64,000 nucleotides of DNA from Steromphala cineraria (lineage: Eukaryota > Mollusca > Gastropoda > Trochida > Trochidae), in contig OU744724.1 in NCBI GenBank assembly GCA_916613615.1, forward strand, positions 18,710,171 to 18,774,170. The letters run 5' to 3'. The stretch's first letter is position 1, and every line of letters begins with the position of its first letter. A program made the position numbers and the translations under genes. The notes beneath the pieces are model-generated. The model was not told the DNA's origin. It saw only the letters and a list, made by a program, of their open reading frames with translations, and ran no database searches. Positions 1 to 64,000 of the stretch are shown one piece after another.

Positions 1-403
1 AATCATGACCTACGGAGAAACATTCGAAGCATATGACGAGAAGTTTCTGAGATGGATCATGATACGATTTCTGAAAATATTCACAAACATTTTTCCTGGA
101 TCCCTGAACTGCAGTCAGAACCATTTCGAAATGAGGTTCTAAAAGGTATTCAGGAGATATGAGGAGAAATTAACGTTCAGAAGCTTTAAGCAAAGGCTAA
201 GCACATGTTTAGTAGCGTGATAAGAACAGCTTCAGAAGGGCTTTCAGCCATGTTTAAGGTTAAGAACCAAATTTATATGCTAAGAATTTCAGAAGCATGT
301 TCAACAAAACCATTCAGATAGATTTGGTAAGGGAGACAACTCTCTCAAGCTTAGATCATATCCAGCCAACAGCAGGGATTTTCAATACTCCTAGGGGACT
401 CAC
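1..403. other. Intron sequence downstream of exon 10, nothing further seen
   Basis: This stretch should be intron of the Jagged gene. Neither strand shows a second EGF half with the expected cysteine spacing and a matching acceptor. It is AT-rich and has no recognisable repeat. Confidence 0.6.
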
Positions 404-453
404 CACACATGAAGCTCCGTTGAGACACACCACACCGATACAGTCGTTAGTGT
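404..453 (-). CDS. Jagged: Jagged exon 10: first half of EGF7
   Basis: This is a 50-nt exon, close to the 47 nt I recall for human JAG1 exon 11. It encodes [16 protein letters not shown], the first three cysteines of EGF7, with an O-fucose consensus (CLNGASC). Phase 1 in, phase 0 out. The acceptor is GTATTGCAG and the donor GTGAGT. The rest of EGF7 must be in a further exon beyond the low-coordinate end of the window, because nothing in 1-403 fits. Confidence 0.88.
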
Positions 454-3400
454 CTGCAATACAAATCCTTGCGTTATTAAACGAGTAGGTGTTGCATACC
501 TTTGTAACAACCAAAAGATCGCATTGATTATGTTCTTTCTCTTATGATGAGAAGTAGGTTGATTAAGTTGTATATTTCTATTAACAATAATGGCTCGAGA
601 TGTCTGACATTGATATCATCGTTACGGTGTTACGTTCTTTACTTTCCAGTATAAATATCAATCATTTATCGTAATTGAATTGTTTCTGTCTTCAAACTTT
701 ATTTTGACAATTTCTTCACTTCGAAAACAAATAAGCAAAAACAGTAAAAAAAAAATATCATATATATTCGATAATTATTTTGGAAGCCCGTACTTCAAAT
801 TGTTCCAATTCATAGTTTTTAATTCATATCATTCTCTTTTCATAAATAAAACTATATGATTAAAATGTCATGATATGGACCGCCACTAATGGTTGAAATA
901 TTGCCCAAGCGGCGTTAGGCACTAACTCACTTAATATGGAAAGAAAGCTTTCCTTTGATATAAGGACCACTAACTTACATACACTCAGTTTAAAGATATC
1001 ATTAACTTATGTTTGTATGTAGAACAAACACATACTCTGGTCACATCGCTTGCCCGTCCAGCCCGGCTGGCAGTCACACGAGTAGTCGCCAACCAGGTTG
1101 TGGCAGGAGAAGGCGTTGACACAGGGACTGCCGCTACACTCGTCCGCGTCTAGTTGACAGTGGGGGCCCTGCCACCCTCCCGGGCACGTGCAGTCGTAGC
1201 TGTTGTCTTGGTCGATACACGTGCCGTTGTGCAGGCAGGGGTTGGAGGCGCACTCGTTCACGTCTTGGGAGGGAGAGGGGAATGAATTGTGGTTCAACAA
1301 TTTTGAAGCATATGAATTTTGTTTTCAACAGTTGGGAGTATTTACATTATAACATCACCTGTTCAACAGTTCTGAAGCATGTGTACACTCCAGTCATTAT
1401 AATTTCAATTATTCTAAAGTATTTTCGTCATCTGCACTCAACAAAATAACTGAAAGACTTCATGATAATCGTATGTTGAATAATTGGTGTTCCTTAATCT
1501 GTTTTTCGAGTATACTTTGGTCAAGAGAAAAGCGCGAAAATATACTAATGAATCTAATGAAGGTCCGGAAATGAATTAATATTGGCATGCGAGAACACGC
1601 ATCTCCAACAATACTGGACAAAATAAGTATAGGACGTTTCCAATTGAGATATTTTAACAGAATTCAATGTACAATTATGATTATCAGCGGAAAAGAAGAG
1701 AATTTGGATTTCCAGTAAACAGACTACTTACTGACGTCACAGACATGCCCGGTCCAGCCGGGGGGACAGTTACACACGAAGCCTGTCTGTATCTCCACAC
1801 ACTTCCCGCCGTTCTCACAGGGCGCCGACGTGCACGCATGGTCCGCTAAGGGTTAATATTGAGTTGTTAGATCTCAGAGGCAGTTTAGAAGTGGATAGAT
1901 ATAAAAGGCAGCTTTGAAGTGAAAAGACATAATGAGGAGAGAGATATGGATAACAACTAATTCATCATGGTTTGCATACGATGAATAAAGAAGTTGTTTT
2001 CTATATATTGTTCTCATCGTCATAGTGTAAGCAGGAGGACTCTAAGTCAATGTCCATTTATACATTTGTATTGTTTATATATACTTTAAATGTATCACTG
2101 AATAGGCGTTGTTCTTCTTTAAGAGTTTCAAGAAAGTTAAATATTGTTAATTTCCTAAATATGCATAATTATACATAAACGCATAAACCCCCGATTAACG
2201 TCGATCTAATGGTAAACATTCCATATATCATGTGTAATTTTATATCTGTTTTAATGTTACAATATACAAATGTATTTGTGGAAAAAGTATACTTTTTGTA
2301 AAAGCAGAAAACACTCTTTTCACGCTAACCATATCCAATTAAGGTCCAACTGTTCAAAATTACACCGTTGTCGTTACTTTGTTTAATACATTTCTACTTA
2401 TTCATACCATTTGCAGATACTACGATATCTGTGTTAAAATTAATAACTAATGAGAATGTAATTCTTTCAATATACTAGACGTTGTTTTTCACCTTTCAAT
2501 GTGGTCTACCAACCACGTTTATCACTGTCGTGTACCCGATAAGGAGGGGACTTTTCAAAATGGTGGACGTGACAGGTCAACAGAGGTAGGTGTCTGCTTT
2601 CAGTGCTCCCTTCTCCTAATCGGCGAGGTTTAGATGGTCACCTTTAACTGTGGTAATCAGGAATAGAATTTCGAATACATTCCTTACGAGTTTTGGTTCA
2701 CAAACTGCAAGAAATTTGCGTATTTAAGATGTCAAGTTGATGTTTATCTCACTTTCATTTTCGAAGCGGAGAGGAGACTTTTAAATGCCTTTTTTCATGC
2801 CCTTAACGACCTTGATTATCATACATATTGTCGCGCATATCAGTGTTTGGTTATAATAAAGATTTCTGTGCAACTTGAACTGATTTGGTTCAGAAACTAC
2901 GAAGTTATTGACAAAATAACAAATCAACTTGGCAGCGGAGTGGACTCGCCGAATAATCGGCGGAGCGGACCCAAGAGGTCGGGTAGGGAGAGGACATTTT
3001 TGGATATGGAGGGGACACATTTGGATATGGAGTGGACATCACTTTCAAATTGTACTGTAGTTGAGACAATACCCATGGTAATACACAAACTCCTAGTTTC
3101 ATAAGAACTATCATCAACCTTTTCATCTACAAATGATTGAAATAGAGGTTTCTCTTTTCTTTTGCAGAACTTACCTGGAGAACGTTTCCGTTGCTGCCGT
3201 TGTCACACATAATAGATCACTGCATTCGTTACCACCCATTACAAACATTGAAATTGGAAATATAATGTTTAGAGCCGTCAAGTGAAAAATGGACACTTAA
3301 CAAAAAAGACTATCAAATAGTTCCTTATGATATATTAGGCATCGACGAGATTTTCAATGTTGATGATAAGTCACTAGTACTTGTTTGTGCATCACCAAGT

Positions 3401-6400
3401 CCGAAGATGCATTAAAGGAATCTGTGCTCAATCTCTCATTAGACCCGGAATGCCCTTTTGCTAAAACAATTTAAATGTTCAACGTCGCCATCAGCAAAAG
3501 GGCTTTCTGCGGCTTATGAGAGATTGAGAACAGATTCCTTTATTGCATCTATATAATATGTGTTTCGGCTGTTTTGCATTGATTTGACAACGGCAGCAAC
3601 GGAAACGTTCTCTAGGTAAGTTCTGCAAAAGAAAAGAGAAACCTCTATTTCAATCATTGGTTTATGAAAAGGTTGATGATAATGCTTATGAAACTAGATT
3701 ACGTCTTCTGTGGGGTTCTTTTGGCTAACTTTACAAAGGAGTTTGTTTATAACCATGGGTATTGTCTCAACTACAGTACAATTTGAAAGTGATGTCCACT
3801 CCATATCCAAATGTGTCCCCTCCATATCCAAAAATGTCCTCTCCCTACCCGACCTCTTGGGTCCGCTCCGCCGATTATTCGGCGAGTCCACTCCGCTGCC
3901 ATGTTGATTTGTTATTTTGTCAATAACTTCGTAGTTTCTGAACCAAATCAGTTCAAGTTGCACAGAAATCTTTATTATAACCAAACACTGATATGCGCGA
4001 CAATATGTATGATATTCAAGGTCGTTAGGGCATGAAAAAGGCATTTAAAAGTCTCCTCTCCGCTTCGAAAATGAAAGTGAGATAAACATCAACTTGACAT
4101 CTAAAATACGCAAATTTCTTGCAGTTTGTGAACCAAAACTCGTAAGGAATGTATTCGAAATTCTATTCCTGATTACCACAGTTAAAGGTGACCATCTAAA
4201 CCTCGTCGATTAGGAGAAGGGAGCACTGAAAGCAGACACCTACCTCTGTTGACCTGTCACGTCCACCATTTTGAAAAGTCCCCTCCTTATCGGGTACACG
4301 ACAGTGTTTATTATATTGTGAGACGTCTTGACCAAGTACAGAAACTGTAGTTTACGGACAAATCATTAATGAAACCCCTTGTAAAGTTTTATGCATCTCG
4401 CCTTTGGTTCCGAATAAATCTACCCCTGGATTGATATGATATATAAGTCATGATGGAATGTACTTGTTACATGAGAATGCTATATCTACACAACTCTCAC
4501 CTATCTCACAGTTCTGTCCGGAGAAGCCCTGGTTACACGTGCACTCGTACATGTCGGGAGCGATGTTACGACACAGGCCGCCATTGTGACACGGGTGGTG
4601 CCGCCCACAGAAGTTGAGATCTGTCACACAAGAAGATACAATGCTTTATTTCAACATTAATATCAATGAGATATGAAAGAACTCAGTGCTGTCTGTAGGC
4701 TCATTGGTATGTTGGTCGAGGCTCAGAACGAGAATCAAAACTAGAGACTATACGAAAATCAGTGATGAATTATAAAACTCAATTTAGAAAATGTATCAGT
4801 TCAACGCTAACATCCGATTTGATTACATCATTAAAACCCTTTTGGTTATCAAACTGTCCCAGAGGTCAAACTCATTGTTCAAACTTTCTAATGCTCAGTT
4901 TTCCGCTTGTTGATTTAATGCTATTTGATCGCGTAAGAAACAACATGGCGAACACTTAGCAGCTTAATCTTGGCTGCAAGTCACATAAAATATTGACAGA
5001 GTTTGAATTAAGTTGTAAATATTTCAATATATCCATCACTCGCAGAAGGGCTATGCTAGTGCTAGAACCGTTGTTTACACGTAGAATCAATGGCGCGTGC
5101 AAACACCAATGTCTCGGCATGCGAGAAACGGTAAAAAAAACACTGTCGTAATTACTTTAGATTAACTGGATACAACGAAAGCTTGGGGTTTTTTTTCAAA
5201 AGATTTTCTTTTCAAACTCAGAAGACTTGAGGGTCCCATTTGATAGTTTCAGGAAAACAAAAAATTATATCATATTGATCACCAATAGATCAAGGTCATA
5301 TAATTTTGAATCTAAAACAACATAAACATTTAAAGAGACAACTGATTTAAAAAAATAAACTAAAAAAAACTTTTAATGGATATCATGCTTACGTTGTCGA
5401 CGATACGTTAAATCACAGTTGTATTAATTAAAGAACAAAATTTACAAAATAATTTACAACCAAGATAGCCATATTAAACAAATGCTAACAACCGTTTGAC
5501 TATAACAGCCTCAAAATTATTATTTTAAAGTCGACGCTGTAATACATGGAGAAATCACTGTTATGCAAAGTGCACATACACGAAATATATAATTTTTGGT
5601 TTACATTCCGGTGTCTACCTTTATCGCAGAGGATTCCACCCCAGTTGAGATGACAAACACAGCGCCAGGGAGACCCGTTACAGGAACCGTGTTTACACCC
5701 GGGGTAGGGGATACACTGGTCACACAGCTCGCCCTGCCACCCGTAGTGGCACCTGCAGTCAGAAGGCCAATAGTAGTTGGAATGAAAGATTTTAAATTTG
5801 ACCTCAGCAGAGCAAACTTAACAGTGATGGACCCAATGGTGGGGAGGGGAGGGATCAAGGACACCGTGGGGTTTGGAATGGGGGGATGGGGGCACGGGGG
5901 CACGGGACGGGAACACCATGGGGTTGGATCTTGGGGGTGAATGTCGTCCCTAACGCAAACCCATAAACCTGAGATAATTTGTTTAAAGCCCCAAAATCTA
6001 CAGATAAATATTTACCTCTTTTAAATGAGTGAACTCACCCCCTTTTCAAATTCAAATTCTGGATTCGTCACTAAACACTCATGGAATATGTTCTAATCGA
6101 CTATCGGCCATTGTAAGCCCATGCATCCATTGTCCACTGTCTGTGAAGCTCCACTGTTTGTGATGGTCCAATTTTAACACTACGTCATATTTATGTATTC
6201 TAAAATCATTTTAAATTTCACGTTATAAGTAATATCTTTTCAATGAACGCTTCTATCCCGCAAGACATCAACACGGACCAGTATCCTAAAAGCCACATAT
6301 GCCTTGCGAGGGAAAGTTGGAAAGTTAGTGAGTGCGGACAAAAATTTGGCAACATTAAACTCGTCTTGACTTCAGCATACCATACTGTCCCTTCAATAAA

Positions 6401-9400
6401 TAGAATTTGATGCGTCCTCGTACAGCAGGGTATTAGACGATACTTCAGTGTCGATAGAGAGGCATGGAAGGAAGATTCATACATTAAAGATGGCTAAATA
6501 TAAGTATGGGAATCGGGAGACAAACATGCATCATGTTAGATGGACTACTGATTGATAAGAGGAAAGTTATAAGTTTAAAAAACCAACTTTAATCCTTGAC
6601 GGTTCAGATTATAATTATCCTCATGAAATCTATAAATCATGTTAATCCACGTCAAAGAAAATAAAAATTCTAAAAAACTGTAATTTTAGAATTTAAACAT
6701 CGAGAATACATTTTTTGCCTCAAACAAAAGACCAGTAAACTGATAGTAGCCTCGTTCTGAGTTCTAGAAACCGGATATCCTGTGTTTTCGAGTCCCTGGG
6801 GACCAAATTCTGCCGTAGCAGTTCCTTTAGTCACAGTTTAAATCAACCGAATCATTGAAAAACAGGATAACAAGAGACGCTTACGAACATTTGAAAACAA
6901 ATAGATTTTACAAACTGAAGAAACGCGTTCCAAGGGGATGATAAGTCACCGACTCAGGGATAAAAGCTACGAAGCAAATGCCATTTTAGAAAGTTCACCT
7001 CATTACATTCAAACGTTGTTCTCTTCAACAAATCTTCAAAACAAGGCTTTTTATCAAAAACACATCTCAAACATAATTCAAAATTATTTTCAAGGTTCGT
7101 TATTTTTTCCTTTGATAGTGAAGGCAAAAGAGTGAAAATGTTGATATAGGCATAATTGGACATCACATGTTCCACATATCATGATTAATCTATGAACTTA
7201 CCGTGTAAGCACGATCGCGATCATTACTAGGTATGACCATTCCTTTGTATTTACCCAAAATATACACACGCCTTGTTTGGTGAGTGTGAGCGCAAGAGAT
7301 GACCCGCCCTGAACATTAAATGGACATTGTGTACGAGTAATTTGAGTAATCAGATTCATATTAGTAGGTCAGTTATAATGACAATGACCGTCGGTCTCAC
7401 AGGAAGGGCAGTACTGACCCGTGGGATTCGGGTGATCGGACTGAATTGCCGCTTGTTCATATAACCAAGGAAACACAACCATGACGATGAATCCAGAGAA
7501 CATCTGATGGAAGTTTCTAATAATGACTTTTAATGTTTTAATTGTATCCTAATCTCATCAAAATCAGATTTAATCATTCGTACTCTGCTATGATTCTGAT
7601 TTATGTACTGCCAAACAAGGGGCCGCGTCAGCCGGGCGACCATCGCATGAAAGCCAATCTGGTGAAATGGAGAATGTTCATTGGAATGGATATTTTGAAT
7701 CTTGGTAACTTTTCAACATAAGCTGAATAAAAACTGTTTTTGTGAACATATATACCTTTCTGGGGAATTTGGGGGTTACATCGGTTCGGGACTGATGACA
7801 TTGACAATACGCAATGCAACTTAAAATGACCATAGCCATTTCAATGACAGAGAGATGTGAAGTATATTGTTGGTTGAAATAACATATACAGAACATACCA
7901 TGCGCCTGTGAGATAACCTCTGCTAAGATCAAAGATCTATCCGTGCCATTCAAACTCACACGTCAAAAGCGTCAATTTTGACACTTTCCAACCAAGGTAG
8001 CAAACATACATAGAGCAGGAGCGTCAAACCTATTCACACCCTTATGTATTGAAAAGCATTACCCATGACATTTTTTTTGTAACATTTGTAATGAGATGGA
8101 ATAAGAAATTCAATGGTCTCTTGATTCAAGTTTTGTATCCTTCATTTAAATCTATCTTTTGTTAATATGACACGTACGGCCGTCTTACAAGTTAAAAGAT
8201 CTGGGTTTGTAATGTTTCAACTGTTGGAAAAGCACTGGTTAGATTTAAAGACACTTTCGACTTCAATTATATCATAAAGTAAGTTTTGAAATAAGCACCC
8301 AAGCAGAACAATCTCTTAAATATAAATATATTGGCCTACAGGTGCCGTGAAAATAAACCATTGACAAGATAAAAGTATGACTCCATTTAAACCCGGATAC
8401 AGATTTATGTCTCGACCCGGATACGGAAGTACGTACCTGCACTCTCCCGGTCTCTCGCAGGACCCATGGACGGCGTGACATCCGGGTATGCAGTTGGCTA
8501 TAGAGAAGAAAAGTTCTAATCTGTTTAAAAAGTAATATCAAAGATTACAATTATAAATTGACAAAATAACATACATGTATTTCAGAAATTCGTCCCTGTC
8601 AAAGTCAAGCGTCATTAAAAGCGCTGTTCTATCTCCAATGTTGAGTGCCTAGCAAGGAAACAACCACTCCCGTTATATATTTTCTTCTGACAGTAAGTAA
8701 TCTTCAATCGAACATATGATGAACAGGCACAACAACACATAACAGGCCTCGATTGATGTCTAGGCCTACACAGATCGCCGTGTCCGTCATTAGGTCAAAC
8801 TAACGTTCAAATTGTAAATCTTGACGTACCAAATAAACGTCATATTGACTTGATATTTCAGACCTTTACATTGCACATATGGGAATATTCGGAAAATGAG
8901 AATGTGGTTTCCTAAAAATTGTTGGGCGGATTATCCCTTAACACAACTAACGGGAAAGAATACAAATATAGCCTTTTAACCACTTTTATTAAAACGTTTT
9001 GCTGTAAATCTCCAAAAACGTCAAAAACGAATGCCAAAAACATAAAAATGATAATCTTATCCTAAACACAAATTATTGATATTCCTTCACAATTATTTCT
9101 TTTGTTCATCTGAAATCCAAATTTGTGAGTGTTGAAATTATGTGACACAACATTAACTTTACATGATCTGTGATTTATAGAATAATATGATTTAGCAATA
9201 TTGGCTCTAGTAAAAAATCACTCGGCTATTAGCAAGAAAGCCCTAGGGAGTTTTGCAACCTGCTGTTTGACAATCGGTGTCGTTTATAATTAATGACCCT
9301 AACAGATATGTCCCCGGAGAAGTTATACTGGATTTTGAGCAACCGCTTTTTCTCGTAATTTCAGCAGCACATTGCTCGAGTGAGCATTAAGAAATCTGAA

Positions 9401-12400
9401 TAAGTTCAAAGAGCATTTCGGAGGAAAGAGGGTTTAAACGAATTAGAGACCTTAACTGTTATCAAGGCTCATTATCTTACAAATCAAATTTCAAATAATT
9501 GCGATTGTTCTTTGATGGCTCTTCAAGAAAATTAGCAACTAAATCAAACTCAAATTAAACAGAAACCATTAGAAGTTCAGACCAAAACCGCGTTTGTTTG
9601 TTGTGATGATCCCAAATGTAAATTCTGATTAATGACACAAAAACAGGAAGGTTTTCAAATTAATGTTTTTATAATTTCGCATAGAATGTATGGTATACAA
9701 AATCTTATAAGTGAATTTTGAATTATATATAAGGCCCTGTGAGCTACAATACGAAGGAAATACCTTTGAAGTGCCACATAGAGTATTGTCAAAATTTGTC
9801 TCTCTTAAACGTACTATAGCATGTCTTGGAAATCATACACATATTGAAATGCACACGTTTAATACCATATGCAAACTACATCTAACAATTAATTACTTTC
9901 CTAAATATCCAACGTCGAAAACTGACGTCACATATAACCAAAACTCCATGCGGCCAGTTTAGTGTAAACATTTTCAAACACAAATTTGAGTTAAAAAATT
10001 GCTTCGCGTAGCGTTAGTTATGATATTCGTGATATACGAACACATTTTGATGAAAATAATTGTTTGCACTTGATTATAGTTGTTTCCCCGGGACACCCCT
10101 GCCCCATAAGAATTCGTGCTACAGAGCCTTTAAATAATTCATTGATATATCATAAACCAGTCACACACTCAACCTATTTCATTTCTTTTTCGTGAGATCA
10201 CATTCGTAACAATCCGTTCTACTGTGTGTCTACAGGGGCGGATACTAGATTTTTGTTTGGGTAGTGATGTTATAAGAACATTTCTCAAAAGATCGCTTTT
10301 AAAAATGTATGTGACGACTGGACTTAAATAACCCTCAATTTTAAATGGATTGGGAACTCCATTGGATGGGATATGCACCCGCACAACCTAAACTTCTTGG
10401 TCAGCTAATGTAACACGGTGCCTTTAGTATAAAAGAACATAGTTTACTTGTTGTACATATGTCCAATTTCTTATTAAATCCAAACCTTTTCCCTCAAAAC
10501 AAATCGTGCATCAGTGCCTTTTAGCAATTACCGTATTTCCTCGAATACAACCCCGGGGTTCTATTTCGTTCAGTACCCCCTTACCCCCCGGGTTCTATTC
10601 GAGGCCCGGGTTATAATGGAGGCCGGGTTGTATTTCTTCAGGTCTGAATTGACGTTTAAAATCTTCTAGGAATGGCGTTTTCATGGAAAATTATTGATCT
10701 AGTTCTACATATCTCGTGACATTTCTGTTGATATTCATTCTTTTATCAAAATACGTATCAATCCCTGCAATATACGGTTTCCGTGAAGTATATACTAGTA
10801 TCGACATATTATACCAGTATTTATGTTAGACCCGGGTTCTATTCGAGACCCGGGTTGTATTAATGTCAGCACCCCCTTACCCCCCGGGTTATATTCGAGG
10901 CCCGGGTTGTAATGGAGGCACGGGTTGTATTAGAGGAAATACGGTAACTGTTTCTCCTATAATGTACCTGTTTCACACTCCTGCCCCATCCAGCCCTCGA
11001 GACAGACCTTGTCCCCATTAGAGTCACACTGGTAGTGGCCAAACCGGTCGTTCCGTGGTCTACAGAACTTGGTACACGTGGTGTTGTAGTAGTGCTGGTC
11101 GCACACCACCCTGATACGGTATATGAGCCGCGCCGTGGCTCCGTTGTGGGTCAGGGTGTGCCACGCTTGACCCGGCAGGATGATACCTTTGTGGGAGGCG
11201 CGCTCTATCAAACTCGTCGTGCCCCCTGGAATGAATAATGAAAATAACTATATAGAAACACTTAGGAATAAATGTATTTCATGACGGAGGCGCGCTCTAT
11301 CAAACTCGTCGTGCCCCCTGGAATGAATAATGAAAATAACTATATAGAAACACTTAGGAATAAATGTATTTCATGACGGAGACGCGCTCTATCAAACTCG
11401 TCGTGCCCCCTGGAATGAATAATGAAAATAACTATATAGAAACACTTAGGAATAAATGTATTTCATGACGGAGACGCGCTCTATCAAACTCGTCGTGCCC
11501 CCTGGAATGAATAATGAAAATAACTATATAGAAAAACTTAGGAATAAATGTATTTCATGACGGAGACGCGCTCTATCAAACTCGTCGTGCCCCCTGGAAT
11601 GAATAATGAAAATAACTATATAGAAACACTTAGGAATAAATGTATTTCATGACGGAGACGCGCTCTATCAAACTCGTCGTGCCCCCTGGAATGAATAATG
11701 AAAATAACTATATAGAAACACTTAGGAATAAATGTATTTCATGACGGAGGCGCGCTCTATCAAACTCGTCGTGCCCCCTGGAATGAATAATGAAAATAAC
11801 TATATAGAAAAACTTAGGAACAAATGTATTTCATGACGGAGACGCGCTCTATCAAACTCGTCGTGCCCCCTGGAATGAATAATGAAAATAACTATATAGA
11901 AACACTTAGGAATAAATGTATTTCATGACGGAGGCGCGCTCTATCAAACTCGTCGTGCCCCCTGGAATGAATAATGAAAATAACTATATAGAAAAACTTA
12001 GGAATAAATGTATTTCATGACGGAGACGCGCTCTATCAAACTCGTCGTGCCCCCTGGAATGAATAATGAAAATAACTATATAGAAAAACTTAGGAATAAA
12101 TGTATTTCATGACGGAGACGCGCTCTATCAAACTCGTCGTGCCCCCTGGAATGAATAATGAAAATAACTATATAGAAAAACTTAGGAATAAATGTATTTC
12201 ATGACGGAGACGCGCTCTATCAAACTCGTCGTGCCCCCTGGAATGAATAATGAAAATAACTATATAGAAAAACTTAGGAATAAATGTATTTCATGACGGA
12301 GACGCGCTCTATCAAACTCGTCGTGCCCCCTGGAATGAATAATGAAAATAACTATATAGAAACACTTAGGAATAAATGTATTTCATGACGGAGACGCGCT

Positions 12401-15400
12401 CTATCAAACTCGTCGTGCCCCCTGGAATGAATAATGAAAATAGCTATATAGAAAAACTTAGGAATAAATGTATTTCATGACGGAGACGCGCTCTATCAAA
12501 CTCGTCGTGCCCCCTGGAATGAATAATGAAAATAACTATATAGAAACACTTAGGAATAAATGTATTTCATGACGGAGACGCGCTCTATCAAACTCGTCGT
12601 GCCCCCTGGAATGAATAATGAAAATAACTATATAGAAACACTTAGGAATAAATGTATTTCATGACGGAGACGCGCTCTATCAAACTCGTCGTGCCCCCTG
12701 GAATGAATAATGAAAATAACTATATAGAAAAACTTAGGAATAAATGTATTTCATGACCGAGACGCGCTCTATCAAACTCGTCGTGCCCCCTGGAATGAAT
12801 AATGAAAATAACTATATAGAAACACTTAGGAATAAATGTATTTCATGACGGAGACGCGCTCTATCAAACTCGTCGTGCCCCCTGAAATGAATAATGAAAA
12901 TAACTATATAGAAAAACTTAGGAATAAATGTATTTCATGACGGAGACGCGCTCTATCAAACTCGTCGTGCCCCCTGGAATGAATAATGAAAATAACTATA
13001 TAGAAAAACTTAGGAATAAATGTATTTCATGACGGAGACGCGCTCTATCAAACTCGTCGTGCCCCCTGGAATGAATAATGAAAATAACTATATAGAAAAA
13101 CTTAGGAATAAATGTATTTCATGACGGAGACGCGCTCTATCAAACTCGTCGTGCCCCCTGGAATGAATAATGAAAATAACTATATAGAAAAACTTAGGAA
13201 TAAATGTATTTCATGACGGAGACGCGCTCTATCAAACTCGTCGTGCCCCCTGGAATGAATAATGAAAATAACTATATAGAAAAACTTAGGAATAAATGTA
13301 TTTCATGACGGAGACGCGCTCTATCAAACTCGTCGTGCCCCCTGGAATGAATAATGAAAATAACTATATAGAAAAACTTAGGAATAAATGTATTTCATGA
13401 CGGAGACGCGCTCTATCAAACTCGTCGTGCCCCCTGGAATGAATAATGAAAATAACTATATAGAAAAACTTAGGAATAAATGTATTTCATGACGGAGACG
13501 CGCTCTATCAAACTCGTCGTGCCCCCTGGAATGAATAATGAAAATAACTATATAGAAACACTTAGGAATAAATGTATTTCATGACGGAGACGCGCTCTAT
13601 CAAACTCGTCGTGCCCCCTGGAATGAATAATGAAAATAACTATATAGAAAAACTTAGGAATAAATGTATTTCATGACGGAGGCGCGCTCTATCAAACTCG
13701 TCGTGCCCCCTGGAATGAATAATGAAAATAACTATATAGAAACACTTAGGAATAAATGTATTTCATGACGGAGACGCGCTCTATCAAACTCGTCGTGCCC
13801 CCTGGAATGAATAATGAAAATAACTATATAGAAAAACTTAGGAATAAATGTATTTCATGACGGAGACGCGCTCTATCAAACTCGTCGTGCCCCCTGGAAT
13901 GAATAATGAAAATAACTATATAGAAACACTTAGGAATAAATGTATTTCATGACGGAGACGCGCTCTATCAAACTCGTCGTGCCCCCTGGAATGAATAATG
14001 AAAATAACTATATAGAAACACTTAGGAATAAATGTATTTCATGACGGAGACGCGCTCTATCAAACTCGTCGTGCCCCCTGGAATGAATAATGAAAATAAC
14101 TATATAGAAAAACTTAGGAATAAATGTATTTCATGACGGAGACGCGCTCTATCAAACTCGTCGTGCCCCCTGGAATGAATAATGAAAATAACTATATAGA
14201 AAAACTTAGGAATAAATGTATTTCATGACGGAGACGCGCTCTATCAAACTCGTCGTGCCCCCTGGAATGAATAATGAAAATAACTATATAGAAACACTTA
14301 GGAATAAATGTATTTCATGACGGAGACGCGCTCTATCAAACTCGTCGTGCCCCCTGGAATGAATAATGAAAATAACTATATAGAAACACTTAGGAATAAA
14401 TGTATTTCATGACGGAGACGCGCTCTATCAAACTCGTCGTGCCCCCTGGAATGAATAATGAAAATAACTATATAGAAAAACTTAGGAATAAATGTATTTC
14501 ATGACGGAGACGCGCTCTATCAAACTCGTCGTGCCCCCTGGAATGAATAATGAAAATAACTATATAGAAAAACTTAGGAATAAATGTATTTCATGACGGA
14601 GACGCGCTCTATCAAACTCGTCGTGCCCCCTGGAATGAATAATGAAAATAACTATATAGAAACACTTAGGAATAAATGTATTTCATGACGGAGACGCGCT
14701 CTATCAAACTCGTCGTGCCCCCTGGAATGAATAATGAAAATAACTATATAGAAAAACTTAGGAATAAATGTATTTCATGACGGAGACGCGCTCTATCAAA
14801 CTCGTCGTGCCCCCTGGAATGAATAATGAAAATAACTATATAGAAAAACTTAGGAATAAATGTATTTCATGACGGAGACGCGCTCTATCAAACTCGTCGT
14901 GCCCCCTGGAATGAATAATGAAAATAACTATATAGAAAAACTTAGGAATAAATGTATTTCATGACGGAGACGCGCTCTATCAAACTCGTCGTGCCCCCTG
15001 GAATGAATAATGAAAATAACTATATAGAAAAACTTAGGAATAAATGTATTTCATGACGGAGACGCGCTCTATCAAACTCGTCGTGCCCCCTGGAATGAAT
15101 AATGAAAATAACTATATAGAAACACTTAGGAATAAATGTATTTCATGACGGAGACGCGCTCTATCAAACTCGTCGTGCCCCCTGGAATGAATAATGAAAA
15201 TAACTATATAGAAAAACTTAGGAATAAATGTATTTCATGACGGAGACGCGCTCTATCAAACTCGTCGTGCCCCCTGGAATGAATAATGAAAATAACTATA
15301 TAGAAACACTTAGGAATAAATGTATTTCATGACGGAGGCGCGCTCTATCAAACTCGTCGTGCCCCCTGGAATGAATAATGAAAATAACTATATAGAAAAA

Positions 15401-18400
15401 CTTAGGAATAAATGTATTTCATGACGGAGACGCGCTCTATCAAACTCGTCGTGCCCCCTGGAATGAATAATGAAAATAACTATATAGAAAAACTTAGGAA
15501 TAAATGTATTTCATGACGGAGACGCGCTCTATCAAACTCGTCGTGCCCCCTGGAATGAATAATGAAAATAACTATATAGAAACACTTAGGAATAAATGTA
15601 TTTCATGACGGAGGCGCGCTCTATCAAACTCGTCGTGCCCCCTGAAATGAATGATGAAAATAACTATATAGAAAAACTTAGGAATAAATGTATTTCATGA
15701 CGGAGACGCGCTCTATAAAACTCGTTTTGCCGCCTGAAATGAATGATGAAAATAACTATATAGAAAAACTTAGGAATAAATGTATTTCATGACGGAGACG
15801 CGCTCTATAAAACTCGTTTTGCCGCCTGAAATGAATGATGAAAATAACTATATAGAAAAACTTAGGAATAAATGTATTTCATGACGGAGACGCGCTCTAT
15901 AAAACTCGTTTTGCCGCCTGAAATGAATGATGAAAATAACTATATAGAAAAACTTAGGAATAAATGTATTTCATGACGGAGACGCGCTCTATAAAACTCG
16001 TTTTGCCGCCAGAAATGAATGATGAAAATAATTATATAGAAATCAGGAATAAATGTATTTCATGAAAGACGCGAGATGTATGTAATGAAGGCCTAGTGGT
16101 TGAGTGGTTAAGCTGGTGGTGAGCTCCGTGCTAGCAGTTGGTATCTGTCTCTAGTGGTATGATTTGTTATAAAACCAGGAACTTGATCCGATGAAAGTAC
16201 AGATGTATAGTTTGTAGGTTTGCAAAAAGAATGATTAAAATAAAACAAAGCTACATGAAAAACATATTTAGGAAAGGTAATAAGTGTTGGAAGCAGGTTG
16301 GGTGGTAATCAAAGCATTTTTAAATCAGTATTTCCATAACATCAGGGTATATTACTGCATGCTAAAAAACCCGAACACGTTTGTGGCTAAGTGTTGCAGT
16401 GAATCCTATTTTCAGAATCATGCGTTGTGTTTTTAAAATAATTTAAAAACAAATCTTGAAACAGCCATAGAAAAGGCTTTCAACTCGAGGGAAATAACTG
16501 CCAAAACCCTTTATGAATACGTATCAGATAAATATCTCAGATGCATCAATATGGCATCAAGAATTTAATCACATATATAGGAGAGGTTAGAGAGGAACCA
16601 AAGCGCAAATCCATTTCAAATTGTAATTGAGAACGTAGCTAGAGGCAACCTCAGTTACAACCCGTCCAGATATAATTAGATCATAGATTTCTTGTCATAG
16701 AATACAATTATATGATTCCAGTAATTACTCTATCTTGATTCCTAAATTGACTAATTATGGCAATCCCAATCTTGCTGCAGAATTAAAATCAACGCCTTCG
16801 GCTTTTTTGTGTGTTTTGGCGAAACGTTGATGACGTTTCCGGGAACTTGATAACTATTTCATCTGCATATCAGTATTGGCCAATAAACTTTTTAGCCCAA
16901 TTTTTTTTAGAATAGTTGAGGGTATGTGGTGTGTTTAGGCGAATTGTCGGTTACTTAAAAAAAATTGAATAATTACGTTATTTAACGGAGACCCCTGACA
17001 GTCATAAATGAACGTGCAGAATTTAATCAACGCTTCGGACTTTTAGTGATTTTTCATTGTTCAGGTTGATGACATTTTTTTGAAAGAATTTACACACAGA
17101 AGAAAAAAACATTCTTAAAATATTAATATCAATTTGTCTTTGGTGACATGATATTAAGTCGATATCTTTATTCTATTGATTTCCTAAATAGAGACGAAGA
17201 GCCTGTTTTATCAATTTTACACAGCTGTATTGATTTTACAAGCAAAACAAACAGAATAATGTTATCGCCTTGCGGCAGACCCAATAAACGATCTCCGCAT
17301 AAATATCTCTCATTCAAGTTGTTTTGTCTCCATGTTTACTTTGATGCTAATGACATTTCCTAAATTTTACAATTAAAGCCGTTAAAGTGTTTTACTCAAG
17401 TTCTTAATATCGATGATATTTTATTATGTTGATAGTTAATAATGCATACTCTCAAACCGTCCGACGTAAAAACATTGTTCAAATCAATTGCCTTAATGCA
17501 CGAAAAAACTGCAGCTGTAATACTGTCTCTAAAATACAATGCACTGCATATCACTAAGTAAAAATATGCTAAATACGATTAAGCTTCCATACATTTCCAC
17601 AAAAGACAAATGTTTCATAAACCAAATTTGTAAAAGATTATAAACCGAAAAGACAAACAGTTTGAGAAAGAGACAGTTTGTCTTGGAAGGAATGTGGCAT
17701 CGATTGACAATGATGCTTCTACAAGATGGAACTAATTCTGGCACTTGAATGTAATGGCTTGTAAGTAAACAAAGACGAGAGGTAAGTGGGCCAATTCTGG
17801 AACTCTGGCACCAATGGAACTTCATCTTTACCAATGTCAGTGCCACCGTGATCCCAGCGCGCATTAATCTTTGATTTGTAAGATCTGGCACCAGCTTCGT
17901 GTTCTTCCGCTTGGTCACCTAGTTCCCGCTGCAGAAATAGTTTCTAGAATTGTTTACGGAACGAATCTTCCTTTCATCAATTTTCCTCAGTGTTTTGCCA
18001 TGCTGGTGGCAGATTGGGGATGAGCCTCTGTGTAAACACTCACGTCAATTGAGAGGTATTGTGTTCCCACGACATACTAGGCACGTGTTCAAGGTCTGTA
18101 CTCTAAGAATGACTACTGAAATAAGAACAGATGATGCGATCTTAGTACTGATGGTGTGGCGTGATGCCTACTTCTTATATTCCAAGGTCACGTAAAAAAG
18201 GATTCCTGCCAAAAGCTACAATCGTTTCTTAAACGTCAAGAGTTGACCTGCATTTATTTTGATGAATTCACTAAAAGTACAAAAAATATCATCCAAAACC
18301 TACTACAAGTTAACATTCATTTTGCTCAGTTTAAATACAAATGAATCCTTCCACAAATTACAACAATTTGTAAAACCTGAAAATAATGACCAATGGCCAA

Positions 18401-20755
18401 ATAAAAATAATGAACTGCCAAGAGGTCACAATGTTTATTCACTCTTGTTCAAAACTGACTAGTGTTCCTCAAAATTTCGCTTAAGGAAACAAAATGCATC
18501 TAGTTAATCAATTATTTGCTGAAGGACCCGAGGGTTATTCACGAGAAATAATGATAAAACTTGCGGTTACGTCTTCCAGTACCTTATTTGATTCATCTTG
18601 AACTCAGATTGACCAGCAAATGTTCCAATCTGATCATTATAGAAATTCATTCACAATGTTCCATTGAGATAGAGCGTGAAGATTGTTTAACGCAATTAGA
18701 ATACCTCTGAGGGGATTTATCGAATCTTTCAATGGAGGTACCATCAATATGAGTTCTCTGTCTATGTGTCAGCCCCGACTCCCGCCTCTAATATTGAAAT
18801 TATATACATAGCAACATTTAATCTTATTCTGTCTAATGCCGTCATTATCAATTAATGTGTTCTATATCCAACAATGAGATGTGACAACGACTGGTATTAA
18901 TGGATTTTCTTGGATTTCATGACATCGGTAATAGATACTTTCACACAGGTTAAACCAAGTTTTTACTCTCGTGCTCCGATGTATATTCGAAATTCGTTCG
19001 TTATATATAATATTTTGTGAATAAAGTTCACTGTAATTCCCACTGCATTTAGAACTCCGACCCCTTGTTTGACGAAATGATATGTAAATGAGAAACGTCA
19101 CGTTAAACACGAAGGTCCTTCAAATAGATCTGAGGTTAAATTTATCAGTTAACAAAGTGAAACATTTGTAAAGAAACACTCTTCATTTTATAATGATAAT
19201 GAAAATAGTCCATTGTCTTCCGAAAATAGAATATGTAAAATTGATTGCACCATGTATTGGAAATATAACAAATACAAGACCAAAACATGTCAAAAAGCTT
19301 CTCCAACGTTCCAACATCCGGGCCAGCGAAGGTCCACAATCTGGCCATAGACCGCCAACTGTTACCAATACGAAACAAGAGTTGACGAAGCGTCATCAAC
19401 GGACGTCACATCGCTATATCGACCCAGAACAACTTTGTCCTTAATCATGAATTGGAGGAGGACTCTTGCTGCGATGAATTATTTGAATTTCTTCACAAGT
19501 TTGATCGCCCCGAGTTTGACAGTGTCTCTGAAAAGTCCTCCCAGCGTGATGGCCCCGCCTCGTACAGCCCTTGATGCCTCGAGAGCCTGTTTTGTAGGAA
19601 GAGTGGCATTGTCCCCCTCAAATTAGCTAATACAGCATCGATTAAACTTCTTTTACAAGATTCAGATAGAAACGACTCCTGGTTAACGAGAATCACATTT
19701 TGACGAACGCTGTTACACTGTATGATGTTTGCGACGAGCATTATTTAAACCAGGGACATTATATAACATATATGTATATAGAGTTCTGTTTAAACTCACA
19801 TTCTGTTTCTATTACTATTGGCATTTTAGAAGGCACTGTACTGTTTTTTGATGCTTTGGTTTGATTTAAATGCGGATTCAATGTTAGTTTAAGCAAAACA
19901 TATTTCTTCATATCATATCACATATCATTTACCATAGTCGTAGAGTGTAGTGTTAATGTTGAAAACTTCATAGACAGTTCATATTATTATACGCAAACTC
20001 TATTTCTTCGGAGAGCAAAAGATCCTTCTAGTCAACCCGTTAATCCATAGTGCCAAAAAATGATGTGTCATATCAACATCAAACAAACGCTATATGTGCA
20101 TAATTCAGTGTGACCATTTTTAAAGGGGCAGTAGCACGTTTTTTTAAATTACTTTTTTCAATTTTTCACTGATAATTGTCCGTAAATGTTGAATGTACTA
20201 TTTTGATTTCATTACACAAACCAATCATCCACAGTAAAAGATTTACATAAAGTCCACCGACGGCCATATTTTGTGAACACCTTTACCTCATATTGGTTAA
20301 GAAAAAGGAATCTCATGGCTAAACTTAACATTAAATATTTGATTACAACTGCTTCATTTAGTTGAAACACGTTGTTTTCAATTGGAACCATTTATTTTCA
20401 TTTTCCTGACATGAGTGACGTCACCTTATATTCCCCCTTAAATGTGCTGCTGCCCCTTTAAATCGTTGTTTAAGAGGAATTGCTTAACATAACTTAACCG
20501 AATACATAATAAAGAAATGTCCTGATTGCTTATTATTGTTGACAGAGCATTGTACGGTTTTTTATGGGAAAATCCAGGTAGCAAGCAATAAAACTCAATA
20601 TTCAATTGGTAACATTGTATTCAATTTTGTCTAAATCCCTCTATTTCCTTTAGAAAATGTGTTTCACTATATTCAATTACAAAAAGAAAATATATATTCA
20701 TAATTGGCTTACCCTCATCATCATCCCAAGCTTCCACTATTATTGTATAGGCCCT
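404..20755 (-). CDS. Jagged: Jagged/Serrate-like Notch ligand, partial gene (8 exons joined)
   Basis: This is a type I membrane ligand of the Notch receptor family, acting at the cell surface in contact-dependent signalling. Spliced order on the minus strand is 20755-20713, 11225-10968, 8497-8437, 5752-5619, 4620-4501, 1845-1732, 1263-1036 and 453-404, giving 1008 nt or 336 codons without a stop. Domain order is end of MNNL/C2, DSL, EGF1 to EGF6, half of EGF7. The short EGF2 with [12 protein letters not shown] and the following DLNFCG repeat are Jagged/Serrate hallmarks that separate it from Delta. Every junction is GT-AG and phase-consistent. Exon lengths resemble vertebrate JAG1 exons 3 to 11 as I recall them (52, 255, 61, 131, 120, 114, 114, 114 and 47 nt). 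The 5' exons (signal peptide, most of MNNL) and the 3' exons are absent. The ligand class is secure; one-to-one orthology with JAG1 or JAG2 is not testable here, since invertebrates usually have one copy. Confidence 0.95.
454..1035. other. Intron between exons 9 and 10
   Basis: This 582-bp intron is AT-rich and unremarkable apart from its donor (GTATGT) and acceptor (TATTGCAG). Confidence 0.7.
1036..1263 (-). CDS. Jagged: Jagged exon 9: EGF5 and EGF6 in one exon
   Basis: This 228-nt exon (2 x 114) encodes two calcium-binding-type EGF repeats. EGF5 reads [30 protein letters not shown]6 reads [31 protein letters not shown]5 carries consensus sites for O-glucose (CASNPC) and O-fucose (CLHNGTC), and a C-x-D/N-x4-Y-x-C-x-C hydroxylation consensus. 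EGF6 has O-fucose (CVNAFSC) and hydroxylation consensus but not O-glucose. The acceptor is TCCCAAG and the donor GTATGT. In human JAG1 these repeats are, as I recall, two separate 114-nt exons. Confidence 0.96.
1264..1731. other. Intron between exons 8 and 9
   Basis: This is a 468-bp AT-rich intron. The motif caaca(a/g)tt(t/c)tgaagcatatg recurs near 1296, and in related form near 1362, as a short imperfect repeat. No coding potential is visible. Confidence 0.65.
1732..1845 (-). CDS. Jagged: Jagged exon 8: EGF4
   Basis: This is a symmetric 114-nt phase 1-1 exon for one EGF repeat. It begins [15 protein letters not shown] and ends [15 protein letters not shown] fits the consensus for O-glucosylation (C1-x-S-x-P/A-C2), while Lys before the third cysteine means no O-fucose site. 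The acceptor is AACCCTTAG and the donor GTAAGT. The exon runs into the previous and next repeats without phase conflict. Confidence 0.95.
2523..4306. mobile_element. Fold-back DNA element with about 0.7-kb inverted arms and TTTAT target duplication
   Basis: The left arm 2523-3205 is the near-exact reverse complement of the right arm 3585-4306. The termini are CACTGTCGTGTACCCG and its complement. Direct TTTAT copies at 2518-2522 and 4307-4311 look like a 5-bp target-site duplication. The loop 3206-3584 contains a second inverted pair (about 3408-3440 with 3516-3546). The right arm carries about 40 bp (around 3696-3738) missing from the left. Similar open frames in both arms are shadows of the repeat; no transposase is present, so it is non-autonomous. 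CACTG termini occur in several superfamilies (CACTA/EnSpm, Transib-like, Chapaev-like), so it is left unassigned. It lies in the intron between the EGF3 and EGF4 exons. Confidence 0.88.
4501..4620 (-). CDS. Jagged: Jagged exon 7: EGF3
   Basis: This is a single 120-nt exon for one complete EGF repeat, starting [15 protein letters not shown] and ending FSGQNCEI. Vertebrate Jagged EGF3 starts DLNYCG and includes GPDKY; here APDMYECTC aligns at that point. All six cysteines are present. Phase is 1 in and 1 out, so the repeat is a symmetric module. The acceptor is GTGACAG and the donor GTGAGA. Confidence 0.96.
4621..5618. other. Intron between exons 6 and 7
   Basis: This is a 998-bp AT-rich intron with short A and T runs. 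No coding region or clear repeat was seen. Confidence 0.65.
5619..5752 (-). CDS. Jagged: Jagged exon 6: end of EGF1 and the short EGF2
   Basis: The exon encodes [12 protein letters not shown], completing EGF1, then the unusually short EGF2 with [16 protein letters not shown] and NWGGILC. This compact, cysteine-spaced EGF2 is diagnostic of Jagged/Serrate and Delta ligands and lies in the receptor-binding N-terminal region. It is 134 nt long (131 recalled for human JAG1), the extra codon falling in the NGSPW loop. Phase is 2 in and 1 out. The acceptor is GACTGCAG and the donor GTAGAC. A G-rich tract lies about 80 bp beyond its acceptor side. Confidence 0.95.
5833..5938 (+). other. G-rich tract beside the exon 6 acceptor
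   Basis: The plus strand holds many runs of three to six G within about 100 bp, starting about 80 bp from the exon 6 acceptor. It could form a G-quadruplex on the template strand, and the minus-strand transcript would be C-rich in the last 200 nt of the intron. A role in splicing or polymerase pausing is inference only. Confidence 0.55.
5939..8436. other. Intron between exons 5 and 6, remainder
   Basis: No exon, tRNA or clear repeat was seen in this AT-rich stretch. Open frames on both strands lack protein-like composition. Confidence 0.55.
8437..8497 (-). CDS. Jagged: Jagged exon 5: first part of EGF1
   Basis: This 61-nt exon, the same length as I recall for human JAG1 exon 5, starts in phase 1 and ends in phase 2. 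It encodes the first four cysteines of EGF1 (NCIPGC, HGSC, GEC). The acceptor is CTCTATAG and the donor GTACGT. The split arginine codon (AG|G) joins the next exon to give the CRCHYGW motif typical of Jagged EGF1. Confidence 0.93.
8498..10530. other. Intron between exons 4 and 5, distal part
   Basis: This is AT-rich intron. No coding evidence or repeated structure was seen before the element that starts at 10531. Confidence 0.55.
10531..10944. mobile_element. Short TIR element (MITE) with TA target site, 20 nt from the DSL exon donor
   Basis: The ends are inverted copies of CCGTATTTCCTCGAATACAA (right end with one mismatch), flanked by TA at 10529-10530 and 10945-10946. Inside are two direct copies of a block of about 52 bp (10571-10622 and 10867-10919) rich in CCCCGGGTT motifs. 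It has no coding capacity. TIRs of this CCGTATTTCCTC kind are familiar from animal MITEs, but I do not assign a superfamily. It lies just inside the intron downstream of the DSL exon, ending 20 nt from the donor GT. Confidence 0.85.
10968..11225 (-). CDS. Jagged: Jagged exon 4: MNNL-DSL linker and complete DSL domain
   Basis: This 258-nt exon (phase 1 in, phase 1 out) encodes a linker with [14 protein letters not shown] and the full DSL domain, the main Notch-binding module. The six DSL cysteines are spaced C-x8-C-x3-C-x11-C-x7-C-x8-C. The receptor-facing loop reads [12 protein letters not shown]. The Arg, Arg, Asp and Phe equivalent to human R201, R203, D205 and F207 (numbering from memory) are kept, but the residue before the last Phe is Arg instead of Phe. 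The domain ends EGWMGQEC as in vertebrate Jagged. The acceptor is ATTCATTCCAG and the donor GTACAT. The first 32 nt of this exon are also the exonic part of the 92-bp tandem repeat that follows at higher coordinates. Confidence 0.97.
11191..16063 (-). repeat. 92-bp minisatellite, about 53 copies, derived from the DSL exon acceptor boundary
   Basis: Copies start every 92 bp from 11191 without any indel up to 15975; the 53rd copy (15975-16063) is 3 bp short. Copy 0 contains the real exon 4 start. Each unit is 32 nt matching exon 4 (11194-11225) plus 60 nt of adjoining intron, so on the minus strand every copy has a U-rich stretch, ATTCATTCCAG and exon-like sequence. Two sites vary between copies: exon-type G or array-type A at unit base 9, and C or A in GAAA(C/A)ACTT. 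The last four copies, farthest from the exon, form a diverged subtype (15699-16063), and copy 48 (15607) is intermediate. The array makes up about half of the 9.5-kb intron 3. Confidence 0.97.
16064..17714. other. Intron 3 distal to the minisatellite, with a small direct duplication
   Basis: The stretch is mostly unstructured. A block at about 16777-16843 (gcagaatt, then atcaacgc, ttcgg, gttgatgac) recurs imperfectly at 17016-17074. A tRNA-like start near 16085 (tagtggttgagtggttaag) has no B box. No exon was seen. Confidence 0.45.
17715..17934 (-). pseudogene. Protein-like open segment of unknown origin
   Basis: One minus-strand frame is open for about 75 codons and has protein-like composition, including [29 protein letters not shown] and [15 protein letters not shown]. 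It has an in-frame stop just upstream, no start codon in the frame and a stop at the end. An overlapping frame is also open. I do not recognise the family. It could be a fragment of a decayed gene or retrocopy inside intron 3, or chance. Confidence 0.3.
19448..19741 (-). pseudogene. Possible short gene relic with a frameshift in a G run
   Basis: From an ATG at 19741 the frame reads [14 protein letters not shown] and [12 protein letters not shown]. Shifting frame at the GGGGG run near 19616 continues it as [20 protein letters not shown] and [20 protein letters not shown], ending at a stop near 19458. The two halves look like one continuous protein broken by a one-base change. I do not recognise it. 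Further protein-like sequence follows at lower coordinates (19280-19400). It lies within intron 3 on the same strand as Jagged. A decayed retrocopy or a repeat-derived fragment are both possible. Confidence 0.35.
20124..20457. mobile_element. TTAA-flanked MITE, copy 1
   Basis: The ends are AGGGGCAGTAGCACG and its imperfect complement, flanked by TTAA at 20120-20123 and 20458-20461. No coding capacity. TTAA targets suggest mobilisation by a piggyBac-like transposase. Its right part is the reverse complement of the left part of copy 2 (21293-21488). It lies in intron 3, about 255 bp from exon 3. Confidence 0.88.
20713..20755 (-). CDS. Jagged: Jagged exon 3: C-terminal strand of the MNNL/C2 domain (43-nt micro-exon)
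   Basis: The exon encodes [14 protein letters not shown] plus one base. It matches the vertebrate JAG1 stretch ending the MNNL domain (RSYTLLVEAWD, from memory). The acceptor is a pyrimidine tract ending TTTTCAG and the donor is GTAAGC. It starts in phase 0 and ends in phase 1, and the split glycine codon is completed by the DSL exon. The human counterpart is 52 nt, so this one is about three codons shorter, in the variable loop after the tryptophan. Being very small, it probably depends on strong splice sites or enhancers. Two inverted MITEs flank it. Confidence 0.9.
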
Positions 20756-21292
20756 CTGAAAAGGAAAGAAAGGTCACATTTTAATAAGTATATCAAATGA
20801 TATATAATTAATTTTCAACAAGAAACGATAAATAAGGGCAAATTGGAAAGCATCCAAATGGATTGCTTTGAAAGGATATATGAAACGACAAGTTTTTATA
20901 AAGACAGGCATTTTTTCTGCAAATTCAAGTAAATAAGTGAATATTTTTTTCTCAAAATTGTGTTCAAATGGATATCCTGAAGAAACAATATCTCCTTGTC
21001 GCCATACGTTTTGCAAGATAGCAAATGGTCATCAACTCTATGACACTTATTCTTATGGTATCAAGTGCATGGCTTGGAATCTAATGACGCTGACGTCAAT
21101 TCAAAATATCGATTTTTATTTCGTAAAGGGGGTTATTTTGAGTGTTTAAACAAACTGTATTGATTGCAGGAACTATTAAATTATTGGAGAAAGCAGTTCC
21201 GTTTGACTGAATTTTTTTGCATAATCAATGATACAAGTATCGTACTTTATTTAATTATTTTATAATTCACAGTTGGATATGTTACATCTTAA

Positions 21293-21488
21293 AGGGGCAG
21301 TAGCACGTTTTTAGGGGGAATATAAGGTAATGTCAGGAAAATGAAAATAAATGGTTCTAATCAAAAGACAATGTATCTTAACTAAATAAGATTTTTGACA
21401 CTATCAAAGTGATACATTTAGCATTAGGGTCCAATTATCAGTGAAAAATTTAAAATATAAAATTGTCAAAAAACCTGCTACTGCCCCT
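21293..21488. mobile_element. TTAA-flanked MITE, copy 2, inverted relative to copy 1
   Basis: The ends are AGGGGCAGTAGCACG and CTACTGCCCCT, flanked by TTAA at 21289-21292 and 21489-21492. The first 110 bp (ggggaatataaggt, gtcaggaaaatgaaaata) match the complement of the right half of copy 1. It lies on the other side of exon 3, about 535 bp upstream in transcript terms. Confidence 0.88.
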
Positions 21489-22587
21489 TTAAGTTTATAC
21501 ATGCACATATAAGCGTTATTTCATTATGTTTTATACAGCTTTAAAAGCATTGCATCATCAATTTCGGACATACCGTAGTTTGCCTCAACTGACAACTGTT
21601 AAAAACTGTAACTTTTTTTACACTTTTTTGGCATTATTTCATCATCTAGAGGACGCCTACCACGTATAAAACAAGAACCTAATATCATTGGGAATCTGAT
21701 TGACATTTTTGCATTAAAGTCAGTCAATTTTGTTTAATTTTCTCAAATGACTAAATAATAATTTCCTAATTTATTTCATTCTGTGTTCATTACTTTGGCA
21801 TTTGAACCTTTTAAGGCAGGAGTGGAAGAGATTAAAACATCAAGCTATCTTCTGAAATTACAGGTATCTAGCAAACGTGAACCATCAAATATCATGATTT
21901 CCTAATGTTTTAAGTAAAATTCCGTGTCCGGCATTAACACGCCCGAAAAACACTATTGTGTTTTTTAATAGTTAACATGGCAAAGAGCCCCCACAATGGA
22001 CGAGTTTTGGATTTCAGAATATTGTCCGTTTGTTAAGCGGCGCTAAGCGAGCTTGAATGTTATCACTGAACCGAAGTGGGGAAGTTTTATTGACAACTCT
22101 TTGATTCTTGACGGGTCGGAATCTGCAATTTTGTAGTTAATTCCGGGACGGGAAAGCAATATAGAATTGCGCATACTAAACTAGTCATTACGGAAATACA
22201 ATTCTATTACACCGAGCGTGCCAATTCACAAAGGGCGTAAAAATACTATTAATTTGTTAATTTTGAATCGAAGTTACTTTTTCGGATTGTAAATGGGGGA
22301 TACAATTTCAACACTTGTGTTATGATTCAATTCTGCTGTTGGCTGCACGTGTTGGTTTTGAAAGAGCTTGAAAACAAGTCTACAAGCATATTTGCCATGT
22401 TTGACACCATTCAATGAAAATATTAATATTAAGTCAACAGATCTCACATATGCCCCCAAAATAACTGAATTTTAATGATAATCGAATAACAAACGCGTTG
22501 GCCGAAATTCAGCTCCAAGAATGGTATTTTCAAATAGTATAAATACAAATTGTTTATCTGGTTTCTACCTGCTTAAGTGAAGTTCCT

Positions 22588-22775
22588 CGTCTGTCATCCA
22601 GACCTTAAAGCCAAAATATTTAACTGATGATCAACCCAGTCTAGACAAGTATAGCAAGTCTAGATCGCTCAGCTTTAGCTTTAGCTTTTCTGATATAAAT
22701 GCATCTTCTGGGCCCCATGCTGTTATAAGATATTGTCAATATTGAAAAAATACTTCTGAGACGAAATGTTAGTCT
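22588..22775 (+). repeat. Dispersed repeat, copy A (inverted partner at 51850-52035)
   Basis: It contains cccagtctagac, agtatagcaagtctagatcg, gcatcttctgggc and attgtcaatattgaaaaaat in the same order as the reverse complement of 51850-52035. Similarity is high but with indels. No TIR or coding capacity was identified, so the element class is unknown. Confidence 0.8.
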
Positions 22776-23180
22776 AGTGAAGTTTCCTTAATACGATGGT
22801 TGATTTGCACAAGTACTTTTTATTTAAATGTTGTCACTCTTTTGAACCAATAAACACCCCTTTAAAGCAATAATCCGTGTTTCTTGATTGCCAACATTAA
22901 TTTAAGTTTGTCATACGTGATTCAAAGAACTCCCTATTGTTTATTTTAGTTACATGTATACCAGTGACCTTCAGAGACCAGAGATACAAATGACACAACA
23001 TTTTTTATATATAAACATGACACTTCCGATACAACTTGATATATGCAAATCGACATGTACAACCTTGAAAAACCGCATATTGTAATGGAAACTTGGTAAA
23101 AATTATTCTTCATCAAAAGGCACTTCTTTTTAAACTTGACCCCTGTAGACATTATTATAATAATTCCAACGATACAAAGA

Positions 23181-23222
23181 TGACAGACAGGCAGACAGGC
23201 AGACAGGCGGACGAACGAACAC
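23181..23222 (+). repeat. Short CAGA-type microsatellite
   Basis: Imperfect repeats of gacaggca and cgaacgaac. It may be the tail of a retroelement. Confidence 0.7.
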
Positions 23223-23589
23223 AGATATATACACATGCAGTTGAGACGACCAAAATTTCAACGACACGCCAAAATTTATTACACAAATGATTTGGGAAGA
23301 ACATATTGCTTTGTTAATATCGACTACACCTGACTTTGGCAAACACAGTGTAATCGTCTCGCCATGCAGATACAACTGAATTTGTTTAGGTTTGTAAATT
23401 ACAATAACACGTCCATCTCCTGCGAAATCAAAGTTTCTTAATTAAAACTGACATTATCGCACGTGCTGTTCGCGTACAATTTACTTGCAAAAGTTCGTTG
23501 AGTAGTTTCTCCAGTCCCGAAAAATTCTTGCCTGCAATGAGCAACACGAGCTGCACGAGCGTTTTGCTGTCTTGCATTTGAAGCTTGTT

Positions 23590-23680
23590 GATAGCAGGAG
23601 CTTGTCGTAGGACTTCGTCTGTTTGATTCGGTGTGACAACATGATAGAGGTTGCGGGTTCGAATCCCGCTCAGATCTCAA
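23590..23680 (+). repeat. tRNA-like SINE relic with a perfect B box
   Basis: GGGTTCGAATCCC at 23655-23667 is a perfect T-arm/RNA polymerase III B box within ttgcgggttcgaatcccgct. No matching A box or cloverleaf could be completed upstream, so a functional tRNA is unlikely. The minus-strand open frame across it, with RDSNPQPLSCC, is a familiar artefact of such sequences. Confidence 0.5.
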
Positions 23681-24769
23681 ATTGCTAATTTGTCAATTTT
23701 CATATTTTACAAGTCCATTCGTTTGTTAAGGGAAAATCTACTTCAAAGTAGCAGTAAGGAGACTCATATTAGATGTACCCGGGATAAGCTTACTTATCTT
23801 GCGTATATGGCCTTAGAGTTGAAAGGAGGTTTACCCGTGAAAGGAAAGCCTCCAACGACAACACAAATATGACGTCTGAGGTTTATTTATTTTCATAAGA
23901 GATACTAATATATACCACTCAGAATTATCTAAGGAACTCCATATAGTGGAAATTGTCATTTTAATAACTTTAAATGCTTTCTTCTAAAAAAACTACATTT
24001 GTTTTAAGTTTGATCATATTTATGCATTCTCGCGAATACTGATTCTAAACGTTTAAGAGATATTCGAAACTTTGATTTATTTTATAATTATCAACATTTT
24101 GTTCGTATTTTCTAGGAAAGTGTCTTTATCAAAATTTTAATTTTAGTATTATAGATTCGACATAACATTATTTAAATGAACTTTAATTCAATATAAAAAC
24201 ACAAGTCATATTTTGAAGGCTGTTTGTTATCAATCTTCGAAGTTTTGATACGTTTGTTGAAGCGATCCTTAATTTATAACACTTTGTAAAAGTTATAATA
24301 AAGTCAAGTTTACAACAGGCAATGAATATACACGAATTATTGATTTAGCCGTTTCCGAAAATAATTTACTCCTAATATCTTATTGCCCGTTTTGTTGGTA
24401 ATAGAAAGTAAAGAAAATAGAAGGGTTCAGGGTTTCAAAATATGAAAGTTTGTTTTAAATGTTTAATTTATTAAAAAGGTAATTAAATTGTCATCAAACA
24501 TGATGACAACTTTTTGTCATGATATCATGATTACCACATCCTACAAGACGAAAGCCATGCGGTGGGATTTGCTTAGTTTCGTCAGGATTCCGCTATCCAT
24601 TCAAAATATCAAAAATACTTGAAAGAGATATAAAAATTCTTAAACATCAAAGAACAAATGTCAATATATATAATTGATGATGTTGTATTTATTGTTAGTA
24701 TTTTAATGCTCATTTGGAGGACGGTGTTTTTTTTCTGTCCCCAAGGGATTTTATATCCGATGAAAAAAT

Positions 24770-25020
24770 ATGTTTAAACCAATCGCAGAGCTCCTAATCC
24801 CGAAGCCCCGAAAGCGCGGAAGCTGTAATGCCGTGACAACACTCGTAATCAATCGGCGTCGGGCTTTGTACACACAATCAGGAGATGAAATCACGATCTT
24901 TGCACCTCGAACTAGATTCGAGCCTGAATCTTTGATACGTTCGGTCTGTAAATTGCTCGAAGCAGCTTCAAAGAAGCCTAGAAAAGAGGGGGAGGGGGAT
25001 TTTGGGGGCTGAGATCCGTA
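24770..25020. promoter_or_regulatory. GC-richer island, possible conserved non-coding element
   Basis: The stretch is distinctly less AT-rich than its surroundings. It has a CCAAT motif (aaaccaatcgcag) and a G-run end (gagggggaggggga). The plus-strand open frame of 80 codons does not look like a known protein. A regulatory role is inference. Confidence 0.25.
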
Positions 25021-27265
25021 TTATGAGTCTAATTCAAGAAACGAAGGTGGAAATGGGAAAAGATGACACAAGAGATAGCTGATAACGCGAGAAAAACAGT
25101 GTTTATGGGAATGAATAATATATAAATATGACTTTCCCGTAGCTTCATTCAATTGAATCGTATTTCAAGGGTTACATATAGTTTAAAACTTCCACATTCT
25201 TACTGAAAATCGAGATTGCTTTGTTTTGATGTGCCAAAGTCATATGTTAAAGTGTTTGGTCTTTATGGAAAATAAACAAAATATTAGACTCTAAAGTACA
25301 AAAATGTTAACTCCTATAGAAACGCCAAACGTTCTGAAATGAAAATCGAAACAATGTTATAAGAACATATTCAATGTATATGACCAAATTCGAAATGATA
25401 TTAATCCCAACCACAATGCCTTATCCATACTACAACTTGCCATCTCCTCTAGGGCTAAAAATTGACTTAAAAGTATGGGCTAAATTAATATTGACTGGGT
25501 ATATGGACATGTACATATCATGAGGATTCTCCCATCTGTGCAATTATTCCATAGTTTTCTTCTGTAATATGCTTACGTCTGTAAACAAAAACACGGATCG
25601 AACTATATTGTACCTGTCAGATTCAACCTCTCTCGACTTCCAATGGGGAAAGCTGTTTTGTGTAAAAGTGACTTATCATCCTTCAGTGTTTAGAATATCA
25701 CACAGTCTCTTACACATTTATTCTTCAACTCGTTCATCCAGACATCAGACTGCTCAATAACGTATTCATTATTTGGTTCTTTGGGTTGAAAGGGTTAAAG
25801 AGTGATTATGCATTCAAATATACATGTACATATGTTTGTATAGAACCAAACTTCGACCTCCTTTAAAAGAGGTAATTTTTCTGGGGAATTTAAGGTGGAC
25901 TTATAAGTTGCGATCTGAACAAAAGTCGATCGTGTCCAGCGTAGACGGTCATCCTGACCCAAAGAGCAATACAAAAAGGAGCCCTCTTAAGTCTAGAAAA
26001 GTTGTTCAAAGTATAAAGACCACCTTATCGTACAAGCGAGAACATTACCACTTCTTGACAGCTTGGAGCATCTCCTACTTGACTGGATAACCGAGGTTTC
26101 AGAGGATAATTGGCATCGTGGGGTTACTGTGGCATGCAGGTAGTTAAAGGCATGGAACCGAACCTTTTTCATTTTACGAATATAAATCTTGATTTAGAGA
26201 ATGTAAAGATTTGTATGAAATAACGGAGATATTTCAAACTTAAACGTCATAGATGCCATAGAGAAAAGTTATAAACAAATTAATGGGAAAATAATTAAAG
26301 GAAAGTTTGTGTTTGACTTATGTAGGTTTAAACAATTTTGAGTACAGTCTGATTTATATGAATATTGAGATCAGCATGACCTTGCAAAAGTAAGGCACAA
26401 GTCAAACATGAATATTTTTTTTAATTTTACCGAATAGTCAGAAAAAATGTCAGGTTTACCTTTGAGAAGGCCTACTCCACGATCATATTAACAATCCAAG
26501 GAGACAAACGGGTTACGTTATATCAGCGATGAAGTGTTTATCAAAGCATCATCAACTGAGGTATAGCAAATTATTATATTCATTTCAAATTATTTCAATA
26601 ATGTTTGCCTCAAAGAATTTGTCAATCATTATTTGTACTATGAAAATAAAGCATTTATGTAGACAAATCTGATAGTAAGAGAAAAGTCCCATATTCAATG
26701 ATTCCCCCCCCCCCTTTTATCCTTTATTTTTAACACGTTTCGTTAGGTTTTGATGAAGTTGAAGCTGTCATAAGATGTTTTAATCAAACTTATTTTTGAT
26801 AATTTCACGGACAATTCACCATAATCTGTAAGGACACACTTAGAAATTTGCTCTTTTCAATTCAAAACCTTCTTTATACCTTTTCAAATGCACATGCAGG
26901 TCGTACCTTCTTTACATTTTGAAAAAAGGGGGCAAATTACTTTGAATATATAAAATGATTACATTTGCATGTGTATTATCCAAAAATGTTGTTCAATCAA
27001 CACACGCTCATGTATATACCTTTGACTACACAAAAAAAAACACCTTTTGTTTCCGTAGGAATGAGTTGGCCGTTCTATCTACATTTCGCCATTAAGCATC
27101 TTTATTTTCATAATAAGTTAAAGATATTCAAATCATTTTATTGATATTTTATCAGTGTGTAATTAGTAAGTTTATCTTCAAAAATATTCCCATTCGATAT
27201 CATTTCAAAATATATACATGTGTCCCATCATTATCCAATATCAAACAACTGTGAATAAGTCTATT

Positions 27266-27495
27266 CTTAACCCTATACGTGCCGCGAACCCAAATCTATC
27301 CTTAACCCTCTTCGTGCCGCGAGCCGAGTGAGCCGCCGATGAAGATGTCCAGATCCGTGTTATCAGCGATGAAGTGGATGCCGAGCAGCTGTGAGATGGC
27401 GCTATCTGGAGAGGTGATTACAGAGGCAAGTTGTGCAGGGCCCGGTGTTATAAGAGTCTGACACCCGATACTTGTGGGAGCGTGCCCTCTCACAG
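27266..27495 (-). pseudogene. Protein-like fragment next to a 35-bp direct repeat
   Basis: The minus-strand frame reads VRGHAPTSIGCQTLITPG, QLASVITSPDSAISQLLG and IHFIADNTDLDIFIGG, then ends at TAA. Composition is strongly protein-like and the segment is GC-richer than its surroundings. At the low-coordinate end, two copies of cttaaccct(a/c)t(a/t)cgtgccgcga lie 35 bp apart (27266 and 27301). I do not recognise the family. A transposon-derived fragment is my best guess, a lost or unmodelled exon the alternative. Confidence 0.35.
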
Positions 27496-28999
27496 ACAGA
27501 CAGTCGCATCCCCACTTATACTTACTTACTTACTGCAATCAGCATAATACGGCATCGTCGAGCGGTATTGTATTTGCTCTAATAGAGGTCCGTCAAGTAT
27601 TGACGCTATGCACGGACGTTTTCTCATAGCATATATTCCAACATATGACTGACTGTTATATCAAAATAAAACTGTAGAGAGAATGACAACAGAGAATGAC
27701 CAAGAAAACGGCTTGAGTGACAATGTTCTCTAATTTATGTTGAGTTTCAAAGATATATCATTTTGAATTTGGTAAAGAGCAAATGCTAACAAATATTTAA
27801 ACCGTCAATTTCCCAGTTGGTAACTTAAGACAAAAGTTTATGCAGCCGCAAATTAGTGGGTTATGAAAACTGTCGCTATGAATCGCAGTTTGAATAAATA
27901 TCGTAGCAGTTTTTTGCACAAGACAATATCATTGCAACCAATCAGATTTAACGTCATTTGTAAAGAAACTCATTCTTTTTATTAGGCAACTATTAGTTGA
28001 GTAGTCGAACTTTATAGAATTTGAATTTTCTTTTTTAAATAGATTCCAAAACCATTCGCCCCTGTATAAGCCATTGTGGTGATCAAAATCAAGGCCCTTG
28101 TTATACATCTAGTCGACTGTGCCTACATCACCATTTTCAGTGCACATGTATGAAACGTAGCCAGCCTTAAAATGGTATCATGTAGATGTTCATGGTAAAA
28201 TCAAGAAACAACTCCAAACATATTTTTTACCCTGACCAACGTGACCATGTTACGGGGTCTTATTTCCTTCACTGCCATAACCTGTTGTCTATTGGAGAAA
28301 GTACGGTACTAGGCAGTATAAAACATATCCCCTGTCTACACCAGATCGTAACAATACGAAACAAGATCGTTTAGTTGATGAAAGAAACAAGCCTAACATA
28401 AATGAATGATTTAACCCCTACTTATGCCATGGTTAAATCATGTGGCATGTGAAAAATGATGTTGCAACTAAACAATACTTTGCTGTAAAGAAATGACAAT
28501 AAAAAAGTATTTTTATCTGCCTATGTCATGTAGTTATAAGTAAAAAAGCGTAATTGAAGATCGAGTGTTCATTCTCTCGGTACTTATCATGTTAAGTAAA
28601 TGTACCCCTCTTGTTCTTTGGGAAACGGTTTGTGTTTAGCATCAAACTTGATTGCATTTACGAAATGAAGAATGGTCTGACTTGTTTCTCACTTTCATTC
28701 AAGATGCGGGTATGAAGATATACAAAAAGATTCCTGTTAAAGAATTTGTTTTCAAAATGGAACAATATCCCGTTTTTTTCGTTTTAATAATAAAATAAAC
28801 ATTTGGAAGAAAAGTGCTTTTTGAAATGTTACTGTGTCAACTGCCCACTGAGTTATCTGTGATAAAATTGCGGGCACGGTTGAAGGTATTGGTTTCTACA
28901 AGCAGGGATTAACCCTATCTTGACACAGACATGTATATACATATAGGGACCATACACAATTCTTAAACAAGAAAACAGAAGGTTAGATGCAGGACAGAG

Positions 29000-29290
29000 C
29001 TAACGTGAGGTGATAAGGCGCTTAGCATGACTTTGAAGAGTATTTCATCTACATTGTATATCATGGCTATTAGTATCATCGTAAGGAAATAGCCCGCAAC
29101 ACTATTATGGCTATGCATTGCGGTGAAACCTGTGAGCATCGGTGGGAATTAGCGGACTGTGGGTGGTACTGTGCTAAACGTCAGTGTATCTTACTGCTTG
29201 TAGAACATTTGTTTAATGCAGGCTAATTTGCCCTAACGGAATTCAAAACCCGAACCTGTAACCACTGCGCTATCTGTAGCTACATAAATA
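29000..29290 (-). repeat. tRNA-derived SINE relic
   Basis: On the minus strand, gatagcgcagtggttacagg (complement of about 29258-29277) resembles a tRNA D-arm/A box. It is followed by a degenerate B box (gggttttgaattccg). The downstream part has SINE-like low complexity. No target duplication was established. Confidence 0.5.
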
Positions 29291-30402
29291 AGGAAGCATC
29301 ATTGAACATGTATATATTCCCTAGGCCTGCATCATATCAAATCAAATATTCCTTGTATCGATGTCAAAGACTTCATGGGATGCACAGGGACATACAGGAA
29401 CCCCTAGCGACTGCTTATAGGTACTCCGCTTACAATCGACCGATGGCTTTACTCTGCTGAATCTTGCTTTCTATACAAGACTTGGGCTTTGTAGCTCAAC
29501 AGTCATGACAAATTTTATTACATCTATAAGGCCTTCTCATTTGGATATTAACTAAACAGTGTTCATAAAATGTAAATTGAAAAAACCTTATAATGCCATT
29601 TATCCATCCGAAGAAGTTAATACATAAATTCTTCTTATTCCTTGATATGTTTTTTGTGATGATGTTAAATTCAGTAGTTAATCATCAAACAGCATTCTCG
29701 ATAATATCTCGGAGGTACACATGAAATAACTTTTTTTAAATTTATTGTATAATATTGATAATGAATCATTTAGAGATAAATCATTCTGCTACTAATACTT
29801 ACACTTTCACTTACGAGTTGTTACCAAATGTGTTTGATCAATAATTCCTTACACATTCAGAATGAAAAAAATAACCGTTTACAGATAAGTTAAGAAAGAA
29901 TGACAATATCAACATTTAAAAAAATTATAATTTTACAAGAAAAATCACAGGTAAACAAGCTTTTGTCAAACAGCTGTAACCTGCTATTGTCAGTTGCACG
30001 TGTTTTATCTTCTGAGGTTAAAGGTCAAAGGTGATCAATTCAAGGAGAGCGAGGTCAGGGACTCCGGTAACAGAACCAGACAAAACGCAAGCCGGTGATA
30101 GGTGAACCAGCTTGACTTAATGACATGGAACGACACCATTTTACGCTGTTATGATGACGTTGTATTATGTTATGATACGACAACATTTGTTTTCAAATAA
30201 CATTCGTTGTCAACATATTTGGGCACGATATCAACTTGGTATCTAACCAGAGATAAATGCCATTAAGATAGTAAACAAATGTTATATTGTTATATTTGAG
30301 GTCGCAATCTTCAATGGTACAGGTTCGTTCCCTTTTTCTTGTCAAATCGTGGCCAGGTTTAACCGAAAAGAGGGATAGTTCTCTTGGATTCGGTTTCCCT
30401 TT

Positions 30403-30660
30403 CATCCTGTCTCAGGGTACGAACGTTAAGCGAACTCCACTAATCTGTACCCTGGGCTCCGAAGCTAGATTCGCCCGTGCGGCCCGACTTAGGATAAAGC
30501 CACTCAAATCATTTTCTCGTTGAAATTTTAACAAGAAGGTGGCGAGGAATTCATTTGATTGGCTTATATCCCAAGTCGAGCCGCGCGAGCGAATCTAGCT
30601 TCTGAGCCCAGGGTACTGATTAGTGGAGTCATCGTAACGTTCGTACCCTGAGACAGGATG
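30403..30660. mobile_element. Short fold-back element with about 85-bp arms
   Basis: The left arm from catcctgtctcagggtacga to gcccgtgcggcccgac (30403-30487) is repeated in inverted form at 30573-30660. The two arms differ at scattered bases and by a small indel. The centre of about 85 bp is unique. It has no coding capacity. The target duplication is not clear. Confidence 0.8.
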
Positions 30661-33600
30661 AAGCATCGTTTATCAAGAAGGCTTCATCGCAATGCATATT
30701 AACAAGGGTTACCCAGGCTTTCCCCCTGCCGTGACGCAACCGCCGTTTATATGAAGTGCAATACCTTCGGAAGTTAAAACATCTCTCTCTCCGCAATGAT
30801 GCCCTGCTATGAGTTATTCGAGTATATCCTCTTTTATTTAATTTCTACATATCTGACGTTATGACCTTGGTAATAGACATGTATGTATGTATGCTTTTAA
30901 TATATGATTGTGACAATTGTATTTGTAAAAAAGGCCATGCAACTGATAAGCTTTGAGTTATGGCAAACCATCCATTGGGGTTGTTTTTTCCCCCAGGCGG
31001 AGGAACACAACAAAAAGGGATGATCAATATGCAGAACGAAATAATCCCCAGCTCAAAAAGAAAGATAGGTGCGCAGGACGAACCATCCCCCGTGCTGCCT
31101 AGATAGTTGTATGAGCAAGAAACGCGGTACAGCCATTGTCTTCCCGGTCCAACAACGACGGTACGGCATACGCTGACGCCTGAGACGTCACTGGAGCACA
31201 TTGACGTTAAACAAGATGCAAAAAGACGTGCAAAAAATCATTCTACTATCAGTTGTTCCCTCATCGACATTGTTGTGTTGTCAGAGAGATTGGAATGGTG
31301 ATGTATACGCAGTGCGGAGCTCAAGCCAACAAAGCGTACACTCCTTACACACACACGTGTGGAGCGCTGCCAAGAGTTTAGTACTTACTGGCAGTGTTCG
31401 TTGCCATTCAGTGAAAAAAGTTCCGCAGAAAACGTGCATGTAAGTTAGAGGTTAAGCGCTTCATTCAGCTCTATTTATACCAATGAACGCCTATCTTGGA
31501 CGGAATCGCCTGGGGAAATTACCTACTGTTTTATCTATATCAAAGATGTTTACCTTCCTACTTTTAACAGAAAGAGGGTTTTTTAACGTTCAGGAAATGT
31601 GACCAAAACAGTTCATTCTTACGAAATAACAAAACACCTGTAATACACTTCATTTCACTTTGATTCAATAAAACCATCTTGATAAGATAAAATGTTTAAT
31701 TAGGAGTCAAGTAATTACAAATCACGGATAACCTCCAAGCATCGAATCACAATAGAACTGACATCACAAGCTTCGGACAACCTCAAAGCAGAGAAAATGA
31801 CGATAGAACTAAAGACCAGTATCAAAGATCGTTGAACCTTAGAAACCTTAGACTGTGCAGAGGTATAGGGCATGTTTACTTTGATAATCTATTGTAAACA
31901 CTGAGCCAAAGAGATCACGCACCTGTCTAAAAGAACGCCACTCACCTGGTTTATGTAATTAGTTCCTTTAATCATCATTGATATCAATTACACCTGTAAC
32001 ATACCTCATGCGAAATATGTTTTGATTCAATTAGGTTTCTGATCTGTTTGATGCATCCTTCGATCTGTTAATCTTGGATTATTATTTTCTCCACACGTTG
32101 ATACATAATGGAGTTTGTCAAAGGGTACCGTATATTTCATTGAGTTTCATTGGTAAAAATTGACATTTCAACAGAAAGCTCTGAAATATAACTTGATTAA
32201 CGTATGCTACAAGATGAAGAAAAACATTGTTTTGACCCACTGCTTTACTTTATCTATAATTAAATATCTGACTAAAACATGCAATTAAACATACTTTTTA
32301 ATTGGAAGAAAAATATATGATCTATGACAATGTTAGAAAGCAGTTTCTGTCAAGATATTATCATTATGACATGATATATCAAAGTATTTAATTGTTCATC
32401 CTATTTTTTTTAAATTATATAACTATTTATATATCGCGCATATCCATCCACTCGTGGTTGCTCATAAACATTTTTTTATTTTGAAAGCCATTCGAACCTA
32501 CTTAAAGAATAATTTTTTATTAAAACATGTAATGATATACCCTGGTTAATAAAATTGCATATTTGCCACATGCTTATAAGACATTGCATACTTGTCTGCA
32601 CGAGTGTCTGAACAAGTATCAAGAATAAAGTAAAGTGCATACTCATATTCGTAGTTACACAAGTGCAAAATCATAAAGAATTTGACATATTAAGGAAAAT
32701 TCCTTCACAAAAGATTTCCTTGACAACGTTTAAGAACAGAAGACGCCTTTCTATCATTATTTCAGATTATCATAACGCTTGTTTGCAATAGCGAACCGGG
32801 CATAACACAATTGCAACATCACCGTATTCGAGTATCGTCATATTACAAATGAATTAGCGAATCTCGATAGTTATTAGCACTGTCGGAGCTTGTTTGCTTA
32901 GTCCAGCTGTTGACGGGGGTCGATACCACATAGGAGAAGCAAAGACGATACCATCAACTCTCAGGGGCTTGATAACCAAACATCATTTTAAGGGGCCAGA
33001 AGTCAAAGCGAATTAGAGATAGTCCCGTTTTTTTAAGGCACTGGACTCAAGAAATCCGAAACCTTAATTTAGCTCATGCCAATAACTAAACCAATCGTTC
33101 AATTTGGAGGATTTTAGAGAGGCAATTCTGCGTCTAATCCGATAAACGAGTGAAGAAAATGCTGGCGTATTTAAGAAGAGGATGGACGACAACTCAAATT
33201 AATTGTTTAATGGTCAAAGAAATTAATTGCATCCATAATTATTTGAAAAATAATTTACCAAGTTTCAAGGAACATCGCTCTTGGGTTTTAATTTAGAAAT
33301 CATCGAATTTCTTTGACAAAACGTACTTGGTAAAAATTCGTTTGGAAATAGGAAATGAAGGGGTTTGATAAAATAAAAATTTTGAGAAAGACATAACTGA
33401 TATTCTTACGAGTCGACATGATGTTGGAAAGTTCCATGTTCCAAATTCTTATGCGACCAGAGCTTTAGAATATGTATACAATACCGTACACATGTTCTTT
33501 CTAACTTCAAACTCTCGTCAATGTTTTGATAAGTCAATATTATGCTCCTCTAAATGCCATGATCAAACACGACGGAAGACCAATTATCAATAATTAATAA

Positions 33601-35899
33601 CTGGATATTGTGTGCTTCATGAAGTCCACAAAGATGAATAAGTTCAACAAGGGCTGCTTCGTCCCTTAATTAGAAGCTATCAGACTGGGGAATATCTTAA
33701 GAAGACACTTAATAACGTTTGGAGAAGCCTTGTGATGCCCGCCAAAAACTAATTTAGGACTGAAAAGCTTAGAAAATAAATTAATATCTTGATCTGTCAA
33801 AAATCCAATATTTTCAAAGACGAAGACAAACAGTGGTAGGAGTCAAAAGGTCAGCGAGGGACTATGTATTAAATCGCAGAAAAAGTCGCACTCAGATGAC
33901 TGAGCCTTTTAACGCCGCCATATTGGAATTTCGTCTCATCAAATCTCGTATCCGTACGCCCTGGCCGTCACGTCACGAGATTAGAACAAAATGATGACTT
34001 TATGTTTACCCATTGCACATTGCTCTCTGTGATTAATAACAGTTAGCCCGGAGAGCAATCAACTGTCACGTTGCAGCTAACATTACCCTTGTCTCTTGTG
34101 AAGTTCCTGGAAATCTCAAGAGCATAATTTGATAATTCCCCGACGGCTGGACATGAGTTCAGAAGTCGAGCGTTTTATTTTGGTTAATCTAAAGGCGCTT
34201 ATATTCAGTCAGGCGTGAAGAATCGGTGTGCAATGCGAGCTGCTATAATCGAAGCGTCGGTGAAACATAGCACTGTATTTCGAACTAGCAACTTAAAAAC
34301 GCTTTTTGCACTTTCTGAAGTCGGCATTAAGAGATCAGGTTTTAACCCAAAGAAGAGCGTTATAACGCCATGCACTATTTTTATGAGAAAAGTACCCACT
34401 TTTACATTGAAGGCCGTTGTTGTGTTAAAGCAATTTGGCAATTAATCAAAGGCAGTTTCACAATGAGATGTTCATAGCCAACTTAAGTTGTTCTACAGAC
34501 ACCGGTTCTATCAGCACTTCAACTTGCTTTCAGCTTTAGTAGTTTTTAATAAAACTATTTTATTCAAAAACATAATTTTACACGTAGCTTCAGTTACATA
34601 TAGATCTTATTTCTAGGTTCTGTCAAAATACATAAGCGATAAATATCTTTTACACTGACAAAACATTTACCGGTAATATTATACGTGTTACATCTCAAAT
34701 TGCGTATGTGCGCCTCACACAAGTATATAAGAGGCTCCACTTTTCTCTAAGATAAATGGGAACTATTTTTGCTTGATAACGGTGTTATAGTATCTACATA
34801 AGACGTCGAATCTCTTTGCAATAAAGAAGTTGTAAATTCACATCATTTCTATTTCTTCGACAAATCTCTTAGTTTGAAATAATGTGACTGCAAATTTACC
34901 CTGGTAATAGCCTGGATAAAATAATCAAGCCCTGAAAAATAAAAACATTTAGAAAACCTTCTTTGAAGTTGGGAATTTCCCTAACTTGAGCTTCACTTCT
35001 TTGGTTGTCCTTGATTTTAATTTAGGAACCGCAGCAATAACAATTACACAATCTACGAACACTACCATATGCATGCATACTATAAAGATGTCTCTAGTTC
35101 TGACCCGGACGATGTTCGATCAATGATTACACACTGTTTCTACAACGCGTCAATACGTAGCTAAAATACCACAGCATCCCATTCATCAATAAAAGTTCAT
35201 GTTATTTACAGTATTGGTTATTGTTTTATTGAACCGACAACTCCATGACCGACACCAGAAACCTATAAATGGTAAACCATAACCGATGGATCCGTTGACA
35301 AAAAATTTATTCCAGAAGGATTCTCCTTGTCAAAGCTTCAGATGGAATGGACTCTTTCTGTCCACATGCGATCTGAAATAACTTACAGATTAAAGCAAGT
35401 GTTAGGTCAAACCAAATACAACTATAACATTGTTAAACATGCCTTTTTCTTGAATTTGTTTTCAACAATAGAGAGACTGGACATAAGCCTAACAGAGGGA
35501 CAACATCTGCAGCTTCCCATTCCAAAGGTAACTTAAAGTCATTAACGATCTTGAAAAGGAATGATATACGAAGACCATCCGATCTCCTTTGAATTACTTA
35601 AATTCTAAAAATTAATAATTTCTTGCAGTTGAATCATCAACTTTTAAATTACCAGCATCATAAAATGTAATTTGTATCTATAAAATAAGATTAAACATGT
35701 TCCTTCCTAAACATTGACCCTTAGCATTTGAGTGAACCCCCAAGCAAGCCCCTGCACCCTTCACCCTCCAATGATTCATTATATTAGCGAGTAACCAGAT
35801 AGTGGCGACTGCTGGCATGTCATGAATCATCTGTAGTCCTACAGCATCATCAATATGTTCAACAACACCATCGACTTGACGGCGCTCTATCTGATCCGT

Positions 35900-36400
35900 G
35901 TTAGGACCCGTCCTCTCAGAGTTTCTATTGTTTCGGTAATCAATCGTTTCCTCGCGCCCGGTCTTTTTGTCCCCTTCCGGCTAAACGTCTTTGTTTTTGC
36001 TTATTGCCATGTGACCGGAGTGAATGGAGATTAAAACTAATTTCTTCCCAGTTACAAGGACTAGTAACGATTTCCGATTCCGGTCGGGTCGACAGCCACA
36101 CCTCTCCTCTCCGGGATACTGGCTATTGTCTGCTAGTGCCATGTGTGCGGACTACACGACGTGACTGTCTGCATGGGGGTCTTTAATTCGATCTCAAACT
36201 GCCCTCTAATTATCCCTCAAACCCGAGGACAATGTCCCCGATAAGAGATCGATTCCTCCCTGTCGGGTCTCCTTGTGGGCTTCCCTCCCCTACCCTGCCC
36301 CTCCTTTAAAGAAGGGCGGGATTGGGATACAGAGTTACCTCCCCTCAGGAAGTTCGTCTCAGCTCAAGTAGACATTGCGGTAGGAGAATTAGTACTTTAG
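35900..36400. promoter_or_regulatory. GC-richer island, possible enhancer
   Basis: The island has an uneven, non-repetitive composition with GGGCGGGATTGGG (GC box next to a CCAAT complement), GATAAG and TAAT-core motifs. Only a 60-codon open frame is present. It could be a conserved non-coding element of a developmental gene; conservation cannot be tested here. Confidence 0.3.
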
Positions 36401-39344
36401 GGCGCAATTAAAGTGAAATCAAATGATACGGCGAATCAAACATTTGAGTTTCGAGGGCGTTTGACACAAGGTTGAGAATAATTTGATTACGGAACACGTT
36501 CAATATTCATCCAGGGGAATTTCTTCAAGAGTATCGATATTACTCATTACAAGAGAAAGGCATACAAATCATGCGTAACCGCTGTCAATTCAACAAGTTT
36601 GAACGACCAGCCCCCAGGTGAATCATAGAGTATCATGGACGCTTGCTGATATTGGTTCTAGCCACAAGCGTTTGAGAGCGGAACTGTCAACATCCGGAAC
36701 ATTCGCCGCCATCGGGCTGCACAAAGGACAAGCCAGAAGGAGCTCGCCAACATCCGCGCTTGCACTGGCGTCCTAACAGGATCAGGAAATAACTCTTCAT
36801 CCGAGGAGATTGAAAAGCAAGTGCTTCAGAGTTTGATGTCATTACATTAGGACTTCCGTGTCGGAAGATATTTACATCTTTATCAGACTATTATCTCACC
36901 GGAGGAGGGGTTCATAGCGAACAGAGAACTGGGGATAGTAAATTGAACGATCGAAGAGAATAAAGCCCAAACAAAACTAATTGAAACAAAAATATTCTTG
37001 TTTGTAAAAAAAATGAAGAGAATGTGTACATGGCAATAGCATTAAATATGCAATGGTCACGGCATTTATAATTCCTTGCGTTATGGCGTCACAGGAATTA
37101 CATACTAATGCAATAATGTATACAGTTGCGTCATATTCTTGATATCAGGAACCGTACAATCTTGTCTGCAAATGGTGGACACATCATGCAAGCGGCACAG
37201 AAACATCTTGTGCAATCTATTCAATGACAACCGCTCATCCTTTAAACTAGACTCTACAACGTCTATTAGCGAAATTGTAAATATTAGTAAACTAAGCCCT
37301 GTGATGCGAGCTTGCCAGTTAACTGTAGTGAAACGAGATTAGCCAGAGAGCATCTCGAGTATAGTAGTTTATGCCTAGCCTCACCGTCCAGATGTCTTTA
37401 GTTTCCCTGTAAACTCGGAAATACTACACTAGTAGGGTTGTAGGTCACTGGAGGCCTTGACCTTTTGAGAGGTTAAGGTCATGTGGCTATAAGTAGCCAA
37501 TCCGCTCTGGGTCAGATAAACCATATGTTACCTCAGCGGCCGGCACAGCTGTGTGTATAGCTATGTTGCTGCTCACAAGGTTAGCTTGAGGTATTGACCT
37601 CGCCAGAGCCGGTTCTTCACGGCTGTAGCAGATTAGGAGAACCTTGGTTATAACCATTGGTTACAATGTCTCTATGCAAATTGTGTCGCGTTTTTCATAA
37701 AGGCATTGAAACCAACGGTTTTTCACAATTATTATCTACGAAGATATATTTTTGTACAACTTTTAATAGTATAATTATAGCCTTCCAATATGAATGAGGA
37801 AGATGCAAAATAAAACATTTTTAAACATGTTTTCTGTTAATGTGTCCAGTCTCGTTTGTAAGATATGCACATTTGACAAAACAACCCGCCGTAAAAACTT
37901 TTGCCATTGACAATCCACGTTAAGGGGAAGTCGAATACGCCTATTCGGGGCCCGGAAGTACGACAACAATGTCTGTAATGGCGGACGTTGGCGTTGCGGC
38001 ACTAATGAACACACGATGACGTCTGATGGCAGCACAGTACTAAACATCCGTGGAAGGTTTTTATGGATTGGCACCGGTACAGATGACAACGACCTCCAGT
38101 GATGGTGGACCAGTTCCCACGGAGAAGTCATCTTGAGGCTGTAAAGAACTGTAGAACTGTCTGTACAAGTCGGACCAACCGTGACAGGAGAACTTTGGTT
38201 TGTAACCAGACAATCAGTCTGTAGTTTAAATAGAATAACCTAAGAGCCAAAATGGTAACCGTTCTGAAATGTGTTGAAATCAATGTACCAAAGTGCTAGT
38301 GCTTTGAAATACCTGACATCGTTAGGAAACAAGAACGTTTTTTTTGCAAATTGAGTGCCACAATACTACCATTCTGATAATTGTTAATCCCAAACATTTC
38401 TTTTTAACGTATTCCATGAAGGTAAGTCTACCTTTAGTTCATCTTAAATGGTTACCGATTTGCAAAACTTGCACACAGTTTGCAAACCTACCAAACCAAA
38501 GAAGTATTTTTAATAAAAATGTCATGTTTTCATTTATTTATGTCAATTCATTAAATGAGTTGAAGGTTGAGCTTTTTTCACGTAAATGAATTTAACTGTC
38601 CTTATGACATTGCCTAAAACACCCACTTGGACAAAGGACCCTTCCACATTCAATTTCCAAGGGATTGTTTTTTTTAATCAACTTCTCTAAAGAGACATCG
38701 GTAAACCTTTGCTTCTTGTGTCTTAGCCTTTTAAACCTTTTTTCGAATTTGTTATCATTGTCTCAAGCATAATATCGGCAAACGTCAAACGGAAGTCAAT
38801 ATGACACTCAAGTATAAACTTGGCTGTCACAGTACTCAGAATATTCATCAAGCTCTGTCAACATCAAACAAAGAAATATAACATCAAACTCAAGTTTTGT
38901 TTGAACAGACTCAAAACCAATGGTTTGGCTGAACCTCTATAGAAATCTTCAAACACCGAGATCAACTTTTTATGCTGTTTATGCAAGGTACAAGACAGGT
39001 CATAACCTGCAATGTACCCTCCCTGATCTTGTATGAAAATCAATTTTAATATCCCTGTGTTAGGCTTGTTAATTTCCATCAAAGAATCACTTTAAAGAAC
39101 TATTGACGCGTCAGTCGACCTATGGATGGTTAAGAGTATGTTAGCTTGTAGTCAGCCTTTATCCCTCTGATGTGAATGTTGAAGGCAGTTAAAAAATCAA
39201 TTTCTGGTATTTCATAAACCGAACCTAATTCTGTTGGTCAAACAGTCTGTAAAAACAGCTAGAAATCGTTGTTGCATTGTTTTCCTAACATGTTGTACAT
39301 TTGTCTAATAGTCTGCTCAAAGCAATTGTACCCTCAAAGCACCA

Positions 39345-39545
39345 TACAAGCGCTAGGAGCGACCACGTAAGTCATTTTTAGTTGCCCATTTTAACAGCTG
39401 GGCGGACTTAGTGCAATGGGAATAAAGTGCCTTGCCTAAGGATACAGCAGAGTATGGAACCCTGGTACAAAATTGTTTGTGTTTCCGCCGGGATTCGAAC
39501 CGAAGCCGTTGGAGTAAAAAACCAACATGCTAACCACCACTGTCT
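39345..39545 (-). repeat. tRNA-derived SINE
   Basis: On the minus strand an A box (GGTTAGCATGTTGG, complement of 39522-39536) is followed by a perfect B box (GGTTCGAATCC, complement of 39491-39501). After it comes a block with aggcaaggcactttattccc and cagctgttaaaatgggcaac. That second block resembles the conserved central domain seen in invertebrate SINEs. This is the clearest SINE in the window. Confidence 0.75.
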
Positions 39546-41153
39546 CAGACGCATCTATAATGTGATTCGAATGACACAAAATACTTTCGACAAATGTTAT
39601 TGAATAAGATATATCAAAGGCACTAAAGCATAAGTTCTGAGCAGAGTAAAGTTATCTCACGAAAAGGAAAAGAACTATTGCCGATTGCAAAACGATCTGT
39701 TTCAACCTTTAATAGGCATAGAGTTATTGCTTAGCGCCGCTTGGGCAATATTTCAGCCTTTAGCGAAGGCAATATTTCAGAATGAGATGTGTTACCGTGT
39801 GTAGATAATATATGTTTGCACAAACTACTTCCGGTATAAAGACAGTTTGAAGAAACTGAAAATGTATGCTTCAACCTGAGACCAGTGTCTGAGAAGATGC
39901 GTCAAAAGTTTAACCAAACTCGAATATTCAATCTATTTTTTTCATCTTTAAATGCAATTTAGTTCGATCAACTTTAAAGCAGTAATTGAGGACTCTTTCC
40001 TTCATTATAATTGGTTGTTCGTAGTTGCACTCCTTACAGTGTCATCAGCAAGTATCAGAACGTGGTGACAGTGTCGCACTCGGTGTGCGGAGTTTCACAC
40101 TTCATTAGGGAAGACTTATGGCAGCCTGGTTGGATTCGAAAAGCGCTTTGTCATTGTGTCACTTTTTTCTAATTAACGAAATATCATTACGTCTTCAAGA
40201 ACTAGTACGAAAGTAAGGGATAGATTCATTGTGCACTTAGTCTTTAACATAAAGTGCGAAACTACGGGATAAAGGAATAAAACGAAGTGAAAGGATATTG
40301 AGCGTTTTTTCTTCAAAAACATTTTTTAAATAACGCTTGGATAGAACTAGTTAGCCATGTTTATGTATTAATAAAGAAAATCCATTTAAACAAAATTTTC
40401 TTTGAATTCAATTTTCTTTTAGAAGTTATCATTAACATTCATAAAAATCATTTGTTCCATCGATAATCAGATGCCTGAATTTGTTTTTATATTTTCAATA
40501 TTTTTATGTTTCTATATTTTTTCTATATTCCAATACTGCACTTATGATTCATTGTGTAAATTAAATCCATTTGATAATAATCTTAATTGTTTTAGTTTGT
40601 TTTGATGACTATCACTAACAAATGTATTTGGACCCTCGATTTTTCCTGAATACTCAAAAGTAGGTTTCTTTCTTCTCTACCAGTAAAGACCAACTCGCAA
40701 AGTTGATAAGGTGAAAATATCCTGGTCACCAATTGGCGAATTATTTTCATATCATTTCAACTTATATTGCTAGGAATAGAAAATTTATTATCAGACCACC
40801 AGAGTTCATGTTGCGGGGAACTGATCGAATGTGAATGATTTCGATTCATTGCATTTTTATCAATGAACTACTCGAACAAAGAAAACCCGATATTCGCATT
40901 TACAAAGAGGATGAGCAGAGGATATCGAATAGAAAACGAGTGTATAAACTGGTGAGGTTACCTAAAAGGTCAGATGTCGTGTCAGAGACATATATTGAGA
41001 CGTTTTGAGACATTATTTTAGTGTGCACCAACCTGTTTTTAGTGAAATATCAAAATTGACCTTGATGTTTGGTCTGTCAATAGATGTCAGTGGTATAAGG
41101 TATTTCAATTAAATTCAATTTCAATCATTCAAACAACAACCAATTTACATTGC

Positions 41154-41450
41154 GGACAGACAGACAGTCAGATAGTTTATTAAAGTCTCATCTCGTACAA
41201 TAAAACATATATACAATACAATAAAAGATATATCCGAGCCACCCGTATAAGGTTATGAGAGACTATAACATAGATAAATGTACACAATGTTAAATATTGC
41301 GGGACCTAAATATTCATCATAACTTAAAACATCAACGACAAACAACTTACACATAAATATTTTAAAGAAACATATTCAAACAACTTAACAGTCCCTTTCT
41401 TACAATGGTATGAAGTTACTATGAGAGAATCCATGTACTTAACCAGTTTC
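41154..41450 (-). mobile_element. 3' end of a non-LTR retroelement (LINE or SINE tail)
   Basis: Read on the minus strand, the sequence ends with an AATAAA signal (tttatt at 41178-41183) followed by a TGTC-type microsatellite (41154-41172), the usual 3' tail of some LINEs. No reverse-transcriptase coding sequence is preserved, and the upstream limit is uncertain. Confidence 0.45.
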
Positions 41451-43195
41451 ATCACATGCAAGCTACGATGTACACGAGAACCTAATCCCCATCCATCCCC
41501 TCCTCCGTTTTTATAAAAATAAATTTTATAAAAATATTTGAAACTTTTTATAATCGTTCACGAAAGTCTTTACCCAAATGTATGGCAATATGTTCTTGAT
41601 TCACCCAAATCACATTTTCTCTAGTAAAGAAACCAAGTCTTTGCCGTGTGAGTAACACAAACATACCAGCAATGTTGTGATGCGCGGTCGCTCTGAGGGC
41701 GATCTATAGCGATACAACTGATACATAATTAATACATGTTGGGGTAATCAAGCAATGATGGTGATACGGGGATCAATGGGGGAGAAACAAAGGAAACAGG
41801 TTATCGATACGTTTATCAGGGGCTTAGTTCAACTGCGGAAGGTTAACGTCACGATTCATGTCGATCTGCTTACATTCGGAGGTCATCGGAAACCAAGTGC
41901 ATGTTATACCTGTCTGATCATGCTATCCTCGAATGCTTCTTCCAAATGAAAAGGTTCAATATGGATTATCCGATTGAAAGTGTGAATAACAGAAAGGAAT
42001 CATCAATGATTTTTTAACACGAGAGATAATTGCAAGTTGTTGAGTTGTGTGCAAAAGCATATCCACCTTTTAAATATAAATTTAGATACGATTGAAATCA
42101 TCTTTTCATATTAATAAACGTTAAATGGTCTAGTTATATATGAGACATGATATCATGTTTGAATTTAGAGAACACAATTTAATGAATGCTGATAAACAAT
42201 AAACGTACATGACTATAAACATCACATCTCGTCAATATCAAATACCTCTTCATTTCTCAATAAACAGCAAACTGGGTCAATATATGAGAATTGTTTTGAC
42301 CTAGGTCATTCCAGGCGACTTGGCACTCTTTCCATCAATCAACAAGTAATATTTTAACCCAGATCGCCTTCCATCATTAGTAACACTACTACATCTTCTG
42401 GAGGTCAGCCCCGCCCACTTCTACAACTTCTACTACAGCACTCTGACACCGTCCTCCATGTTAATTATTCATTTTGGTGGTCCCTAGTGTAAAACGTATT
42501 TTTAGAATTTGACTTCATATCTCCTTATTTTGAAAATATTGTTATTTACAATCTGTTGCCATTCTGAAATTTTAATATTTATATTGACGCACTTGCATAA
42601 TGTCATCTTTGAAATATGTACACACACGAATACAACAATATGTTCTAATACCTATAATATCCTACTTTACACCTATATCATACTATACACCTATATCATA
42701 CTAGATAAAAGGATATTTTTAAGGATATCACCATTCTTGAAACCATAACATGTTGTTCTTGTTATTTTTTGTTAATAATTCTGGAATAATCTTGCGAATT
42801 TTGATAATTATAAAGTCTAAATATATGATTATTTATCAATAAGATATTTAATATATTTGAACTATTTTTCATATCAGAAACATTTTGGAAGTATACGGTC
42901 ATTTAAACAATAATATTTTTGAGTCATGCTATCATTCTGAATAAAATCATTTTTAAAGAAATGTTTCATTAACCAAATCACCATAATAAAAGCAGCACTT
43001 TCCACTTCTAAACCAAAAGGTACATCTAAACCAATATATTGCTACTAGAGCCCTCGCTCCTCCTGTGAATTATTGATGGGATGCCGATTGAGATTGACAG
43101 TTGCTATTCCGAGTTGTGATTCTTTAGCAAGTTATCTTTTCTGATGTGATCCTGTCACATTTGAAGTTGATAACTACTTTGAAGTAGATCACGTA

Positions 43196-43510
43196 GTAGT
43201 GAAGCATAGCTTTGGATTACTTTGAAGCATAGCCTTGGATTACATTGAAGCATAGCATAAAATTACTTTGAAGCATAGCTTATGATTACATTGAAGCATA
43301 TCTTTGGATTACATTGAAGCATAGCTTTGGGTTTACATTTGAAGCATATATTTGGATAACTTTTAAGCATAGCTTTAGATTATATTGAAGCAAAGCTTTC
43401 GATTACATTTGAAGCATAGCTTTGGTTTACAATGAAGCATAGCTTTTGATTTCAGTTGAAGCATAGCTTTGGTTGACATTGAAGCACAGCTTTGGTTTAC
43501 ATTGCAGCCT
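43196..43510. repeat. Degenerate tandem repeat, about 25-27 bp unit
   Basis: At least a dozen imperfect copies of ttgaagcatagctttggatt follow each other, with copies losing similarity at both edges. It is non-coding: frames are broken. Confidence 0.9.
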
Positions 43511-45012
43511 ATTGTTTCAGTTCTTACCATAAAAAGTTATCATTCCAAACGTTTTAATGATTAGAAAGAATGTTGTCTGTATAGAACAATTGGCATGCAG
43601 TAAGGAATCGCAAAATACTATTATGAATTATGGATGACATTTACTTTACATAACATCATAAAGTCAAATTGTCTACAACCAAATGATTTAGATATAATAC
43701 ATTATTCTCTAACCCTTTGACAAAGAATAAGATAACATGTTGATGAAACCTTAATTACAAGCCGACCTTTTCGTACTCGTAGTTCAAAACGTCATTCTTA
43801 GAAGGCCCCCAAAGAAATCTATACCATTCTGGAAGCAATCTGTCGTTTTTTGCAGCCTTTGGCATTCTTTGGTGCCTTCATTCTTAATTCCTATATCAAA
43901 CATCAAAGACATCTCCACGCTTCACTTCATTTACAGCTAAACCCGACAACAAGGTGGGCCAAATCTGCACTATTTCTTATTTATAGTGAAGTAACTTTAA
44001 CTCGTATTTTCCACTCTTACGTACGTAGAATCAGCTGATTCGATAAAGCGAGCAATAGAGAGATGTTTCTTGGCACTGATCCAGTACCGGAGCAACTTGA
44101 CCTTGATCGCTGATTGGTCGACCAGAATCAGAGCATCTTCTGATTGGCTATCTATCACTAACGTCTTAGAATTATTTAAAGTTGGCAACAAGAAGAGCGA
44201 TTCGGTAACACGAGAAGGTCAAGATGCAACGATTCCACTATGAATATAAACAGTAGTATACTGGGGCTCACGCCACTAGCCAACAACTCGCCTTGGTGCT
44301 TGCTGGGGGTTCAGATCAAGGTCTTGTTGTTATAGTAGAAGGGGCGGTTACAGGATTTAGCTTCAGTTGGTTGGTGGACCTTATTGTGTCACTAGCGCAA
44401 CTATTGGAAAGGTTACTTTAACGAATCTTAACTATCATGTTGTTGCTTTTAATTCTTATGTAAATGCATTGTGTTTAGCATACGTTCTTCGCTTAGACTT
44501 TATTATAACATGAATTATGAGAAAAACTTCTCTCATCATTTAGTATATTCGGAATTCACGGACTCCAACTCTGATAATGAATAAGTAGTGACCCAGAATG
44601 GAGTTGTTGAGGTGGTTGTTGACCCTTGAGAACACAGAGTGAGGTGGAAAAAAGGCATTAATTTGCTATACGTTTCACATAGTCCTTTTGAAAGATACCG
44701 TTTATAGTTCCTTAATTCAATGTGTGATAAATTACGTAACAAATATTGATTTTATTTTTGATGACATTGATTGCACCGGGCATTTAGTTTCCGTGATATT
44801 TTTCGCTTACCCATTATGATCTCGATATGCGAAAAACGAATACCCTTCATAAAATCAAAATGTTTATCAAGCAATGGAATAACTATATCCCTATAGATTC
44901 AGTAAGCAGCCTTAATTAATATTGAAACCTTCATCTTTAAAAGAATCCCCCGAAGCCAATAACATAGATCACATTCATGTTCTTTGAGAGATCTACTCGG
45001 TGCATTAATAGA

Positions 45013-45153
45013 GATTATTACCCGAGTAAGTGTGTCATATGATTTTGACGAAACGAGTGTGAATTCTTGTATCGCCCGAGCCAGAGCGAGGGTTGTACAC
45101 AACTTTGCACGAGTTTCGTAAAAGTCATATGGCACACTTCCGAAGGTAATAAT
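45013..45153. mobile_element. Small palindromic MITE
   Basis: The left half (attattacccgagtaagtgtg, tcatatgattttgacgaaac) is the imperfect complement of the right half (gtttcgtaaaagtcatatgg, cacacttccgaaggtaataat). The centre has short CGAG runs. A decayed relative of its right half, with the downstream flank, is at 63725-63900. Confidence 0.75.
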
Positions 45154-45289
45154 TACCGATTCTATTCCAATTTACCATCTTAGAATTATCCAAGAAACGG
45201 TCCGCTTTCCTTGCGATGGCTGACAACAGTGACGTCACGAACAATGGTGTTATGATGTCACAGGCGAAAAAATACGGGAACCAGCGTTA

Positions 45290-46579
45290 GGGGAGACCAG
45301 GGCAAAGCGCGCCCCCGGGGCAAAGTGACCACGCGTTATTTCTCCAAACCTATCGACAAATGGAGTAATTTGTCATTACCAACGAATGAAAGTAACCGTA
45401 ATGAAGCGTTGTGACCGACGCTGAAATCATTTGCCTGAGTTGTGGACGCAGAATTTCAAATATTCGAAAAAACGCGATTTTACTATATGGAACGGATATG
45501 TCTCAAATTCAAATATTTGATAAAAATACAAAACGGAACATTGAACTCTCGTGCACATGTAACATGAATTTGTATCATTAATTCATTGAATAATGAAATT
45601 TGTAATTACTTGCTTTATTGACTTTCTTTGATGTTCATAACAAATGCTACCCTTGATGGGGCAAAACGTGCCGGGGGAAGCGCTTTGCCCCGTGTGTTAT
45701 AAAATATATCATTTTGGTTTACATATTGGTGTTAAAGTTATTATTTTGCATTTCTTAAGCAAATAATGTAAAGGTGAACTATCATTTTCATATAGGCATT
45801 CTGCTTCTTTTATATTAAAATGAAATATACCATTTTACTTAAAGAGTTTTTTTATGTTGAAGAATCACGACAAGAGACAGTTACCAAAGCATATTTTTCT
45901 GTTGTTTTTTAAATAATGAATATATAATTCATTGTATATTACTGTTAAACCCTAAACGATAAGCAATTTATGCCGTTCTGCCAAGTCCGACACAAAATAG
46001 TTGTATGAATTCTTTGATTCGTCCATATAACCAATTCAATTCATCTTATATTCTATTATTTTACTGGTTTTGATATTCAATAACCTACATAGTTGAAAGA
46101 AATGTACATGTACCAACCATAACGCTATTGGTCATTGAGAATGTTGAACATGTAGGTCCATGACATGTTACGGTTTATTTTGCGCATTCTTGCATATATT
46201 GTCAACTTTTACGTTAATTCTATCCTTCATATTGGTTCGATAGTTGCCTTGCATTATCAAGATGATAGCGTTTGATTTGAATTGGCTGATTATATGTGTG
46301 TAATATCTATTACATTCTGTGTTGTTTTTCGAATTGGGCAAAGCGCCCAGGGGATTGGGCACTTTGCCCCAAACTACAGGGCAAAGCGCGCCCCCTTAGT
46401 CAAAATATATTTACGTAAAAATATCCTTATGGCGAAATGGCAGATTAAAAAAGCATGTGCCATGTTACAGTCTATCTGATAAGTATTATAAAAAGTGTGC
46501 AAGTTGCATTCTGTACATGTCGGGGTGCCCACTAGACGCACTTTTTATGTTAGGGGGCGCGCTTTGCCCTGGTCTCCCC
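45290..46579. mobile_element. 1.29-kb DNA element with 27-bp perfect TIRs and TA target duplication
   Basis: The perfect TIRs at 45290-45316 and 46553-46579 begin GGGGAGACCAGGGCAAAG and are flanked by TA at 45288-45289 and 46580-46581. Further blocks with GGGGCAAA and GCGCTTTGCCC cores sit inside at about 45653-45697 and 46335-46393, in both orientations. They look like multiple transposase-binding sites or nested TIR copies. The interior is AT-rich and has no transposase frame, so it is a non-autonomous element. The TA target fits Tc1/mariner-like and some other superfamilies; none is assigned. Confidence 0.92.
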
Positions 46580-46840
46580 TACAACAATCGTTGCTAGGCA
46601 AAAGTGATATGTGCACTAGTGCGCATATCGAAAATATGTCACTACTTAATTTTCAACCATATGGGTAATATTTGTATTCCAAACTTTTGGAGGTGTCAGT
46701 GTTCAGGAGTTAGAGGCTTCAATGCTACATGTGATAATTTGGTCAGAACCAAACCTTACAAACGATTTCCCTATATGCAAGACGTCTCCCTACAATATTT
46801 TAGCAGAAGATGTAGCAGTTCTTGAGGAGAAGTCAAAAAC

Positions 46841-46900
46841 TAGAAGTAGCTCAGTTGGTAGACGCCTGCTCTTCAACTGGTTTGATTTCCGGTCGCTTCA
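46841..46900 (+). repeat. Degenerate tRNA-like sequence
   Basis: GTAGCTCAGTTGGTAGACGC resembles a tRNA D-arm and A box. A CTGCTCTTCAAC anticodon-like loop and a weak B box (ggtttgatttccgg) follow. The variable region is missing and the stems do not pair fully, so this is a tRNA pseudogene or SINE head rather than a working tRNA. Confidence 0.45.
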
Positions 46901-48279
46901 TACATAAACGTTAAAAGATGGGAGATGTTGCTTCCTTGCCTGGCGTTCAGCATTATAAGGATAGAATATCGCTCGAACTGGCACTGCAGCATGGGCACGT
47001 AGAGAATTTTCGTATCTACTTTATAATGAGGATTATAAAGAATTATTATAAATAATAATCATTAAAATGTGGATTTGTACATACGGAGGACGGAAGACGG
47101 ACGCCATTCCGTGCCACATACCATAAAACCAATCAGGACAGTTCAAACCTTATTTACTGATACGAATTTAGGATGTTCTATACGCATACAACAGTATATT
47201 GTGAACCAGTAGATCACTGTGAAAGACGAGAAATATGACTAACCAGTCACAGAGTTTTCCTTAGTTGAATACCCTACGTGGGCAGAGAACTTTTATAATG
47301 TCAATCTGAAAAAACCCAATAATATGCAATGTTGCAATTTTTGTATCAACGCAATTAATTCTATCCTTATCATCTGATTACATTACGTGTATACTCTTAT
47401 TGAATATAATAGTACGAACTCCGATTGCTTCTATAAGCTTAATCTTGATTCGTGATTCACCGAAATTTGAGAAGAAATCAATATATGGTAAGGACGAATA
47501 CCGAAAAAGGAAAGTTGCAGAAATTTTATATGTACTTTTCATCTCAATTATATCAAGATTTCATATAGAAATATTCTGCAACCTGTCATTTTCTGTAATT
47601 GTGGTGTATCGTATCAGAAATTCAAACCGTTCAACGATATAATGTAAAAGATAAATATGCAACGTTGCTGTTTCTACCAATGTAACGTTTATCAGACAAA
47701 GATAGGTCTCACATATCACATATATTTCAATTGATTGGTTTTTAGTTTATCGTGACTTATTGAAACTGACACCCGAACAAAAATAACAAAACTTACAGGA
47801 TTTTTTTACCAAACAAAATGTGAACTGTATTTAAGACGATACTGTATACACGTTTTAATCTAAACTTTTCTCAATTCTAGATAAGGTTTCATGTCTTTTA
47901 TGTCAAGTTTGACATATAAAAGTAAGTTTTCTGAAATGTGGGGGACGGTGAAAATTTAAAACTGGATCGACATGTTTTATATCTTCAATATCTAATTTCA
48001 ATTACTTCCAAGGCAATTGTGTGTATGAAGAGCTTTTATGTATAAATACTTGGGTTCAAAGGAGTGAATATTTCAAACAGACAATCTCTGATATTCATAT
48101 TCATTCCAACATTTATTACGATATTCCTTTGAAACTTAGCGATATTAAAGCTTTACGTTTTCATCATACACCATCGTGAATGTATTGGAACCGAAAAATA
48201 CTTGTATTTACACGAACATTAATTATACAACACTATTAACTTAAATTTTATCGTCTATCAGCATGAGTACGTTTCTTAA

Positions 48280-48502
48280 AGGGACAGTCCTATCGGGGTA
48301 TTTTTGTTGAAACAAAATTCAAGAGTACTTCCCTTTTATACTTTCATATGATCAGATCATGATTATTTCACACTTTTTTCAATTATGTAAGTGAGAGTCA
48401 CCTTTAAGTTGTTAAGATTTAACAAATTCACAAAGAATAGAAAGCATCACTGCTTCCTCTTGAATTTCGTTTTCACACAAAATAGCCCGATAGGACTGTC
48501 CC
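48280..48502. mobile_element. TTAA-flanked MITE of a second family
   Basis: The inverted ends AGGGACAGTCCTATCGGG and CCCGATAGGACTGTCCC are flanked by TTAA at 48276-48279 and 48503-48506, one base having been lost at the right end. It resembles the two TTAA elements near exon 3 in target choice but not in sequence. No coding capacity. Confidence 0.87.
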
Positions 48503-50149
48503 TTAAATAACGTTGACTCATTGACATGCGTCCTTTTGGTTTTCGATCGTATCGACCTGTAAACTTTCTGAATCAATTAACTTTAAAATGATACTTAAAA
48601 GCAACAGTCAGTACCTGTCGATACAATTACACCTGCCATTAACAAATAAACACTTTCCTTTTAATTAGATAATGCAACATGATATCTAACAATTTAGATT
48701 CTTGACTTCATACAATTGCTTATAAAGAACAATGAAAATATAGATACAAATCTACAATTTAATCATAATGAAGTCAAGATATACTCAAAAAATAAATTTC
48801 GTAATTGGATCTTATATAACAGATACATGATAATAGACTGTCCATTAATGTTAGTTTGTGAATATGAATGTGAGCAATTTGGTGGGCTAGAGAAATACAT
48901 AAGAGAGTTTTATTGCATCTTCCTATTATTCCATCATATTTGTGTTCTCAGTCAATCTAGACTTGATGAATTAGGGACTAGACTGTATAAATAGCTCCTA
49001 TCTAATACACAGTCATGCAGCAGGACTAAGTCGTACCAGATAATTATATAAATTTGTTCTTCGAGGTTTATTTCTAAACCGGTAAATATTGCATCAAAAT
49101 ACCCCGTGTCAAGTATGTGCGACATAAATAGCAGCCAATAGATTAATCAATGAATTGACGAGTACGTACTACAGTGATATACCTGCTGCTTTTAATCTTT
49201 TACATGACATTTTCCCTTTGAAAGGTCTGACAAATTAGGCACATCGATTATTTGGAAAAAGTATTAAATTAAACATGCATTGTAGTTCGATTAATATGAT
49301 CATTAATATTATCAATTTCAATCATGATCATTATTGATTTGAACTAAAAGAAAGGGATATTAATCGTAATACAACGAACACGTTTTCTGTTTTTTTTTCT
49401 AAATTGTGCATTAATCCACTTGCTATGTTCACTTTTTTCAAATGAACAAAATTTATTGCCAATGTTTTAAATTTAATGACTTTTTAAAAAATCACGTCAT
49501 AAATCATATTCATCCTATTTACACAATAATATCTGAGAATGCTCTAAGAACTAAACAAAACAAAACTTGAATCACATAAGATCTATTTTGGACGTGTTTA
49601 CAACAGGTGTCAGCATAATTGAAATCACTGCCCACACGAGTCGCATATTTGATTAACTGTTGCACTGAAATTCGTTTTTTTCTGTCATCGGCAAAAAAGG
49701 TGTGAGGCCGTTCGTGAAAATTTCACATAAAGGCGCATAATGCGTTCATACGAAGCACTGTTAGAAATTGAAAACGTTTCAAATGGAATTATTTTTGCAA
49801 ACAGATGTCAACGGGCGTGAAATTTAACATTCGTGTGTGGAAACTGAGAATAGATGAGAGAAAACATACGGAATTATAGAGGCAATTTATGCTTGTTTTG
49901 CTTAGTTTTGAAACATTCAATAAGGTATCTTAAAATGTTCAATATTTCGTTCGTGATAAAATGTGTTTGTGTATAGAAGTTAATATCTGAAAAATACTTA
50001 TATGTAAAATTATTTAATATAAATAATCAAAACGTTCACAACAACAACGTAACGATAAATATAAAATCTTGTTTTCTTTAAGAAAAACTTGACAAATAAA
50101 ATTCATCTTATAACACTAGTTCAAAATTAACATATTCCTAAAACAACAA

Positions 50150-50600
50150 CTTCCAGCATAATGTTTCAATTCCAAAAACTTCTTCAATATCATTCTTCTC
50201 TTTAATAACAACATCTCGAATATCATTCTTAACCATACAAAATCTCGAATATCATCCTTCCCAACAATAACATCTTGATAATCATTCTTCTCTTTACTAA
50301 CAACATCTAGAACATGATTTTTCTCTATAAAAACAACATCTAGAATACCATTCCTCTCTATACTAACAACATCCAGAACATCATTCTTTCGATATACTAA
50401 CAACATTTAGAATATCTGTCTTCTTTATACTAACATTTAGAATACCATTCTTCTCTATAATTAAAACATCTCAAATATATACCATCTGCATTATACTAAC
50501 AGCTTCTGGAAAATCACGATTGTCTACCACAACATCTTACACACACATTTCTATGCCAACATCTTCTAGAAAACCATTCTTTCTTATTCATCAACTTCTA
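50150..50600. repeat. Degenerate tandem repeat, about 30-35 bp unit
   Basis: Imperfect copies of acaacatctagaa and atcattcttctctat alternate for about 450 bp. The minus-strand open frame through it (VLDVVSIERNGI and similar) is periodic because of the repeat and is not taken as a gene. Confidence 0.8.
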
Positions 50601-51439
50601 CAACCGTACTCTTACAACTGTGTGTTTCAGCACCGTATTACAACGTGATTATTTCTTTCCATAAATGATACCTGTCCTTCTGATGCTACCATTAAGACAC
50701 AGATCCCAAATTCCCAAACAGTTGCATGCAGTCATGAATATGGAAACTGGGTCTGCGATTTCAATTCAATAAAGTGTAAAAAGATTTCTTGTCATGCATA
50801 ATCGATTTTAATATTAAAATGCATAATATCCAACCGATACAGCTTATCAAAGAAAAATTGTTTTTGAATCATGGAGAATTTCATCGAATTAGGGTTTGCA
50901 CAACTCATTAGAGTGAAGAATACGAAACATGAAAGAGCTTTCTTAAAGAGACTGAGATAAAATGAAGCATTCTTACACTTTCCTAACCTTAATGTCTCTA
51001 CTAGTTGCTAACATGCTTAGCGTTAAGGATGGAATTCATTTTCCGCTAAAGAATTCTTGCTTACAAAGGAGTTATTCAATAAGCGCTTTTTGAAGACGAT
51101 CACGTGAAATTTTTGGCGCGGTAACTCACGTGTGGGCCCATGAAACCACGCCCACTTCTTTTATTCCGATTAAGTTAATTTGATTTTAGAAACCATTTTA
51201 TTCATGGTTCGTTCATCATTTTGATGTTTAAAAAACAAGATATTTCTTTACATGTCTTGTGTAAAAAAAGCCTGCAGATGTTGCATATTGTTGTTGAAGA
51301 TAATATTATATTCGTGTATTATGAAACATGAATTATCGTTCCCATTCTTGTATCAAACCTTTAGATGTTGCTGCTTGAAGACCCACAGCTTTCAGTTTCA
51401 TCTAAAGAAATCCTTCATTTGTCAGTAGATTCGTTTTTT

Positions 51440-52260
51440 GCTGAGACTAAGGTAAACTTTATCAAAATACTAAGATCTACCTTAATAAGAGACAAAGATC
51501 TACTATAATGAGACGCTAAGATCAATTAATTTAAGAACCAAAGAACAACTATGTTAGAGAGCAAATCCACTTTAATAAGAGGCTTAAATCCATTATACTA
51601 AAATCTACTATATTCAAAAAGACTATAAGATCCGTCATCTTCAGAGAAACTAATCTCCGTTATATTAAGATCGAGACCTAAGATTAGTTTTATTAAGATA
51701 CTAAGACCCATTATATCAAGCGCTATGGTCCATTAATTTTAGAGACTAAGATCCACTAAATTTATAGCCAAAGAATCACCATGTTAGAGACTTATGATCT
51801 ACTAGACTTATGATCCTTTTCTTCAAAGATTCGGAACCGCTTAGATTAACATTTAGTCTCAGAAGTATTTTTTTCAATATTGACAATATTTTTAAACAAA
51901 TCATGTATTATAACCAAATGGAGCCCAGAAGATGCTTTAACTACAAAGCTGACCGATCTAGACTTGCTATACTTTTCTAGACTGGGTTAGTAATCAATGA
52001 AATATTTTTGCTTAAGGGTCTGAATGACAGACTACGAACCGCTATGTTAAATGACAATATATTAAGAGGCTACAATCAACTATATTAATAGACTGTGGAC
52101 TATTATATTTAGAGAATAAGATTAACCTTTCAAAGACTATTAGGACCATTTTATTAAGAGACTAAAGATAAGTTTATTTAGAGAATAAGATCCTAAGGTC
52201 AACTACATAAGGAGACTTAGACCCACTGTATTAAGAAACTAAGATCCACTACTCAAAGAC
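51440..52260. repeat. Degenerate satellite-like block interrupted by dispersed repeat copy B
   Basis: Numerous degenerate copies of actaagatccact and attaagagac occur on both sides of 51850-52035, which is the inverted partner of 22588-22775. The block may be one decayed element with repeated arms, or a satellite into which the dispersed repeat inserted. Confidence 0.7.
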
Positions 52261-53279
52261 AAATATTTCTTTAGGGTGCTCTATTTTATATTTTACACAA
52301 ACAGTTAGTAATGTAACATGAAATTTTTAAATTTGAATAGTGAATTATATATTTTATAGACACTCTGATGAAATATCATTCTTAAAATTCCAATACCGAC
52401 AACTGATGATCACGTTTCTCGGTCTTAATCTGAGAGTAACGCTATATGAAGCAACCAGATGTAGACAACTTTAAATCAGAATAGATTATCTCTTCCAGAT
52501 ATTCAGATATACTTAAGTTGATTGTCAAGATAGATGTAAATGGGTTTGTGGAGAAACAGAATGTACATCTCTTGTGCCTCTATACAATCGTCAGATGATG
52601 AAAGCTATATGATTTAGTGAAGGTTATCAGCTCGTCTCTAATACCTGTACAAAGAAAGAAAAGCTCGAGGACAACGACAATGAGGACAACGTGGGAATGC
52701 ATGCACATGTATCTTTCACCTGTAACTAGACACGTGTGTAGCTAGTAACTTGAATACGATATCAACTTGTTATCAATGCCAAATTGTTGGATTTGGACAG
52801 AGGTTTCAGTGGTATTTGAGAGGGCTTTGCAGTAGCAGTGTAGTGGAAGCGGGGAATGGTCAAATGCATTACAGAACGGTAAATGTCAGTAGAAAATCTA
52901 CAAACTTGAGTTCTCCAATAACAAAAGTATAATTTAGAAATTTTTGTAGAAGTTGTTCAAATTTTAAAGTTTAAAGTCTGTAAAGTCCATATTTAAAAGG
53001 ATATAAGTTCAAACTTAGATGCCTAAGTAAGGGATCTTACCTAAAATTTCAGCTTGCTGGGTGCGGCAGTTTTTGAAAGGAAGTTCAAATTGTGAAAACT
53101 TATAGACAACGTCCAAGGACAGATGCCGATTGATGTCAATACGGCCTTAGAGGCCCGATGAAGTAGAAGCAACTTTTAGCGTTCATCACAATTTAAATTT
53201 GACAATGAAAAGTGAATCTTAGTAAATTTATATCGCTCTACCAGTAGACCTCAACTGCTATGATGACATCATATCTGCC

Positions 53280-53700
53280 AATGCACGTGTAGTATTTAAC
53301 GCGTACATGCACGTGTAAGTGTCGGTGCATGGAAGGATTTAAACCACGGTCTTTTTATTTGACGAGTTGTGATTGCGAGTAATTATAGTTAAATATTCAT
53401 TGGTCCATCTGCTCCTATCTCGTGACTCACGTGCAGAAACTCCCGACATGCATCATTAGTCACGTGACCGCCAAAAGTCACCGTCGAGTCAATTAATTAT
53501 CTGATTGTTTAACCAATGGTGATCAATTAGAATCTCTTTCCAATATTTGATTATAAAACACGAACACTAATTTCTAATTTCACGGTCAATTTTGGATGAT
53601 AAAGACGATAAAGGTCGTTAATATTCATTAAGGCAATCCCACTTCGAGACAAGAACTGTTAAAAACGGACTTATCATTTGCATTTGCTCATTCCGTTGAT
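53280..53700. promoter_or_regulatory. Cluster of CACGTG E-boxes, possible enhancer
   Basis: Four CACGTG sites lie at 53284-53289, 53310-53315, 53428-53433 and 53461-53466. They are followed by a homeodomain-type core (caattaattat), a CCAAT motif and further TAAT sites. Class C bHLH factors such as Hes/Hey, and Myc/USF/MITF-type factors, bind CACGTG. The regulatory role is inferred from clustering only. Confidence 0.35.
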
Positions 53701-54249
53701 ATGAACCAGACCCTTGATTTCAAAACGACTGAAGCCAAACAAATCTTTACTTTTATCGTATCCTATGTATTAAAGGCGCTATTGTATGCCCTTTCTATCA
53801 ACATGACATTTTTCAAAAAGGTTTTTTTATGTAGAAAATTGTTTATTTATATTGTGCATAACCGACTATCAAGATAATTTAAATACTGAACAAAAATAAT
53901 AAGAGGTATTCGTAAATGATAAATATTAAAATATATCTTAATTCATCTCCTGATGAAATATTAACCATTATAACTAAAATATCCTTTACTTAGTATATCC
54001 ATTACCCTTAGTCACTTCGGTATTATTGAACCATCGAATACACACATAGAAACGATTGATAATGATGATCGCATAAATGTACTTTTGGTATCCTTTGTAT
54101 AGGATACTCTGTAGTAAAGTATCTATAATTGTTTTAAATACTATTCAAGAGGACAATTTAGTATGATTTCGCGAAAATATTTGGTTCTTTTATACTCAGA
54201 AAATCGTCATTATAAGGTATTTTCACAATTATAAATATTCGACTTCAGA

Positions 54250-54420
54250 TGTCTCAGAAAAGAAGGAGAAGAAGAAAAAGAAGAAGAAGAGGAAGAAAAA
54301 TAGTTTATTTAAGTGTCGCACAATGGCCTATGGGGCACTAGAAGTCATGAAACCATAAACACATTATAAACATGTGATATCTAAACACATTCACACACAT
54401 ATACCATAAATGAAAAAAAC
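54250..54420 (-). mobile_element. Retroelement 3' tail with GAA-type microsatellite
   Basis: On the minus strand, gccccataggccattgtg and an AATAAA signal (tttatt at 54304-54309) are followed by a TTC/CTT-rich microsatellite (54260-54300). This resembles LINE 3' ends. Coding sequence is absent. Confidence 0.45.
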
Positions 54421-55075
54421 ATTACCTAGATATCTGGACTAGCTCAATGAACACTAGACTGTAAATGAGGCTCCTAATCAATATATTCCTATCAATCATT
54501 GTACATACACATATGGCATGGAGTATAAACATATTTCACAGAAGAAAGTCCTACTGATATTGGGTAATAACGATAGGAGAACAGATAGGTGACGAGCAGC
54601 GATACCAGTTTCAGAAGGCTTAACGAGAAATAATCTGGATATAGATATGGAAACAGGCGTACATGTTGAAAAGTTTTATCTTCAGATAAAAATTAGACAT
54701 TAGCGAAAGAGCAATCTGATAACTGTAGAAAGAAAAATATAAGAGTTGATATCAAATCAAAGAGCTTTTTAGAAAATATTGAGAAAATCCCGCAAATTCT
54801 TCCTTTCTTTAGGAAGATGATTCTATAAGTGTCTACATTCGTTGTTGATATACGTAATGCATTAATACATAACACCATATCGATATGATGTTATTAAACA
54901 ATTGGCACATTTTTATTTTTAAATAATCACATAAAGTTGTTCATAAACCGGAAAGATAAATTCGATCGTAAATTGTGATGAAAGTATAAGTGATCAAGTG
55001 TATCACGACATTGACATAAACTTATAAATATTGATTACTGTTAAATCGACATTGTGTAACGTATTTTTATTGTAT

Positions 55076-55475
55076 ATAGGGATGTCATGATACAGGTACC
55101 TCAGGATACAGTACGTAATGCAATAATAAGGTCACGATACAATACGTATTACGATATACGGTAAAAGCGACATACTTGGCAATGCGTAATATTTCCAAAG
55201 AAGGTTATTTGAGTAACCGAAAGTTAAAGACAAAATCAAGCCTACATGTACTTCTTTATGAACATCTCATATCATCGTTTTCTCCAACTTTGAAATTCAC
55301 ATAAAACGCTATCTTAACACGGATTGCAATTCTGGACTCGATATTCATGATCACTGATCATAATCCTAAAAAGTAGTCACCAAAAGTTGTTTCACGATTT
55401 AGTTAACTGCATCGTGTATCGTATCGTTATCTGAGCCGCATCGATACATCGGTACATCGTGACAAATCTATATGT
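55076..55475. mobile_element. Decayed TIR element with gatgtcatgatac-type ends
   Basis: The left end atagggatgtcatgatac and the right end, complement atagatttgtcacgatg, are imperfect inverted repeats. The interior has several acgatacgata-like motifs in both orientations. Such ends are common in animal MITEs. No target duplication longer than TA is visible. Confidence 0.5.
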
Positions 55476-56099
55476 ATATGTCTCCAAAATAAGAAGGTTC
55501 AGATAGCAAATATAAAGCTGGATATTTCGTTAAGTGAGTATTGAAAATAATTGAATTATTCTAATTTTAGTTATTCTCTGTCTGCATTATGTTCCACAAA
55601 ATGGGTATTACGTTGACATGGTTATACAAATTGATTTGATTCATACATTTCCTCTTTTGTTTGTATGAACGCATCATTGCGACTCCATTGATTATCTCTA
55701 TGCTGCACTGAATCCAATAGTATGATCCTTCAAAGCTGATTAGAACATGGTTTGGAAAAATGTTATAGATGAAGACATTTCGGTGAAATACTTTGCAGAA
55801 TAATACGGCGAGGGTTGAGTTACTAAACTATGAATGTTACCAATCTATATGTCTAATCTATAAGTCGGGAGATTTGTCGCAAGGTTGAGTTATTCCATGT
55901 TTAACCTCATGTGATTGATACGCAGGTATCGGGTATTTCAATTTCATAGCGAATGTATTTTGAAAGATATTTTTCAACACTCCCATAGATGAAAGACAAG
56001 GTACAAAAGCCACGGTAACAGATGTGTAAACTAACGAGTAAACCTGAATCTGGTCAAACCGTGACATTTTCCTGACATTCAAGCGCGTCTGAAATAATC

Positions 56100-56650
56100 A
56101 TGTTGAAAAGGAAATGATTAAAATTAGCGGAGCTGCTAATTGTCCTAATCAACTCATTGTCATTCCCAGAACCATTCCACCATTGCTTCCAACCGTAGAC
56201 GGAAAGAGAGCAAATTACGTCCTCTGATTGGCTAACAGATGGACCAATTATGGAGCTCCATTGCTCCGAGGTGATCAGCTGAGCTGCACCATCTAGCTGT
56301 AACCCCCTCCCCTTTCTCCATAGCGATGGTGCTAAACCAAGATGGCCTAACTATGTACTGGATCGATGACTTATCGGCGCCTGCGCTGGTCCTCAATCCA
56401 TCATTGAACGCATACGGTATTAAAACTGCATCGCGTGCCTCTTGGGCACATAATCAAATTGTATCAAGCGGTGACAAACTTTCTCATCTGGTTCGGTAAA
56501 TAACAATAAATAAGAGCTTTATCGAAGCGATTAGCTGTTAGAGTGACAGATTTGTGACTCGTTCCTTGGCGCTGGTTACACAGAACACCAGCTGACAGTT
56601 ATCAAAATATTTCCACACTCGAGGACAGCAACAAGGACCCGCACTATCGA
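56100..56650. promoter_or_regulatory. GC-richer island with CCAAT and E-box motifs
   Basis: Two CCAAT motifs (ctgattggctaac and ggaccaatta), two CAGCTG E-boxes and a YY1-like aagatggc occur within 500 bp that is clearly less AT-rich than its surroundings. It could be a promoter or an enhancer of the Jagged gene or of a neighbour. No transcript evidence is available. Confidence 0.3.
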
Positions 56651-58619
56651 CGAGTTTCTTGGATGAAACAAAATCGTCTAATAAATCTGTCCTTTATGGT
56701 CGCTCGCATGTGATTAAAATCATAAAAATGTCCTAAATCAATCAATTTTGATACCAGTTCTTTGAGAAATATGATAAACAACCACTGAAGAAAAATAAAG
56801 ATATGTTTTTACAAATGTTTTAAACGGTATATCAGTTTCTTTTGCTACTTAAAGGAAATATACAATAAATTGTATCAGTTAGTAAATCAAAACGTTTCTG
56901 TTTCTTAAAGATTAAAATGTTTAGTAGGTGCATTGACTGAACCTTAGCAAATGTCATTCGAAATATTATATTAGAAATATTAGAAAAGTTAAGCTTTATT
57001 TTTCATTTTGTTCTGTCGCTTGACTCAAATTACAAGAAATCATTTACCTATAATTCTGTATTGCTTAATCTCGACATGACTTCGTCACAATGAGTACACA
57101 TTGATGGTTTTCGGAGAAAGACGGTACAACATTTACTACATTGTTTCCATTATCACGATTCATTTCTCTAAGTCTTTCCCCTATTGCCACTACAAAAACT
57201 CCCATTTCGCTAGTTTATTCATAGATTTTTATCACTTTTATAAAAATTCCCAATCAATTACTACTTTACCTTTGACATGTTTGACATTGCTTGCAAAATC
57301 ACGTGGAGTTGGTTAGGTTAGGTTAGGCTCAAGCCTGATGATAAAGTTCCCGAACCTTAATTTTAAGAAATACATGCAAAGGATCGTTTGAAAATATTTC
57401 ATGTTTGCTAACAATATATCACACTCAATCAGAAAAGCTTAATGATTATTTAAGTAGGAAATTATCTTACATTCAATATCATAATTGAAAGTTTGATTTA
57501 AGCGAAGAGATATCTATATATACATTACAGTGCAATAACTACTACACTTACATACACAAGGAGTTGACATTTTGATATGTTATCACTGATCTTTCGTCAA
57601 ATAAGTAAATCAATTGTCATTAATTACTTCACTTGATTCTTTCTTAATTGTTCATCTTATATCAAGAGAACCAGCATGAATATCTTTAAAAACGTCCCCT
57701 TAATAATACAACACAAGAGTGAATGCTATCTTGTCGAAGGCACAGTAACGAGATTATATTCAGTTTTGAACAAAATCTGAGGCAGCTTGTAGAAGTGCTC
57801 TTCGTTCAGCTTGTTTGCTTGTTTAACGTGCAAGTCATAGACTGGGTATGATTTTAATCAAACGTTCGATACAATAAAGTCCATTTTTGATTTTCATTTA
57901 GTGTACAGTTTGGAAATAAATATTAAATTGTAAACGAAATCAAAGGCAGTCTTTATAGGAGCACTTCGTTTAGCTTGTTTGGTTTGCGTGCATGTAATAA
58001 ACTGCCTTGGGTCCTTATCCGAGGTTAAAGTCTATTTTTAATTTTCAATTAGTGTACAAATGATGGTTTGCAGAGACGCCGTATTAAAGGAGTTCGTTAT
58101 TTATTTCTACAGTTTAGACAAAAAAATGTCGATTTACATAGGTTTCTGATTACAGGGATGAAAGTTGAGAGGACGAGCATTGTATAAACCAAGAGGTATC
58201 ACATTTGATAAACCAACCCAACTTACACTAATAAAAGGTAAAGCAATACCCCACAAAATAATAATACGTAAATATTTAATAAATAAACATGAAGCGAACA
58301 GAGTTTGAAAACGTGTTACTGGTGATTTAAGATCCTCCCTACTGTGTTTTCAGATAAAAAATATTTTATACTGACCTACTCCAGTAAACTCTACTACACA
58401 GATGTGACCCGCTTCCCTTGATAAGTTGATATACCAACTCGCGTGATTGACTGCTTTTGTTTACACGTGTAAACGTGTTACCTGGAGTGCTTGACAGTAA
58501 CAAAACACCGGTATCGATTCCCAGTTTCATAATAGAGCCACAACCTAGACTATGAATCTTATACATGAAACAGAACTATCACAGTGGATTCCCTTTACAA
58601 TAATGTTATACTGATGATA

Positions 58620-58785
58620 TAGTAGTAGTAGTAGTAGTAGTTGTAGTAAAAGTAGTAGTAGTAGAAGTAGAAGTAGAATTATTAGTAGCAGCAGCAGTAG
58701 TAGTAGAAGTAGTAAGAGTAGTTGTAATATTAGAAGCAGCAGTAGTGGTAGTGGCTGTAGTAGTAGTAGTAATAGCTGTAGCAGC

Positions 58786-58822
<37 letters not shown>

Positions 58823-59119
58823 ATAGCTCTAGCAGCAGCAGTAGTAGTAATAGTAATAGATGTAGTAGTAGTAGTAGTATTAGTAGAAGTAGTAGATGTA
58901 GTAGTAGTAGTAGAAGTAATAGAAGTAGAAGTAGAAGTAGTAGTAGTAGAAGTAGTAGTAGTTGCAGTAGTAGTAGTAGTAGTATAAGTTGCAGTAGAAG
59001 CTGTAGCATCAGTAGTAGTAGTAGTAGTAGAAGAAGATGCAGAAGCAGCTGTAGCAGGAGCAATAGTAGTTGTAGTAGTAGAAGTAGTAGTAGTAGAAGT
59101 AGAATTAACACTAAACTCT

Positions 59120-59180
<61 letters not shown>

Positions 59181-59185
59181 ATGCA
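58620..59185. repeat. Long imperfect TAG/GTA trinucleotide microsatellite
   Basis: About 570 bp are built of tag/gta/agt triplets with interruptions by gca, gaa and aat. The longest pure run is at about 59120-59178. The poly-leucine frame on the minus strand (58545-59237) and the poly-valine frame on the plus strand are products of this repeat. Confidence 0.97.
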
Positions 59186-60286
59186 GCAGCAGTGGAAACA
59201 AAAAAAGCACTTCACACTTAAATACACCATTCAACAATTCTATACACCTTCTTTATTGTCAGGTAAGATGAAGGACGATCCATATTCTAAGATTGTTATC
59301 GAACATTCCGAATTCAAAGCACACATTTTCCAATTCAGAAGAACAACGATATTCTTTGTCTTTCTAACTAGAGTGAATCCCTTTATAAGCAGTCTATTTA
59401 CTAATCACACAACACGACAAGTTTATCCAAACAATGGCATAATGTCAAAATAAAACACACAAGAAGGCAAACGACTCCAAATGCACATCCCCAAATTCCT
59501 TGTCCATAGATGGGTTGGGTCTTTTATCAGGAGAACACTTGGAGTGGGGGGAGGGGTCCTGTGAAACATGCTAGACAAATAATGTTTTTATATCAAATAT
59601 GAGCGCTACCTTAAAAAGGGGGGTTGAAAATTGGGGGAGAGGTCGGGATCAATTTGGAAGAGGGAGGGGGAAGGTGTCTTGTCTTGTCTGTTGCAGAAAC
59701 AAACATCACTGTGTCATCTGTTATGTCTGTTGGGGTCAGAACGGAGGTCATGGGAACTGACTTCGCACCCCCGTCGAGTCTCATACACCTCTACAGCATG
59801 TCAGCACACGTAGCAACGTAGCATCATTTCACGTATTGCAAACCTAGCTGGTAGCTTTCTTTAATTAGGGCATTTAGTTCTGGTTTATAGTCATATGCGC
59901 TTTTTCTTGATACGGTAGTATGGTATGAAAATGTGTAAATCGTTAGGAGTAAAGTAGAGTAAGAATTAAACCCAACTACGTGTATGAAATATGAAAGTTT
60001 ACTATTCTTATAGAAAAACCAAGGACCTAAGATATATCCTTGCCAAACACCCCTGTCACAAACTCTTTACATCCTAACATTTAACATTGAATATCACCTG
60101 AAAAAGCAAGTAGTAGTAGTGTCCGCTATTAAACACCTATTAACATTGCACCTTTTGAACATGTTTCAACTTTTCAGATACTTGGTATAAATCTATAAAT
60201 AGCCACACGTCTTTAGAACATGGATATAAGTAAAACTTAAACTTGCTCCTGTATCACCTGATCTTACTGAGGGTATGTTTACCGTG

Positions 60287-60314
60287 TAGTGTGTATGTGT
60301 GTGTGTGTGTGTGT
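60287..60314. repeat. GT dinucleotide microsatellite
   Basis: A run of GT repeats with one interruption. Confidence 0.9.
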
Positions 60315-63300
60315 TGATAAGCTAGGTCCTCTTCATCTTCAACCAATCTGCTGACGCTGTAGTATCAATGCCGCACGCGCCCGCACGCGCCATAGCAGCT
60401 ACCGTTAATCACAGGCATCTGCCAGAGAGATAGGTAATGGCTACACGTAACCCGATAGCCCTGGGAAACACAAAAGAAATGTTTTGTGGTTTGTGTTTGG
60501 AAACATTCCTGCATCCTCGAATCGTACATTTTGACATGCATTGGCTTTCCAGGAATGTTAAACGCGCGTGCATCTCGGAACGCACACACACGTGCGCCGT
60601 GCATGACATTCGCAATCCAGGTAAATTTGGGTGTGGTTTATCGGTAACTAGGTAAATGTTAATCTATTCGTGGTAATTGAGACATTTGCTGTTGTTCCCT
60701 TACGGCTAGAGCAGGTTTCAACTGTGACGTCACTAACAACATAACCTATAGCGTACACCGGGAAATGATAAACACAACAATATCGCTCACTTACGTAAGT
60801 CCTGCCATCTTGCTTACGTAATAACTTTGTTTTGCCAATTACCGATGTAAACAATCAAAAGGAACTGGTCTATTTATCATATGCAGAGGAAATAAATAAT
60901 ATTGTTTTGCCCTATGCAAAATCAAGACAGGGATTTTCGTTCCCATCGGTTATTAATTACAACTCTCATGACAAAACCATAGCTTTAGTATACGTATACA
61001 GTGAACACTATATCGTGAGGTTTCTCCCTGAACCAAAGTTATATCGCTTATGACAGAGGGAGTTGTACTTCTATAACTTAAGTGTTAAAATTTGACTAAC
61101 GATCCTTAAAAACTTGGGTGAAATTTAAGTACCATATTATCAGCTCTTGTGTGTGATATGCATATGTTTAATTGTTCAAAAGTAAAAACAGGTCATGATC
61201 TTGCCAAATCTGTTATAGAAAACTATGAAACAAATATTACAGGCTAAAGTATGCATTTGGACAATATTTACGAAGGTACACGTTTCATTTCAAATTAGCT
61301 GTATACTTCATCGAACCATTAGTATTCAGATATTTCATTAGACATCTGAAAGTATTGAGAGTATTGACGTGTTCTTGCTAGATAATACATTCTAGATAAA
61401 TGAGCTGAGTTTGGGTTAAACTCCGATGATCGTTCACTTTGTTCATTACCTTCCAAGGGGAAAGCACACAACGCAGACTACGCTGAGAATTGCAATAAAA
61501 CCTTTTGGTCATAAGGTTTATTGTGACAACCAAACAGTCTCTGAAAGATTTTTCTCTAAAACGATATTGATATCAAACATAAGATAGATGAGTGAGTGAG
61601 TTGGGGTTTTACGTGTTGTCAGCAATTTTGAAGATATTTAACATGACATAAGCAAGGAGCCTCATAGAAATATAATTTAATCACAGTCTGTGTGTCACCC
61701 TAGCTTTCTAGTCAAAACTGAAAGTGAAGTGAATGATATGTCGACATTTACATGATATTTTGAAAAGAAACTCTAGATCTGAAGTTGTTAGCCAATCTCA
61801 TAGGCTCCTTTCTTATATATAATAAAATAGTCATTGAGAGGTATTTTTCGTAGGGAGACTTTTCATGGGTTTCTTGTAACCAGTGTAATATGACAAACTC
61901 AAGGTTACTACTTTCGTGACAAAAACGTTCAATAACATAGAAATATAACTTGAGAACAAGGTTATTACCCATATGATAATATTTCTTAAACCGCATACAT
62001 TAGTTTTGTTTGGTAGGTTTGCCATGGAAATTGGTGTTGACGATCGCGATTTTCGCATGGGCTATGGGTATTAAGATCAAAATCACATGCGAGCCCATAG
62101 TGCTCAGTCTTTTGCTTTGACTCAATGATTGAATTGTTTCTAACCTATCGTATAAACAGACTTTTATGTTTAAAAGACGAATGAAATCAAATACTCGTAA
62201 AGTTGGTAACAATCGTTAGATGGTAAATCTGAAATTCAACTATTTGAATATTAAGGAAATACATCGTATTTAAAAGCCTGTAAAAATCAAATAATTATAT
62301 TATGTGAACATTTTGAAAAATAATTAACCAGAGTACAATTCTCAAGCAAACAAATTCAACTCCATTCTCCTCAAAACGAAGTAATTACAGTTTCATCTTT
62401 CTCCTAAATTCTTCACCTTTTGGTGTAAATATTTTACTCTAAAATTAAAATTTGAAAAAGAAATTAATTAATCTTAAATATACTGCGATTGTTCGTCTTC
62501 ATAATCAAACTCCAAATATCTCATAGGATGTGTTTATACTTTTATCGTATGTTAGGTTCTGTTTGACAGATACATTCACCTCTCTGAATTCTGCCGATCT
62601 ATCTTCTTCACTGGTAGTAGCCTTGGCCTTCACCACGCTTTGTGAATGGACGTAAGTGTATCGAATTCCCACAGCGCGGTCAATCTGCCCATTGAGTGAC
62701 CAGTAGCCATTCACAACTAGGGCACACCGTTATAGATCAGACTCAAAGCAGATCAGCTTAGTCTATGTCCGTCGCCATTCGCGCCTTACTTTCCGGTATA
62801 TCTATATTTATTAAATGTATTTATTTCGTTATTTTTTGGGTTAATAGAAGGTTTCTAAGTTATAACATTAAAGGTTTCCGATAAACACGATGAAATGATT
62901 TCATTTGTGCCACGCTTAGTGTTATTTTTATATTCAAGGAAATGTATATATTTTCGTAATATTTTGAGTTATTTAAGAAAAACTTGTTTCCAAGCCATAA
63001 CATAAACACGACTTCACACGACTTTGAAGAAAATAGGTGGCATTGTACACAATTCAAACAAAAGAGAAACGGCAGCTTGTGCATGTGTAATTTCAAATCC
63101 AATACTGTATGATTGAACATATGACATGTAAACGTATCAAGTGACTCGAAATTTGATCGTAGTACGGAAGGTGACGCTAACTTGTATCGTGTTATACGAT
63201 ATATTGCTGGATTTAGGATCGATTATACAGACACCTGTTGTTTTTTTAATTTATAATCCTGTCAAAAAATCAATTTTGGTAATATTATACCAAACAGGTT

Positions 63301-63724
63301 GCTGAAAATGATCCTTTGAAATTGTTAAGACTATTAATTTCAAAGTACATTAGTTTTGAAGTTATTTTACCAAACTACTGCATGGCCTAATAAACAACGC
63401 CATTCTATTTGATTTTTTCGGGTTTTCAAACGAAAAGGATAATGTTATGATGTGCCAATGTACATTTGCAATAGTTGCATACAAACAATGATTTCACCAA
63501 ATCAAAAATGATTCGTTGAAAAATACCACGCTGAGCATGTTCAATATTTGCGATGTACTTATCATTATACCGAAATGGTAACTACATAGTATTACAGGAC
63601 ATCATTCAGAAGAAGTAAACATCCACGTGCAGAAAAAATTTGCAAGATTTGCATACCCTCTTTACGTCAATCAATTGAATTACAGAAGGTAAACTATTTT
63701 GTTTCTACATAAAAATCAAATTCA

Positions 63725-63900
63725 TGTTGTATCGGTGGATTATACACAATTTGCATGAATTTCGTGAGAGTCATATGATATACTTCCAACTATAATTATT
63801 TCTTTTATAACCGATTTAATTTGAATCCAATGGCAATACCCCGAAAGCGGTCTGCATTAAATACGACGTTGTGCTTCATAGACGTCACGAATATGGTTTG
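63725..63900. repeat. Decayed relative of the 45.0-kb MITE and its flank
   Basis: The sequence from atacacaatttgcatgaatttc through gtcatatgatatacttcc and accgattt, then gacgtcacgaa, follows the same order as 45090-45245. The shared flank suggests a larger dispersed repeat than the palindrome alone. Confidence 0.5.
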
Positions 63901-64000
63901 GAATGTAGTGGTCCTTCACATGTTTTGCTCACTGGAATAAATCCCTCTATCATATCAACCAAATGATCTCTCTGTCAGAGACGTGGTACGGAAGGTGCGC

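Follow-up and report, generated by a model that had tools for sequence, protein, structure and literature searches.

A segment of 92 bp spanning the junction of intron 3 and exon 4 is repeated 53 times in tandem in a likely gastropod Jagged gene of Steromphala cineraria. We consider it probable that splicing skips the 51 acceptors lying upstream of the true one, because a usable donor appears to follow the last copy only. The array resembles the mirages described in amphioxus. The window, by which we mean the whole stretch of DNA that was analysed, is 64,000 nucleotides long, and the gene runs on its minus strand.

The host gene and the anatomy of the array

The product of exon 4 matches the Pfam domains DSL (6.2e-22) and, exactly at the cut-off, MNNL (9e-05). 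In the PDB it is closest to jagged-1 (1.8e-32) and Serrate. The closest protein found is a jagged-1-like protein of Haliotis asinina, with 85% identity over query residues 1-170, and the next match is from Lottia at 77% identity. The sequence-only reading that preceded this work had taken the exon for the DSL exon of a Notch ligand; Pfam, the PDB and the homologues agree and point to Jagged/Serrate, so that the array is likely hosted by the gastropod gene for this ligand. When Haliotis Jagged is mapped on the window and its flanks, 21 non-overlapping stretches of it align collinearly on the minus strand, between window-frame 67797 and -10547. The N-terminal exon (67797-67411) lies beyond the window, and the C-terminal exon is found at -10125 to -10547. 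Thus, the gene looks intact.

In tblastn, exon 3 resembles Jagged proteins weakly (E 0.027-0.26), and it falls below the cut-off when Haliotis Jagged is mapped on the window and flanks. Its splice sites and phase support the assignment: the donor reads GAGG/GTAAGC, with the last exon base at 20713. The intron preceding it is about 46.7 kb long. Exon numbers are those of the sequence-only reading; as residues 1-117 of Haliotis Jagged form a single aligned stretch, the true numbers may be one lower.

In the 64-kb window, TRF reports one outstanding array, a minus-strand tandem repeat of a 92-bp unit in 53.0 copies (11194-16065, 98% matches). Cutting it in phase along the minus strand, from 16066 to 11194, gives 53 units, 52 of which are exactly 92 nt long. 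Each full unit consists of 60 nt of intron ending in CAG followed by 32 nt of the DSL exon. Both the anatomy and a count of more than 50 copies had been proposed from the letters, and both are borne out. The two commonest unit sequences (n=23 and n=16) differ at intron position -34. Mean pairwise identity is 98.3% for the 52 full units (2-53), with 11 variable positions, and 98.9% for units 5-53, with seven. Units 2-4 show six differences from the commonest unit, and unit 53, which contains the true junction, has the same sequence as units 26 and 52. CAG is present at the acceptor position in 52 of the 53 units including the true site, and in 51 of the 52 upstream units. Every copy had been said to keep CAG, with about 52 near-identical acceptors ahead of the true one. 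The number of upstream units is correct, but unit 1 (16066-15978) reads CTG, leaving 51 with CAG, and units 2-4 are diverged.

Features of the Jagged gene and of the array, in window coordinates
Feature	Position	Strand	Basis
Exon 3, end of MNNL, donor GTAAGC	20713..20755	-	weak tblastn, consensus splice sites, matching phase
Whole array, 53 units of 92 bp	11194..16066	-	TRF, phased units
Unit 1: degenerate 89-nt copy at the outer end, with CTG instead of CAG	15978..16066	-	phased units
Units 2-4: mutually identical, diverged type, CAG present	15702..15977	-	phased units
Unit 5: mosaic of a units 2-4 type intron portion and a core-type exon portion, the latter with C at +28	15610..15701	-	
Units 6-52: homogeneous core, decoy acceptors	11286..15609	-	phased units
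Unit 53: true intron 3/exon 4 junction	11194..11285	-	phased units
True acceptor CAG	11226..11228	-	
Exon 4: end of MNNL and DSL domain, 258 nt	10968..11225	-	Pfam, PDB
Exon 4 donor GTACAT (CAG/GTACAT)	10962..10967	-	
Exon 5, first EGF part	8437..8497	-	sequence, tblastn
Exons 6-9 region, EGF repeats	1031..5752	-	

Splice signals and the choice of acceptor

Acceptors and donors were scored with approximate matrices. By this measure the true acceptor (5.7) shares second place among the eight acceptors scored in the gene, and a further 46 AG sites of the array reach or exceed its score. Outside the array, the 4.6 kb of intron 3 that are left contain no such site, with a best score of 5.1; the part of intron 2 inside the window, 43 kb, contains eight. 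Between -20 and +3, 47 of the 52 full units, the true one counted, are identical to the true acceptor. Donor scores set the last copy apart. With the equally approximate donor matrix, the six GT sites of a G-type unit score from -10.7 to -3.0 and the one GT site that differs in a T-type unit scores -7.4, whereas the seven real donors of the gene score from 0.2 to 5.6 and the donor of the DSL exon 2.0. These scores predict that a good donor is absent inside the unit. Thus, a good donor at normal exon distance appears to follow the last copy alone, as had been supposed earlier.

Read in the phase of exon 3, all 51 decoys with CAG run for 18 codons and then reach a stop, the TAA predicted by the sequence-only reading, and unit 53 reads on through exon 4. 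Two other arrangements were considered and rejected. A Dscam-like cluster of mutually exclusive exons does not fit the best GT of the unit, which scores -3.0 against at least 0.2 for seven real donors on the approximate matrix. A recursive splice site is not formed either: in each of the 52 full units the bases after the acceptor are GG or GC, never the GT of AG/GT.

Based on the distribution of donors, we suggest that exon definition selects the last copy; this would be a sound explanation of the choice, and unit 53 is most likely the copy that is picked. Joining exon 3 to a copy k units upstream would lengthen the exon to 258+92k nt and bring in an early stop; competition would therefore come mainly from the copies closest to the true site. 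Messages spliced to decoys would probably be destroyed by nonsense-mediated decay. By analogy with amphioxus, the decoys are most likely silent in splicing.

The decoys score as strongly as the true site on the approximate matrix, and most match it exactly from -20 to +3. A certain amount of leakage would therefore come as no surprise, and it is plausible for the nearest copies. An exon beginning at unit 52 would be 350 nt long, still a normal size, and the units carry an upstream CCTAAG that resembles a branch-point motif, which also speaks for leakage. However, normal splicing is reported for amphioxus genes with such arrays (PMC3087553, PMC3902484). We regard it as unlikely that units 52, 51 and 50 act as acceptors in a minority of messages large enough to measure, which would lead to early stops and slightly less ligand with no regulatory role.

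Relation to amphioxus mirages and origin of the array

Tandem minisatellite-like repeats over an intron-exon boundary have been described in amphioxus as 'mirages' (PMC3087553, PMC3902484), a precedent that the sequence-only reading had missed. They are found in the globin genes BflGb6 and BflGb9 and in Adh3 (PMC3087553); TnC was added to these, together with similar imperfect repeats in PGBD5 (PMC3902484). Mirage clusters vary in length and their edges escape homogenisation, and the Adh3 data, with RT-PCR of the globins, suggest that regular splicing is undisturbed (PMC3087553). The BflGb6 mirage has 6 and 3 units in two haplotypes compared with 53 here, a comparison limited to BflGb6, and its unit of 150-160 bp, like the 10-72 bp of Adh3, differs from the 92 bp of the Jagged array (PMC3087553).

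As far as the cited parts of these papers describe mirages, the Jagged array shares with them the tandem, minisatellite-like duplication of an intron-exon boundary. Its repeats span the boundary, with 60 nt of intron and 32 nt of exon per unit and the real junction in unit 53; many keep the splice signal (CAG in 51 of 52 upstream units); and a homogenised core, units 5-53 at 98.9%, is bordered by a diverged edge, units 1-4. The array fits every mirage sequence feature tested and, judged by these, is of a known kind in large form. It differs in lying in a gastropod Notch-ligand gene rather than in lancelet globin, Adh3 or TnC genes, and it is known here from DNA alone. Among the mirages described in the parts of the papers drawn on here, we found no mollusc host, no Notch-ligand gene and no case with 53 units. 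Literature searches found no mollusc case of a boundary array, which is not proof of absence in print, and a search for acceptor arrays gave only satellite or minisatellite wording among the matches listed.

Amphioxus Adh was reportedly also treated by Canestro et al. in 2002. A human minisatellite with multiple donor sites was reportedly described in 1995, in a gene that we take to be 6-16/IFI6. In what is related of that study, the repeat unit likewise contains a splice signal and belongs to a gene that is transcribed, but the signals are donor sites, in contrast to the acceptor sites of the Jagged array. Human segmental duplications contain internal tandem repeats, averaging about 4 copies of 30 bp, in paralogues that arose recently in primates (PMC2812944). 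There, as potentially here, minisatellite units within a gene are able to switch on cryptic splice sites and to make exons and introns longer (PMC2812944), whereas Jagged is a developmental gene outside any such cluster.

The array may have begun when the junction was duplicated once, with unequal exchange or slippage then multiplying the copies. Recent turnover would have made the core uniform, while units 1-4 at the outer edge stayed diverged. The best reading of the array is a recent, self-homogenising minisatellite. No significant higher-order repeat pattern was found among the unit variants, the longest repeated run being six units, which is typical of shuffles; the expansions are therefore not datable by such a pattern.

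Position +28 of the exon is T (Val) in 45 of the 52 full units and C (Ala) in the other seven, namely units 5, 8, 26, 45, 47, 52 and 53. Haliotis has Ala at this place, within an otherwise identical stretch of 20 residues. The scattered occurrence of C at this Ala/Val site, which array and exon share, together with the identity of unit 53 to units 26 and 52, suggests exchange between the coding copy and the array, in which the first 32 coding bases would take part. Alternatively, the scatter of C and T could come from recurrent mutation, or from the amplification of mixed units without exchange at unit 53.

Copy number, genomic context and implications

The sequence-only reading had hinted that the kept CAGs or the length of the array mean something, which the analysis does not support. 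The chance that no variable position hits the three CAG positions is 0.79 for units 5-53 and 0.68 for units 2-53, so that retention of the acceptors is no evidence of use; as a sign of selection it was rejected. The same probabilities weigh against tunable dose control, in which the array would act as a reservoir of decoys for early splicing factors and its copy number would set the amount of Jagged message. Notch ligands are dose-sensitive, a stop is reached from every decoy with CAG, and, on the approximate matrix, the array has 46 strong acceptors besides the true one compared with none in the rest of intron 3, all of which favors the idea. However, the exon parts of the decoys have drifted from the coding state, with Val in 45 of 52 full units and Phe in units 2-4. 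Furthermore, among the 46 TRF rows listed for the 174 kb surrounding the gene, limited to periods of at least 15 or to repeats in contact with an exon, only this array touches any of the 22 exon intervals on the list; several of these intervals are known as tblastn alignments alone. Dose control by copy number is a bold reading that draws its support so far from anatomy, and we consider it very unlikely. We also see as a long shot the view that a length-variable array of 51 decoys, each an 18-codon dead end, would be a heritable dial of Jagged and would at the same time feed changes into the coding start by exchange.

The favored reading, a boundary array whose decoys are passed over, concerns a single locus. 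An exact 45-base piece of the unit has 46 matches in the 1.27-Gb assembly, all 46 inside the array, and the reversed control of this pattern has none in the same assembly; chance is therefore not at issue. Searching the assembly with a 210-base query from the array gave at least 23 matches, every one inside the array. On these two counts (46/46 exact matches and 23/23 of the at least 23 DNA matches) dispersed satellite DNA was rejected. A search for stray copies elsewhere in the window gave nothing beyond five short matches at E 0.61, and prokaryote contigs gave no match, as expected. In the assembly search, each of five Jagged exons (70-86% identity) lies at one place among the best candidates listed, and thus no second haplotype was seen. 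That the copy number is inflated or the array nonexistent through an assembly artefact is highly improbable: an amphioxus array was reported to be aberrantly assembled in a draft genome (PMC3087553), but the window sits in a 75.6-Mb contig of an assembly of 1.27 Gb in 281 contigs, and the distinct unit variants, the diverged outer edge and the mosaic unit 5 are expected of a real array. The array itself is real, and 53 is its number of units as assembled.

Other repeats were seen in and around the gene. Between Jagged exons 7 and 8 lies a long near-perfect inverted repeat that resembles a foldback element (2523-4306); its arms form three long nested pairs that are 95-99% complementary and an inner pair at 88%. 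TRF also lists a TAG microsatellite (58620-59180; 187 copies, 74% match) in the large intron before exon 3, and CCCGGGTT-type short 18-bp repeats (10587-10936) in the next intron, just past exon 4. By eye, two stretches at about 20120-20470 and 21290-21490 have inverted ends like aaaggggcag / ctgccccttt and perhaps represent a small transposon family. About 20 kb past the 3' end of the gene is a 19-bp tandem array of 367 copies (G000:C5, window-frame -37319 to -29826).

TRF on 30 loci from the EGF-like/Jagged search reported mostly 114-bp arrays in EGF-like open frames. At about 7.31-7.42 Mb of G000:C2 (L021, L023-L026, L028-L036 and others), EGF-like matches lie in long open frames built from roughly 9 to 25 tandem units of 114 bp, which in the longer arrays are 89-94% alike; these loci overlap, and some arrays are cut by the locus bounds. 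At G000:C43:44078228-44079298, EGF-like matches lie in an ORF listed as 23,344 codons (about 70 kb), with no stop in the match.

If the reading of the Jagged array as a skipped boundary repeat is true, boundary minisatellites are not peculiar to lancelets and can grow to 53 units in a developmental gene. A coding segment would sit inside a non-coding array that may convert it. The array is also a natural test of how the spliceosome chooses one acceptor from about 50 that are nearly equal, and of whether exon definition alone is enough for that choice.
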